From Acheta domesticus (taxonomy: Eukaryota; Arthropoda; Insecta; Orthoptera; Gryllidae): 64,000 nucleotides of DNA. Below, one piece after another: positions 1-64,000 of this stretch. The stretch lies in contig JAHLJT010009436.1 in NCBI GenBank assembly GCA_031308135.1, positions 155,580,750 through 155,644,749 on the forward strand, given 5' to 3'. Within the stretch, counting starts at the first letter, position 1. Every line of letters begins with the position of its first letter. The notes beneath the pieces are model-generated. The model had not been told where the DNA came from. It saw nothing but the letters and a program-made list of their open reading frames with translations, and did no database searches. A program made the translations under genes and the position numbers.

Positions 1-2385
1 ACATACTGATTGAAATTTTGATAGTTCTATTGGTATCTGCCGATCATGTTCCTATTTCACACCCTAAATAGTGAAAGAGAGACTTGTTCAATAGATTGTT
101 GTCTACTACAATCTTTGTTCTAACAGGTGATTTCCACAAAAGGCCATACTTTTGTTTTCTCTTGTGAGATTTTTATGTCATAGCCCTTGCAATTTTGTTT
201 AAGTGGTGTACTTGATCTCTGTATAGTCATCCTCTTCCTCTGTAGATACGGCGTCGTCAGCGTATAATAAAATATTTTAAATAGTCATTTTCTGTAATTA
301 CTATATTCCTTTGTTATAATAAGCTTCCATTTTTGGATTATGTCATTTATATATATGTTAAAAAGCGTGGGCGATATTGGGCACCCTTGTCGGACTCCTT
401 TTATATAGGTTATTCCTCAGTCTGCTTGTCTTCCTGTGTTATTATAATTTGAGCCTTCATACACGGTTTTCATTAATTACAATGTGGGCTGGGTAGCCTT
501 GTTTTTCATTATGTCCCATAATTGTCCTATTAACTATTATCCAATGCTTTTTCAAAGTCTATAAAAGCAAGATGTGTGGGGGCAGATGAATTCTCTCCTT
601 GTTCTCTAAAATTTGCTTGTAGGATGAATACATTGTCGGAGGTTGATCTACCTTTCCGAAACCCATTTTGTTCTTCTCCCAATAAGGCTTCAGATATTGC
701 TTTTATTCTTGCATTCACTATTCTGGCATAGACTTTATACATTGGGCAGAGTTAAACTTATTCCTCTATAATTTTCACAATTTTCTTATCTCCCTTTTTA
801 AAGATGGATATTACTTCTGCTACTTTCCAGGTATTTGGAATCTTGAGTTTCTGCCAGCAAGTGTTTATTATGTGTAGCAACATCCATTGTAAAAGCCTCC
901 CACCATACTTCAGTAATTCAGAATTAATTTTATCTATTCAGAAGCTTTCCTATTCTTTAACTGTTTCAAGGCTTCTTGGTAATTCTTCATAGTAATTAGG
1001 TCTGTAGTTGTTAGATTTGTGTTATTCCAGTTCGTTTGCACGGTGTTCTCTTGATACCATAACTTCTTGTAATGATTTATCCATTCGGTGTCTTCTATTA
1101 CTTCTATTCTGGCATCATCTTTTTCAGACCTATTGAAGTTTCTTTAAAACTTTATATGCAAAATTTGCCTCCCATGCACATCTTGCTCTATTTGGCTTAT
1201 GAAGTTATCCCAAGAGATTCTATGTGCCTCTCTCAACAATTTTAGTTGCTGTATTTCTCTTCTTCGTGTAGTTTTCTCTTGTTTCTTCATTTTTTGCTGT
1301 AACCATCGGCAATATGCTTCTTGTTTATTTTTTATAGCATTCTGAATTTCATCATTCCAGACTCTTAACCCTTTTCTACGTCTTATTTTTTTCTTTTACC
1401 AATGGCTTCTGATGCTGCTTTTTCTATGCAAAATTTTACATTATCCCATTCATTTTCTATGCATTCTACTGTCGGTGTTTCCAGAAGATAATGTTGCAGT
1501 CTTTGTTGGTATAGACGTTGAATGCTTTCTTCTTGCAGCAAGTAGGTTTTGTAAACCTCTTCCTGTATTCTTTGTCTTGATTTTTGAGACTTCCACTTCA
1601 TCCATATTCTTAATTTTGCTACTACCAAGTAGTGGTCAGAGGCAATGTCACATCCTCTATATACGTTGACATCTATTATCTGCGGTCTCATTTTTTCATT
1701 AATTAAAAAATAATCTATGATTGGATCGCAGCCCTCTTGCACTCCATGTGTATTTGTGGATGTCACGTTTTCTAAAAATGTGTTGGAGATTTTTAGATGT
1801 TCATTGTGGCAAATTGTCTCAGTTCTTTCCCATTGGCATTCAAATGATGTTCTCCATTATCTCCCATTATTTCCGGAATTGGGTGTATTTCCAACTCTTG
1901 CATTAAAATCCCCACATAAAATAATATAATCATTTTTGTTGGTTTTTTCCAATTGTTTTTTGCAGCTGATCATAAAATATTTCTGTTTCTTTCACGTTTT
2001 CCTTCTTCTGGAGCATATATTCCGATGATTGTCATATATCCTCTACTGATCTTTAGTCTTAAGGTAACTATTCTTTCATTTATGAATGTATAGTTATCTA
2101 TTCTTGATTTCCACTTTTTATTTATTATTATTGCTACACCAGCTTTTGCCCTACTGTTTTGAGGTACACCACTGTATATCATAATATACTCTTCTAGTTC
2201 TTTTGTCCCTTTAAGCTTTTCTTAGTTTCAGTTGCCACCAAGATTTGTATCTCTCTTTCTTTAATTATGTTTTCTAATTCAGCCTCTCTAATGCCAATTC
2301 CTCTCACGTTCCATGTGGCTACTTTAATGTGTTCCGAAATTCCAAGTCGTTTGTCCTTTTCATGCCTAGTTCGTCGTATTGTTTG
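1..2385 (-). pseudogene. Degenerate APE-endonuclease / reverse transcriptase ORF2 of the LINE
   Basis: The ORF survives only in pieces in different frames, at about 1970-2182, 1383-1766 and 530-742, with further readable RT motifs down to about 250. The original product would nick target DNA with the N-terminal APE domain and copy element RNA there with the RT (target-primed reverse transcription). Visible family residues are the WNVRG start of APE, the SDH block near the APE C-terminus, the RT motif with a QG-P-SP core, and the YADD catalytic box. The AFIDFEKALD block has L where the family usually has F. Frame changes between blocks mean the copy cannot make one protein and is dead, although the catalytic words are still legible, so it is not very old. 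Confidence 0.85.
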
Positions 2386-2617
2386 GGGTAGCCATATTAA
2401 TTCTGTGAGGTTTTTCAGTAATTAAGGATTCGTCTGGCCGCCTTACGAGGGCTGCGCAGATATAGTTGGGTGGTGGGGCTGCCACCTTACAGCTTCCCAA
2501 CTTGCATGGTTTATATCGGGCTTCCTTCCCTAGACAGATTGCCTTCACTAACGGCTGGGAGCTCTGTCCGCCCCTCAATCTGCTGGTCCTCTTCTGGTCT
2601 TGCTGAGGTCCTCTTCT

Positions 2618-2770
2618 GGAGTACTTCTTTGTCTGACCCCTCCCCATCGACCTGTCCGGCAAGGGAGGCCCTACCAGTAGCTACGCTACCGGCCGGCATA
2701 GCTCTCAGGGTCATTGGGGTACACACAGCCCCTCCACCAGCGTCAAGGTCATGTACTCCCTAGGGGGGAG
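2618..2770 (-). promoter_or_regulatory. 5'-terminal module of the LINE, shared with the R4/Dong element
   Basis: Read on the minus strand, this block starts at the element's 5' terminus (2770). By eye it aligns almost without gaps to 40715-40864, at about three quarters identity. Conserved words include GGGAGTAC, GGTGGAG, GTACCCC, AGGGCCTCCCTTGC and GGGGTCAGAC. Strands 2764-2770 and 2732-2738 can pair (one mismatch), and 2753-2760 can pair with 2716-2722. The two helices interleave. A separate hairpin lies at 2674-2692 (8 bp, loop TAC). A likely role is a 5' UTR promoter or structured RNA. Its function is not shown by sequence. Confidence 0.7.
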
Positions 2771-3339
2771 CCTTTATTTTCCAAAAAGGAATATCAGTTT
2801 TCTAACCGATAATGCGTTCTTAATATTTTACTTATAATTATTTGGCAGATAGTTTGGTTTCGTATAGAGAGAACAAAATGTAGTATGACGTTGAAAGTTA
2901 TATTTTATGAGACTAATTATTTAGAAAAACTTCATAGGAAAATGAAAATTAGAAGTTTTAAAAACATATTACTGGATCACTAATGTAATTCGTTATTCAG
3001 GTTCATATTGAATAAAAACTACATTAAAAACACTTAATCCGAAATAAATTTCAAAAATTTCTTTTGGTTTCACAAACGGTGTTTCCTTTTTCCCCGAGCA
3101 CATTTCTAGTTCCAGTATCCGCTTTCCCTATAAAAAATAATGCAATAACGTAATGCCTGTGCTATCTTCCGTCAGCACACACTGACGCATCGACTGTACA
3201 ATTTTTTCCACCCGGTATCGGCAGCACCACCCCTACAACATCCACTCCACGCCGCATATGCAAAACTAATATTTGAACCCGCGTGTTTTCCTCACATTTC
3301 ACTCGTAACTCTGGCCCGTATAGGCCGTTTAAATCCGAG
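2771..3339. other. AT-rich intergenic DNA
   Basis: AT-rich sequence between the LINE 5' end and the first CpG island. No conserved reading frame, RNA gene or repeat is recognised here. Confidence 0.6.
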
Positions 3340-3500
3340 CTCACACGCGAGAAGAGAATCCAGAACGGCCGCGCGGCACGAGACGCGTGCACGCCACGAG
3401 GCGCGCTGCGCGTCGCGCGCCGCTCGATCCGCGTGCGTGGCGGGCGCGTTTTTTGTCTTCGGCCCAGCACTTCTTATCGCGGCCGTCGCACTAAGTGCCA
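3340..3500. other. CpG-rich island 1
   Basis: A sharp change to CpG-dense sequence with many CGCG words, ending with an AT word (GAATTAAG) near 3527. The open frames on both strands are low-complexity Arg/Ala translations and are not supported as genes. Confidence 0.6.
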
Positions 3501-4269
3501 AGTGAACTTTGTACGTCAATTGGGGAATTAAGTTATGAAGTAGTGAGTGCGGAACACAAACATTTTCATTTGATTGCAGTAATTTCTGTATGTTTATGTG
3601 GAGGAGGGAGATGACGCACTATTGTTACTGGACAACAAATTGTTGTTCAAATATATTAAGGTGTAATACAAGTTATTTGATACAAGGTTTTAAAAAGTTT
3701 CCTTGTATTCTATGAAGGATTCTATGAAGGTTTTTACGGTTTTCAGGATTAATTTAAAGTTTACTGATACGTTCATTTTACAAAGATTCAGTCTGCCATG
3801 AAGAATTTGGAAAATATACTTCTGTAATACAGGAAAAATAAAGAAATTTCTGTTCAATTGAATAAAAAGATGTTTATTGGTATTATTACTCCCATTTTAA
3901 ATTCAATTGCAAATGTCACTAAGTTTTTAATGTATATTCGAATTGTATAACCTTCTAAGAAGTGCATCAGTAAAACAAATGATCATAGAACGCGTATTCA
4001 GACACAATTTCCCTTAAGTCAGTTTTTTCCAAATCCTTATTTTGCTGCTTTCGAAACAGGCATTAAGGACCGTGCTCCATGAACAGATATTTTCTCTTCA
4101 ACGCACTCTATCAACGCACTACATTTTTACACGAAATATAAACTGCATTATTGAAAGATACAAAAATCATAGATCATCTTATAAATATCGCTTGTAGTAA
4201 CAATACGTTTCATAGAAAGAATCATATTTCTTTGGTTTTTTCCTTTAATAAATGCTTGTCTCCGTATAT
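3501..4269. other. AT-rich intergenic DNA
   Basis: Nothing coding is recognised. A short direct duplication of TTCTATGAAGG lies near 3709-3730. Confidence 0.55.
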
Positions 4270-4660
4270 TCGGAGCTCAACATCCCGCGGCGCGCTCTTT
4301 TATGCCTCCCAATATACAGCGCGGCGCTGCGGCGGCGCAACAAAACATATTTGTAAAATGTCTTGATCCGGGGCGCGGGGCGGTGCGGCGCGGCGCGTAT
4401 TACAGAGGGAGCGGAGCGGTTTGCGAGCGCCGGGCGCCGTTCGGTGCCGAGTTGAGGCCTGCGGCGGGCTGTAAGGCGCGCGATATGCGGGGCCGCCCCC
4501 GCGCACGGGGCTTAGCGCCCCGCCCCGTCCCCTCTCCTCCCCGCCCCGCCCCGCATTGCGCCGCTCCGGCCCGGAGCTAAATTAGAGAACGCCCACCCCA
4601 CGCCTCGCCGTTGCTGCGCTGCCGCCGCCGTGCTACCGTCGCCGCTGACACCACTGTGGT
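4270..4660. other. CpG-rich island 2
   Basis: Dense CG and GGCGC words, passing into C-rich CCCGCCCC runs. A CTAAATTAG word is embedded at about 4577-4585. The overlapping frames encode only Ala/Arg/Pro-rich sequence. It is a candidate regulatory or promoter island with no visible exon. Confidence 0.6.
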
Positions 4661-5856
4661 GTGGATTGGCGGGGGAATGGTCAATAATAGTACACGCGTT
4701 GGAATGAATTTGAAATTTAATTTATACACTTTGGGGTGCTAATTTAGTATCTGTGGCGTGGATTGGTAGAATTGGGACCAATGATACTACCATCGTTTGA
4801 ATTTAAATAATTGTTTAAACGTATTGTTAATGTCAGAAATTCGATGCTGAGGTAGTCAGATCTGAAAGACGTTTGAAAGAATAAAATCTTAAGAAAGCGA
4901 TGTAGGGTTTGGAAGATATATACGATCATAAGCTTTACATACGAGATAAAATGAAATGCGTGGTGTGTTGTAGAAGTGAATATAATCGTTTATTTATTAA
5001 TTATGAGGAAATGTTTGTTTATTTTTTAAGATTTTTGTGGTTAAAATCTTTTTTCCTCTCTTCTTCTTGTTCATTGATTATGTTGTATAAATGTTTATAA
5101 CCATTCCATTTTCTTAATTCAGAAATGGGGTAAATATTATAAAAATACTTAAAAAGATATTTTGAAGTCGTTTTCGACGCTGAATTCCAAAAACAAATTA
5201 GATAATAATTTAATTTTCGCTACATAATATTAAAATATATGGTTTTATGTCTACTATGCTTTACTCTGAGATGTTTTTCGTTGTCAGTTTGAATGGAAAT
5301 ATAGTATATTTGGACGGATGAATTATCAGGCGCCCAAACGATATTTGTAAGAAAAAAATGAAATTACCTTTGTCGACCACTGTACCCCCAACCAAGACCA
5401 CAGTGCGACCACCGCTGCCGCCACCGACGTCGTGCAAGACCATGCTCTAAAGTCACGTCATATCCTTCCTTACGGAGGTCTTGTCGCCACTGCCGCAGTT
5501 GCCGCACCACGCCTTCCTTTCCCACTGCCGCAACCGCCCTTCCAAGTTACTTCGTGCCGTCGACGCACCCACCACCTTTTCCTAGGAGCGGACGTCTTAT
5601 CGCTATCCCTACCGCTGCCACTTTCAATTACGGTGCACAGCTAACGTCCTTACCTCTTGTAGCAGTGCAGATCTTGATGCTATCTCTGCAGCCTTTTTCG
5701 ATAACGCTTATTCCAACGCTGATATCTCCATACCATCATAGGATAATCAACTCACCCTATACAGAATTTATTACCATCAACACTGTCTCAACTGATAATA
5801 CTCTCTGTTAGCATTGCGTTGCTCATGTAATCACGATCGTTTTTGTCTATCCACCA

Positions 5857-5902
<46 letters not shown>

Positions 5903-6899
5903 TTTACTGGGACTTGTCCGACATCCCATGTGAACCCAATGTTTTTTCGTTGTTGACAACTACTATAACTGCTGACACAGACCTAACCATCGAGTCTGTG
6001 CCAGGTTCACCGCTGTTACCATTGCCACGAACCCGACAGGTCCCATCCACGCCTCAGGTTACGATAGGGAGAGGGGGAGGGAGCATACTCGTATTTTGCT
6101 GTGCTTGCCTCCGCTGTTATTTTCCCCCGAGAATATGGTTATGTTTGACAGGCGCCACCGGGTCAAAATTGCACCGTTTGCGCCGCGGTGGGGTGCAAGA
6201 GGTATGACGCAAGGGAGAAATGCTAGCAAGAGATTTCGAGGCAGTAAAAGTGTAGTTGTCATGTAGCAGTGACGGGATATACATTTTACGAGGACGCTCA
6301 TACATACTGCAAAATCCTCGAAGTCTTGAGTACGAACTAAGGTATTCAAGAATAATACACCCAAAGCATTGGATGATATACGCTAAGAACCTATTGTTGA
6401 AATGGCCAAAAAATATCGTTGTATAATATGTAAGGCACGAAAGTTTAAAAGAGAAAATTAACACATTTTGTAATATCAAACATAAATAACTCCTTTACGA
6501 AGATAATACGGTATGATTTCATAATTTCAGAGACATACTCATTAATACTTGTATTTTACTACATTCTTGTTAACAAAGGAACTGCTGCAGTAAAGTTTTA
6601 TCTTTACAATTGTCTGAAGTTTCCACGTTTATTTCATATTCCTTACGTTTAATAGCAAATAGCAACAGCAACGTCTGTTGTTTATGAAAATCTTGGAAGG
6701 AAAATAAACAGACGTATCGCGTGGAAAAGTTTCGTATAATTATTCATCGAGCGATTTAATTTCTTGGACGTGAAGAGTGGTCTTCCAAAAGTGAACCCGG
6801 ACGTCACATGGCTGCTAGTAAATGTTGTATCGGCATGATTTTTTTAAAAATAGGGGAATAATAGAGAAAAACGATGCGAGATCCATTTACCATCGCACA
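4661..6899. other. AT-rich intergenic DNA with pyrimidine-rich stretch
   Basis: No gene is recognised. 5375-5670 is C/T-rich. A perfect (TTA)n tract lies at 5857-5902. The rest is AT-rich with short, unrelated open frames. Confidence 0.55.
5857..5902. repeat. (TTA)n microsatellite
   Basis: About 15 uninterrupted TTA/TAA units. This is the same sequence that flanks the R4/Dong elements at 36103-40924, but nothing is inserted here, so it is a potential unoccupied target. Confidence 0.95.
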
Positions 6900-7630
6900 A
6901 AGGGAAGAGCAGGGAGAGTGGCGGGTACCGCGGCTACGGGAGTAGCGGGCCCGCTGAGGCGGCAGCCGAGTGGGCAAAGCGGGTCGACAGGGAGGGAGAG
7001 GGGGCGACGTGGAGGTGGAGCGGGGGCGACTGTGGAGCCGGCGGCGGCGGTGGCTCGCGCCCTTGGGAGCCGCGCCGCCCCGGAATATAGAGCGCGCGCT
7101 AAACTGCGCTGCCCTCCGCGGGAGATTGAATTCCGGACCCGCCCTCTTCACCCCTCCGCTTCCTTTGCCCGAGCAACATCCCACCCTCCACGCCTCACCT
7201 CGCATCTCCGTGCTCCTCCGCGTCTCGCTTTGACCCGCCTCGTCTCGTCTCGACTCGTCCCGACTCATCTCGCTTCACCTCGCCTCACCCCGCCTCTTCA
7301 CGCTTCGTCTTGCCCCCGCTTCACCCCAACCCGCCCGCTACGCCACTACTTTCCACAACAAGCCCTGCTTCGCTAAAATGTGCTCCCTCTCGTCCTGCTT
7401 CGTCCCACTTGGTACCGCTTTGCCTTCTCTTCCCTCCTCCCACGCTCGTTCACGCGCCGCTGCCCCACCCCCTCGCCTGCCGCTCCTGTCTCCGACGACG
7501 CGACGCCGCCCGACCCGGACGGACCCGACCTGCTCGAACCCGCGTCCAGAGGTCCACACCGGCCCATAGCGCCGCATGACCCCGACCCAGGCACTGCGGT
7601 AGCGGCCGCGAACCGCGCCAGGACGACTCT
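6900..7630. other. CpG-rich island 3 with CTCGT-like pentamer stretch
   Basis: GC-rich on both sides of a C/T-skewed core (about 7180-7340) of degenerate CTCGT, CTCAC and CTCGC pentamers. Several long overlapping frames exist on both strands. Their products are Pro/Ser/Arg low complexity with no domain, so they are treated as non-coding. Confidence 0.55.
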
Positions 7631-8397
7631 GATTCTTCCCATTAGGCCCGTTGGACGACATCAAGGACACAATTGGAACCGAAGAGGGAAGGATGGATCG
7701 CATACGATATCCGGCGCATTATTTGATGCACAGTCATGATATTTTGATGGAATGGATGAAGGCAACAACGGAAAAGACCAACCATAGAAGCCGGTCTCCA
7801 GGGGCAAGGCATTTGACATGAATACAAATATTAATGCAACTAATCAGGAACAATATGGTTTGATTAGCTTTATTTAGCAAACGCATTTTATGCTGAAAAA
7901 TGTTTCGTTTTTCGATCTTCGAAAAGGTCGAACGTTAACCCTCGGATTCAACGATGCTTAAAATTTGCTGATCATGTTGAGAAGCAGATATTTGTGTGTT
8001 TAAACATAAAGTCGTCACGTGAGTTCATATTTTCTTGAATTTTAAATTACACGAGTGGGTTGTTTAGAAAGTCAAGTCATCTAAAATGGACACGAATTTG
8101 TACCGAATCAGTGCAGAAAGAAGAGAACTTTGAACAGACGTCGTGAATGCCAATGTCAAAAGTTTGTTTCCCATTCATGTAGGAGGAAGACATTTTATCC
8201 ACAGTTGTATTGTTTGTACGCGTGGTGATAAAAAGAAATGCTCTTCTCCCGTCGATTCTCATATTAAATGTGAAGAAAACAAGAGCAGCCTGGGAGGCGT
8301 CTCCAGGGACGCTGAAAAGTCACGACGCAGAAGAGTAGTATGCCAAAGCACGAGGAACCATGAAGCGGAGGGCGGAGGGGGTGCGGTGCGGAGGCGG
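7631..8397. other. Intergenic DNA of mixed composition
   Basis: No gene, RNA or repeat is recognised between island 3 and the 13-bp minisatellite. Confidence 0.5.
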
Positions 8398-8407
8398 GGA
8401 GCATATT

Positions 8408-8933
8408 CGGGGCGCAGAGGCGGGGCGCAGAGGCGGGGCGCAGAGGCGGGGCGCAGAGGCGGGGCGCAGAGGCGGGGCGCAGAGGCGGGGCGCAGAGGCG
8501 GGGCGCAGAGGCGGGCGCAGAGGCGGGGCGGCAGAGGCGGGGCGCAGAGGCGGGGCGCAGAGGCGGGGCGCAGAGGCGGGGCGCAGAGGCGGGGCGCAGA
8601 GGCGGGCGCAGAGGCGGGGCGCGGAGGCGGGGGCGCGGGAGGCGGGGCGCGGAGGCGGGGCGCAGAGGCGGGGCGCAGAGGCGGGGCGCAGAGGCGGGGC
8701 GCAGAGGCGGGGCGCAGAGGCGGGGCGCAGAGGCGGGGCGCAGAGGCGGGGCGCAGAGGCGGGGCGCAGAGGCGGGGCGCAGAGGCGGGGCGCAGAGGCG
8801 GGGCGCAGAGGCGGGGCGCAGAGGCGGGCGCAGAGGCGGGGCGCAGTAGGCGGGGCGCAGAGGCGGGGCGCAGAGGCGGGGCGCAGAGGCGGGGCGCAGA
8901 GGCGGGGTTGCAGAGGCGGGGTGCAGAGGCGGT
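8408..8933. repeat. 13-bp GC-rich minisatellite, about 40 units
   Basis: Tandem copies of AGGCGGGGCGCAG, nearly identical, with a few 12-bp, 10-bp or GCGGGAGG variants (near 8512-8530, 8600-8650 and 8820-8850). Because 13 is not a multiple of three, all frames stay open and read the same 13-residue cycle (RRGAEAGRRGGAQ on plus, the complementary Pro/Arg/Leu cycle on minus). The apparent 240-400 residue ORFs over the array are by-products. Its homogeneity suggests recent expansion. Confidence 0.95.
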
Positions 8934-8940
8934 GGACACC

Positions 8941-9240
8941 AGCGTGGATCGGAGACGGCTGCCGAAGCGACAGTCCAACGAGGACCCGGGCAAGCGGAGG
9001 CATCTGTTTTTGCGCAGGAGTCCGATCGAAAGGAAACATTCCGACGGAAGAGACGCCCCCGCCCCGCCGGACGGGCGCCTCGTTCTTGCTCTGAGGCGGC
9101 GGTGGGCGACCCGCCTCGGACGCCTCGACCTTCGGACATCTGCCGCTTTTCGCCTCGCACCTCCACGATACGCTGCGACCCCTTCTGCACTGCTTCCTCT
9201 AGCGGCTCCGAACTTTTTCTGCCTCCTGCCTGGCGCACAC
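8941..9240. other. CpG-rich island 4 (downstream flank of minisatellite)
   Basis: Non-repetitive CpG-rich sequence following the array. No recognisable protein domain in any frame. Confidence 0.5.
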
Positions 9241-9689
9241 ATCTTACCCAGTGCAACCTTTCTTGCTACCGTCTTGCTCCCTCACTCATTCTTTCCTCTT
9301 ATTGTTTCTAGTTCTTCCGTCGCCATTTCCTCTTAAGTCTAATCGTCAATCTGCCCATCGTTTTATCATGCTTTTCTTATACTTGCCTTATTATCTCTTG
9401 CTTGCTCTGACCAGTCGCTGTGCCTTTCAACCATTTTATTAGTCGTCGCTTTCCTCTTGTATCATTCAATCAACTCCCTACTTCCTTTCTCAGTAGTTTC
9501 CCATCACATCCACACTCACCGCACGTGTTCTTATACTCCTATTATCTACTCATCAGTTGCCCTGTCACCTTCTGTTCTTTCCACTTACTCGACTATACAT
9601 TCTCGCGGAACCGCTTCTTCACCGTCCTCACTTTCCTCACCCCGTTCCCTCTTTCTTAAGCGTCTGCACTTCACTAAATCTCCCAACCC
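9241..9689. other. Pyrimidine-rich stretch
   Basis: Strongly C/T-biased plus strand. The frames read Leu/Ser/Phe/Pro low complexity. No gene is recognised. Confidence 0.5.
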
Positions 9690-10500
9690 GCCCACATTCA
9701 GGTTGCCTCGTCCGCGTGCCTTTGCCCTCACTCCCGCGCCGCCCCCTCCTCCGCCCTGCTGCTCCCCTCCACCAGCCCTGCGCCGCAGATAGGGCACGCG
9801 CGCCGCGGTATTTACCCGCCCGTTGTTCCGCGCCGTTTCTTATTTCGCGTTCCTACTGCGTCCCGCCATGTTCCGTCCCGGCCCGCCCGCCTCCGCGCCC
9901 CCGCCGTTCCCCGCTCCCCGCTCCCCTCTGCTCCCGGCCTCGCCCCGCCCCCTCCCCCGCGCGCCGCCGCAGCGACGTCTTTATGACAATTTCCTTAACC
10001 CTCCATTCCAACTTTTCCAATTTAGTGCACCTCGCCTACGCCGCTGCCACGCCCCTCGCCGCGGCCCGCGCCGCCCTCGCCACGCCTTCCCCTTTCCGCG
10101 CGGCCCCGCCCCCGCGGCCCGCGACTTATCTCGCCGCCGACACCTCGCGCCTTATCACGCTCTCTCTCGCTCCCGTCCCGTGTGCCGCCCCCCGCCGCGC
10201 CGCCGCCGCCCCGTCACCGCCCCCTGCTCCGCCGCCGTTCGCGTGTCTCGCGGCAGTATTTTATTTTAATTGTGGTTTTTTACGGGCCTTCGGCCGGGAT
10301 GTATTTTTTAAGGCCGCGGACGTGACGGGCGGGCGGCGCGCGCCGGCGGACGACGGTGCCGCGACGCCCTTCATTTGTTTCGCCAGGCGCGCGCCGCCGC
10401 CGCCCCTGCCACCGCCGCCGTCACCGCCGCCGTCGCTGCCGGCATCGCCTGTTCCACTGTTGCCACCGCCCACGTCCGTCTACGCCTTCGCACCCGTTGA
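9690..10500. other. CpG-rich island 5
   Basis: About 800 bp of C-rich, CpG-dense sequence with one AT word cluster at 10258-10280 (TATTTTATTTTAATTG) and a self-complementary GGCCTTCGGCC at about 10288. The 328-residue frame across it is Pro/Ala/Arg-rich with no domain and is rejected as a gene. Confidence 0.55.
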
Positions 10501-10979
10501 CGTCGCTGTTGCTTTCATCGCCCCCGATTCTGCAAACTCATAACTTCCCTACACCTCATTGCACAACCCTTTTGCCGCAGACGTACTATCACACATTTCC
10601 ACTTCTCTGATGCCACGATAACAGGATTCTTTGTAATACCCTGACCCTAAGATAATGGAACTTAGTTGCCACATGAACTGCTATTTCCTTATGACGACGA
10701 ATGCATAAATGCAACTCCCTATCATTAACCTACTGAACCATATGAATGTTCCTTAATTTATCTACAGTAAATGATGAGAAAAAAAATTTCGCCTTTATCG
10801 CCGGGTTGAATTGTTGCAGCAGCCGTTGCCTTACGTATTCACAACTTACCTCTCTTGACTTTTAGATTGGCTACTATCACTTTTATGATCACTTATGGTC
10901 TCTTATTCTCCATCAGCACCACTGCCAAGAAATAGAGATATCACTTTCTCGGCCATCGGTCATCGTTGATAATACCGCC
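10501..10979. other. Intergenic DNA
   Basis: Nothing recognised. Confidence 0.5.
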
Positions 10980-11560
10980 TCTTTCTTGGGCCCAGCGATC
11001 GCATTCCCTGCCGTCGCCGCCTGTGTCGACCCCGTCGCGCCGCGGACGTAGGGCGGCCGCCCATCTTAGGAGAAAGGGTTGAAGCGAGGGTTTTGTCTCG
11101 CCGCGGAGAGTGCCTGGCTGGATGGCGGGCCGCGAAGACGACAGCGGCGACAGAGGAGGCGGGAAGCGAGATAAGACGTCTTAACTGGCGATTGCAGATA
11201 GCGCCGTCGCCGCGCGTCCTGCTCGCGTTACAAAGGGAGCGCTCCGCTCCGGCGCTGGCCGAATGGATGGCTCGCGGGCCTACGCCGCCGCGCCGCTAGA
11301 TTTCTCTCTCCTCCCTCCCTCCCGTAACAAAGAGCGCCGCAGTCGCGCTATTAAAGGGATCATTACGTTGTAACGGAAAATTTCGTCCCGCGTGGCCGAG
11401 CACGTAGCGAAGTTCATTCTGCGCCTCGGAAAGCGAGCGGAGCGGAGGTGGGGGGAGGAGGGGTGGAATTGCGGAGGTGTCCTCCATCGTCGGCGCCGCC
11501 TCCCGACCGGCGATGTGCGCATCGAGGCCAATTGCTGCGGGGCGTCGCGCCGAGTGCCTG
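10980..11560. other. CpG-rich island 6 with embedded ATTAAAGG / CATTACG words
   Basis: GC-rich block interrupted at 11349-11367 by CTATTAAAGGGATCATTACG-type AT words. Both strands have short open frames without recognisable domains. Candidate regulatory island. Confidence 0.55.
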
Positions 11561-12279
11561 CGGATGAATGGTACTCTGCATTCGGAAGGAAGAGTCCTGC
11601 AAATGATGGTGTAGGCTTAGTGAGTCGATGTGGGCGTCTTCAGCACACATCTTCTATTTCTTCTTCTTCTTCTTCTTCTTCTTCTTTCCGTATTCTTAGT
11701 GCAGGTTCCTGGTGGCATGTTGACCAAGTATTGGCTATTCAAATCATTTTTTTCCTAGCAATCCTCCAGACAGAAATTAAACCTTTTATATGGTTTTGTG
11801 AAATATGACTTAGTATCTAAGCACAGGGCTACTGTCAAGTCAGTCCAAGATTACGTAGAGTCACCTCATTACACCTTAGAAAGAATATTTTAATTTTCAT
11901 ATGTTATAATCTCATCCCTCTCCACTTCGTTCACTGTTCCTATTACTTCTGATCTTGTATAATTTTTATGTGTTTATAAAGGTATTGCCCGTAAAGACTG
12001 AATGATTGCTGTGGCGATATGAATAATGCTGTACATATTTATCAAATTTTGTTCAATTAATATATTACTTCCCTGCAACAAGCCTAAAACTTAAAAATAA
12101 ATCAATGTTACATGAATCATGTGAATGCATTTACGTGTATTTTTAACTTATTGTTTTATTAGGTACAGTTTTGAAAAAAACACCTTAATCACCGTGGACG
12201 TTGATAAACACATACATCTCCCCATTTCATTCCGTTGACCCCCAAAAAGAACGAGGAAAACGTGCAACTACTCGTTACT
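11561..12279. other. AT-rich intergenic DNA with (CTT)n
   Basis: Contains a short (TTC)n tract at about 11652-11687. No gene is recognised. Confidence 0.55.
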
Positions 12280-12710
12280 CCGCGATCACGTTCCCGGCGT
12301 GTTCTAGAACTATTACTCCCTGAAGCCAGTTCCCCGTTAGTTGGGTTTTGTAGTGGACATAGGAGCACTTGCACGTGCCCGCTCGCGGAAGGATGCGGCC
12401 GTCTAATGGCCCGGGGCGAGCGTCTGAGAGGAGGGATCTTGTCGAGTGGCGAGCTCTGTCGGCGGTCAGCGCCCGCGACGCCCTGGCTTGTCAGGCCGCT
12501 CCCACCTCCCTCGGCCTCCCCGTCCTTGCCACCCGCCGCGCCCCTGCCGCCCCCGCCCCCGCCGCAACACTTAATTGGCGATGGCCACAGCGCTGCGTCA
12601 GCGGCCCGACGCCGACGCCCGCCAGACGAAGCGGGACGACGCGACGCCGCGCGACAGCACTGCGGTCTGCCATAGAACATCTCTGCCAACGTCGCAGATG
12701 TAACTCACGT
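12280..12710. other. CpG-rich island 7
   Basis: CpG-dense block with a CTTAATTGG word at about 12569-12577. Frames are Pro/Ala/Arg low complexity. No exon is recognised. Confidence 0.55.
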
Positions 12711-13429
12711 AGAGCTTCAGTTGGGCCGTTTTTGCTGTCGCAGTCTGTCTCCACCGCTACTTGTCGATCTGGACTTGGTGTATCTTATTGTGGAAATTGG
12801 TTCTATTTTGCTTCTTCTTACTACTATTATTATTGTTATTACGAACGTTATTGTTATTACGCAACCGTTATTAAATACTATTACATTTCTGTTACTACTG
12901 TTATACTACCTTTATTATTCAAATTCTTTAGACTTTCAGTTGTGCTGTAGTATTAACTTGTTTCAGAGTTTTACCTATTTTAACCTACAATACGGGAACC
13001 TATTTCTCAGTTACTACTTACAGAAGTGTTTATTGTACAGATTAAAGGTATATTTAAGCCTATTGAATCAAACCGAACGCAGTTCTGTTTTTTTCTTCGA
13101 TAATATATTGAATAATAAACAATATTTACATCTCATACAATTGTACATTGCACTTATAGTTAAAAACAATTTATCATCTGCATTTCATTCCCATTTATTT
13201 ATAATTGTCGCGCAATGCGTTAGCTTTATAAGGGTACGAGAAAATGAAAAAGAGAGTGTAAGTGGGACTACACGCAACTCATTAGATAAATCATGCTGTG
13301 CGTGCATAAGCAGAGGGATTAGCATACACGAAAACGTTCCTCTGTGACAGCCGTATTTCAAAGCAAGAAGAGTGCTATTGGGTGTATTAAAATCTTGCCC
13401 TGCTATTAAAAAACGTAACCCGCCGCTCT
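12711..13429. other. AT-rich intergenic DNA
   Basis: TTA/ATT-rich sequence near 12820-12910. A 208-residue frame here is Leu/Tyr/Ile-rich translation of AT-rich DNA without a domain or coding context, and is not accepted as a gene. Confidence 0.5.
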
Positions 13430-13990
13430 CTTCCTGAGCTTCACGGTACGCTCGTCCTGTTGGCCTGCGATTATTTGAAAGATGCTACCAGGCGCGTGCC
13501 CTGTCTCGTCGCCGCCGCCCGTGTTGCGTCGCCCCAATTTGCCTCGCGAAAGACGTCCTTCTAACCGCCACCCATCCCTGCCGTCCTCTCTCACACCGCT
13601 ATCATCCCCGCTACCATCACCAATCCTGACGCCACATCCCTGCCGCAACCACCCGCTGCCGCCCCCCCCCCCGCTGCCGCAACCCCCGCAGCTGCCACAA
13701 CCCCTCGCCGCTGCCGCACCCCCCCGCTGCCGCAACCCCACGTCGCTGCCACCCCTCGCCGCTGCCATCCCCGCCGCCACCACCCCTTCCGCCACCATCC
13801 CCGCCTCCTCCATTGCCGGCGCCCCATCGCCCTGACTCCATTCCCCGCCCCCAACCCCATTGCTGCTCCCAGGTGCTGTGTCCACCGCGGGCCGCCTGTC
13901 CCGTGCGCCGCCTCTGTTTAGTCAGCCTCTTTCCGTCCCGTCCCCTCGCCCTTCCCACGCCTGCACATTCCTTTGCTTGTTCCCTATCCA
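13430..13990. other. CpG/C-rich island 8 with degenerate CCGCTGCCGCAACCC repeats
   Basis: C-rich plus strand with loosely repeated CCGCTGCCGCAACCCC words between about 13640 and 13800. All frames are Pro- or Gly-rich. Non-coding by appearance. Confidence 0.55.
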
Positions 13991-15110
13991 TGCCCTCGCA
14001 CAGTGGCACAAAGCAAGAGTATTGTACCAACCCTAGCCCTTAACTGGGCCAAATAGTTGTGTTCTCACGGAGTAGAGGAGATATACGGTGCATTTTTCAG
14101 ACTACGCGCCTTTCGTCTCTAAGATAACAGGCTTCAAATCTAGGTCGATTCATGTGGAATTTGGAATGGCCAAAGAGAGATCACGGAAGGTTTTTTTCGG
14201 GGTTCTCCAGTTACACCTGCTTGTCTTTGAGCCATTTCTCTTTCATTCATATCATATCATAACCACTAATCCATCAAATCATTCACCTCTGAGAGGTCCG
14301 AACTGGATAGGGTCTGAGAATCATTAGGAAGAATAAAAAATGTAAAATATTGCAACTTGCTGGGTAATAATTCTCACCAGTCTTGCCCTAATTTACGACA
14401 TTTATTGCCAATTACGCAGGCCAGAAATATTAGAGGACCGAGATTTATGAAATATTTTGAAATTGACTCGCAAATATAATGTCATAACTTCTCAAGCCCA
14501 AATAATTCGGAAATATAGACGATTATGTAATCTCAGGAAGTACTCAAATAGAGAACCAAAAACCAAAACTTCCAAAATATACAGTCACTGTTTAAGTGAT
14601 CCGTTAATAGTACAGATAAATATTTCGCAAAGAAAAACTTTTAATTGAAATTATATTGCAAACTCGTTTTCACATATACAAAATTTGAATTCATAAAGTC
14701 AATTTTTTGTGTTATTTAATTAAGAGCAGTAAACAACAATTGCCCTGTTATACGTTTTTTTTTTGTTTTAATAGTTCCCCCTCCCATGGTAAGGAGGAAT
14801 TTGTGAGCTTTAAACCATTTAAAGTAGAATTCTAATAATTTATTTCAATGAGAAAACTACCATATCTCTTGCATGATGTTCTTACATGCGAGTTGTTACA
14901 TAATACATGCTAGTTACACAATACATATTAGCTAAACACATTGCTAGTTATTAAATAATAAGAATTTCTATATCGAATTTCTTCCTGAAGGGAGTAAAAC
15001 ATCATTCCCAGTAATGTCAACTCATGACGTGCGAATACCGCGTATTGATAATAAAAAAAATCGGTACGTTCACATAAAAAATGGAAACTTATGATGGAAG
15101 TATACAAAAA
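13991..15110. other. AT-rich intergenic DNA
   Basis: No gene, RNA or clear repeat is recognised over this stretch. Confidence 0.55.
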
Positions 15111-15111
15111 A

Positions 15112-15620
15112 AATGGCATCTTCGTCCACTGTGCACCGCCCCACCGGGCGGCGCGGAGCGGCGCGGCAGAGGCGCGGCGGCAGCCCGCCTTTTTATCAGG
15201 CTCCTTTTTGTGCCTGCCCCGCTCGTTTATTTTTCTCATCTTCTTTTCAATATCCGATTTCACGGCGGCGGCGGAGGCGGCGACCGGGCGGCGCGGCGGC
15301 GGGGCGGCGCTGACGGGGGCGGGGGCGGGGGACGGCGCGGGGCGCTGAGCTGTCACCCTGCAGGTAGCGCGGGAAATTGTTTCTGAGGCGGCGTTGGCGG
15401 CGGGCGAAGACCGCCCTTTTGCCGCCGTTCCCGCCGCCGCCGCCGCCATGTCCGTCGCGCCCCAACGCGTCGAAAAAGGGCGGAATTAGACTGCGGCGGC
15501 GGTGGCGACGGGAGCCGGGGATGGGGGATGGCTGCGCGAAACCGCCGCGCCGCTGAACGCGGCGACGTAGGTCGAGAGCGGGACCGCTTCGCGGAAAGGC
15601 CGTCCGCTGTCTCGGTGGTG
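15112..15620. other. CpG-rich island 9 with embedded GGAATTAG word
   Basis: CpG-rich with (GGCGGC)-like runs. An AT word CGGAATTAGAC lies at about 15481-15491. It directly abuts the 20-bp minisatellite. Open frames of up to 243 residues on the minus strand are Pro/Arg-rich here and repetitive beyond, and carry no domain. Confidence 0.55.
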
Positions 15621-15630
15621 GTGAGAATGG

Positions 15631-15955
15631 TTGAGGTGAGTTGAGGACGTTTGAGGTGAGTTGAGGACGTTTGAGGTGAGTTGAGGACGTTTGAGGTGAG
15701 TTGAGGACGTTTGAGGTGAGTTGAGGACGTTTGAGGTGAGTTGAGGACGTTTGAGGTGAGTTGAGGACGTTTGAGGTGAGTTGAGGACGTTTGAGGTGAG
15801 TTGAGGACGTTTGAGGTGAGGGGAGGACGTTTGAGGTGAGGGGAGGGCGTTTGAGGTGAGGGGAGGGCGTTTGAGGTGAGGGGGGACGTTTGAGGTGAGG
15901 TGAGATAAGGACGTTTGAGGCGAGGGGAGGACGTTTGAGGTGAGGTGAGGTGAGG
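15631..15955. repeat. 20-bp minisatellite; each unit carries a consensus 5' splice-donor word
   Basis: Nine perfect units of TTGAGGTGAGTTGAGGACGT start at 15631 and recur every 20 bp to 15810. About seven diverged units follow, in which TT becomes GG and one is 19 bp. Every perfect plus-strand unit contains GAG|GTGAGT, which matches the metazoan 5' splice-site consensus. On the minus strand the array reads as a 20-residue cycle in open frames. No host exon is evident, so use of these donors is unknown. Confidence 0.95.
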
Positions 15956-16555
15956 CGACTGCAGGTAAGTTGAGACAAGATGTTGGCGGGTTGAGGTAAA
16001 TGAGTAGTAGACGTTAAGTGGCTGTGGGGTTCTCGAGAAAGTCTTCAAGGATTGGTATAATGGAAACTAGAGGATGTTCGAGCGTGGTGTAATGGTCCGG
16101 TGAATGAAAGAGCGAAAGCAACAATGCCGTAAATCTCAACATGGGAGTCTTAGCGCCGTTATAATATTTGAATTTTATAATTGCAGAACGCATATAAATG
16201 ATGAAATATTCCGGTATTAATACATTTTATAATTTTGGGATTGATGTTAACGCAAAATTCTTCACTTGAATTGTTGACCTACAACCAAAACCTCGAAAGG
16301 GGGGGGGTCTTGCTTAATTCAGGTACACGGACTTTAGAGTATTGCTCTAAACGGAAGAAAAATATTCTGTAACGAATCATTTCGTCCGTATTTGCTTCTA
16401 AAAGATCCTCAGTCTGTGCTAAGGTAGCTTGTTAACGCATATCGATGCTTAGAAGATTTCAACAATATTTCGACTTAATTTTCACATTTTTTGACAGTTA
16501 ATTCTTTATTGACCAAGGTATAACTAGTGTTTCTCATAAATGTTGTTTAATGCAT
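15956..16555. other. AT-rich intergenic DNA
   Basis: Nothing recognised. Confidence 0.5.
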
Positions 16556-16800
16556 TGGTGCACGTGGCATGCAGAGCCCGAAGGGGTCGTTGGCACCGAG
16601 TAGGAGAGGGGGCGGGAGGCGGGCGAGCGCCACAAAGAGGTCGTAACGCGTCCGTCGCCGCGGAAGCAGTCTCCGCCCGAGGAAGCGCCGGACAGGAGGG
16701 CGGCGGCGCCACGGCGCGGCGCGGCGGGGGCAGGAAATTGGCTGTGGGCGCCCGCGCCTCTGCCCTCCCCTGCCCCGCCCACCACAGTCACACACTCTCC
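16556..16800. other. CpG-rich island 10
   Basis: Short GC-rich block with GGCGGCGGCGCC-type words. No exon is recognised. Confidence 0.5.
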
Positions 16801-17745
16801 CTTGCTCTAACGCCTCTTTGCACCCATGACACCAAGCGTTTGGTGAGGTCTCAGAGTAATTATAAGAGTGAGAATAATTATTGTGTGTGAATTGAACTAA
16901 AAAGCTAAGAAGTGTATTATATTTCTTTATGATTATTCTTCTTTCTCTATATGTAATATATAAAAATATTTGGTTTAGCATATATAAAAGAAAATTGGTC
17001 TTTATTATTAATATTAGTTTTAATATTAGTATTATTGTGTTTAAACATTAATTTCTTAAGTATTTCTTAAGTATTTCAATTTATAGAAATAAACGTATGT
17101 GTTATTTGCAATTTACTTCGTTGGTAAGATTTGTTGAATGGTTTTGTTTCGTGCAGTTATCACGAGTTTCGAATTGTAGAGTGGCAGCGATTTACGATTG
17201 CTTGCAGTGAAGTAGCGTATTGCTCTCTGACTCAAATGAAATATGAAGGGTAATCTCACCATCTCTTTTTGAGTTCTCAGGAGCCTCGGCATTATTGCTT
17301 GCACATCACATAGAGACTCTCCCTTTTCGCCTTATTGTTTGGTGGTCGCTGCTACTATCGCAGATCCTTGGGTAGCGAGTGAAACTTACTCTTCTAATCT
17401 ATGAATACAGGGAATGAAATTGTGCTTAGTAAGTATTGACTTTCTCGTGGATGATTCTGTAATTCTTCCCAAGCTCTTCTCATTTCCTGTCATACTTCAC
17501 TGCAGCAATTGCACTCGATTTCTATTACTTCATCATGCTCATTTTATGAAATGTTGATCGTTGCCTTATACCAGGTTTAAACGCGTAATGGCGAGATTCA
17601 GAAACCTTCCTCATCGTCACTCTACTCATCTTATATGTTAAATTAAATCTAGTATGTTGTGTGTAAGTCACCTGACCTTCATTACGACTTCATGTTCTCG
17701 TTCCGTGTTCACGACGATGCATCTAACGTTCGTGCCGACGTACTA
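16801..17745. other. AT-rich intergenic DNA
   Basis: AT-rich, with ATTATTA-like words near 17005-17040. No gene is recognised. Confidence 0.5.
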
Positions 17746-18000
17746 AGAGGAGCGTAATGAGGAAATGCTGGCGTCGTAAAGCATCGGTTGACGCCAGAGA
17801 GCATCGATTAAAACCCCGGAAGTGGCGGAAGAATTATGCGGCGGGGGCGCGGATGGCGGGCGGGCGGGCGCCGTAAACGCTGGGAACCGGCGCCGCGCCG
17901 GCGAAAGCAGCAGAGGGCGGCGGCGGAGGCGGCAGAAGCGGGCGGGCGCTCACCGAGCGGCGCTCTGACGCACAGTGGGCCGAGCAAGAGACGAATGGGG
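17746..18000. other. CpG-rich island 11 with GAATTATG and CGTAAACGC words
   Basis: A GC-rich block carrying GTAATG (about 17755), GATTAAAACC (about 17806), GAATTATG (about 17831) and CGTAAACGC (about 17871). The last word recurs in the island at 42825-43110. Candidate regulatory element. Confidence 0.5.
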
Positions 18001-18755
18001 TGAAAGGCGATGCAAAGCTTTTACGTAGATTTTAATTAATTGTGACAATTAAAAAGAGACTAAAAGTAAAAGTTAAGACTAAAGTTGTTTTCTGTAGATG
18101 CCATTTTCTATAATAGGTTTATTGCATGTACCAAATTAATTTCTGAGTTCCGTCGCAATATTATCCCATAATACGAAGTTTCGGTTACAGTTGTCACAAT
18201 TATTTCGTCTCTATAAGTTACTTCGGAAATAGTGCCATCATTTTAATGAAATTGGTTTAATAACTAGTTAAATATTATTAAATAAATGTTCATAATATAG
18301 TTTTCGTCTCATTAATTTGTCCTATTCAAGGAAAATTAAATTTCTGCATAAAAAAGAGGGTAGAGGAAAAGCATTGTTAGAACCTAATATTTCTGTAGAA
18401 AAAGGCATCTTAAAAAGTACAAAATTCGACTGATGATTTTCTCTCAAGTCTTGTGTCCTTAAATAAGTCCGCTTTTCATGCTATTTTAATGACATTATAA
18501 TCATCGCTTGTTTATATTTAATGCATTAAAACATTTCAATGTAGTACTTTACAAATGTTAATTAATAATTACTTCCGCATTTTAAACACATCTCTATCTG
18601 TCGCATTAAAACAACTTATTCATTTAAATTAAATAAAATATTAGAAAATATTGTTAATCCAGAAAAATCAAATTTAAATAGAATGAAACAGAAAATAAAA
18701 CCCTATATGAAAACAGGATCGAATAATAAATTGGAATTTTGTTTGTGGTGATCAC
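18001..18755. other. AT-rich intergenic DNA
   Basis: Nothing recognised. Confidence 0.5.
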
Positions 18756-19060
18756 GTCGTCCCACTGTGCGGCGAGTCGAGTGCAGAGGCGGCGGGGAAG
18801 ATGGCGGTGGCGATGGGTCTCCTGGCGAGCGGCGCTCGTGACGACGCTATCGCGCGAATCGGCGGCCATCCGCTCCGCTCCACTCCGCTCCGCTCTGCCG
18901 CGCCGCGCCGCGCCGCGCCGCGCCGCGCCGCGCCGCGCCGCGCTCGCCCTCTGCCCTCTGCGCGTCTCGGAAAGAGAGAGAAAGCGCGACGGGGGCAGAG
19001 GTGGACATGACTCAGAAATGAAGGTTGGCGGTGGCGATGGGCTGACGAAGTGCGCTAAGT
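18756..19060. other. CpG-rich island 12 with GCCGC pentamer run and YY1/Pho-like word
   Basis: Contains AAGATGGCGG at about 18797, matching the YY1/Pho core, and a tandem GCCGC pentamer run at about 18897-18942. It resembles a promoter-type island. No downstream exon is recognisable, so a transcription start is only possible, not shown. Confidence 0.5.
18897..18942. repeat. (GCCGC)n pentamer microsatellite
   Basis: About nine tandem CCGCG/GCCGC pentamers. Confidence 0.85.
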
Positions 19061-20399
19061 CGTCCAGGTCCCGAAAGAAGGTGCATAATGCACGTTGATT
19101 TCAGAAATTCGGTGACGGTGTAACTTACTTGGCAGAAGCTTAATTCAGCCGAATGTGGGATTTAAAATAGTAATTTTCTATTTTGGGCTCAAATAGTAAC
19201 ATGAAATATATTTTTACAGTCCTTTTAAATTTGGAGCTGAAAATATTCGGCACTGAATCTTTTGGAAGACGACACGGTTTAACCCATTCAGAAAACTCTC
19301 GATCGACACTGCCAAATCTACCTCGCTGTGAATTCTTCCAATGAATTCAGGAACACAGTGGATGTCTCAACCTTACTTAGTAGTTAAAAGACCCGTAGAA
19401 TCCAGTACATAAATAAATAAAAAATAACAATTACATAAAGAAATAAAAATAACAAATAAATAGACTGAAATAGCTAGTATATTCTAGTTATCCTAGATGT
19501 ATGATGAAGCAATCACAATTCGCTCAAATTGCAATAATTGTGTCCATGCTAAAAATACACCTCTGTGGAATTGGTCACTAAACCCGTTCAATACCGAGTG
19601 AATTTTGAACACAACGGGATCGAGACAAATTTTCGCGACGCAATTTGCCTCCGTTTCCCGTCGTGGCCATTTTCCACCCTTGAGTTCTTCCCCATTCATT
19701 TCACAAATCATCTCATTCCCATTTCCTGAGAGGATTGGAACTTCATCCAAGGTGCCAATCCCCTGCGAGCGCCATATTGGGCGTCCACCGTCGCAGCACT
19801 GCCATCTGCAGGGAGGGTGGGCGGTGTGGGGCGGGGCGGGCGGTGCTGGGCGAAACGCGGCCGCGGGCGGGGTTGCGGTCGACGCCCGCGGAACGGCGCA
19901 GCGAGTGCCGCGCTCCACAATGAGAAATTGTCCCAGATCGAGAGATTTCCGGAGTACGAGACCAAGAGGACTCCGCAGTATCCGAGATGTAGAAACGGAG
20001 TAGAGTAAGAAAATGTATTCACTCTAAACGTATGGGCGAATACAAGCAAAGTGATGAGTGGAGATGTTTTGTAGATATGCTATTTGGAAAGCAGTTGTCG
20101 CAATGTAGTTTCACGTTTCTTGGATGCACCCTTGGCACTACGTTCAGAATGTCCATCTTTGTCCATTATATTATATACGCATGTAATTCTTGTAGATAAC
20201 AATTTTTTATGGTATTTTTCACTTCCTTTGCCTCATGTTTCTTCGATGGTTCCAATTTCAATATATACTCTTTTTAGTATATTGCAATATGTTAACCTTT
20301 ATCACTACCTATTTTAGTGTATAGTTACCGGTTCGAAGGAAGTGTATTGTCACTTCACTGAAATTTACACAACCAGAAGTTTTGGTTTTGTGAGATGGG
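19061..20399. other. AT-rich DNA with small CpG island at 19781-19925
   Basis: Mostly AT-rich. A 140-bp GC-rich block lies at 19781-19925. No gene is recognised. Confidence 0.5.
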
Positions 20400-20680
20400 C
20401 CTTTCAGGCTTCGGGTGCGGAGCTCCGTCGGCTGCCGGGCTGGCTTCCTGCGTGAGCGGCCGAGGCGGGCAGGGCGGGCGGCCGGTGGGCGGCGCGGCGG
20501 GCAGCCCTTGCGCTCAAGAGCCGGTCCAAGTTCTGCGAGGGCCAAGTGGCGCCGGAAGTGGCGCAGACGGCCCGCCGGAAGCCCGGAAGGCACCGGCGAA
20601 GGGCCCTCGTGGCCGCCAGCGTAATGAGAAGCGCGCAAGGGCTCCTGCGGGGGGCTCTGCGGATCCCGTGGGGTTTTGGT
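20400..20680. other. CpG-rich island 13
   Basis: GC-rich block with open frames on both strands that lack any recognisable domain. Treated as non-coding. Confidence 0.5.
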
Positions 20681-21765
20681 GTCCAGTCGACGTTGTTTCT
20701 AATTTGAATGAGATGTCTTGATTGCGGACTTCCGTTGCAGTCAACAAGAAATAACGTTTTCTCAAGACGTGTTGCCATACGTCTAGGTACAGTTAAAAGC
20801 CGTGCAAGAAAATTCACACTTACCTCATTCCATAAATATTCATATAGCATTCCTTTCTGTTGTACTTTCTCTCTTTTTGCCTGTTTATCCTTACATTTGC
20901 GATTTATCTTTTTAGTTAAACCTGTCAAATCGAAGCCCACAGCATTGCTAAAATGCGAAATATTCCTAGAGACTGAATATTACAAATAATTAGTGAACAC
21001 AAATAAATATCAACGAAGATTCTGTAGAATAAAAGGAGGAAGAAATGTAGATATCTTCACACTCTGAGAATCCGTTTTGGTTTTTTACTACATTTTAAGT
21101 GGAATGATCGCAATTAATTCAAACTCTCGAACCCAAAATTTGAGTTCATTTTTAATAAGATAATTAGAGAGCGGATTTTGATGAAATGGCATTTTTTCTT
21201 TTCATGTTAGAATAATGCTTTTTAGAATAGATTAATTTCATGTTATGACAAAAGAAAATTACCCATTTGTAAGTAGTTTTTTGCATTTTTCGTCGATTTC
21301 GATTAAGTTGTTTTATTTCTTACCTTTTCCGCCATATTAAGACATTTTCGCTGATTTCATCGATTGATTATCATTTTAATGATACTTTCTTCAAATAATA
21401 TTTACGAGATGCAACAAATAATGTTCTTTACTAAATTCCTGAGTAGCGTTTTTGATTTTTTCGCTCATAAATTATACTGTCAACCGTTGCATGTAATCTA
21501 TGGTTCCTGTTCCGCCCTTCAGGGCCATTGTCAGTTAGTGGGATTTCGCAATAATTAAAGACGTAGATTTTCTGGTAAACAGCGGTTCAAACTAAAAGTT
21601 TACAAGCTTCGTCCACGTGAAAGAAAGGAAGAAGCCTTCATTACATCAATAACATCTCCAACATTCATCAGAACTGGTTTCGATCAAATTTACGGCATTT
21701 TTCTTTGCTTTTAGGGCATTTTAAAAAAGATTTTAAGACCGTTTTGTTGATCATTTTTGGCGGCG
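20681..21765. other. AT-rich intergenic DNA
   Basis: Nothing recognised. Confidence 0.5.
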
Positions 21766-22040
21766 TGCGCACCGGAGTGACAACCCGCAACGCCCTTTCC
21801 GCGCGGGCATTGTATGTTTTCTCAACTCACAATTTTACCTCAACGTGAACGCACTCATTCCACGCGCGTGAGGCGAGGAAGCGTTTGCGCGCAGTGAATG
21901 CCTTGCGATGGAGTTGTGTGCGTGCGCAGGAGTCGCGCAGTGGCGGCCGGCCACCCAGCCGACGACAGCCTCCCACCGTTAAAGACCTCGCTCAGTGGGC
22001 TGAAGCGACGCCCAAAGCGAATGGCATTTGGCCCAAGCCG
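21766..22040. other. CpG-rich island 14
   Basis: Moderately GC-rich block with many CGCG and GCGC words. No exon is recognised. Confidence 0.45.
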
Positions 22041-25000
22041 AAGCTACTGTTTCGATAAGCGGAACTATGGAAGGTGACACATGTATAAATGAACATGAAA
22101 GAATGTAAAATGAATAGGCGCGTTTTTAGCAATTTTCAAAGTTTCTTTCGAGTTGCGACATTTATTTTTTATAGCAAGAGAAGTCCAAATAATGTTTATA
22201 CTTTTATGTATTATTTATACTTTTTTATACTTTTATAATGTATATACTTTTAATATTAAATTTCTTAATAACGGGTGGTACGGGAAATACAAATCTTTCA
22301 TAGCCACCTAGTATGTAGTTTCATGAAGGGATGTAATACTTCTTTTTCCGATTTGTTATACATTTGTAATCATGCCTGCAAGTGACTCGAGGATTCGGTA
22401 TTAATAATTTATAATTATCAGCAATATGAACGCTGCGATAATTAATTATTTTGCTTTTAATTATCCAAAAGAAAGTAGGCATTTTAAAGTAACAAGTTTT
22501 ATGTATTTCTATTTTTTATTTTCTATTTTTGTGGAATGAAGAGCTCAGTGACGCTTCACAAGAATGTTCCTTCATCAAAAATATTTCCTCGCCAAGTTGC
22601 AATAAATAACACTGTCAAAGTAGGTGATTGAAATGATTTGGGTTACAAAATATCATTTTCAATACCCATTTTTTGCGGTACTGGCTATCTTCGCAACGCA
22701 TTCGTGTAATCCTTTTTTCTAAACAAATATTCGTATTTGTATAATATAATAATGATGCAGCAGTAAAGTGGAGTGAATGACAAAGCATTGATCACTTCGT
22801 AATATTTCTTATTTGGCGAGGATTTTGGTTCATTTTGAACTTGTGCGTGGAAAGCTGCGCGCTCGTCATTGCTGCACCTGTAACGCTACTGTAGGCGGCG
22901 CGCGTTCGACCGGGGCGCGCGGCAGACGTAGCGCTTTCATCTTCTTGTACCTTTGGCCCTCGCCCTTCACCCTTGCCCACCCTCACATTGCCCCTTCTCA
23001 TCCCTGCCATGCACCACCAGCTCCCAAATGCCACAGGATTACCGTGTCTTTAATACATTTGATTCGAAAGATCACAGTCACGTGTACAATAAGGTGAGAT
23101 TTATTTATATTGTAGGAGCTCGAATGAATCTCTAGAATTCAATAAGAACTTGGCAGCTAAAGGATTATTAGAATGGCGGTCTTGAGTTGCGAATGGAGCG
23201 GCCGGCTGGCCAACCTCCCACCTCGCACAGTGGGTGAAAGCGACGCCGTTAACGAATTGCATTTGCCGAATTCTGGAAAGTAAAGTATCAATTTTCTTTA
23301 AATTGGAATGCATTCGCTTTCGGAAAAAATAAATTATAAAGATAACTGTAGAGTTATTTTTTGACCTTCCAGAAACTTTGCTTGCTAGTGTTCATGAATG
23401 CACAATACGGTACTGGGACAAATGCATCCAAAATTGATATGTCGATGAGACTTCAAAAATATAATGTACGTACGTACTTCTTTCAAGAAGTTTTTTTGTT
23501 CGGTATTATTTTTGTTTCATGCTGTAAGGAGCCAAACTCCCAGAAGACCTTCTTTTCTTAGCAAACAAATCCAAAGCTGTCTGGTAATGAAAAGGCTACC
23601 TGGGAGATTGCAATAACTTTTGTGGTGCAGTTTATAGCGCAGGGTGTAAGAAAAGAAGAAATATGTTTACCCAACCTTTTATGCTGTATACGTACGATAC
23701 AATTTTCTTTTTTATTCGTCCCATACGCATCAGCATCGTTTCGTCCTTTGCAGCATTTGAGCATCTGTTAACTTCCTTATTTTTAGACTGCGTACAACTT
23801 CTGCTTAAACTCTCCTACACTTCCGGGCTCAGGTTTTCATGTGAACCTGCCTGCTCATATAACATCGAGACAATGCCTTTTGCCCTGTTGTTGGCAACCT
23901 CTCTTTCACTGTTAGTACGTGTGTTATTATCTCCTGCTCAGGTTATGGTCCTCTTTATGTCCACTTTTGTCTCAACCACCAAATTTTATTTCGTTTAAAC
24001 TGTGTTCTCTCTCACAAGCCCTTTTTACGGGACATCATTATGTCTTGTCGTCTACTGTGACTGCCTCGTCAAAGCTCGAAGATGTAATTTCTTGCCTCCG
24101 TGGTTTCGTGTAATTCGTGTTTATCTCTCCTGCTCCTTTCTTGACAACTCTCAAAAGGATAATTCATGTTTAATGATTACGCCATAGGTTTCGTATTATT
24201 TTGTCTTAATGTATTCGAAACTAGATTACTAATGAATATTTATAAAGCCAGTTGTCATTTCAACTAATATTTTCCTGAAAGAAATCCGTCGATTTCTTTA
24301 GATTTAGAATAGATTTGTCGAGTTTACAATTTCAGGAGCGAGGTACGCGCAGTATTGTATTCTGCAGCTGCGTAGTAAAGTTACATTTTATGTTCCACCT
24401 TAGCTCCCTCCTCCCCTCTCCTCTCTCTGGTTTCGTTTCCTTCGTTTGAGGTATGCTGGAATCCTCTGTGAAAATTTGATTCTTTGCGACTGCTGCTCAG
24501 ATTAAAAGTAATTTTCAATATCTTTCCTCCTCGCCTTTGCAGAAAATTTCAACAAAAACAGTTCTTTCAAAGGTTTACGGTATTTTTGCGGGACACGAGT
24601 TCTTTTCCAAAGTTAAAAGGAAGTCATTATCTAAGTTTCATAAGATACTATTTTAAATAATTCAAAAGATGTTTTGTTGAATTGAAGGATAATCAATGAT
24701 AGTTTCCGAAACAAATTATGTCTTGTAACTCTCTTACGATTCTTTTTAACAGCACTATCGTAATTAACACTATCTTCATATCAGGACTATTGCTGCTTAC
24801 AGGTTGTAAAATGCTCTTCCTACTATCTAGCATGCCTGCGTTTGTCTGCCATTCTTTACCTGAACCTGCGTGCTAGATAAATTCGCGTGCCCCGCACCTC
24901 CTTAGCTTCCTGGTATCTCTACTCCTCTGTCAGATGAATGATCATGGATGCTAGATGTTACATGTGTGCAAATTTCTCATGTCGTCACGCACAAACGGTG

Positions 25001-26255
25001 TGCGAAATACGTCTACCATCTTCTTGAATGCATGCTGCTAGACCGAACAAGAAATAGTCAATATAATTTTTAAAATTTTTGTCTCTTAATGAAATCAAAA
25101 TTTTATATACTCCAGGTTCAGAAGCATGATATATTTCAACTGTTAAAAATACGTAATAGGGTGGATTAGTTTCAGGGACCAAGGGCTAATCTTGCAGGGT
25201 GGCGGAAGCTCTAGATGGAGTAGGAAACTTGGCCCTCGCTGATATCTGCAAAAATGTTCCATACGTCATCACTAGGCTAGCATGGTAAAGGAGATCGCAA
25301 CTTGAAAACGTATTTGGCATTTCGTATTAACTTGTGCACATTTTGGATTATTCTGAAAATCTGAATATATTGAGGAATATATAAGAGGGCAACCCCCTCG
25401 AATGTCTGTGGTTTTAGGATCACACGTAACCTCCAGTTTCGTAACGCAAGTGATCGCAAGGGATACATATGTACTCGAAGATAAAATTATATTTTTAGCC
25501 ATTACAAGTTTTGTAATAATATTTCTAAACAAGTTCTCTGAAGTCTCAAAACATTTAAATAAATGTGAGGTGAGAGTCGGTAAACTTTAACGTATGACAT
25601 TTAAATCTACCTATGTTGTCCCTTGGATGAAGAATAGGGATAAGCGACGTTTGTTATCATACGAATATTTTATTTCTCAATCGATAATTTGACATGATTC
25701 TTTCAGCAGTCTCCACGATGATATATCCCTGTATATCCCTATTATACATGACAGCAGTATATATCTGTAACAAAAGTATATAGTCTTTCGGGTTTCCTGT
25801 ATGGCGAACATCCTTTCCATCATCCCTAACAGTTACGCTCGATACAATTGTAGCCCAACCGAATTTAAAATTGACAACAACATGCTTGCAATGAAATGTT
25901 CAGTAACTAATTTCATGATAAGGATGACATGTTGTCTGAAGCTACTTATACTCGCACCACTCTAAACTCAGTAGAGGTTATGTGCCAGCAAAAATAAAAT
26001 CGCTGGGCTACACTTCAGATAGTACTCGAGAATTAAATTTAACTCGTCTTTAATTCGACATGGTATTTCTGCTCCTCTCTCAAATGCATGATCATGAAAG
26101 CTAGTTGTTGCATGTGTGCGAATGCGAATACCCGAGACTTAAATTTAACTCTCCCACCAACGAGTACAGAGTCGACCTTCCCCTCATTGGGCATTCCTTC
26201 CGACTCCGACAAATTTTCACGCACGCGTCTTTAATTTTTTTTCTCCCGTTGACCT
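22041..26255. other. Long AT-rich intergenic stretch
   Basis: More than 4 kb with only one small GC-rich block (about 22851-22990). Repeated TTTATACTTTTAT-like words occur near 22195-22260. Short open frames lack domains. No RNA gene is recognised. Confidence 0.5.
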
Positions 26256-26570
26256 GCGTGTTTAATTGATTGGCGCCGCGCGCGCGCCCCGCGGGCCGTA
26301 GGGCCGGAGGGCCGCAGGGCCGGCAGGGCCGGAGGGCGTGCCTCCGCGGCGCGACGCGAACGAATCGCTTCCTCCGCGCGCCGGATGCGGAAATGCGGCG
26401 CGTGCGCGACCGCCTGCCTCGCGCCCTGCCTCCCGGTCGAGCGCGCCCCTGTCCTGTCCCGTCCGGACGCCGCTATCGCCCCCGGCGCGGCCTCCCTCGC
26501 AGCCGCTATCGCAGACTCCATCGCTGGCCTCGGGGCACGCCTCTCTGGCCGGCTTTTGTCACCTGCGCGT
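26256..26570. other. CpG-rich island 15 with TTTAATTGATTGG at its edge
   Basis: Starts with a TTTAATTGATTGGCGCC word (26261-26276) and continues as GGGCCGG/GCGCGCC-rich DNA. Candidate regulatory island. Frames are Arg/Ala-rich. Confidence 0.5.
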
Positions 26571-26784
26571 TCACGCTGTCGCTGCGCTCTTGCTTCACTT
26601 CTCGTCTTCTCATTTTTCGTTTGATTTATTGCCGTGGTTGTTTTCGTTCTTTTCATCCGCTCTATTTTTTTGCTTGAATTTTACCATGTATACTTCACTG
26701 AATGTGTAATATATTTTATTATTATTAATTTAATACTTTCATTATCAATTTGTTTTGGTGCGTTTTTTAATCCAGCTTTTCGAC

Positions 26785-26915
26785 GTGTAGGTAGGCGCCG
26801 GGTCTCACAATCCCGCATGGGAAGAACACCGCCACTGCTTGTGATGCAAACAAGCACTACTTTTACGGGACTAATTCCCTTAACAGTTGATGTGCCCGGA
26901 AACCTGAAATAATCA
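26785..26915 (+). repeat. Dispersed repeat family, copy 1 (unclassified)
   Basis: Aligns by eye to the copies at 42115-42290 and 61440-61605. Over 51 ungapped bases around GCACTAC...GGGACTAA...CCCGGAAA, copies 1 and 2 share about 65% identity. Copies lie in the same orientation. On the minus strand copies 1 and 3 both begin with a PG...KG...VV-like peptide, so the repeat may be a worn coding piece of a transposon. The family is not identified. Confidence 0.55.
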
Positions 26916-26920
26916 ATCAG

Positions 26921-27430
26921 TCATTGGATGCACCAGCTTTTATTGTTTGAATTCTTTTTCCGCACCTCATTCTTCCTGGAATACATTTTTTATGTATCAA
27001 TTCATGTACGGAGAAATAAAAGAAATCATCTCTGTCAACTTAATATATTTATTTAGAGAGCCGTCTTTGATGACTGCCGTCATCATCTCGCGTTTGCCGT
27101 CATCAGTCTCGCTGTGGATGGCGATAGTCGGGAGACTGTTTATTTCTGACATTCACATATTTCTTGACCCACTTGGTAAGTTTCCATCTTTTCACTCTCT
27201 AATATCTTATCTCCATCACGTACTCTCCTCTCCTTAATGTTTTTCATACTCCAACAGAGCATTAACAACACTCATCTTTTACACGTTTGTCTGATTATAT
27301 TATTTGGTGTCAGTTTCTATGGTTATTGTTGCAATCTCATCCTTCCTTGTGTACATCTGTTTCTACCTTCCTTCTTTTTCCTCACTTTCGCTCCTTTATG
27401 TCAGCTTGATCCCATACCTCCCATCCTTAC
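26921..27430. other. AT-rich intergenic DNA
   Basis: Nothing recognised before the fold-back element. Confidence 0.5.
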
Positions 27431-27666
27431 TATACTTCGGTTTTTCTTTCTTGGCGCGTGGGGGGGTGTCATCAAAATGGAATATCTCACGGTTTTTCGC
27501 GTCGTTCTCGGTTGTGTAGGTAGGCGTCGTATGATCGCCCGCACTGCTCGATACAGTTGTGATCATGCGAATCCTAGCGGCACATTGGAAACGACGCAAA
27601 ATACCGTGAGATATTCCATTTTGATGACCCCTCCCCCACGCGCCCAGAAAGAAAAACTCAAGTATA
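27431..27666. mobile_element. Fold-back MITE with about 106-bp inverted arms
   Basis: Nearly the entire 236 bp is an imperfect palindrome. The left arm (27431-27537) and the right arm (27561-27666) share, in inverted orientation, TATACTT, GTTTTTCTTTCT, GGCGCGTGGGGG, a 20-base ATCAAAATGGAATATCTCAC core, GCGTCGTT and CATGATC/TATGATC. The central loop is about 23 bases. It encodes no protein. Non-autonomous fold-back or MITE elements have this form. A TA target duplication is possible but cannot be told from the palindrome end. An RNA across it would make a long hairpin. Confidence 0.85.
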
Positions 27667-27689
27667 TGTTTCCTTCTCCTCTCCTCTTC

Positions 27690-28060
27690 TCGCGTTGTCG
27701 TCCCTGCCATACCTGCGGAGGCCTCGTCCGTCGCCCGTGGCGCGGCGCGGCGCGGCGCGGCGCGCGCGGCTGAGTCAGCGGGCGATGGGCGTCGGATAGC
27801 GCGGCCTGCGCCTCCGATGATTCACGGGCGCGGCGACGCGCGTGCGGCCGCGGATAAGGCGGCCGCGCACGGATCAATCCCATCGCCAAGGGGACAGGCG
27901 CCCGCCGCACCGGGGGAAGACCCGCCGCGCCTCGCCTCGCCGTGTTGGGCTGCTCCCTAATGAATGCACCACGCGCCGCTCGCCCGTGTGTGAGCTACAT
28001 GGAAAGGTACGCCGCGCAGTCGTTCGAATTCTATGCCGATGGCGTGGAGACGACGTGAAA
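27690..28060. other. CpG-rich island 16 with CCTAATGAATG word
   Basis: Includes a GCGGC pentamer run (about 27739-27765) and an embedded CCTAATGAATG at about 27957. No exon is recognised. Confidence 0.5.
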
Positions 28061-29040
28061 GAATTTAAATAACCCAGTCCGTTGGGACTGCATTTCTTAT
28101 TTATCTCTTTTTCCCAAAGCCTGTATTTAGGACCGATTACCTAACCTCTTTGTACTTCTTAGGTTGACAAATAATGCGTTACCTTTAGTAGTCCTGATAT
28201 TCGATGTATTTACGCGTTTGTATTCGACAGATTGTAAAATACAGGACTTTTTATGTAAACATTGGTTTTTAAATTAAAGACCATTTCGTGTCCTCTATTT
28301 CAAAATAAAGTAGTAGATGCAACCCAATAAGAGTGTTGCGCGCAAGGTGTAAATGAAGTACACTTTTTTTTATCTACCATTCTTGGAGTATGGACTCTCA
28401 GCAAAATTGAATAACTCTTGATTTGCTTAAGTAGCAAATTCTGTGGAAAGGTTTTTCATTCAGATACTATTCTCGTTACATACATTAGCATTTATGAATG
28501 TTGAGAATCTTCATCTTAAATCTAGCAAGTACAAATATTGTTTAATATGGAAATGGCGCTCCCGGACACCTGTCCGGAACGACCTGTCGCGTGCAGCCCG
28601 TTTCTCGTCTGGCGGCGTTCAATTTGCGTCCGCAAACACTCGCTAAGCGCGCGCCGAGTGTTACGTGTGCAGGTTTCGCAAAGGCAACTGGAGCGGCGAG
28701 GTGCGCAACTTCTTCGCTCGTTTCGTGCCTCTGGAACTTGTGCACTTTGTCTCTACTTGCGACGCGGCGTACAGTGCCAGTTGCCCCGCTTGTTTTGTGC
28801 TCCATCCACGCTCTTCTTCCTGCAGCGTTCTCCGGGCTCGATTCCCTGTCTTCCTTCCAGAATCTTGCGGACCTTCTGGTGGTTTAAAACTATTTGTTTT
28901 TTCTCCACTGTTCCTTGAGTCTTCCCCTTTCTGCATCACGTACCAGACTACTGACCGGTCTCGTCTTATCCAATCCTATTCAACTTTGTCTGTGATTCTA
29001 CTTTGCCATATTCAATTCTGTCCATCCTATTCGAATACTG
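28061..29040. other. AT-rich DNA with moderate GC block at 28555-28860
   Basis: The GC block has several open frames with Cys/Arg/Ser content but no recognisable domain. No gene call is made. Confidence 0.45.
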
Positions 29041-29330
29041 TCACATTCAAACCTTCGCCCTGTCTGTTCGATTCAAACCCTAACCTGTCTGTTCTATTCA
29101 AACCCTAACCCTGTCTGTTCTATTCAAACCCTAATCCTGTCTGTTCTATTCAAACCCTAACCCTGTCTGTTATATTCAAACCCTAACCCTGTCTGTTATA
29201 TTCAAACCCTAACCCTGTCTGTTATATTCAAACCCTAACCCTGTCTGTTCTACTCAAACCCTAACCCTGTCCGTTCTGTTCAAAACGCTGGCCCTGTCTG
29301 TCTTTCTCAAACCATGTCCGTTCGATTCAG
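29041..29330. repeat. 26-bp minisatellite with telomere-like CCCTAACCCT core
   Basis: About ten tandem units of TCTGTTATATTCAAACCCTAACCCTG-type sequence (26 bp; shown by CTGTT, ATTCAAACC and CTAACCCTG blocks), clean in the centre and decayed at both ends. The core CCCTAACCCT on plus reads AGGGTTAGGG on minus. It is embedded in a longer unit, so it is not a simple telomeric array. Confidence 0.93.
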
Positions 29331-29399
29331 TCTGCTATTTCTCTCCGTCGTGTACTTCATTCACTGCTGATTTTATGTTAAACCTGCTACCCCGGCTGT

Positions 29400-29720
29400 C
29401 TTTGAATCTACCTATTGTAGCGTCGCGAGGTAGCTCACGCTCCGGCGTGCCGTTTCGCTTGGAAATCCCAGTCTTAAGCCGGATGGGGGATGGGGGTGGA
29501 ACGCGGCGGCGCCTCGCCGGCGCGCGCGGGGCAGGAAAATCCCAGTCCCAAAATAACTTGGACAACAGCGCGCGCGGGCGCGAGTCTAGGTAATGACGGT
29601 TGCTCCCTGGAGAGGGCTGGCTAGCGAGCCGTATGACGCCCGCCGCTGGTAGAGTGGGGGACGAGCCGTGGGATATTTATTGCGGCGCCGACATGCGCTC
29701 GCGGGATACGCTAGTGAGTC
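29400..29720. other. CpG-rich island 17
   Basis: GC-rich block with GATATTTATTGCGGCGCC near 29669. It overlaps the left part of a possible LTR relic. No exon is recognised. Confidence 0.4.
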
Positions 29721-30124
29721 GAAAGACGGGAGGTATCTCCAGTGCAACCTTGCACGTGATCTTCGGGTGTAAGATCAAAGTTGGCATCAGGCCATGTAAC
29801 ATTTCTAGTTACGGGGACTCTATGTCCGACAGCTCGCACTTCGCGTAGCTTTCTCATGCTCTCGAGCAGAGGTACTGGGCTAGGCCTAGGGACGGTCGCG
29901 GGGTTTCGCGGCTAAGAGAATCGAAAGGTTGCCCAAGGGATTCAATCTTGTATCATAATCTTTTATTTTATTATTGTAAATATATTGTAAATACTATACA
30001 AATCAGTCGTCTGTGTTCTTCTTGTCCAGTACGTCACACTATTCTATCCATCTTGTCAGTCCGGTACTTGAATTCCCAACGTATTTAGCGGTCGCCCTAC
30101 ATCTCTCTTCATATGGTATCAGCG
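29600..30124 (+). mobile_element. Possible LTR retrotransposon relic (LTR end plus tRNA-primer-like site)
   Basis: TGGTATCAGCG at 30114-30124 resembles the TGGTATCAGAGC primer-binding site used by many Copia-type elements. The preceding sequence has an AT-rich poly-A-signal-like stretch (29955-30000) and a U5-like run, as an LTR would. The left end is uncertain, no second LTR or gag/pol is visible, and the PBS has mismatches. Weak call. Confidence 0.3.
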
Positions 30125-30179
30125 TCTCTCGCTGAGCATGCACGTATATCACCCAAACGACCTTCGTTCCTTTCTGCTT

Positions 30180-30530
30180 TCGTCGCCCCCCGCGAGCCTC
30201 GTTGCTGTCGCGGACACCTCTGCGCGACCACAACCGCGGTCTGAGCCTGGCATTCGCAACTCCCTCCATCGCGCCGCGCCGCTCTCTCACCTTTCTGCGT
30301 GCCCGCGGAGGCCGCGCCCTAATTAGCCCGAATTCCCCGCCGCCGGCCGCCCGCACCGCGCCGCGCCTCGCCGCACCGGGCGCTGCACTCCGCCCATTGT
30401 GCCCGCGACGCGTCGCGACAGAAGGTGCGGCCCTGCGCGGCGCGGGGAGACTGGCGGCCGAGGCGGCGGTGACGGTCGGCGAGAAGGCAGTGTGTTTGAG
30501 GGGAAGATGGAGACGGCGTTGACTGAATGT
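30180..30530. other. CpG-rich island 18 with CCTAATTAGCC palindromic word
   Basis: CpG-dense block with the homeodomain-type palindrome CTAATTAG at about 30319-30326. Frames are low complexity. Candidate regulatory island. Confidence 0.55.
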
Positions 30531-31955
30531 TAAGTGGGGTACACTTCATTTGCTTTTGTGTGTGTTGAAAGTTGCAGTTGTTTGCAACATACCTCAAGCA
30601 AAAGTGGTGAAGTATCGTAGGTAGGTCAGAAATATCTAGACTACATTTAATGACCACAAGGGAGATCACCGTGTGTAGGCGACTGTAAAAGGGATGGAGT
30701 TTTAAATGTACGATTTAATAGCATATTTCAGCAATTACTGCCAATGCGTTCTGAGCGACAAGAAAAATGAGCCATATGAACATAAGATACGAGGGTTACT
30801 CGCAAAAGTGACTGCAGCAATGATCTATATTTGGTGGCAAGCAAGTAATTTGCTCCCACCTCATTTCAGTTTTTCTGCTGTCAAATTTGGAACATTGTTC
30901 TTCACTTCACAACACTACATTACACTGCATGTATGCACACTTATTACGTCTGCACTTATTCCAAACATTTATTGATATTTAGTCTAGTGTAGAAGACGTT
31001 AAGAAATTGCAATACCTGATGTTTTAAATTAAGGGTTGTCAATGCCAACGCAAACATTGTAGCTTGGCCTCCAGTTTGTCCTTGACCGCCAGGTTAATAG
31101 TCTGCGCTTGCGACAGTGTAATAGTACTTTGTCAATAATTAAACTGAATAGCTGAGTTATTTTCATCTTATTTGAATAATTATCGCGTGATAACTGCACT
31201 TAAGAAAACATATTCATGGCGACACAAAATTCCAACTTCTGAATTACCACCATTCATTTCCTTCCTTAACTTTAAACAACTCCTTTCCATTCCGAATTTT
31301 GAAATGAGGATTATAATTTATTATGATCAATTATTTGACGTCACAAGGAAAACGGAAGTGTTCAAATGTTCGTTATTCACCGAATTGTGTGCGGTTGTTG
31401 GAATTAGAAGTGCCGCCTATTCCGTTCTGAGCGCCGTGGAGGGACGTGTGCCGGTGCTCAGCGGAGCAGATGGTGAGGAAATAAAGGACGACTACCGCGC
31501 CGGGCGGCGGCGCACACTGGCCTGAACCCGGCCGAAACTCGCAGACATCAAAATTTTAAAAACACATTGATTAGAGGGTTAGAGATTTGAAACTAATGAA
31601 GGTAAAGGTCAGAAATTATATACATTGGTTTCCGAATTCAACTGTTTTGTAGAGAATTGTTACATTTAGAAGATGTTGAAAGGTAAACGATAGAATCGGT
31701 AGAAACAATTGAACTTTCCCTACCCAACTCTTTTGAAAATGGCAGTCGTGTGAAGTTATTGTTATATGAAAGCAGAAATATCGCCGTTGTTCACTGGTGT
31801 AAATTAGATATTAATGCAGTAGATAAGAAGCATGTTTAAACACTTATTATATCATTAAATTTCCAACTTTATTCCTATGTTAAAGTGCTTAATGGTAAAA
31901 TTTAAGAAATGTTATGCGCGTCCTGTGTGTGTGCTTTTGGACCTCTTTACCGACT
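30531..31955. other. AT-rich intergenic DNA
   Basis: Nothing recognised, apart from a short GC-rich patch near 31420-31525. Confidence 0.5.
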
Positions 31956-32215
31956 ACTGTGCCGCGCGGCGGCGGCGGCGGCTGCGCTGGCGAGAGTTCG
32001 CGGACGCGCTGGAAGCGGCTGGTTTGCCCGAGCGTGCGCCGCCACGGTCCAACAGGCAGAGCAATTAGGCGCCATTAAAGACCGATCCATCGCGCTCCCA
32101 GCGCGTTCTTGCGCCGCCCACGCCTTCTCCGCCGCCCCTCCCCCGCCCCGCCCTCGCCCCTTCGCCGCCGCCCTCGCCGTCGCGCACGCCGCCCTGAGTT
32201 TCTGCCGCTGGTAAA
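31956..32215. other. CpG-rich island 19 with CAATTAGG and CATTAAAG words
   Basis: CpG-rich, with AT words CAATTAGGCGCCATTAAAG at 32062-32080. No exon is recognised. Confidence 0.55.
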
Positions 32216-33515
32216 CACAGTGTACCGTTCGCGAAATTCTCATCGCGGGATGGAATTTGCATTCGCTTTGCTGTTTTTTTTATCAGGACTCGTGCATCTG
32301 AGTCTTATGCATCGTCAAGTGATGATGGTGGTGACGGATATTGGTATGGTGGTGACGATATCGGTGATGATGGATTGAGTGGTGCTTAAGCTATTGAGCA
32401 AAATGCAGTCAGACAGTTCGACAAGCCAAAAGCCAACCCATTTTGCCGCCGGATTAAGTGGATTCATTTTTTCCCGTACTTCCTCCTCATTCGTAGTTCC
32501 GTTTTGCTGCCACTCTCTCCTCGATTCGGGCGCACAGCAGGTATTTCCGGAATTCAGGTTACGAATTGTAATATTCATGGTAGCAAGAAATTTGTTAGCA
32601 CATTTGAAGTGTGTTATACTGCTGCAATTTCTACTTGGTCTACTTTCCTGCCGATTTTCGCCCATTCATATCGTTTCATGTATATTTATTCATGCAATGT
32701 GACAATTCGTGACCTTTTAGTTAACGGCTAAGTCTGCAGAACATTAGAATAACATATTTTTCATTTTTTTCCATGACGATAATTGTCAATGTTTCCTGTC
32801 TGCAGAATGACAACAATTTTTTGCTAAGTTTTCTAGTGCACCGAAAGCTGTTTTCGCTTAGAACTTCTTTGCTACATCATTCTTTAGTTTGCTTTTCTTA
32901 AAATGCTGTGTGGTCTCTATAGGATATCTTCGTTTGCCGTGATTACTATAGTGTGGTAAAACTTAACGTTATTTTTTCAATTGTACGAATTATCATGTTG
33001 TATATTCTTTTTGTTCACGGAGACTTGTGACCCTTTAGTTGTCTGCGTGCGCAGAATAATAATAATTGTATTAAAGATGAAAATGTAAGCAATAGCATAA
33101 CAATCATCTAGAGAAATTACCTGACGGTCTTGATATATTTTACAGAGGTCAAATAAAAGCCAGAAGACATCAATGCCTAAAAGACTATTGTAATTTGAAT
33201 GTCCCTTAATAAGACTTTCTTTACCTATTTCACAATATGAATCAGATCGTACACATGCTTCGTGTTTAATGATGTGTTCGCGCGGTAAATTAGAGTGCTC
33301 TTTCTCTCTAGCCTAACTAAAAACATACAAGTTCGTAATTGAAAATTTACTAATGATCCAACCGGAACTTTGTGCAGTTTATTCAGAATTGTCATCAATA
33401 CCGTGTTAATTGTTACTCCGAACAACGTAGCAAAGTTTGCTTAACCATCGCAAGGAGGGTGCCTAAGTCATTACCTCGGTCGTCGGGGGCGTTCACAAGT
33501 TAAATCAGTGGCACA
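32216..33515. other. AT-rich intergenic DNA
   Basis: A GATGATGGTGGTGACG-like degenerate repeat occurs near 32320-32370. No gene is recognised. Confidence 0.5.
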
Positions 33516-33790
33516 CCTTGAGCGCAGGGTCATTCACGCGGTGTCGCGGAATGCGCCGGCGCTCCCGCCGGCCCCTTGAGGGCCCTTGGGCCGCGCCCCG
33601 CCCCCCTGCGGGCCCCCGCCCCCCGCTCCCCGGCCCCCGAGCCCCAACCCTTCCGGCCCACCGCTCGCAGCGAGGGCGCGAGGGCGTGCGCCGGGAAACT
33701 TGTGAAGAAACTCCGGCGACGGTCGCGCCCACTCCATGTGGCCCCGTTCACCCTGCTTCCACGGCTCCGATCCGCTCAGCTCTCCTCGTT
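33516..33790. other. CpG/C-rich island 20
   Basis: C-rich plus strand with CCCCCG runs. Open frames on both strands are Pro/Gly/Arg low complexity. Confidence 0.5.
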
Positions 33791-34430
33791 GCAACCTCCC
33801 TCTCGGTCGCCACCCTATTCCGCTGTCTTCATTGCGCACCCTTCCTCTCAGCTGATCAACTCCTTGCCCCTCGCTATTTCCTTCACACTCTCTCATCAAC
33901 TCTTTCATACACGTATTTCGCTTTATTTTCAATTACATTTCTCTGCTCCTTGTCTTTCCATTATTTTTCTTCATCTCACTCCCGTCCGCTTCCGTGAACT
34001 GCGTCCTGTTCTTCTTTGCTGTCACCATTCACTATTTCATGGCATTCACTCTTTTTATTGTGTGGTCAAAGATCTCATGTTCATCCTTCATATTCTCAGC
34101 TTTACGTCACGAAAGTCGTCAGAGTTCTATCGTAACGTTTACAGTCCTGCTCCTTTATTTCTTCCCTCCTTTCTTTCTTTGTTTCTTTCTGTGATCCTTT
34201 CTTTTTTTGTTTCTCTCACGCTCTGTATCCCTCTCAAACACATACCCCTCTCTCTCTCTCTCTCACCCAGACACACATTCTCCTTTCCAACCGTCTGCAC
34301 TGCATTTCATTTTCACCTCCCTATTTTCACTTGCATGCCATCATTCACGCTCTGTCCCGTAATGACAGTCTTTCCCGTCCCCATTCTCCAACTCTCTTCA
34401 CGTCCTCTCTTTCGGCTGACTGTACCCCCA
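33791..34430. other. Pyrimidine-rich intergenic DNA
   Basis: C/T-rich, including a (TC)n run near 34247-34264. The 324-residue open frame through here starts in the C-rich island and reads Phe/Ser/Leu-rich without a domain. Not called as a gene. Confidence 0.5.
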
Positions 34431-34960
34431 CAGTTCGCCCCAGCCCGCGCCCCTTCTCCCCCTCGCCCTCGCGCCCCGACCTCTGCCACCGCAAGGTGCG
34501 TAGATTATTCACGGCCCCGGTGTCGGCGGCGGCACGCTCCTCGCTTTTAATTTAGTAATTTTTGTGCCCCTGCCCCCGCTTCCACCCCGTTCGCTCTGGC
34601 GTTGCGGCGCGGCGCGGTGCGCCCGCGGGGGCGGGGCTCAGGGCGCGGGGTTGAGGGCCGTGGACCCTCCCCAGCGCGGGGGCGGTGCGGGCGGCGCGAT
34701 AGCGCGCGGCTGTAAAACTCCCGTCTTGAGGCGCAAATGTTTGAGTTACGGAGCCGGAAAATGCCGCGGGGCGCGGGGAAGGCGGAATTAGTTCCGCAAC
34801 TCCGGCGCGGCCCCCCCTCCAGCTTCCTCGGAGGCTTCCGCCGCACCCTACGCCGCCCCGCCACGCCCCACCCCCGTCCATCCCCTGCCCCGCTGTCACC
34901 CACGCCGCCGCCCTCCACACGCGGCGCCCTGCAACGTTCGCGAGCCCAGCAGGCGTTCCT
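34431..34960. other. CpG-rich island 21 with TAATTTAGTAATTT and GGAATTAG words
   Basis: Two AT word clusters lie inside GC-rich DNA: 34545-34562 (TTTTAATTTAGTAATT) and 34784-34790 (GGAATTA). Many short frames, no domain. Candidate regulatory island. Confidence 0.55.
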
Positions 34961-36102
34961 CGCTGCTCGTTCATCTATGTGCATTTACTTCGATTCCTGT
35001 GTTTGGCTTTTATTATAGAGAACTTTCCTTTTAACTTTTTTTCGTTTTCCTTTATTTTCTGCATCTTATTTATCCGTATTCTTAAGTGTATATCGCATTT
35101 CCCTTCTCTACTAATGTTGCCACCCGACTCTCATTGCTACTTGTTTTTCTACGTTCTATTATCTACTACTTTGATTCCATCTCACAGCATAATTCTTCTT
35201 TCGTTTCCTCCGTTCTCTTTTTTTTCATTTTCCGTATCCTTTTTCACAGCCTTTTCTTTTTTTTGTAATTTAATTTCTGTTTATCTTATTTGTCTCCATG
35301 TTTCCACCTTTCTTAGACCAAAGGATCATCATTGATTATATCTCCTTATCCAAATATTCTGTGAGTAAAATTGCCCTTAGAATCCTCAGTGCTCAAAGCT
35401 GAAAAATATTGATTAGTAGCTTCAAATATTTGACTAATGTACTGGGGCATTCTTTTCACGTATGTATCTAAATGAACGGAAAAGTTAAAATGTGAATCAA
35501 TTAATTATAGTGCTTTTTAAAGCGTGCTTCTAATTTCATCTTCTCCCCAATGTTGCATTTTGTGTTTCCATGTTTCGACCCGGAGGTTTTAGCGAGTAGG
35601 AAGTTCAAAATGGGTCTATTCACAGATGATAGTATCTTTTTATATAGCTGTAAGATTGTCTATCGGTTTGGCCATGTGGATTTCACTGTGAATGTGAGAA
35701 GTATATTATCTTTTTACCTCTGACCTTATTGCAGCATTTTATATCCCCTTTCAATCTTGAGACTGACTGGAGATCCATATGAATTCTTCACTCCCACTCA
35801 CCCTTTCACCCTCCTCACTCCCACTTTCTTGAGTGTCAACTCGACTTCTTGCTCCCGTTCAAGTAATGAAGTTAATATGTGCACCTGAAAAAGACCCCTT
35901 AAAGACGATCGAAACGTGGTTGTGTTTCAATTTTATATTGAACCTTTTAAATATGTAATAACTGTTTTCTTTAACGTGTATTCACCTCTATTTGATTTAA
36001 AAAGTAAATTGATTTTGTGTCTGATTGTGGCATTAGATTTGTCATAATATTTGATATAATAAACGAAATGTGTAGGCTGCATAGACTATGCATTTCATCT
36101 AA
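34961..36102. other. AT-rich intergenic DNA
   Basis: T-rich at first. At 35884-35918 a CCTGAAAAAGACC...GATCGAAACGT motif resembles words seen at ends of Penelope-like elements. A TGCATAGACTATGCA palindrome lies near 36078. No gene is recognised. Confidence 0.45.

Positions 36103-36154
<52 letters not shown>
36103..36154. repeat. (TTA)n microsatellite, left flank of truncated R4/Dong copy
   Basis: A pure TTA/TAA tract of about 52 bp. On the minus strand it forms the 3' tail or target of the element copy that starts at 36155. Confidence 0.95.
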
Positions 36155-36155
<1 letters not shown>

Positions 36156-36633
36156 CATTACATCACGACTAAAGATGTTATGAGTCGGCTGAATATAAAA
36201 TCTACTCCAGGTTGCAACCAGCTACCTAAGGAGCAGATTCGGTGACTATCAGTGCCTCTACAATACTTTGCGCAAAATGTGGGCTGTTCCAAATAAAGCA
36301 ATTTCTTGCACTTCCCAGTCTTTTGAATTACCTGGGAGTTTAGACAAGTTCTTACTCAAATTTTGCGGAACAAATCCCAGAGCTCCAATAACTATTGGGA
36401 CGACCTGTGCTTTTACGCCCCACATTCGGCTGATCTCGATTTCCAAACTCTTGTATTTAAGACGTTTCTCTGCTTCCTTGGTAACGACGTTTTGATCGCA
36501 AGGTACAGCAACATCGATAAGTAAACACGATTTTTTCGCCAAATCCCGAATCACTATACCCGGTTTGTTTGCCGCTATCGTGCGATCAGTTTGAATTTGT
36601 TGGTCGTACAATATCGTACACAATCCAACAGAC
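36155..36633 (-). mobile_element. 5'-truncated R4/Dong-like element copy
   Basis: Matches the 3' end of the full-length neighbour (36696 onward) almost base for base. It ends abruptly at 36633, where the match to 37174 in the full copy stops and (TTA)n begins. 5' truncation is the usual outcome of incomplete target-primed reverse transcription. Both sides are TTA tract, so it was inserted in, or duplicated with, the microsatellite. Confidence 0.9.
36258..36633 (-). pseudogene. C-terminal fragment of R4/Dong polyprotein (restriction-like endonuclease region)
   Basis: Reads about 121 residues equal to residues 1083-1203 of the intact neighbour. Only three internal residue differences are seen (N for K, G for D, A for S). 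The frame is still open but lacks a start, RT and zinc knuckle. The D-to-G change falls in the conserved KPD of the restriction-like endonuclease, so the fragment lost a presumed catalytic acid. The near identity means the two copies diverged recently. Confidence 0.88.

Positions 36634-36695
<62 letters not shown>
36634..36695. repeat. (TTA)n microsatellite between the two R4/Dong copies
   Basis: About 62 bp of pure TTA/TAA. It is the 5' flank of the truncated copy and the 3' flank of the full-length copy. Confidence 0.95.
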
Positions 36696-36696
<1 letters not shown>

Positions 36697-36798
36697 CATT
36701 ACATCACGACTAAAGATGTTATGAGTCGGCTGAATATAAAATCTACTCCAGGTTGCAACCAGCTACCTAAGGAGCAGATCCGGTGACTACCAGTGCCT

Positions 36799-39700
36799 CT
36801 ACAATACTTTACGCAAAATGTGGGCTGTTCCAAATAAAGCTATTTCTTGCACTTCCCAGTCTTTCGAATTACCAGGGAGTTTAGACAAGTTCTTACTCAA
36901 ATTTTGCGGAACAAATCCCAGAGCTCCGATTACTATCGGGACGACCTGTGCTTTTACGCCCCACATTCGGCTGATCTCGATTTCCAAACTCTTGTATTTA
37001 AGACGTTTCTCTGCCTCCTTGGTAACGACGTTTTGATCGCAAGGTACAGCAACATCGATAAGTAAACACGATTTTTTCGACAAATCCCGGATAACTATAT
37101 CCGGTTTCTTTGCCGCTATCGTGCGATCAGTTTGAATTTGTTGGTCGTACAATATCGTACACAATCCAACAGACGTCACCGGTTTTGGTGAGTGTTCGTA
37201 CCACTTGGGGCATGTGTTTGGAACTTCGAGGGCGGTACAGATCTGCCAGTGGAGGTAGCTACACACCCTGTCATGTCTTTTCAGGTATTCCGTCTTTGCT
37301 AGGATTGGACAAGCTGAGACAATATGATCAATGGTTTCTACTTGCTCCAGGCAAATGCGGCATTTATCATCTTGGGAAATTTTGAGAACCGCTTTATCAT
37401 AATGTCGTGTTCTCAAGGCCTGATCTTGGGCAGCTATTGCAAGTGCTTCCGATTCTGGCTTCATTCTTCCCCTTTTAAGCCACATAAATGATTGATCTTT
37501 ATTGATCTGCACCTTGTCCATTCTTTTTAGGTATTGGCCGTGGAGTGGTTTGTCTCTCCACGATTTCTTTAACATTTTTTGTGTTTCACACTTCATGTTT
37601 AGCAGCATCAGAAGTTCAGTGTCTGTGTTATTCGACGTGTCTTGCCTAGTTTTCTTCGCAATGCTTCTAGCTACACTAACAATGCCTCTGTTTCCCATTC
37701 TTCGGTCAGATTTCATGACCTGCCTCATTAGAGGGTCGTCTTGATGGCTGACTACATACTTTCCCATCCCGACTATTGCGTTGTGCCAGGAGGCCTCAAT
37801 TTGTCTGAGGCCTCTTCCTCCTTCCTTACGTGACACACAAAGTCTATGTATATCAGCTCGAGGGTGGGCAACATGATGCATTGTTAGCAGTTTTCTGGTT
37901 TTTCGATCCATGGTGCGAATTTCCTGCTCAGTCCAGTTCACTAGTCCAAAACTGTATTCGGCTACAGGTACCGCCAAACTACCTATTGCAGAAATTTTAT
38001 TCCTGGAATTCAGAGCGGACTGCAGGACCAGTCTCACTCTCCTATAATACTCCCTACGAATTCTCTCTTTCATTCTGTCGTTCAAGATGGTTTCACATTC
38101 TTCAATGCCCAGAAATTTGTAAGTTTTACCTGGCTCCAGATCTTGAATCACAGTGTGCGTATCAATTTCAATGTTCTCAGACGTTGTGAGTTTCCCTCTT
38201 TTTAAATTGATTTTTGCACACTTGTCAAGACCAAACTTCATGCAGATGTCATTGCTAAAGTCATTCACGACAGACAGCATTTGGGAGAGAATCGCTTCAT
38301 TCTTAGCAAACACTTTCAGATCATCCATGTAAAACAAATGTGATACTGGCCTTTCATCACCATGGAGCTTAAAACCAAAGTCAGCTTGCGACAACTGTCT
38401 CGATAGTGGGATCAAACTAATGCAAAACAGCAGAGGGGATAGTGAATCTCCTTGAAAAATACCCCTGTTAATCTGAATACTTCTGGTTTCTACTGCTTCC
38501 TTTCCGCTGTGGATTAGTAACCTGGTACTCCACGACTTCATACTAGCCTTGCAAAATTCAATAAGTCTAGGATGAAATCGATAGATCTCCAGGGTCTTCA
38601 AAATCCAATCGTGTGGTACACTATCAAAGGCCTTTTGGTAGTCAATCCAAGCCATGCTCAAATTACGTTTGCGTTTCTTTACATCATTCAAGATGACTTT
38701 ATTCAGGAGCAAGATTTCCTTACAGCCATAAGAGCCTTTACGACATCCTTTTTGTTCAGCTGGCATTAGATGATTCTTATCTAGATGTCTGTACATTTTG
38801 TCAGCTATGGCTGAAGTTATAACTTTGTACAGTACTGGCAGACAAGTAATTGGCCTGTAGTTCTTCGCCAAAGAGCTGTCTCCCGCTTTGGGTAGCAAAT
38901 ACGTGATGCCGCGTGTGAGCCATTCCGGGATTTCCTTTGGGTTTTCAAAAATTTTATTAACAGCCTTTGCTAGATGAGAATGTATTGCTGTTAGTTTCTT
39001 AATCCAATAAATCTGGATCTTATCAATCCCGGGGGACTTCCAGTTTCCCATGTTCTTAATTGCTTGGAAGAGGTCCTCTTCCGAGAATTCGTGAACATCT
39101 TCCACTGTTTCTACATGTTCATCGGCAGCATCAACTTCAGATTGAAGCCAAGATGCGTCTTTGTTGTAGGATCTGCTCTCCTCCCAGATTCCTGCCCAAA
39201 ACGCTTCGACGTCTTCTTTTGAAGGAGTGACAGCTTTGCCATTCGGTTTTTGAGTCAGATTGCGATAGAATCTCTTCGCGTCTGTTTCAAACAACCGGTT
39301 CTGTACACGGAAATCTATTCTATGTTTGTAACGTCTAATTCTTTGAGCCCATGCTTGAATTTTCTCTTTTAGCTTTTCAACTACCATTAGCCTGCTGGTG
39401 TCATTTTCAATTTGGTATTTTAGTTCAACATTTAATATTTTTCGTTGAACTTTAGAGGTGTGCATTGATTTAGAAGATGCCTCAGCTAAGAGTGATATTT
39501 CGCGCCGGGTGTCGGCTATCCGTTTCCTAATTCTGTTCATCCATGGGGGTACAGAGCTGTTTACTCTGTTTTGCTGTTGGCCGTCGGTGTTCTTGGCTGG
39601 CCCCAAAATTATCTGAGATACTAGATATCCAGTTGCATATATGATGTGATTGATTTTAGTAATATCTAGATCTCTGCCTGAGGTCTCCACCACCTCATTT

Positions 39701-40410
39701 AAGACAGAATTCACTGTTTCTATCACTCTTTTAGCTTTGGCAGTTTCGTATATTCTCCTCAACGGTTTGCGAGATTCAAACGGAAGTTGACTAACTCTTT
39801 CTATCTCGCGCCGAAGGAGATTTCGCATTATGTCCTTATCGTGTAATTCATTGCCAGATGAACTTTCACCACTGACGTGTGTTTCACTGGAAAGAGATGA
39901 ACCTTCCACGGGATCATTTTCAAGTTCTACATGTTCGTCATGTGGGTTGTTCGAGCGAAGTACATACTCCGCATTTCTCTCAATGTCAGCAAGTTGTTCT
40001 GCTGTGAATTTTCCACTGCTGAGTATGTATCGTCGTTGACTGGCAAGCTTCTTTGAGTCTAGGGTAGGTCTCATATCTGGGTTCCGCTCTCTCCATACCT
40101 TGAAAACTTCTATTTCTGAGCCCCCATTTTTCGCTTTTGCATAGTAAAAGCACCACATCACCTCCTTTAATTCATCCCGGGTCCATCTCTGACGATGGCT
40201 TCGAGCTACTGCCGGCTCTGGGTCCCTGGGACTAACATCCGTGAGATGGCCAGACGTCGACAAGGTGACATTAGCTCGGTTTCTGAGCAGGTATGGGACA
40301 TTGGTAGAACAAGGCACGTTAAGGTTCATTACATTGCTTGTTCTATCCATTTTGCTCATTGGTTTGAATTGAAGATTCGCAGGACGCAAGTTCGAGTTCA
40401 CAGACCACAC
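36799..40410 (-). CDS. R4/Dong-type polyprotein: reverse transcriptase with restriction-like endonuclease
   Basis: 1203 residues, uninterrupted. The first Met at 40410 is taken as start, and its context was not otherwise tested. The N-terminal region has a basic, Trp-containing RQRWTRDEL segment (residues 73-81) that may bind DNA (Myb-like, uncertain). The RT spans about 455-770, with NYRPITCLPVLYKVI (517-531), AWIDYQKAFDSVPHDW (587-602, D590), IFQGDSLSPLLF (651-662) and YMDDL (694-698, D696/D697). A CCHC knuckle is C1017, C1020, H1029, C1034. The restriction-like endonuclease follows, with KPD (1102-1104) and LLIDV (D1119). It would nick the TAA target and prime reverse transcription of the element RNA. 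One ORF and this domain order fit R4/Dong; R2, NeSL and HERO are related alternatives. All listed catalytic residues are present, so the enzyme may be active. Confidence 0.93.
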   Translation of the reverse strand: MWSVNSNLRPANLQFKPMSKMDRTSNVMNLNVPCSTNVPYLLRNRANVTLSTSGHLTDVSPRDPEPAVARSHRQRWTRDELKEVMWCFYYAKAKNGGSEIEVFKVWRERNPDMRPTLDSKKLASQRRYILSSGKFTAEQLADIERNAEYVLRSNNPHDEHVELENDPVEGSSLSSETHVSGESSSGNELHDKDIMRNLLRREIERVSQLPFESRKPLRRIYETAKAKRVIETVNSVLNEVVETSGRDLDITKINHIIYATGYLVSQIILGPAKNTDGQQQNRVNSSVPPWMNRIRKRIADTRREISLLAEASSKSMHTSKVQRKILNVELKYQIENDTSRLMVVEKLKEKIQAWAQRIRRYKHRIDFRVQNRLFETDAKRFYRNLTQKPNGKAVTPSKEDVEAFWAGIWEESRSYNKDASWLQSEVDAADEHVETVEDVHEFSEEDLFQAIKNMGNWKSPGIDKIQIYWIKKLTAIHSHLAKAVNKIFENPKEIPEWLTRGITYLLPKAGDSSLAKNYRPITCLPVLYKVITSAIADKMYRHLDKNHLMPAEQKGCRKGSYGCKEILLLNKVILNDVKKRKRNLSMAWIDYQKAFDSVPHDWILKTLEIYRFHPRLIEFCKASMKSWSTRLLIHSGKEAVETRSIQINRGIFQGDSLSPLLFCISLIPLSRQLSQADFGFKLHGDERPVSHLFYMDDLKVFAKNEAILSQMLSVVNDFSNDICMKFGLDKCAKINLKRGKLTTSENIEIDTHTVIQDLEPGKTYKFLGIEECETILNDRMKERIRREYYRRVRLVLQSALNSRNKISAIGSLAVPVAEYSFGLVNWTEQEIRTMDRKTRKLLTMHHVAHPRADIHRLCVSRKEGGRGLRQIEASWHNAIVGMGKYVVSHQDDPLMRQVMKSDRRMGNRGIVSVARSIAKKTRQDTSNNTDTELLMLLNMKCETQKMLKKSWRDKPLHGQYLKRMDKVQINKDQSFMWLKRGRMKPESEALAIAAQDQALRTRHYDKAVLKISQDDKCRICLEQVETIDHIVSACPILAKTEYLKRHDRVCSYLHWQICTALEVPNTCPKWYEHSPKPVTSVGLCTILYDQQIQTDRTIAAKKPDIVIRDLSKKSCLLIDVAVPCDQNVVTKEAEKRLKYKSLEIEISRMWGVKAQVVPIVIGALGFVPQNLSKNLSKLPGNSKDWEVQEIALFGTAHILRKVL

Positions 40411-40863
40411 TTAACCTTCGGGTTGTTTCCTGCCATCCGTTACTGCGACCCACAGTGGCCTCGGGGCATCCCCCCGCAGGGCCCAGCAAGGGGTCCCTCC
40501 GATCGCCAGTCGGCATTACTAAACCCTACGGGATTTTCACTGACTGCTGAAGGCAGCCTCCTTCGCTGGCTAATGCAAGGTTCGGGCCTCCACTCTAATC
40601 AGTGGCCTGGTGTGCCAACCCAGTTTCTCTCCTGTACCCTCTATGGGCCAACAACAGGAAGTCCAAAGGTTCATAACCCTTCCCTCTGTACTTACTTCCC
40701 ACTCTCCTCAAAATGGAGTACTTCTTCGTCTGACCCCTCACCTTCAACCTATTCAGCAAGGGAGGCCCTACCGGTAGCTAGGCTACCACTGACATAGCTT
40801 TAAGGCTCGTGGGGGTACTCAAGCTCCACCACCAACTGCAAGGTCGTGTACTCCCTAGGTGGA

Positions 40864-40864
<1 letters not shown>
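40411..40864 (-). promoter_or_regulatory. 5' UTR / internal promoter region of the R4/Dong element
   Basis: 454 bp upstream of the ORF with no conserved coding potential on the element strand. Non-LTR elements need an internal promoter or co-transcription with their target. As this element sits in a microsatellite, an internal promoter is expected here, but no core motif is identified with certainty. The outermost 150 bp is the shared module. Confidence 0.6.
40715..40864 (-). promoter_or_regulatory. 5'-terminal shared module with pseudoknot-forming strands
   Basis: Begins at the first base after the (TAA)n tract. It matches 2618-2770 of the APE LINE by eye. Strand CTCCACC (40858-40864) can pair with GGTGGAG (40824-40830). 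Strand GGGAGTAC (40848-40855) can pair with GTACCCC (40812-40818) around one bulged A. The helices interleave as in an H-type pseudoknot, and ACC/GGT can close the inner loop. GGTAGC/GCTACC forms a hairpin at 40773-40787. Terminal self-cleaving RNAs occur in several non-LTR groups. This fold lacks the long P4 arm and clear catalytic bases of that class, so ribozyme activity is only a hypothesis. Confidence 0.65.
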
Positions 40865-40915
<51 letters not shown>

Positions 40916-40924
40916 TATTATTAT
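40865..40924. repeat. (TTA)n microsatellite, 5' flank of full-length R4/Dong element
   Basis: About 60 bp of TTA/TAA with a small interruption (TATATTA) near 40911. It directly follows the first base of the element. Confidence 0.95.
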
Positions 40925-42114
40925 AGTTCTCTTAGCATAGTTTTTTAATGCTTATATTCAAGATTTCTAGATTGTTTCCTAGTAGACAACTGATTGTTCA
41001 TTGATCTTCATATTCACTATCATATTTCAGTTGAGTAATTATCACATACTTCGTGCATTAGATGAGAGCGTTATCTGTCGTCTTCTCCCTTGCAACTTAC
41101 GACTGACTGTCGAGTGTGATGTGATTTTGTCTCGTAACTGAAGATTACAGGGGAATGATGACGATTGTAATCTTAGAGACTTTTAAAAAAATATTATTTT
41201 TATGTTGGAAATGATCAAAATTTTAAATGTACTTGCATTTAAAATATTAAATGTTATTATATCTTATACAAAAACTATCGAATTTCTAAAAAGTAATATT
41301 TCTCTAAATTATTAAAATTCATTAATGTTTTGGTAAATCATACATTTTTGATGTAAAAAATGTTCGAGATTTTCTAGATTTTTCATTTTTCCCTTTTAAT
41401 CATGTACAGAAAATTAGCTTCGATTAAGTTACATCATAAAATTCTATCGACTAGACTAACAATGTGCAGTGTTACACGAGAAAATAATTATCGTATTTGC
41501 TTCAAACTGAAGCACGTAAATGGCTATGACCTGTTGCTGAAACGTGAGTGCTTCGTAGTGGAAATTATCAAAGCATTACGACGTGATATACACCCAAAAC
41601 GTGGCAGAAATTTCGGCGAAGTACGTGCAGGTAATGAATAGAACGACAGAGTGAGTAAGTGGCACTTGCGACTGACGGGGCTAATTGCTACTGGTGGAAA
41701 CATGGATTTGAATTCATAATTGCTCAAGAAATTTGTTCTAGGATACAAATTATAGTCACAGGATGACTAACCAGAATTTCACATTTCTTTTTGTAACCTA
41801 GTTGCTGGATTTCCCAAACTCGTATTTGCTTGCAATGTATGCTTGAAGAAAATTCTGATTTTATTTATTACGTTATAGAGGCTCATCATTAAATTGAAGG
41901 CCTATCTACGGCAATCGGGGAACCTGTGCATGCCCTTGCGTCAGTCCCTTACACATGGGTAGAATTCTTTCGGATCACGACTCCGACCAAATAGGATGTC
42001 TTTCAAGGAGACTTGGTCTACTGGCGAGGAACTTATCATTTTTTAAAAATAATACTCGAAAAAAGGTATGGGGAGAACCGTCCTTGTCATGAGTGTAGAG
42101 GTTGACCTGGCTGG
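40925..42114. other. AT-rich intergenic DNA
   Basis: No gene is recognised. From about 41880 the base composition becomes more balanced ahead of the dispersed repeat copy, which may extend this far. Confidence 0.45.
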
Positions 42115-42290
42115 GGGGGTGGGAGGAGGGAGGGAAAAACCCTCAAAACCGTTGTGTAAGTCGGATCACACGTTTCAGCGGAAGAGGGCCAACGCTACCT
42201 CCCGGAATATAACGTGCACTACACTTCTGGGACTAACGGCATCAGTAATTTACGCACCCGGAAAAAATTCTCACTCTTTATTTTGTTAGT
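42115..42290 (+). repeat. Dispersed repeat family, copy 2 (unclassified)
   Basis: Shares with copy 3 (61440-61605) the order GGGAAAAACCCTC, CCCGGAATATAAC/CCCAGGATATAAC, CACTAC, TGGGAC, TTACGC/TTAACGC and TCTCACTC, with similar spacing. Also shares CACTAC...GGGACTAA...CCCGGAAA with copy 1. The boundaries are estimated. It is not placed in a named family. Confidence 0.6.
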
Positions 42291-42824
42291 TTCAACCCTG
42301 TTCTCAGAGAATAAAATCTGAGTACATCTGAACTGTTGACTCCTCCTCTCTTTCTCCCTTTCTCTCTTTCTCTATTTCTTTCTGTCTCTTACTCACTCTC
42401 TCACTCTTGGTAAATCAATTTTCCTTGCAGAATTCAAATTTGTTCAAGTGACGGCAAATTTCGTGTTCTTGAAAATATTCAAATATTGTTGTAATCACTA
42501 TGTGAAAATCACATTTTCTTACAAATTATGTTGTAATAACATTCCAAAATGTCTGTATTTACTCTACTTGAAACATAATTTACAAGCCGATGAATTACCG
42601 TGATGTTCTCTCTTACAACCCACACATCCTATTATAACTTAGCCTGAGAAGTTTCATCTGCAGGTGCCCTTATTTTTAAATCTTGACTCCAGGTCAGCAT
42701 TGCGCTTACAGACTACGTTTACATTTCCCAAACCTTTAAAACGTATTTTTTAAACTTATTTTTACACTTGATAGTTTAAGATTAGAGCGTGTCGTAAACA
42801 AATTTACTAACTCCGGCCTCCGTG
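42291..42824. other. AT-rich intergenic DNA
   Basis: A (CTCTTT)-like pyrimidine run lies near 42340-42410. Nothing else is recognised. Confidence 0.5.
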
Positions 42825-43110
42825 ACTCACTCTCTTATCGCGAAGAACATCTTTCGCGTGTTTTTCCCAGAAAGCTCGTAGCGAAGAAACGTAAATCTTG
42901 ATTAGCGCGCCCGGTGTGGTGCGCGTTGCGTCGCGTAAATGCGAGTAAAACGAAGCTCCTCTTAGTCGGGTGGCGTAATGAAATAATCGCTTCGCCCATA
43001 AAGTGGCGCCGGCGGTGACCGGCGTAAACGCTCGCTACGACTGGACCGCGGAATATAGGCGACGGGAGTTATGAACGAAAGAGGAGGGGGCGGAGCGCAG
43101 AGTGTGGAAG
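42825..43110. other. CpG-rich island 22 with GTAATGAAATAATCGC and CGTAAACGC words
   Basis: A moderately GC-rich block with GCGTAATGAAATAATCGC (42972-42989), CCATAAAGTGGCGCCGG (about 42998) and CGTAAACGCTCGC (about 43023). The words resemble those in the island at 17746-18000. Candidate regulatory element. Confidence 0.5.
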
Positions 43111-44084
43111 TAAAACAGGTGAGGTGAACGAGCGAGTACGTAATGTGGGATGAAGGGGAAGAAACCTTGGAGAGCGTCTGCAGTGGTTGGGTTGGGATGA
43201 AATGGAGAAGAATATTGGAGAATTAGTGTTCTTGGAGTTGTTTCGTGGGAAAGTGATTATATAAAGTGAATCATTGGTTCATGACACGTTAACACGTAGC
43301 AGTAAAGTGACGCTGGGATTACTTAAGCTGATGTTTCAAATCTGGACCACTGAACAAGTTCTGATTGCCTGGAAATTTCATCGCATTTAAATGTTCAGAG
43401 AAGTCTCCAGAGGGTTATCAGATGTAGTTTGTGAGACTGTGAGGTTGTGTTAGAACATAATGAGAATATCAAAGCGTGTGTAATAATCACTGAAAAGGTG
43501 GAATAAAAGGAGATTTATATTTTTTCACGCTTCAAGTTTTCATATTAGTTTGCAGAATTCAAGGGCTGATCCGTCACACAAACCAATGTTAAATGGGAGC
43601 GGAAACAGCAAACGATGTCAAATTGAAAGAAATTTGCAAAAAAGAACATGAATTAGATGATACGAGAACAGATTGTGTTGAACAAGAAAATAAAGAATTG
43701 ACTACGTATTGATAAAAATTGACGACAACAACAACAACAACAAAGAATTGTTTGTAAGACAGCGAAAATGCATTTTCTTTTCTTTTTTTCTCAAAACGTA
43801 AAGGAATATTAAGTTGTTTGTTTGTTTGTTTTTTGCGTCAACTTAAGTTCTTTCAGGCAGAGCAGAAATCAGAGGAGTGTAAGGTGTATCACAAGCCTAT
43901 GTATACTGAAAAACGTCAAATTCAAAATATCCACGTAATAAAATCTTGCACTGATACTTTCAATCCCCGATGTTTCTGTAGAAACCCTTCTTCACGTCCT
44001 AAAATCAGCAATTTTCTCTTTGGAAGAACAGAAGATTGAAGGGCGTGATCCTCTGCATGTTCCGCAGAGCCCCACCGTGTAGCG
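43111..44084. other. AT-rich intergenic DNA
   Basis: An (ACA)n run lies at about 43723-43741. No gene is recognised. Confidence 0.5.
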
Positions 44085-44850
44085 GCTTAGTCTCCCCGCT
44101 GTTGGTTGCCGCGTCGCAGAGCCATTTCGCCGCATCCCCTCCCCCTCGCCTCTCCCTCCCCCTCCCCACCCCCTCCCCCACCCATACGCTCTCGCCCACG
44201 CCGCTTATCGCCCGGTGCCGCGCGCGTTACGAGCGCAGGGGGTGGCGGGGCGATTTCTCCCCTCCCCCTCCCCCTCCCCCGTCCACACCACTCCCCTCCC
44301 TCCGACCCGTCACCCTACGACCGCCGCGTCCAAATTGAATAATAAACTTGTACAAAGCAAAGAAAGAGGCCGTCTTTTTGTAAACAAAAAATTAATGAAA
44401 CAGTTTTATTGCTAGTTCGTAAAAATTCCGGTTGAGGAGGAAGAAGAGGCGGCGACGGCGGCGGTGGCGGCAACGCGACTGTGTCGGCACTGCGGGCCGC
44501 GGCGACGGGCAGCTGTTGCGGTTCCGAGACATTAGCATTTTATGCGGCGGCGGATTGCTCTCACCTCGGCTGGAGGCGCGACGGGGGACGCGGGGCAGGG
44601 GCGGGGCACGCCGCGGGGTTCCCACGCCTGCCTCGTTCTTCAGGCGCCCCGGGATAATTACCTGCCGCTGTGTGGTCCGCCGCCCGGGCGACGGGCCGCT
44701 GCGCGCTGAGTGGGCGGACGGCGGCGGCGGCGGCGGCGGGGAACGCTTGACGCGGCGCCGGATTTAGTCGGCTTTACATCTCGTCGCGCCGCTCTCTCGC
44801 CGCCCCGCGACCGCGCGCCCTCGCGGCCTGCGCCGACGCACCCATCGCCA
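44085..44850. other. CpG-rich islands 23 (C-rich half and CpG half)
   Basis: 44085-44330 is C-rich (CCCCTCCCC words). 44430-44850 is CpG-dense with ACATTAGCATTTTATGCGG (44530-44548) and GGATAATTACC (44652-44662) embedded. No exon is recognised. Frames are low complexity. Confidence 0.55.
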
Positions 44851-45585
44851 CTGTTACGGTGCTGTCGTGGTGTCTGCTGTGGATGGGCGTTTCCTACACC
44901 CTCTGCCCGCTCGATGTTAGGGTCAGACTTATGTACAATTTTCATTTATCAGTTGCTTGTGTATTCTCAGCTTTTCTTCTTCCGCTTTCACACTCTTTGT
45001 TTGAATATCTCTGTCATCGCTGCCTAATTCCTTCGCTCCCGGACTGAGCATTCTAATGGTCTTGGACTCCACCTGGACTTCCAAGGTCCACAAGTACTCC
45101 GGATATGCTTCGCCATCCTAATGATACGAGTCACTTCCTTCATTTCCTGCTACCGTTTGGCTCTTGGTTATCAGTCTTCCCGGCTAGAATGTGCATAGAG
45201 TCAGACAAGCATCGACAAAACTTCTCAGGCCGACCAATTCACCTAAACCACCGAACCACATTAGCTTCCCATTGACCAAACCACACCATCCCATAATGCA
45301 CTTAGTCTTACAAACGCGAAGATACTCGATATCACTATTTCAGAACTACGTAAATACCTGCACATCTAGCCACATTAACTATGAGCTCGCAATCCTCTCA
45401 ATTACCTTTGTTGAAGTTCAGTCATTCAATCATCCAGCTACTTCTAGTCACTCATTTACCAAACTTGCAAACCTCCAAGCCACCGAGCTAGAAAATTCCT
45501 TTTTGCATTGGACTGGCCGGCGTTTCGCGCGTTCCACCACTTCCACCGCCTCCGCCCTTAGCGGTGCAACGTCGTCTTGTCCTCG
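44851..45585. other. Intergenic DNA of mixed composition
   Basis: Nothing recognised. Confidence 0.45.
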
Positions 45586-46140
45586 CCGTTAAATTGCGCC
45601 CGCCGACAGCTCTGCCCGCCGCCTTCGGCCTTGGCCTCCGCGCCTCGTCGATGCCACCATCACCGTCACCGTCACCGCCGCCGCCGCCGCCGCCGCCGCC
45701 GTCGCCGCCGCCGTCGCCGCCGCCGCCGTCGCCGCCGCCGTCGCCGCTACCGTCACCGCCGCCGCCGTCACCGCCGCCGTCGCCGCCTCCGTCACCGCCA
45801 CCGTCACCGTCGCCACCACCGCCGCAGTCATCGCCGCGGTCGTCGTCGTCAGCGCAGCCATCGTCGTCGTCGCCTCCACCACAGTCGTGACCACGTCGTC
45901 GCCACCACCATCGTGGCCGCCGTCGTCACCACCATCGTGGCCGCCGTCGTCGCCGTCGTTACAGCGACACCGCGGACAGGCCTTGACGTCGTTGCGGGAT
46001 TCGTTACGTGTCCGGCGGATTTGCAGGCGGCGGCGGCGGCGGCGATGCTGTTGCCCGCCGTCGCTCGCCAGGGCTCGGGCCTCGAGCAGGCCCCGCACAA
46101 TCGCCGAAAGCCCTCGCGTTCTGGGAAGGGATTTGTGCGG
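45586..46140. repeat. GC-rich trinucleotide-rich island (CCG/TCG repeats)
   Basis: An island beginning with GTTAAATTGCGCC (45588-45600) that grades into imperfect CCGCCGTCG repeats (45655-45970). Every frame is open as poly-Pro/Ser, poly-Arg or poly-Ala/Thr, which is a composition effect. A low-complexity exon cannot be excluded, but nothing supports one. Confidence 0.75.
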
Positions 46141-47195
46141 GACAGGCCTAGCATTTCCGCGCTCCCAGTTTAGAACTGACGCAGAACGCCACCGACGGGA
46201 CTCGTGAAATAATTTATTTACGTACTTTTAATGCGAGCTGGTTTTATAAACGTTTTTAAAAATATATGCAGTGTTGTTCTGTGTTAAAATACTTGTAATT
46301 AATTTCTTTCTTCGTAATAAGAAACATTTAATTAATATTCAGAGAAGTCCATTTGCTTTAATAGGTCTCTCATTGGACAACTTCACGGTAGGCTAGGCTT
46401 TGGAAATACGGCGAACACATGTTTTCAGGTAAAATGAAAAGTTTGTAAGAGAACAGATAAGAAACAATTTTCATCCAGCTATCTTCTACTTTTCTTTTGT
46501 AAATGCGTGATTTTAATAATGTTTTGGCAACTTCTCTTTCATCTAGCACCGAAATTCTCCTCTAAATTCATATTATTGTATTTTGACGTCGTCATTTATA
46601 ATTTTTTAACATATATTTTTTACGTGAGGTTTGTTATGAACGAGACATTATCAGATCCGTGAGATCATGCTGACTTTAGAAACCCGGGTGAACTTAATTA
46701 TTTAATTGATCTAAAAATGTCGTCCATATATTATGTAGATGAAGACAAACGTATACATAACAGAAGTTATTGAAAATATATTTTTCTTAACGAGGAGTTC
46801 TTTCAAATAGTATTATTCGCCATTTTTGACAGTACGTCACAGCCAAAATTCATCTCGGATATCAGTTGCATTAGAAATTGAATTAATTAATCTGTATTCG
46901 GAAACTCATTTAAATTTCTTGAGCAAAATGAAATTAATGAGGAACTGTTTAAATAGTTTTCCTGTTTAATACTTTAAGTTGAATTAATGAAGACTTTGAG
47001 ATGTCCGTCTGCTCGCGATTAAATATTCAAATACATTTCGAGAATTGTTTTTATTTTCAAATATAAGCGAAATTATTTTCTCAAAATATTGATAATCAGA
47101 TGAGTCCTTTTAGGAGTTTCTGGCTCCTCATTTTAATTGCATTCTTTGTATCCCATTCACTTTGATCCGTCCAATGACGACGTCTGCTTTGCTGT
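46141..47195. other. AT-rich intergenic DNA
   Basis: Nothing recognised. Confidence 0.5.
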
Positions 47196-47660
47196 TCATG
47201 CCTGAACCTACCGGAATTTCTCTCCTCTGCCCCTCTGACGTAGCCGCCTGCCCTGTCCCCTTGCGTTCGTGCCTGGGCGCCGCATCCATCGCGATTTCCG
47301 CCCGTCTCCTCCGGGCGCATCTACCCCTACCCCGCCGCGCTTCCCCGCTGCTTCCTGCAGCGCGCCGGTTATTAACCCCCACTGGCTGGCTGCTTCACTT
47401 CGTAACTCAATTTGCCCGCGCAGAGATCCTCCCGCGTCATTTCCATAACGCGCTCTGAGTTCACAAGTCATTGAATATGAAAAATGTATCGCGAGGGCGC
47501 GCCGAGGCGCAGCGAAGAACTTCGCCCCCACCCTCGCCACTCCTCGCCCTCCCTCGCCCCTCTCCGCCCCCGTGCACCATCGCCTCCGGCCCTGGCCCCA
47601 ATGCCAACCCCGCAGCACCTCCGTTTGCAAGCTCGCCTACGCCATTCTATCACGCTTCTC
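47196..47660. other. CpG-rich island 24 with GGTTATTAACC palindrome
   Basis: GC-rich block with GGTTATTAACC (47367-47377) inside. It is followed by C-rich sequence without a recognisable exon. Confidence 0.5.
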
Positions 47661-48542
47661 TTTTTCCGTATCATCCTCCAAAGCGGACTCGGCATCACCA
47701 CCACCTATTCCAGTGTTGTCAAGGTCGATGCCACGAGCGGGCGTCCGTGGCACGAGTTCCACGACGAAATCGCTCCTCTACTTAATTCATCACCCCGCCA
47801 CCAGAGACAACGCCATCACTATTTCCCGATGCAAGTTGCGCAGAGAAGCTCGTGGCATGGCACGGTGCCGCGAGGCGTGCCACTGCCACCAGTAGGAGAC
47901 CTTGACGCCACTGACCTCTTCTCTTGCTATACCATTGACTGATATCTTGCTTATGTTTTGTTGCTTCAGCGCGGGACAAACATTGCCTTTTCTTATCGCC
48001 ATTTATCTTTATCAGTATCTGCGTTCTTCGTTTTCAAGTCTTCCTTTGCCACCGCCGCTCTTTCGTTGTGATAATCCACGTGGTCCAACACATAGCATCC
48101 TCTTTTACCTGCCCTCCAGGTGAGATCCGGCACCGATTCAGAGTTTCCATCTTCGTAAGATCTCATCCATTCCATTCAGCACTCCCATGCCGTTCAAATT
48201 GTATCACCTCACTTCGTCTATTTCCTGTTGGTTTATACACACAAGCACCCCTCAATTTTATTGTTTCTTTAGGCTCTATCCCTGCCCTTGCCTCTATCTC
48301 AAGCTCCTCAGTCGTCGAAACTACAGTGCTGTTCTATATTTAGATATACTTCTCTCTCGTCTAGCCCTTTTCTTTCTCGGCTTACGCTCCGGCAGTTGCT
48401 TTACTTTGCAGCTTCATTTGTGTCTCCTACTTCGCCTCCTGACTGTCTCCCCATTTGCCTGGCCAGTTGCCTCATTTGCCACTTTGCTTGCGTTGTCGCT
48501 TGCGTCAACACTTCATAGTGGCGAGGCAAGGTCGCTTCCGTC

Positions 48543-48668
48543 GTCACTTGCCTCGCCAGTTCGCCCGTCACTTATCCCGAAACTCTCTTCGTCACTTTCC
48601 TCGTCACTTGCCTAGTCACTTGCCTAGTCACATGCCTCGTCACTTGCCTCGTCGCTTGCCTTACTTCC
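48543..48668. repeat. Degenerate 12-bp tandem repeat (TCACTTGCCTCG)
   Basis: About ten imperfect units, best between 48591 and 48660, alternating TCACTTGCCTAG and TCACTTGCCTCG. Confidence 0.85.
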
Positions 48669-48860
48669 ATTCGTCCACGTGACCTCTCTTCGTGTTCTGG
48701 CGACCCATGCAGGATGGTCCAATCTCGCCAAAGATCCCGTCTTTGCTTCCGTCATAATACTATAACTGGCATTTGCGTCCGTATCCTCTCTCGCGGCTTA
48801 TTACAACGACCATGTAGGGATATATCAGGAGCATAGTCCCTTCGTAAATGCTCTGTTAGA

Positions 48861-48945
48861 CCAGGTGGCTGAGGAGATTAGAGCGTGTAGCAGCTCCTCG
48901 TGTTGGGACGATTCGCTCGATCCAATCCTATTGGTGTGAACATTG
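48861..48945 (+). repeat. Possible tRNA-derived SINE head
   Basis: TGGCTGAGGAGATTAGAGCG (48866-48885) resembles a Pol III A box. GATTCGCTCGATCC (48910-48923) is a poor B box at about tRNA spacing. A terminator, a cloverleaf and a second copy were not found. Weak call. Confidence 0.25.
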
Positions 48946-51229
48946 GTTTGCCGTACACCATGTCACCTGTCGAAATAGTCTCGAATAGAATTGACTTCTA
49001 TATCGGGGGACTTTCACGATAGTCTAATGCGAAGGACTAAATCAGTAAAGTGAAATATATTACGAAACAAACACAAGAGTATACATTATTCTCTGTAAGA
49101 ACATTTCTCTTGGGGAAAACAGGGTATGTCATGTTAAATTCAGGTGTACTTCCTTGAAATTCACCATTCATCTCTAAACGTTTTTGATGTTTTTCAGTTC
49201 AGTTTCAGTAACGTGCTTCCGAATTACGTTCATCTCCATATCTCTCTTTAGTGAATCATTTTTAATGTCTAATCATCTCTCTTAACACACATACACATAT
49301 ATACACAACTAATATTACTTCTTAAACAATGTTGTTAATGAATTTCTAAAATAATTTAACTAGTCCTATAGTTACTACTGATGGCTTGCAATAGCAAAAA
49401 TGCTGCTTAAAAATGCACACAAAATGGTTTTCCTAAAAGTTGCGAACACACTGCTGAACAAAAAATAAAATAATCTTGTGTGACATTTTAATAAGTTTAA
49501 TATTTTTAAACGTTTTAACGAATTCTGCAATAACGTAGTGCAGAATTTATCAAGTCCACCAGATCCTTACATTTCAAATATATAAAAAAATGTTGTTCAG
49601 AAGCCTTTTCTATGATCAGAAAATACGAGTATTTAATTGCGGCTGGCCACTTCCTTGGATCGCATCACACCAGTTGTGACGTAAGCAGTGATGCACTGGT
49701 AGGGAAATTCTGTCGGTTCGTCAAATATGAGAATGGGAGAATAACACAATTAAATATTTATTTTTTTAGTAAAATTCGAAACTCATTGTTTTTGGATTTT
49801 AATCGCGTTCCTGTGCATCAAACGAAATACCTCTCACATGTTCGGAGGCTGCGCAGTTTTCTTTCAATTTCGGCGCGTTTGGGAACTTAATAATGTAGAT
49901 TAGTATTGTAATTACAATGTGCTTATTTACAACTATAAAGGATACTTCCATTTGTTCCGCACATGTTTGAGTCTTTTTCTATATTTTTCTCTGTTCTTCT
50001 TTGAAATGAAACTTGCAATACAAATATTGAGACTTCGATTCTAGATGCGACTTCATTTCTTTCATTCGTATATTTTACCTGTCCATACTATTGGTCTGCC
50101 TCCCTTTGAATACTTTTGCTACTTCCTCTGTTGCAATTGTAACAAGCCCCATCTTTGACTCGCTCGTCTTTTATCTGAGCCTCTCACGCCCATCCCCTCC
50201 ACCGCCTAGTCTTCACCACCAACCTCCACCTCCGGCCCTACGCGCTCTGCCAAGCCCCAGTTCTGCGAAGGGGTAATATAACCGGGAGACCGTGCCAACA
50301 TCAGAGACCCGCATACGATCACCGGAATTTCTTCTATTGCTTTCTCGAATGCCTTTGTACATGCCACCTACTTACGGGCATCTCCCACGTCTGTTTTTTC
50401 TTCCTTTCGATTTCGCCACTGCAGAGGAAGTTCCACTAAGAAGCGTTGCCAACGTTATCACATATTTTGTGTTACACGTTCATGGCGCCATAAAAGAGCA
50501 TTTTCTATTCAGATCAGGATCATAAATTTCTCGTATTTGGAACGAGTGGGAGAGAATTGCAATACCGTGGCGATGCAGAATTCTCCGTAGTGACGAGCAC
50601 AGTGCTATTTATTGTAATACTTAGCCAAGAAATCCGTTCACATTTTCATTGTTTGGATTGTTTTAGAGGCAATATTACCAAGAATAATTGTGTGTTAGTA
50701 TACATCGCCAGATTCTCATATTGAAAAAAAATCAGGAGATTTTTTAGGTAGACGTATAAAAAATAAGTGTATTTATAAAACGTTTACTGTAGACACATTG
50801 ATGTTAGTCAATATATCAGTAATGTCCGGTCCGTTTATACAGGTGTCTCAGAATAAAAGTTACAATCTCCGAGGGCGATCACTTTTTATCGGTGAACATG
50901 GTGGGGGGAAATTTCACATAGCGGAGTTGTAGCAATTGATACTATGGTGTTTACCCCTGAATTTTAGACAGCCCACATGCGCAGAAATGTGTGGAAGGTA
51001 CACGAAATCCCCTTGATTTCGCCAGACGTGACCTGCTGAACTTCAGTGCTTAAGTCGCCTGAAAACCAGGAGCAATTGTCACACGTATAGGTAGGAGTAC
51101 ATATAAATCAGTTGTATGAAATTTTCTTGTTATGTATGTTCAGAAACCCCTTTTCGACAAAAGTCAGCCCCTTTTCACACTTGTTATACTATTCTGTCCG
51201 CATCACCCGTCGATGAAAGCAGATACAGT

Positions 51230-51660
51230 GATTCCACAGGGCGCGTCCCTTTAATGCGTTTAAAGCGGCTTCTTCCGCTCGGCCTTCGCGACGTCGTGTC
51301 CTCCGTGTTACCTGTCGCTCCTAATTATGCGTAATGCAGCGGCGTCGCAGCGCGGTCGCAGGCGCGGCGCCAGTGCCGGGCGATGCCGGGCGACCCTAGA
51401 CGTGGCGGGGGGGGAAGGGCGGGACGGGGCAGGGCGGGACGGGGCAGGGCGGGACGGGGCGGGGTGGGGTGAGGCGGGGCGAGGTCGGAAGCGGGGAGGC
51501 CTGCGGCTCCGCGGCACCGGCGGCGTCCGCGCCTGCTCTTAGGGCGCCGTGTAAACGACTCTGTACCCGCCGCCGTCCTTTATCAGGACGCCTCGCCGAG
51601 CCGCGCCGCGCCGCGCCGGCGCGCCGACCGGGCCCACAATTAATATCGTCCTCGCGTTAA
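51230..51660. other. CpG-rich island 25 with clustered TAAT words and G-rich tract
   Basis: TTTAATGCGTTTAAAG (51249-51264), CTAATTATGCGTAATGC (51321-51337), CAATTAATATCG (51638-51649) and GTTAATGAG (51656-51664) sit in CpG-dense DNA. The middle (51405-51480) is a G-tract array. Best candidate in the window for a homeodomain-bound regulatory island. No exon. Confidence 0.55.
51405..51480 (+). repeat. 15-bp G-rich tandem repeat, potential G-quadruplex
   Basis: Units of GGGACGGGGCAGGGC from 51421 and flanking G runs give more than eight runs of three or more G on the plus strand with short loops, fitting the G-quadruplex pattern. Confidence 0.85.
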
Positions 51661-52310
51661 TGAGCTGAATCCTCGCGAGGAAGCGGATGGAGGGTGAGAA
51701 GGAGGAGGAAGGAGATTGAGTGGGTGGGTGAGGGGTGGGAAGAGGATTGCGAAGGCGGTTGTTAGTGAGGCGGGTATCACCGTTTTCCTCTCCTCCGACC
51801 TTCTCCGTCCTTATGATCCTTTCTATCCTCGCGAACCCTCTGTTTGCTACACCCTTTCTCCTCTCACTTCCTTTGCTGTCCTCAGCATCCTGGCGTCCAC
51901 CGTCTCCCTCGCTGACGAAATCCTCCTGGTGCCACCGTCCGCCTGTCCTGCAGCTCCACCGTTGCCTCGTTCGCCGGAGTCCCAGCCACCGCCACCGCCT
52001 CCGTTGCCGTCCCCGGGGCGCGTTCGCCCAGGTGGCGCCACTGGCGCCGGTATTTATCGCTCGTTTTAATTCGCCCGAGTCGCGAGCCGCGCGCATTAGG
52101 GTAATGGCCTGCGCTGCTCTCGCCGCCTCGGGCGCCTGCCGCCCCCGGCTGGCCTCCGCCCACGGCTCACGGCCCCGCCCCACCGCCCCGTCACGGCCAC
52201 GCTGCGTCCCCGACCGGCCCTTGTCTGCCTCCCGCGCCTCGCCCCGCTCCGCCCGCACCCACTTGCCCCGCTCCTCCTCCGGCGCTGGGGCTGCTGTCGT
52301 CGGCCCTCGT
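51661..52310. other. CpG-rich island 26
   Basis: GC-rich, mainly 51890-52310, with TTTTAATTCG (52064-52073) and GCATTAGGGTAATGGCC (52093-52109). Long frames on both strands are low complexity. Confidence 0.5.
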
Positions 52311-52585
52311 CCTAACTACGCTGGCGGATCCAGCGGGGTGCCAAGGGGGCCATACTTCCCACCATAAAGCCCTTGAATTTTCGTTTACCTTTCTTTACCT
52401 TCCAAAATTCATTTAAATATTTATTTATTTTTGAAGTATGTAATTATTTAAACAATAATGCTGTATAGTATTAAATCTATAGAAAATAAAGAATATACAA
52501 TATAATAACAAATGGGTTTATTATGTAACAAAAATCTGCGATGCCCCCCCCCCAATGATCGGCTGGATCCGCCCCTGCCTAGCTA
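52311..52585. mobile_element. hAT-like MITE with 8-bp target site duplications
   Basis: The element body spans 52319-52577 (259 bp). The left end CGCTGGCGGATCCAG and the inverted right end CAGGGGCGGATCCAG match at 12 of 15 bases, and the ends then share G-rich tracts followed by GCCAT/GCAT. Flanks CCTAACTA (52311-52318) and CCTAGCTA (52578-52585) match at 7 of 8 bases, as expected for the 8-bp duplication of the hAT superfamily. The interior is AT-rich and non-coding, so movement would depend on a transposase supplied elsewhere. Confidence 0.85.
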
Positions 52586-52975
52586 TCTACTTCGTTTCTC
52601 AATCACCCATTTCGTTTCTCTCTCATCCATTTCTAGAGATCTTTCAATTCTATTTTCAGTTCGCAACTCTTTCGTTATTTCGTTATTTTCCTCTTTTCTC
52701 CGATAATGCCGATTTTTGTTTCACATTCTTATACCTTTCGCGTAGACTGTCATATTCGATATCTCTTCTTCACCTTCATTCCACTCTTCGTCCAATTCAT
52801 TGGGGACGCTATTCACATTATTCTCCCATTTTTCGTGCAACATTTATTATGTTTTCGAATATCGTGTACATTCTCAGTTTGGCGATATTTTGGTAATATC
52901 GATCATATTTTAGTTTAGTATTCGCATTCTCCCTAAATACCGCTACATTTGTCTCTCTTCAATTGCGTCCTACAT
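52586..52975. other. AT-rich intergenic DNA
   Basis: Nothing recognised. Confidence 0.5.
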
Positions 52976-53240
52976 CTCGATTTCGTCACGTAGCCTGCTC
53001 CGGCTCCGTATCTCTGTCCTGCAGCTCTCTCTCTCGCGCGCTCCTGCGTCCACGGCCGTCTCCGCCGCCTCTATACCGCGTGTGCGTCTGAAACGCCCCT
53101 GGTGTCGGAAGAGCGCCCCGCCGCTCCCACCACCGTGGCTGCTGCTTCCCTCGGGACGGCGCGCGCACAAGGGGAGCCGCCGCCGCCGCCCCAGACGAGA
53201 AGCCGGACGGTCCGGTCGCCAGCGCGGATAAACCCACTAG
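52976..53240. other. CpG-rich island 27
   Basis: GC-rich block whose minus-strand frames (66-83 residues) are Arg/Gly/Ala-rich and lack domains. Confidence 0.45.
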
Positions 53241-56200
53241 TTGGTCAGATAGATGCGTTTATTGAGTTGTAAATGGCCCGCCGTTGCGTAGCGCCAACTT
53301 TGTTACGCCCAGCACTTTATCTTGCGTAATGTATTTCTCCTGGCTAACGTCCGCTCGCTTTACTCTTCGCGTAATATTTTCCTGCTATTGCGCCTGTAAT
53401 CCGGTTTTACTGCTCAAGCAGTTGGTAGTGCTGATGAAACTGCTTTCTGCTTGGAAACTAGATCCACCTATTTATTATTCCCTGTACCGTTTCGAAGGAT
53501 ATAACGAGGAAGGAAACAAAAATTGATTTTCTCTCTTCCTGTTTTAGCATGTTGACAAACTATTGGTTCTATTTCATTATATTTATCCCCTTATGTGAAT
53601 GAGATGCAGGGTTGACAATTGTTATTCGGATTCACAAAGTTTATTCAAACCTCAAATAGTTATTAGGTGCACTTTCTATTATTCTTGGCAACACTTGGAT
53701 TGTGATATTGGCTCAGATGTAGCGCTACGTACTGGTAGAAGACATTGTTTTTTCCCCTTTTTCTGCGTCGTAAATTGATTACTCAGTAATATATTTGAAG
53801 AACGCTGCGATTACGAATTCGTTCATTTAATCAACAACAAAAAACTAGTGGTCTTAAAACTACATACTTTCTCACATTATTTGTAATTTTGCAATTTATC
53901 AAAATTCGAGAGTTCTTCGGAGAGGAGACTTCAAGCGCTCATTTCTCTATTTGAGGAAAAAAATTAAGAAGATGGAACCGTTTTCGTGATTTTTTTTTAA
54001 AAATTTGCCTTAATTTCAAGCAAAAATTACGCGAAACATTTCGTTTTGTAAGAAAATTGGGCATGATCTTATTTAAACATATATTGTTTTAGAACAGATA
54101 TCAATATTGTTTTGCACTCTTAATTTTTCGAAATTATTGAAAATACAGTTCACAAAAAATGTGATCTGATCCATTTTTATAAGAAAACTTTTCTGTATTC
54201 GAGAGAAAAATGTAAGAAAACTGCGAGTTTTTTTTAAATAATAAATTGTTGAGAAATTACCTATATGTCGGTCAAAATTACTCGAAAACTACTTACATTT
54301 TCAATTCCATTTTTCAGTACTGTAGTTATGGAACACGCTGAAAAAAATTTACATTTTTTGAATTTTCGAAAATTTAGTGAGTGCAACGAAACTGAGGTTT
54401 GCGCTAGCTTTTTAAACGTTCTTTGCCGTATCCGAGGAAAAGTTTTAACAAACAAAATTTGGAGATATTTTTGAGAAAATTGTGACAATGATTTTTAAAG
54501 TTTCATTTGAAGTAGTCCCGAAAAGTTAAAATATCCGTGTCAAACTCGTAAAGCTTCGACCACACGAATAGTCAGACGGATGGACATAGGTTTTGCTTTC
54601 AACCAATTTATCGGTATCAAAGATACACAAAACACGAATTGTGCCAACACGATGTGTTAAAGGAAGTAATTTATTGCATATAGAAACAAGATGTATCGAA
54701 TTTTTCGATACCACAACCCGATATTACGCGTTTTTCTGTTGAAAATGCGCAGTTTTTGCTGCAGCAATACAATATTCTGTTTATTCTCCGTAAGTAGTAT
54801 ATGAGAAAATAAAATGGGACAGTAGAATGACCAACGTCATCTCTAAAATCCACGAACCTTTGCTAAACCAGAACAGGGTTAAAGTTATTTTGTATATTTA
54901 CTAAAAGTGACTATTTTCATACTCGTTAAATTACGAATACGATACATTCAACAAAATTTATTTTGTCAACCCATGTTTGAAGTAAACAAATCTTGCAACG
55001 AATTGAATAGTAGAAGAACGCGCAAAATAAAATATGATGTGAATAAATATACACCTCTCTCTATTTTAATATCTCATCTTCTGACACAGGGCCCCTCAAT
55101 TTTTTTCGTTGGAAAATAATATCGGTAATGGAAAGCGACATATGGTCCATTCACCATTCCTATTGCAAACATTTAAAATTATGCGAAAATACATCACGAT
55201 TGCTACATGAAAAAAAGTACGTTTATTGCGGCGGGAAGCGTCGCGTAAAAAGTCTGCGATGAATTCGGAATGTCAAGTGATTATTCTTTTACGTTTGGTG
55301 GTGGCGCCGTTGGTAATTCCGTGCGTTTCAGTGCACAATTAACGTGAGTAGTGCGCCCAGAGCAGAATGCGTGGCATGGCTCACGGCGCGGAACGCGTCA
55401 TGGGAGGAATTCTGCGCGCAATTTCATTTCCCTCTGGAAAGACTTGTGTCTGCGTGCAATGATGTCGAGAGCACACATATCCGCTGCAACTCATATTCAT
55501 TAGTCTGGTCAATGGTCGGTCAATGGAGCCGGTTTCATGTCTCAATTTGGAATATTCCGAAATGCGAAGTGGGCTTTACTTTGGAGACCATGCTGTTTTG
55601 ATTTGCACTCTCGGTAAACTCGTATTGGTATTTGGCAGAATGTAATTAGCAACAAATACTGAAGATTACACGTAGTTAATTAGACTTCTAGTATTTGTTT
55701 GGAAAATACTGTTTTTATTTAAATATTTAAAAAATAAAAGGAATTCTTGTTTTGAATATTCGTTTTTTGGTAGAAAGATTAAGAATATTTTGAAAATGAT
55801 AAAGCTGTAACAAGTGAAACCAATATTTCAATTACTCAAATATGTTTCTCAGTTGATAAAGAAAAGCAAACATTTTCGATTTTTATTCCGAGATACACCT
55901 ACTATAAATAAAATTTTTACTATTTCAAATTATGGAAATCTTTTTTGTGTGAAATGGGTGCATAAGTATTGAATGTAATAATTGGGACATTATGGTCCAG
56001 AATTATTGTTCTCAAATGGAATTACCTTACGACCTTTCATACATGAAAGTTTATGCCATCACATTTCATTCCTCCTTCCATTTCCATCTCTTTTAGTATA
56101 TCCCTTTACACCCTATCATATTCCATTCCTTCACGATATCATACTTCGTATCATATCCATGCATTTTCTACCATTCCATCGCCATTGTCTCAAGACATAT

Positions 56201-56399
56201 GCTACGCCACAGACGATTGGTGCTCTGTCAACTGTGTCGGTAAATTTTAAGGGAAAGCACAGACGACAAGTTGGCAGCGTAAGGCAAGTGTCACACAAAC
56301 CTTGCGGTGACGTGTGTCATAGATTGGCACTAAATCTTATGCGGAAAAGCGCTCATGTGCTATTTCGCGTAAGATGTAGGGTTATTCTACGATGAGCGT
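53241..56399. other. AT-rich intergenic DNA
   Basis: TAAT/TTTAT-rich words with some CpG occur at 53280-53400 and 55205-55330 (for example TTTATTGCGGCGGG near 55218). No gene is recognised. Confidence 0.5.
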
Positions 56400-56600
56400 T
56401 ACTTAACGCGCGTCAACGCAACGTTCGTGTATAGGGTCCCTAAAACTGGCGTAGAGGTGGCGGCGGCGCACGGCGAGCTTCATACGGTCTCTCAGTCCGG
56501 GTCGCTATCTTAGGGTCATGAGAACAATGCGACCCACAGCCGCCACCGTTGTCTCCGCCTTGGGATGAACTTCGGGGTCGCGCGACCTCCAAGAAACTAT
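56400..56600. other. Short GC-rich island 28
   Basis: GGCGGCGGCGCACGG-type sequence. No exon. Confidence 0.4.
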
Positions 56601-59600
56601 GATGTTCTGGCGTCAGCACGATGTGTCCTGACGATCAAGTAGTTTCTTTTTCTTTCTATGTAGAGAAATTACATGTATTTTACTTTTGTATGTTCTGTAC
56701 CCTTTGGTATTTTGGTTTCTGTTTGGTGCAAATGACGTTCCAGTTAATTTTTCTCATTTGTCACCATCTTTTCAAATGCAAGAACTCTTGCGTAAACGCT
56801 ATTTCCCTTCTTTATTTATATTATTTTATTATTTATTAACATATTGATACGACTATTTGGTTTTGATGTATTTTATAGAAGGTATTCCTATATAGAAATA
56901 TTGTGATATTTTATCTCTCTCAGTAATACTGTGTAATTTAAGATTTCGTACATATTTTCCTGAGGTGATTTTAATTAAATCCCGAAAGAGTAGTTTTTAT
57001 TACTTCCATAATCAAAATTTTAACGAGATACATTTTAATTTCCTATTTTACTTTTGTGTAAACATGATTGTGCTGCAAGTGAAGATGTAATCTTCAGCAA
57101 AACTAGCGCCGAGAAGAACGAGCTCTTTCAGCCTGCATTGTGAAGCACCTGAAGCATAAACCTTCATCTCCAGTGTTGTCTAGGAAAAGATAGTCATCTC
57201 AGTTGAGCGCTCTTTTGAAGACAAACTTTATGCCACATAAAACTTCTTTCTTTTGTAAAACAAAATCTTACATTCTAGTCTAATTTGTTAAATTGCTTAA
57301 AGCATTTTAAGGTGTTTTTGTGTAGACATAACGGTTATTTGCCACGAAGCAAAAGGTCATTGTATGTAATAGATAATTCATATAGTTCAACAACTTCATG
57401 TTTAAAGTATGTAACAGTTGAAATAATTTGCATTTGTTGTATGTTAAACAAATCAGACAAGCAAATAATAACATTCATTTCTTTCTCAATAATTCTTTAA
57501 AATTTTGAATTTACTAATAGTGAATTATTTAATTAGTTGAAATTATTTTGGAATATACGTCAAGTAATCTGATTAGTTAGGTACAAAATTGTTATAAGAA
57601 CCACAAATATTAAAATTTAAGTTAAACCTAATATTCTTGATTGAATACAGTAATTTGATATCCGACGTTCTTCCCAAAATCTTATAGATTTTTATCAAAA
57701 AACAAACATTGAAAATTTAAAATTAAATTAAATTAATTTTTCATTAACTTTTGAAATATGTTTCTGAGAAAAATAGTGTAACTTGTCTACCATGTGGAAT
57801 GAATTTCGAAAAAGAAAGTAAAAGAAAAGCACAACTCTTTGCGTTGTGTTCATTCAAGCATGAGAAGCAGTTCTTTGTAGCTCGCAGTTTTCTTAATATG
57901 ACCTGGGGTAATTTTGTACTGCTCTAAACTAACGTTTGCTTTTCTCAAGACTCTCAAGTGCCTTTCTCGTAAAATGGCTAGTAATCGATACCTCCCTCTA
58001 GGAAAACCATATTACGCTGTGCGCTGTTACGAACGTGTTTATGGAAATTATAGCAATAATGGAAAGTTGTAAAAGCAGTTTTAACGAGCGCGTTGATAAG
58101 AAATTACTTCAATATCGTCTCTCAGGATAAACGAAAATGTCTTGAAGGTAGAACACCGAAATGCAATGTTTAGAGACTAGATTATTCAATTTGTTATAAT
58201 TCTGGAATTTGTTTTCTAAAGCTATTTAGTTTTTTTTAAAAAAAATCATTCAGAATTATATTCTGTAGCTTCTTTCGTCACGTATGGTAAATATTCTGAT
58301 TCTAATTTTTCTTCGATTTTCCAGATCATTGCAAAATTTGGACAAAGGTAAAATTACTTACATTTACTTCATGGATATTGCAAGACACTAATGAAAAGGG
58401 ATAATTAAGTTCTTTCTTTAAATGATGTGTAGTAAATTTAGAAAATAATGATAGTTTCAGAAGACGGTATTATTAGCATCACTCAGCCAATTCATAATGA
58501 GTCTGAATTCCAGTTACTAGAAGTTTCTTGTATTTAGAAGGAGGTGTGAGTGATTAGACAAATTAATCCAGGACAAAAATTAAATAAATCTCTTATTGTA
58601 TTACATAGTTCTAAATGCCCTGTGATAAATATTTCTCATACCGCTCTTCTACGTATGTGACAATCTCGATTGGATTCATCGTCCATTTTTGTTGGGCTGA
58701 TCGCTGATTGGTAATTTGTTTTGCATGTAGATACTTAATATATATTTCTTGTTTCGGTCACCGACCATCGCACAATTTATTTCTCCTTACTTTTGATACA
58801 TTCAACATAAAAAGTAAATGAACCTTCTTTCTTGCGGCCGTGTTTGCTCTTCTCTACTGTCTCTCTCCGTTTCCAATTCCCCATCTGTGTTGACCATTGA
58901 AACGTCCCTCTGCATTGGCATTGGTCACCAGATATTTCCCAGCCTTTGACAGGACACTTTTTGATGTTTGGCCTGCACGAAGTAGACTTTGGAGCTAGTG
59001 TGCGACGTTTCAGCCACCCCTTTTGGCCGAAAACACGGAATATTATTGTGGATTTATGGCGTGATTTCCTTAGCTAGCACAAAACAAAACGTGGTTACTC
59101 AGAATTGATTGTGGAATAAAATTGAAAATATACATATTAAAAATGAAGCTGTGTATCTGATGCTTAACTTTTTAGTAGGTGTGTTACAATTTCTTTTTAA
59201 TTTTGACTCATAAATTTTCCTTAGCGCTTACTACTTTTTTTAATTTAAGAGAGTTCTTTATGGACAACTTTTTGACCGTAAGTATATCTTCATTTTCAAT
59301 TTTTGGCCACGGACTCTATTTTTTTCACGCTTCTTTGTCAATGTTTGTCAATTTGCTTTGCCAATTTTTACTTCTTTCTCAAGGATGTCCTGTGGTGATA
59401 TGATGATATTCCACTAGGAAGGCATGTTGTTCGGATTTGTGATACAGGATTCGCCGGCATCTGCAGGGCCTGCCGAAATGCTTGGATGTCAGAATCAATA
59501 TTCCGAGCAATTTGTTTGTAATAGAGGTGGTGAATTGCAGAACACCCGTCAGGTGCAATTCGGTAGAGATGGTTCGAACGAATCGACGCGCTCTCGTTCG

Positions 59601-61439
59601 GGCTTTTCCCTGAGGACGACGTTCAATTCAGATTGTGTAATAAGCGACTCCATGACAGAAATATTTAAATGTGCTCCTGAGAACGTAGAATTTCTTGCGA
59701 TGAATTAAAAATAACGTGGTTAAAATCACGTTAATGCTTTTATTCTCTTGTATTCAGAAGTGAAGGTCTACGTGTTCGCATAAAGAAGTAACGTCAGAAT
59801 ACAACTGTTGTAACAACAAAACATTTAAAATCGTCTTCAACACGTACTCACAGGAGTAACAAATTTAAAGTGTAAACATTTACGATTTTTAAGGTCTATT
59901 TTGTAGCTCCTTTATATCTTTTTTCTTTATTCGTTCTATGTTCTCATTTCTTCTCTCTGTGTGTCTCCCTCCTGATTTTCTAAGTTTCTCGTTTTTAACG
60001 CACTCTTACATTCTCATCTTCCTCTTCTTCAACCTAAATTTATAAAGAGTATGGCTTAATGACAAATAAAACATTTAAGCAATCTTGTGCGATAGCTGTC
60101 CGCGTGATGAACTTCAGTTTAATCTTCTGACTCTCTCTCTCTCTCGGGGTGAGTGATTGGTCGCAGTTTTCCCTGCTCCAGAAGCGAGATAACCAGACAG
60201 CTCAGCTATTCTTTAGTGGCTCCTCTCTGACGGGGCGGTAAAGTGCATTTTTTCGCTCAACTAACTGAATAGAGCGAGGCATCATAACTGAGTAAAGCGA
60301 TAAACGAGCGAAGAAATTCATCTTCCTATGAAAGTAAAACGTCTCCCCAACGAACCGAAAGAACAAACGTATAATTAAAATGGACTAGGCCCTAATGAAG
60401 AAGTCTGCAAAAAGTGAATAACGACGTAATGTCGAATTAATGAGCTGTGAATGCAGCCCGCTGCGGAGCCGTCGTATTTCTTACTCGTATTTTCCGGGAG
60501 AACTCGGAGGTCTCCGAAAGGCCATGTAGCACAACTCTCAACTGTGAACTCTGTTTTAAATATAATAATTATCAAGCTATATTTAAACTGCAATTAATAT
60601 TACACTATTGTGTGGTTTAAGAAATGGTATAATTACTTGGAGCAGTGTGAGGTATGTGCCAACTAAATGTTAATTTACACGTTATTTATTTAAGGTATTA
60701 TGTAAATACTAATTAGAGATTTTATACGTAATTTTTAATCATTTCTCTATCGTTTTATATCCTGTAGATAACTAAACTGTTCGAAATGAAAAACTCAGCT
60801 ATAGGGATAGCCTGATATTAGGAATTTATAATATGGGTTTTCCCCACTGATGAACGTGTTTTCTGTCGAGATTCATAGACGTTTTGGAAATCCTCTAAAT
60901 ACGAGTATGAAAAATGTATCTTAAAAGGTGCCAGGAAGTGGTGATTGGAAAGTAAAAACCTACTTGACAATTATGAACATTCCTTACTATAATTAGTGAA
61001 CGTGTAATAATTATGTGCAACCGAATATTATCAAGTTTACGTTGCCCCGAGGTTGGTTGGCGGGATCGTTGACCGATAGCATCGTTGACGGACAGCATCG
61101 TTGACTGGTCCTAGTGTTCCGACGTTGGCGGGTTTTCGACATTTGCTACTTAGCAGGATGAAATTCAACTACTGAGTGGAGGAGAAGTCAGGGGATAGCT
61201 GGTATGATCGAGATTTCCGTGGTTTCTGCGATAAATGCCAGGTGGACGCCAGACTCATACTCTAATCAAATGGGCCACTGACCGTGCTCGATATTTCCTT
61301 TCTCATCATCTCCCTTTATAAATGTACACTTAATGCACTACCCTACCACATATGTCAGAGGCTTGCAACCTGGTCCTAGTGAATGTCGAGGGCTTACAAC
61401 TTGTCCCGGGATCGGTGGTGCCCCGTTGGAAGAAATTCG
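56601..61439. other. Long AT-rich intergenic stretch
   Basis: Nearly 5 kb without a GC island, gene or RNA that can be recognised. A short 16-bp direct repeat (ATCGTTGAC core, three copies) lies at about 61065-61105. Confidence 0.5.
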
Positions 61440-61605
61440 GGTAAGGGAAAACCCCTCGCAAGTCTACGAGTAGATCGGCGCCTGATCTCATGTTCCAAGG
61501 GAGGAGGATCGTCTCCACACTCCCAGGATATAACATCCACTACAGTTATGGGACAGCCTTTTATAATTAACGCTCCAGGAATCAAATCTCACTCTCATTC
61601 CCTCT
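61440..61605 (+). repeat. Dispersed repeat family, copy 3 (unclassified)
   Basis: Counterpart of 42115-42290 and 26785-26915. The minus strand reads a 63-residue open frame starting IPGALIIKGCPITVVDV. The peptide resembles the minus-strand reading of copy 1 (PG...KG...P..VV). It may be the preserved part of a transposon-derived sequence reaching from about 61330 to 62120. Function and family unknown. Confidence 0.6.
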
Positions 61606-62225
61606 CGTCAGGTTGATTAAATGTCTGAACATCAACCGCTAATGCCGCACTCCCTAGAACGTGTTTCGGAAGAGTGTTGGATTATTTCGTGTACACGGAT
61701 GCGTTAACTGTTGTGGTCATTATTAGTGCCGTAAGTGTAGTACGTTTTATCACGAGATGTGGGTGACGGATCACAGGAGTGTGATCTTCACCCGCTTGAT
61801 TCGGCGCTGATCGGCTGTTGAATTTTTCCTCTACCCATGAAGTTTTCCCCAACCCAGGTACCACCCAGCAGCGCGGTAATGCCCCAGCCGGGAATAGCTC
61901 TAAGCTCCCTACTGGTCTCTCGACATGTGTAATGCAGGAACAAGTAAGTTTAGTAAGCAAAGGGTGAGGACAGGGCAAGGAAGAGGAAGGAAAAATCGCA
62001 CTCCATGATCGGTTCCTACTGTTCCAGCATTTTCACGGTGTTCGGAAAATCCACGAGAAACGAGATATCGATCAGGGCAGCCGGCCGCTAGAATTCTCCT
62101 CCAGACAACGGTTAAATTCGACCTAGCTATCTAGCTAGTGTCGAACACCCTGCCACAGCCGGGGCTCGAAAGAGCGTAGGAGAACATGTCCCTTTGTTTC
62201 CATTCTGCCATGCAGGTCTGGGCAG
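61606..62225. other. Repeat-like DNA of unknown type
   Basis: Balanced base composition unlike the AT-rich surroundings. A 98-residue minus-strand open frame at 61682-61978 has no recognised domain. It could be the continuation of the copy 3 repeat. Confidence 0.35.
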
Positions 62226-62480
62226 CGCCGCTCCGCCCTGTCGTATAACAGCAGGTTTTTGCACTCGCCTCGAGCATCGGGGGCGCCGGTCCGAAGGCGG
62301 CGCCGCGAAGGAAGAACATTGTAGTGCCAACCGGCCGCGGCCACTGCGCTTCGATTTCCGGAGTTTCCGACGCGCTTTTTGCGCTGCTGCGCCTCGACGG
62401 CGGCGACGACGGCGCCCGACGCCTCCGCCCCTTCGCCATCCGCTGCCCGGAGCAGACTCGCCCCAATGGTTGCATTGTAA
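62226..62480. other. CpG-rich island 29
   Basis: GC-rich block. Open frames on both strands of 110-146 residues run out of the island without domains and are not accepted as genes. Confidence 0.45.
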
Positions 62481-64000
62481 CATTTGGTTACAACACAAAA
62501 ATGGTTGCGATTCATGCTTTTTTCGTTACATCTGCAACATACAAGCGTTGTAGCTGTAAAATTTTGAATAATCAATTATAAATTCTACTTTGTTTAAGGA
62601 ATTATTGGATGATAATGATTGTCTCTTTTCAAATGAATGAATTGACTAAAATGTTAATATAGCGCTGCACGATATGCGATTGGAAAACTACTTTTGATCA
62701 GTTTTACTTCCGTTGCAAAAGCCTTTGTGAAAGATACTCCTATATCTGCCTGCATTGGTGCAAATTCTTCTTCCAAATGCAAAGTGACCTTGATTTTTTT
62801 CAAAATTTTTTTTATGAATCTCCCTGAATATAAGGAGTAAGAATAATAAGATCATAATACAATAGATATGAATTATACGTTCAACTATTTTCGACTTTAC
62901 ATCAATGTTATAAAATGGTTAGATATCCGTGATTTATGTTTAGAGAAAGTTTTGCTTACAATTGCTAAAACATTTATCAGTTTTGGTGACTAAAAACCTG
63001 GCAGTATATGCTGCCACCTTTCCGCGTCTACTGCCTTGTCCTAGCAGTGTTCACGACCTGACCTATGCAAATTATGCACGCAGAGGCGTTCACAGAAGGG
63101 GTAGGTAGGGAGCTATGGCCCGTTTGCAAAATTTGAAAGGGGCACCATAGCATTACGTAATGAAATATTTTATATCACTCATACGTAGTTGTTTTAGGCT
63201 TTGCACGTCTACGTATGTAAGCGTCACGCTCCTGCTTCACTAGTTCACGATCGCCGCTCTCATCGTACTTTTCGATTTCTGTCGACGCATTAGCTACCCC
63301 TATCACTCCCATAACCCACGGCTCTGGGCTCCACCCTTCGAATCACCGAACCCATGGCCATTCATGACACCCTCGCCGCCCACGCAATTCTCACGATGCA
63401 CTTGCGCCTAATTGTTTTCGCCCCCTTTGAATAGACGCACCCGTCTATTCCCGCCAAAATATACCCTAGGAAAGGAATATTATTTGGAATTGTAATTCTT
63501 TTGTCGTTAATAAAATGCCGAACACTGTTGAATCGTAATTCAAATGTTTAACATTATTTTAAAGTCATCACAATTGTAAAAAGCCACGAAAGTGAACTTT
63601 GGCTTCTAGCGCAGTCGTTTGAGTTGTCCTGTGAGTCATCTTTGCTGTTTGGAAGTTACGTTGTTTAACCTCTCCACTCTCGTCGCCAAACTTTCCTCGG
63701 CCCTCTTTCCTGTCCGGGCTCGGCTTTCTACCCGGTGTCAGGTCTTGGTGTTCTCTTTTTCTTCCTCATTGATTTCTTGCGTTGGTCACTTACTGGTAAA
63801 CTAACATTTGCTCTTCCTTTTCGCTCTTGTAAAAAGTTGTTTGATGTAATTTTGAACTAGAAGAATCATGTTTTGCATCCTCTGCTCTCAAATTTATTGG
63901 TTTTTTGATATAATGGGAACTGCCCGACTGCATCCCGCTTACAGGTTTCTTTTCACATTCGCTTCCCAGATAATCCCTTTTCATTTTGACTGAGAAGGCA
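62481..64000. other. AT-rich intergenic DNA to window end
   Basis: Includes a mixed-composition stretch at 63180-63460. No gene, RNA gene or repeat is recognised. Confidence 0.5.

Follow-up and report, generated by a model that had tools for sequence, protein, structure and literature searches.

A predicted HDV-like ribozyme module at the 5′ ends of LINEs of two endonuclease classes in Acheta domesticus

One 5′ module on two kinds of LINE

The window analyzed here, a stretch of 64,000 nucleotides of Acheta domesticus DNA, contains two retrotransposons of different endonuclease classes, which raises the question of how their 5′ ends came to carry the same sequence of about 150 nucleotides. The first is an R4/Dong-type element on the minus strand, whose open frame of 1203 codons (36799 to 40410) encodes a reverse transcriptase (PF00078, 7.9e-29). 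Its protein is 60% identical to its nearest relative over residues 400 to 900, at full cover, and a restriction-like endonuclease (RLE) and a zinc motif were spotted by eye, zf-RVT scoring below its cut-off. The 5′ terminus of this element directly adjoins a TAA microsatellite (40865 to 40924). An R4 copy truncated at its 5′ end (36100 to 36640) adjoins the full-length one (36641 to 40864), with 97% identity over 534 nt, and both are flanked by TTA repeats, suggesting repeated insertion into one microsatellite.

The second element, referred to here as LINE-A, is an APE-type LINE, also on the minus strand. Its body (5′ UTR, endonuclease and reverse transcriptase; 1 to 2617) is split into several broken frames and leaves the window into a stretch of Ns. 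On a read-through of these frames, the endonuclease (Exo_endo_phos, PF03372, 43.1 bits, 5.5e-11) and the reverse transcriptase (RVT_1, PF00078, 59.1 bits, 6.3e-16) scored over their cut-offs and PF14529 (26.4 bits) under its own. The 13 best homologs of the read-through are 861 to 981 aa long and 41 to 51% identical to it; the names of some of them, craniofacial development protein 2 for instance, suggest that the element is of RTE type. The proteins of the R4 and LINE-A bodies match at 24% over 90 aa (E = 0.008). Elsewhere, the window holds an inverted repeat at 27460 to 27636, a fold-back structure with 47-nt arms that are 91% complementary and 83 nt apart, and tandem arrays at 8273 to 9200, 15562 to 15970 and 29023 to 29334, with units of about 13, 20 and 26 nt.

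Alignment of the R4/Dong-type 5′ end (40864 to 40715) with that of the APE LINE (2770 to 2618), both on the minus strand, gave 124 identical columns out of 151 (82%) with two 1-nt gaps, the module measuring 150 nt on the R4 side and 153 nt on the LINE side. The agreement is thus better than the three quarters, nearly without gaps, estimated by eye in the initial annotation. The local alignment scored 159, whereas none of 200 shuffles exceeded 24, and the pair was recovered by BLAST within the window with an E value of 1.6e-36; BLAST found no third copy of the module in the window. The local alignment starts 2 to 3 nt inside both 5′ termini and ends 1 nt past the inner edge (40714 / 2617), and the 5′ UTRs beyond it have no clear similarity (score of 32; shuffled sequences reached 31 at the 95th percentile and 40 at most). 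The homology of the two modules and their junctions are matters of observation, and the annotation was right to place the module at the exact 5′ terminus, with similarity ending at its inner edge, and to describe one module on elements of different endonuclease classes. The two bodies do not align.

Linkage of module and body in the genome

The 2.33-Gb genome of the host was searched with each module. All 30 candidates returned by the R4 module were scored, and an R4 body stood behind 28 of them, the window copy included. Of the other two, one (C1707; L032/L038) is joined to a third, divergent APE and reverse transcriptase body, LINE-B, found in one copy, and one (L036/L039) is half a module with no recognized body. 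These R4-module counts are lower bounds, as two extra R4 modules turned up in fetched flanks (L018:4722 and L030:173); copies were classified on about 500 nt of body, and the body side was retrieved for 20. The LINE-module query gave 836 first-look candidates, the best 40 of which were scored, all 97 to 100% identical, and the same LINE 5′ UTR lay behind the module in 40 of these 40. They were chosen by module similarity and comprise the window copy and 39 others with their surrounding DNA; for L064 and L067, the stretch taken held just 244 nt of LINE body. Because the 28 R4-module matches and all scored LINE-module matches carry the matching body, the module forms the 5′ end of the R4 and LINE-A families alike.

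With a single LINE copy in the window, the LINE might simply have landed beside an R4 fragment, and the initial annotation had pointed to a junction inside the LINE 5′ UTR as what would speak against a shared module. Joined as they are to the same LINE 5′ UTR, the 40 scored copies (best 40 of 836) exclude such a junction; chance adjacency is rejected for these copies, and its probability is negligible. The annotation's other objection, LINE copies lacking the module, is addressed in part by these 40, chosen as they were by module similarity. As support for exchange, the annotation had named many bodies behind one module. There are three, which goes part of the way, the third being known from one copy. 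In viral and prokaryote contigs, exact patterns detected no occurrence of the module and a protein search no relatives of R4.

The R4 terminus was compared in 31 rows, namely the window copy, 29 further R4 copies and L039, whose body was not recognized. CTCC stands at the expected first module base in 27 of them, 25 times after AA of the microsatellite, and the remaining rows (L025, L033, L035 and L039) are truncated or diverged. At least eight YAA triplets occur in the upstream 60 nt in 28 of the 30 nonwindow rows (29 R4-body copies and L039), L012 and L035 being the exceptions. On different contigs, the R4 copies L010 and L011 have an identical 60-nt upstream flank and probably represent a duplicated or haplotypic stretch. 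Among the LINE copies whose 5′ flanks were read, 12 of 13 extend to the C-run, and L073 lacks the first bases. Among these 12 and the window copy, a T precedes six Cs in 10 of 13, for which chance would be about 0.0007 at T = 0.3 in a test picked post hoc.

Reverse-oriented pieces of LINE body lie just upstream of the module in L064 and L066, as from inverted or nested insertions. By eye, a AGAAGAGGAC-like motif is repeated just past the inner edge of the module in both APE LINEs (L038:304-360; window, 2617 to 2560, minus strand), and a GAGGAGAG-like stretch occupies this place in R4. Given this motif, the unit common to LINE-A and LINE-B may reach about 12 nt past the module.

Predicted fold of the module

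HDV-like ribozymes form a double pseudoknot in the order P1-P2-P3-P1′-P4-P2′. The C of J4/2 is catalytic in HDV, and P1.1 of these ribozymes consists of two pairs that L3 makes with bases after P1′. The same nested order is present in the predicted fold of both modules. In that of R4 (all coordinates on the minus strand), the 5′ strand of P1, CUCCACC (40858 to 40864), coincides exactly with the element's 5′ end and forms 7 of 7 pairs with GGUGGAG (40824 to 40830), which comes directly after P3′. P2 also has 7 of 7 pairs, between GGAGUAC (40848 to 40854) and GUACUCC (40715 to 40721), the latter being the inner edge of the module. J1/2 is UAG, and P3 (ACC/GGU, 3 of 3 pairs) is closed by an 8-nt L3 loop (40831 to 40844 together). 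The P4 arm opens with ACCCC/GGGGU, a base common to the R4 and LINE modules by eye, and the predicted catalytic C of J4/2 (C-GAA, before P2′) is at 40728.

In the LINE module, also on the minus strand, P1 (UCCCCCC/GGAGGGG; 5′ strand at 2763 to 2769) has 6 of 7 pairs with a C-A mismatch, P2 (3′ strand at 2618 to 2624) 7 of 7 and P3 3 of 3, and the predicted catalytic C, in C-AAA, is at 2631. The P1 mismatch is C-A in 13 of the 14 LINE-A copies read and C-U in L072; in the LINE-B copy found, the P1 5′ strand pairs poorly. For P1.1, judged by eye, the G-C pair is present and the second position is U-U in both elements. Conservation was followed in two sets of rows. A5 consists of 14 hand-picked rows, and A4 of 29 of the 35 possible rows, leaving out L032 and L036 (which repeat L038 and L039), L011 (which repeats L010) and the diverged or partial L035, L037 and L039. 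The predicted catalytic C (C137) is invariant in both sets, as are L3 U1 (U24), G3 and G6 (G29) in the 14 rows of A5; G6 is kept in 28 of 29 rows of A4, with A in L017.

The roles of P1, L3 and J4/2 in HDV-like ribozymes are set out in parts of PMC3774820 and PMC4908430, the former stating the catalytic role of the J4/2 C for the R2 ribozyme. Because P1 sits on the 5′ terminus and the inner edge is formed by the 3′ strand of P2, the predicted fold accounts for both borders of the shared block. The best reading of the module is a predicted self-cleaving ribozyme of the HDV-like kind whose P4 arm is enlarged. This favors, among the origins suggested in the initial annotation, capture of a useful RNA structure at the 5′ end.

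Several controls bear on this prediction. Over the 29 rows of A4, from which the structure itself was drawn, 92.9% of 843 cells are paired, versus 29.6 to 58.5% with the partners slid. Covariation was mixed, as scored on rows that are related to one another and that also served to draw the structure: three pairs changed on both sides, a count reached by 58 of 500 shuffles; five cells changed on both sides, reached by 4 of 500; and the score of 0.055 was reached by 6 of 500. Two of these double changes, U-A to C-G and A-U to G-C, fall within the P4 arm and occur in two rows each, those of the two LINE modules; in the third, seen in a single row, U-A in P1 becomes C-G. Folding the P4 arm by consensus worked poorly. 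A strict descriptor of the fold found 2 placements over the window versus 0.22 expected (maximum of 2; at least 1 in 12 of 60 simulations), and a relaxed one 5 versus 2.8 (maximum of 8). Being too permissive, the descriptor is weak evidence by itself, and what counts is the position of P1 on the terminus. A strict match at 36004 to 36076 (plus strand) is compact, AU-rich and within the chance expectation of 0.22 per window.

Neither module matched an HDV family in Rfam, whether at gathering thresholds or at E values up to 10, which makes membership among HDV-like ribozymes less likely without excluding it; an Rfam match does not define the fold. Sub-threshold matches to CrcZ (E = 0.0014; 20.3 of 95 bits; largely covering the TAA repeat), frnS, sR40 and RFPL3-AS1_1 were taken for chance. 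Since the ribozyme role rests on a predicted fold on which Rfam is silent, the module might instead be an internal promoter or a protein-binding RNA, in which case its exchange would still be real. Pr77 is described as both promoter and ribozyme in the available part of PMC4035085, and both functions may likewise be combined here. A promoter or protein-binding RNA that is not a ribozyme is nevertheless unlikely, as in both elements P1 lies at the exact terminus and P2 at the exact inner edge, with the L3 and J4/2 residues in place, and the Dong precedent cleaves at this very junction (PMC3774820, in part).

Probable exchange between LINE classes

The spread of the module can be judged by comparing it with the bodies behind it. 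The module consensuses, compared with L011, L027, L037 and L039 omitted from both this comparison and the tree, are 83.3% identical between R4 and LINE-A, 86.0% between R4 and LINE-B and 89.3% between LINE-A and LINE-B. The LINE-A and LINE-B bodies, by comparison, align as short scraps of DNA only and as protein pieces of 37 to 154 aa at 22 to 45% identity. That modules 83 to 89% alike precede bodies hardly aligning as DNA argues that the module has changed bodies. Within families, 27 R4 modules average 89.8% alike and 14 LINE-A modules 99.7%, the latter drawn from the best 40 matches and hence giving no date for LINE-A. An unrooted module tree groups LINE-A with LINE-B (0.994), apart from R4, with unsupported placement of the LINE modules among the R4 copies; the older R4 copies L030:4403 and L034 share some LINE states, their local support beside the LINEs being low (0.067 and 0.143).

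Both LINE classes could also have inherited one ancestral HDV-like ribozyme that selection kept alike. Ribozymes of this kind occur in R2, R4, Dong, RTE and L1Tc (parts of PMC3774820), and within the trypanosomatid and R2 clades inheritance rather than transfer has been argued (parts of PMC4035085). However, according to the portion of PMC3774820 concerned with them, R2 ribozyme active sites keep little sequence beyond the catalytic C and four positions, whereas the identity here extends over 82% of 151 columns, P4 arm included, and LINE-A and LINE-B differ far more in their bodies than in their modules. Common descent thus appears quite improbable.

Most probably, then, the shared module is an HDV-like ribozyme 5′ end that was exchanged between LINE classes, most simply via template switching. 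Located within a longer transcript, it would cut itself immediately before its first base, a site that we infer because of the fold and the published Dong, R4, R2 and RTE ribozymes, and the element RNA would thereby start at exactly that base. A reverse transcriptase switching templates onto the RNA of another element, the simplest route, would give the module a new body; reading through an inserted 5′ end is an alternative. Such events would have left the module at the head of three bodies, the RLE-type R4/Dong, the many-copied APE-type LINE-A and the divergent APE-type LINE-B, known from one copy.

Known systems offer partial parallels, described here after the accessible parts of the sources. 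Dong of Bombyx mori and R4 of Ascaris are R4-lineage LINEs with HDV-like ribozymes at their 5′ ends (PMC3774820), as predicted here. Dong likewise sits in TAA repeats, and its ribozyme cleaves in vitro at the TAA junction, releasing a 21-nt fragment made up of 7 TAA repeats; the sequence after these repeats is GCTCCC in the Dong primer (PMC3774820), versus CTCCACC in the window R4. Unlike those of Dong and R4, the cricket module is known from fold prediction and has its sequence in common with APE LINEs. RTE elements, for which PMC3774820 cites Ruminski 2011, are, like LINE-A with its predicted ribozyme, APE-class LINEs whose 5′ terminus bears a ribozyme; unlike here, the consulted part of that source describes no sequence common to them and an R4-class element. 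Pr77 of L1Tc/ingi is one 5′ ribozyme module on many elements, as here, but these all belong to one trypanosomatid clade, and the sharing is attributed to inheritance (PMC4035085, in part). For mammalian LINE-1, 5′ UTR replacement and chimeras are described, and the authors speculate that the element swaps its 5′ UTR through recombination with other RNAs, but in the sections at hand this concerns LINE-1 and its promoter and involves neither a ribozyme nor a second LINE class (PMC13174262). Recombination is described within R2-like elements as well (PMC7650587, in part). In the literature searched, which took in a minority of subscription papers, we encountered no description of one ribozyme, homologous in sequence, that occurs in both RLE and APE LINEs.

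HDV-like ribozymes have a scattered distribution across LINE clades, and their likeness has so far been put to inheritance within a clade (PMC4035085) or to convergence, discussed for their active-site sequences (PMC3774820), as far as the available parts of these papers go. A 150-nt ribozyme alignable between RLE and APE elements offers a concrete case of spread between classes, and with the shared module, the origin of LINE 5′ ends can be tested through module and reverse transcriptase trees. The odds seem about even that this ribozyme acts as a mobile 5′ cassette and that, within a single genome, three LINE lineages belonging to two endonuclease classes have swapped it two or more times, with the many-copied LINE-A riding on an exchanged ribozyme. 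If this is true, LINEs can acquire the ability to trim themselves from host transcripts by way of another element's 5′ end.
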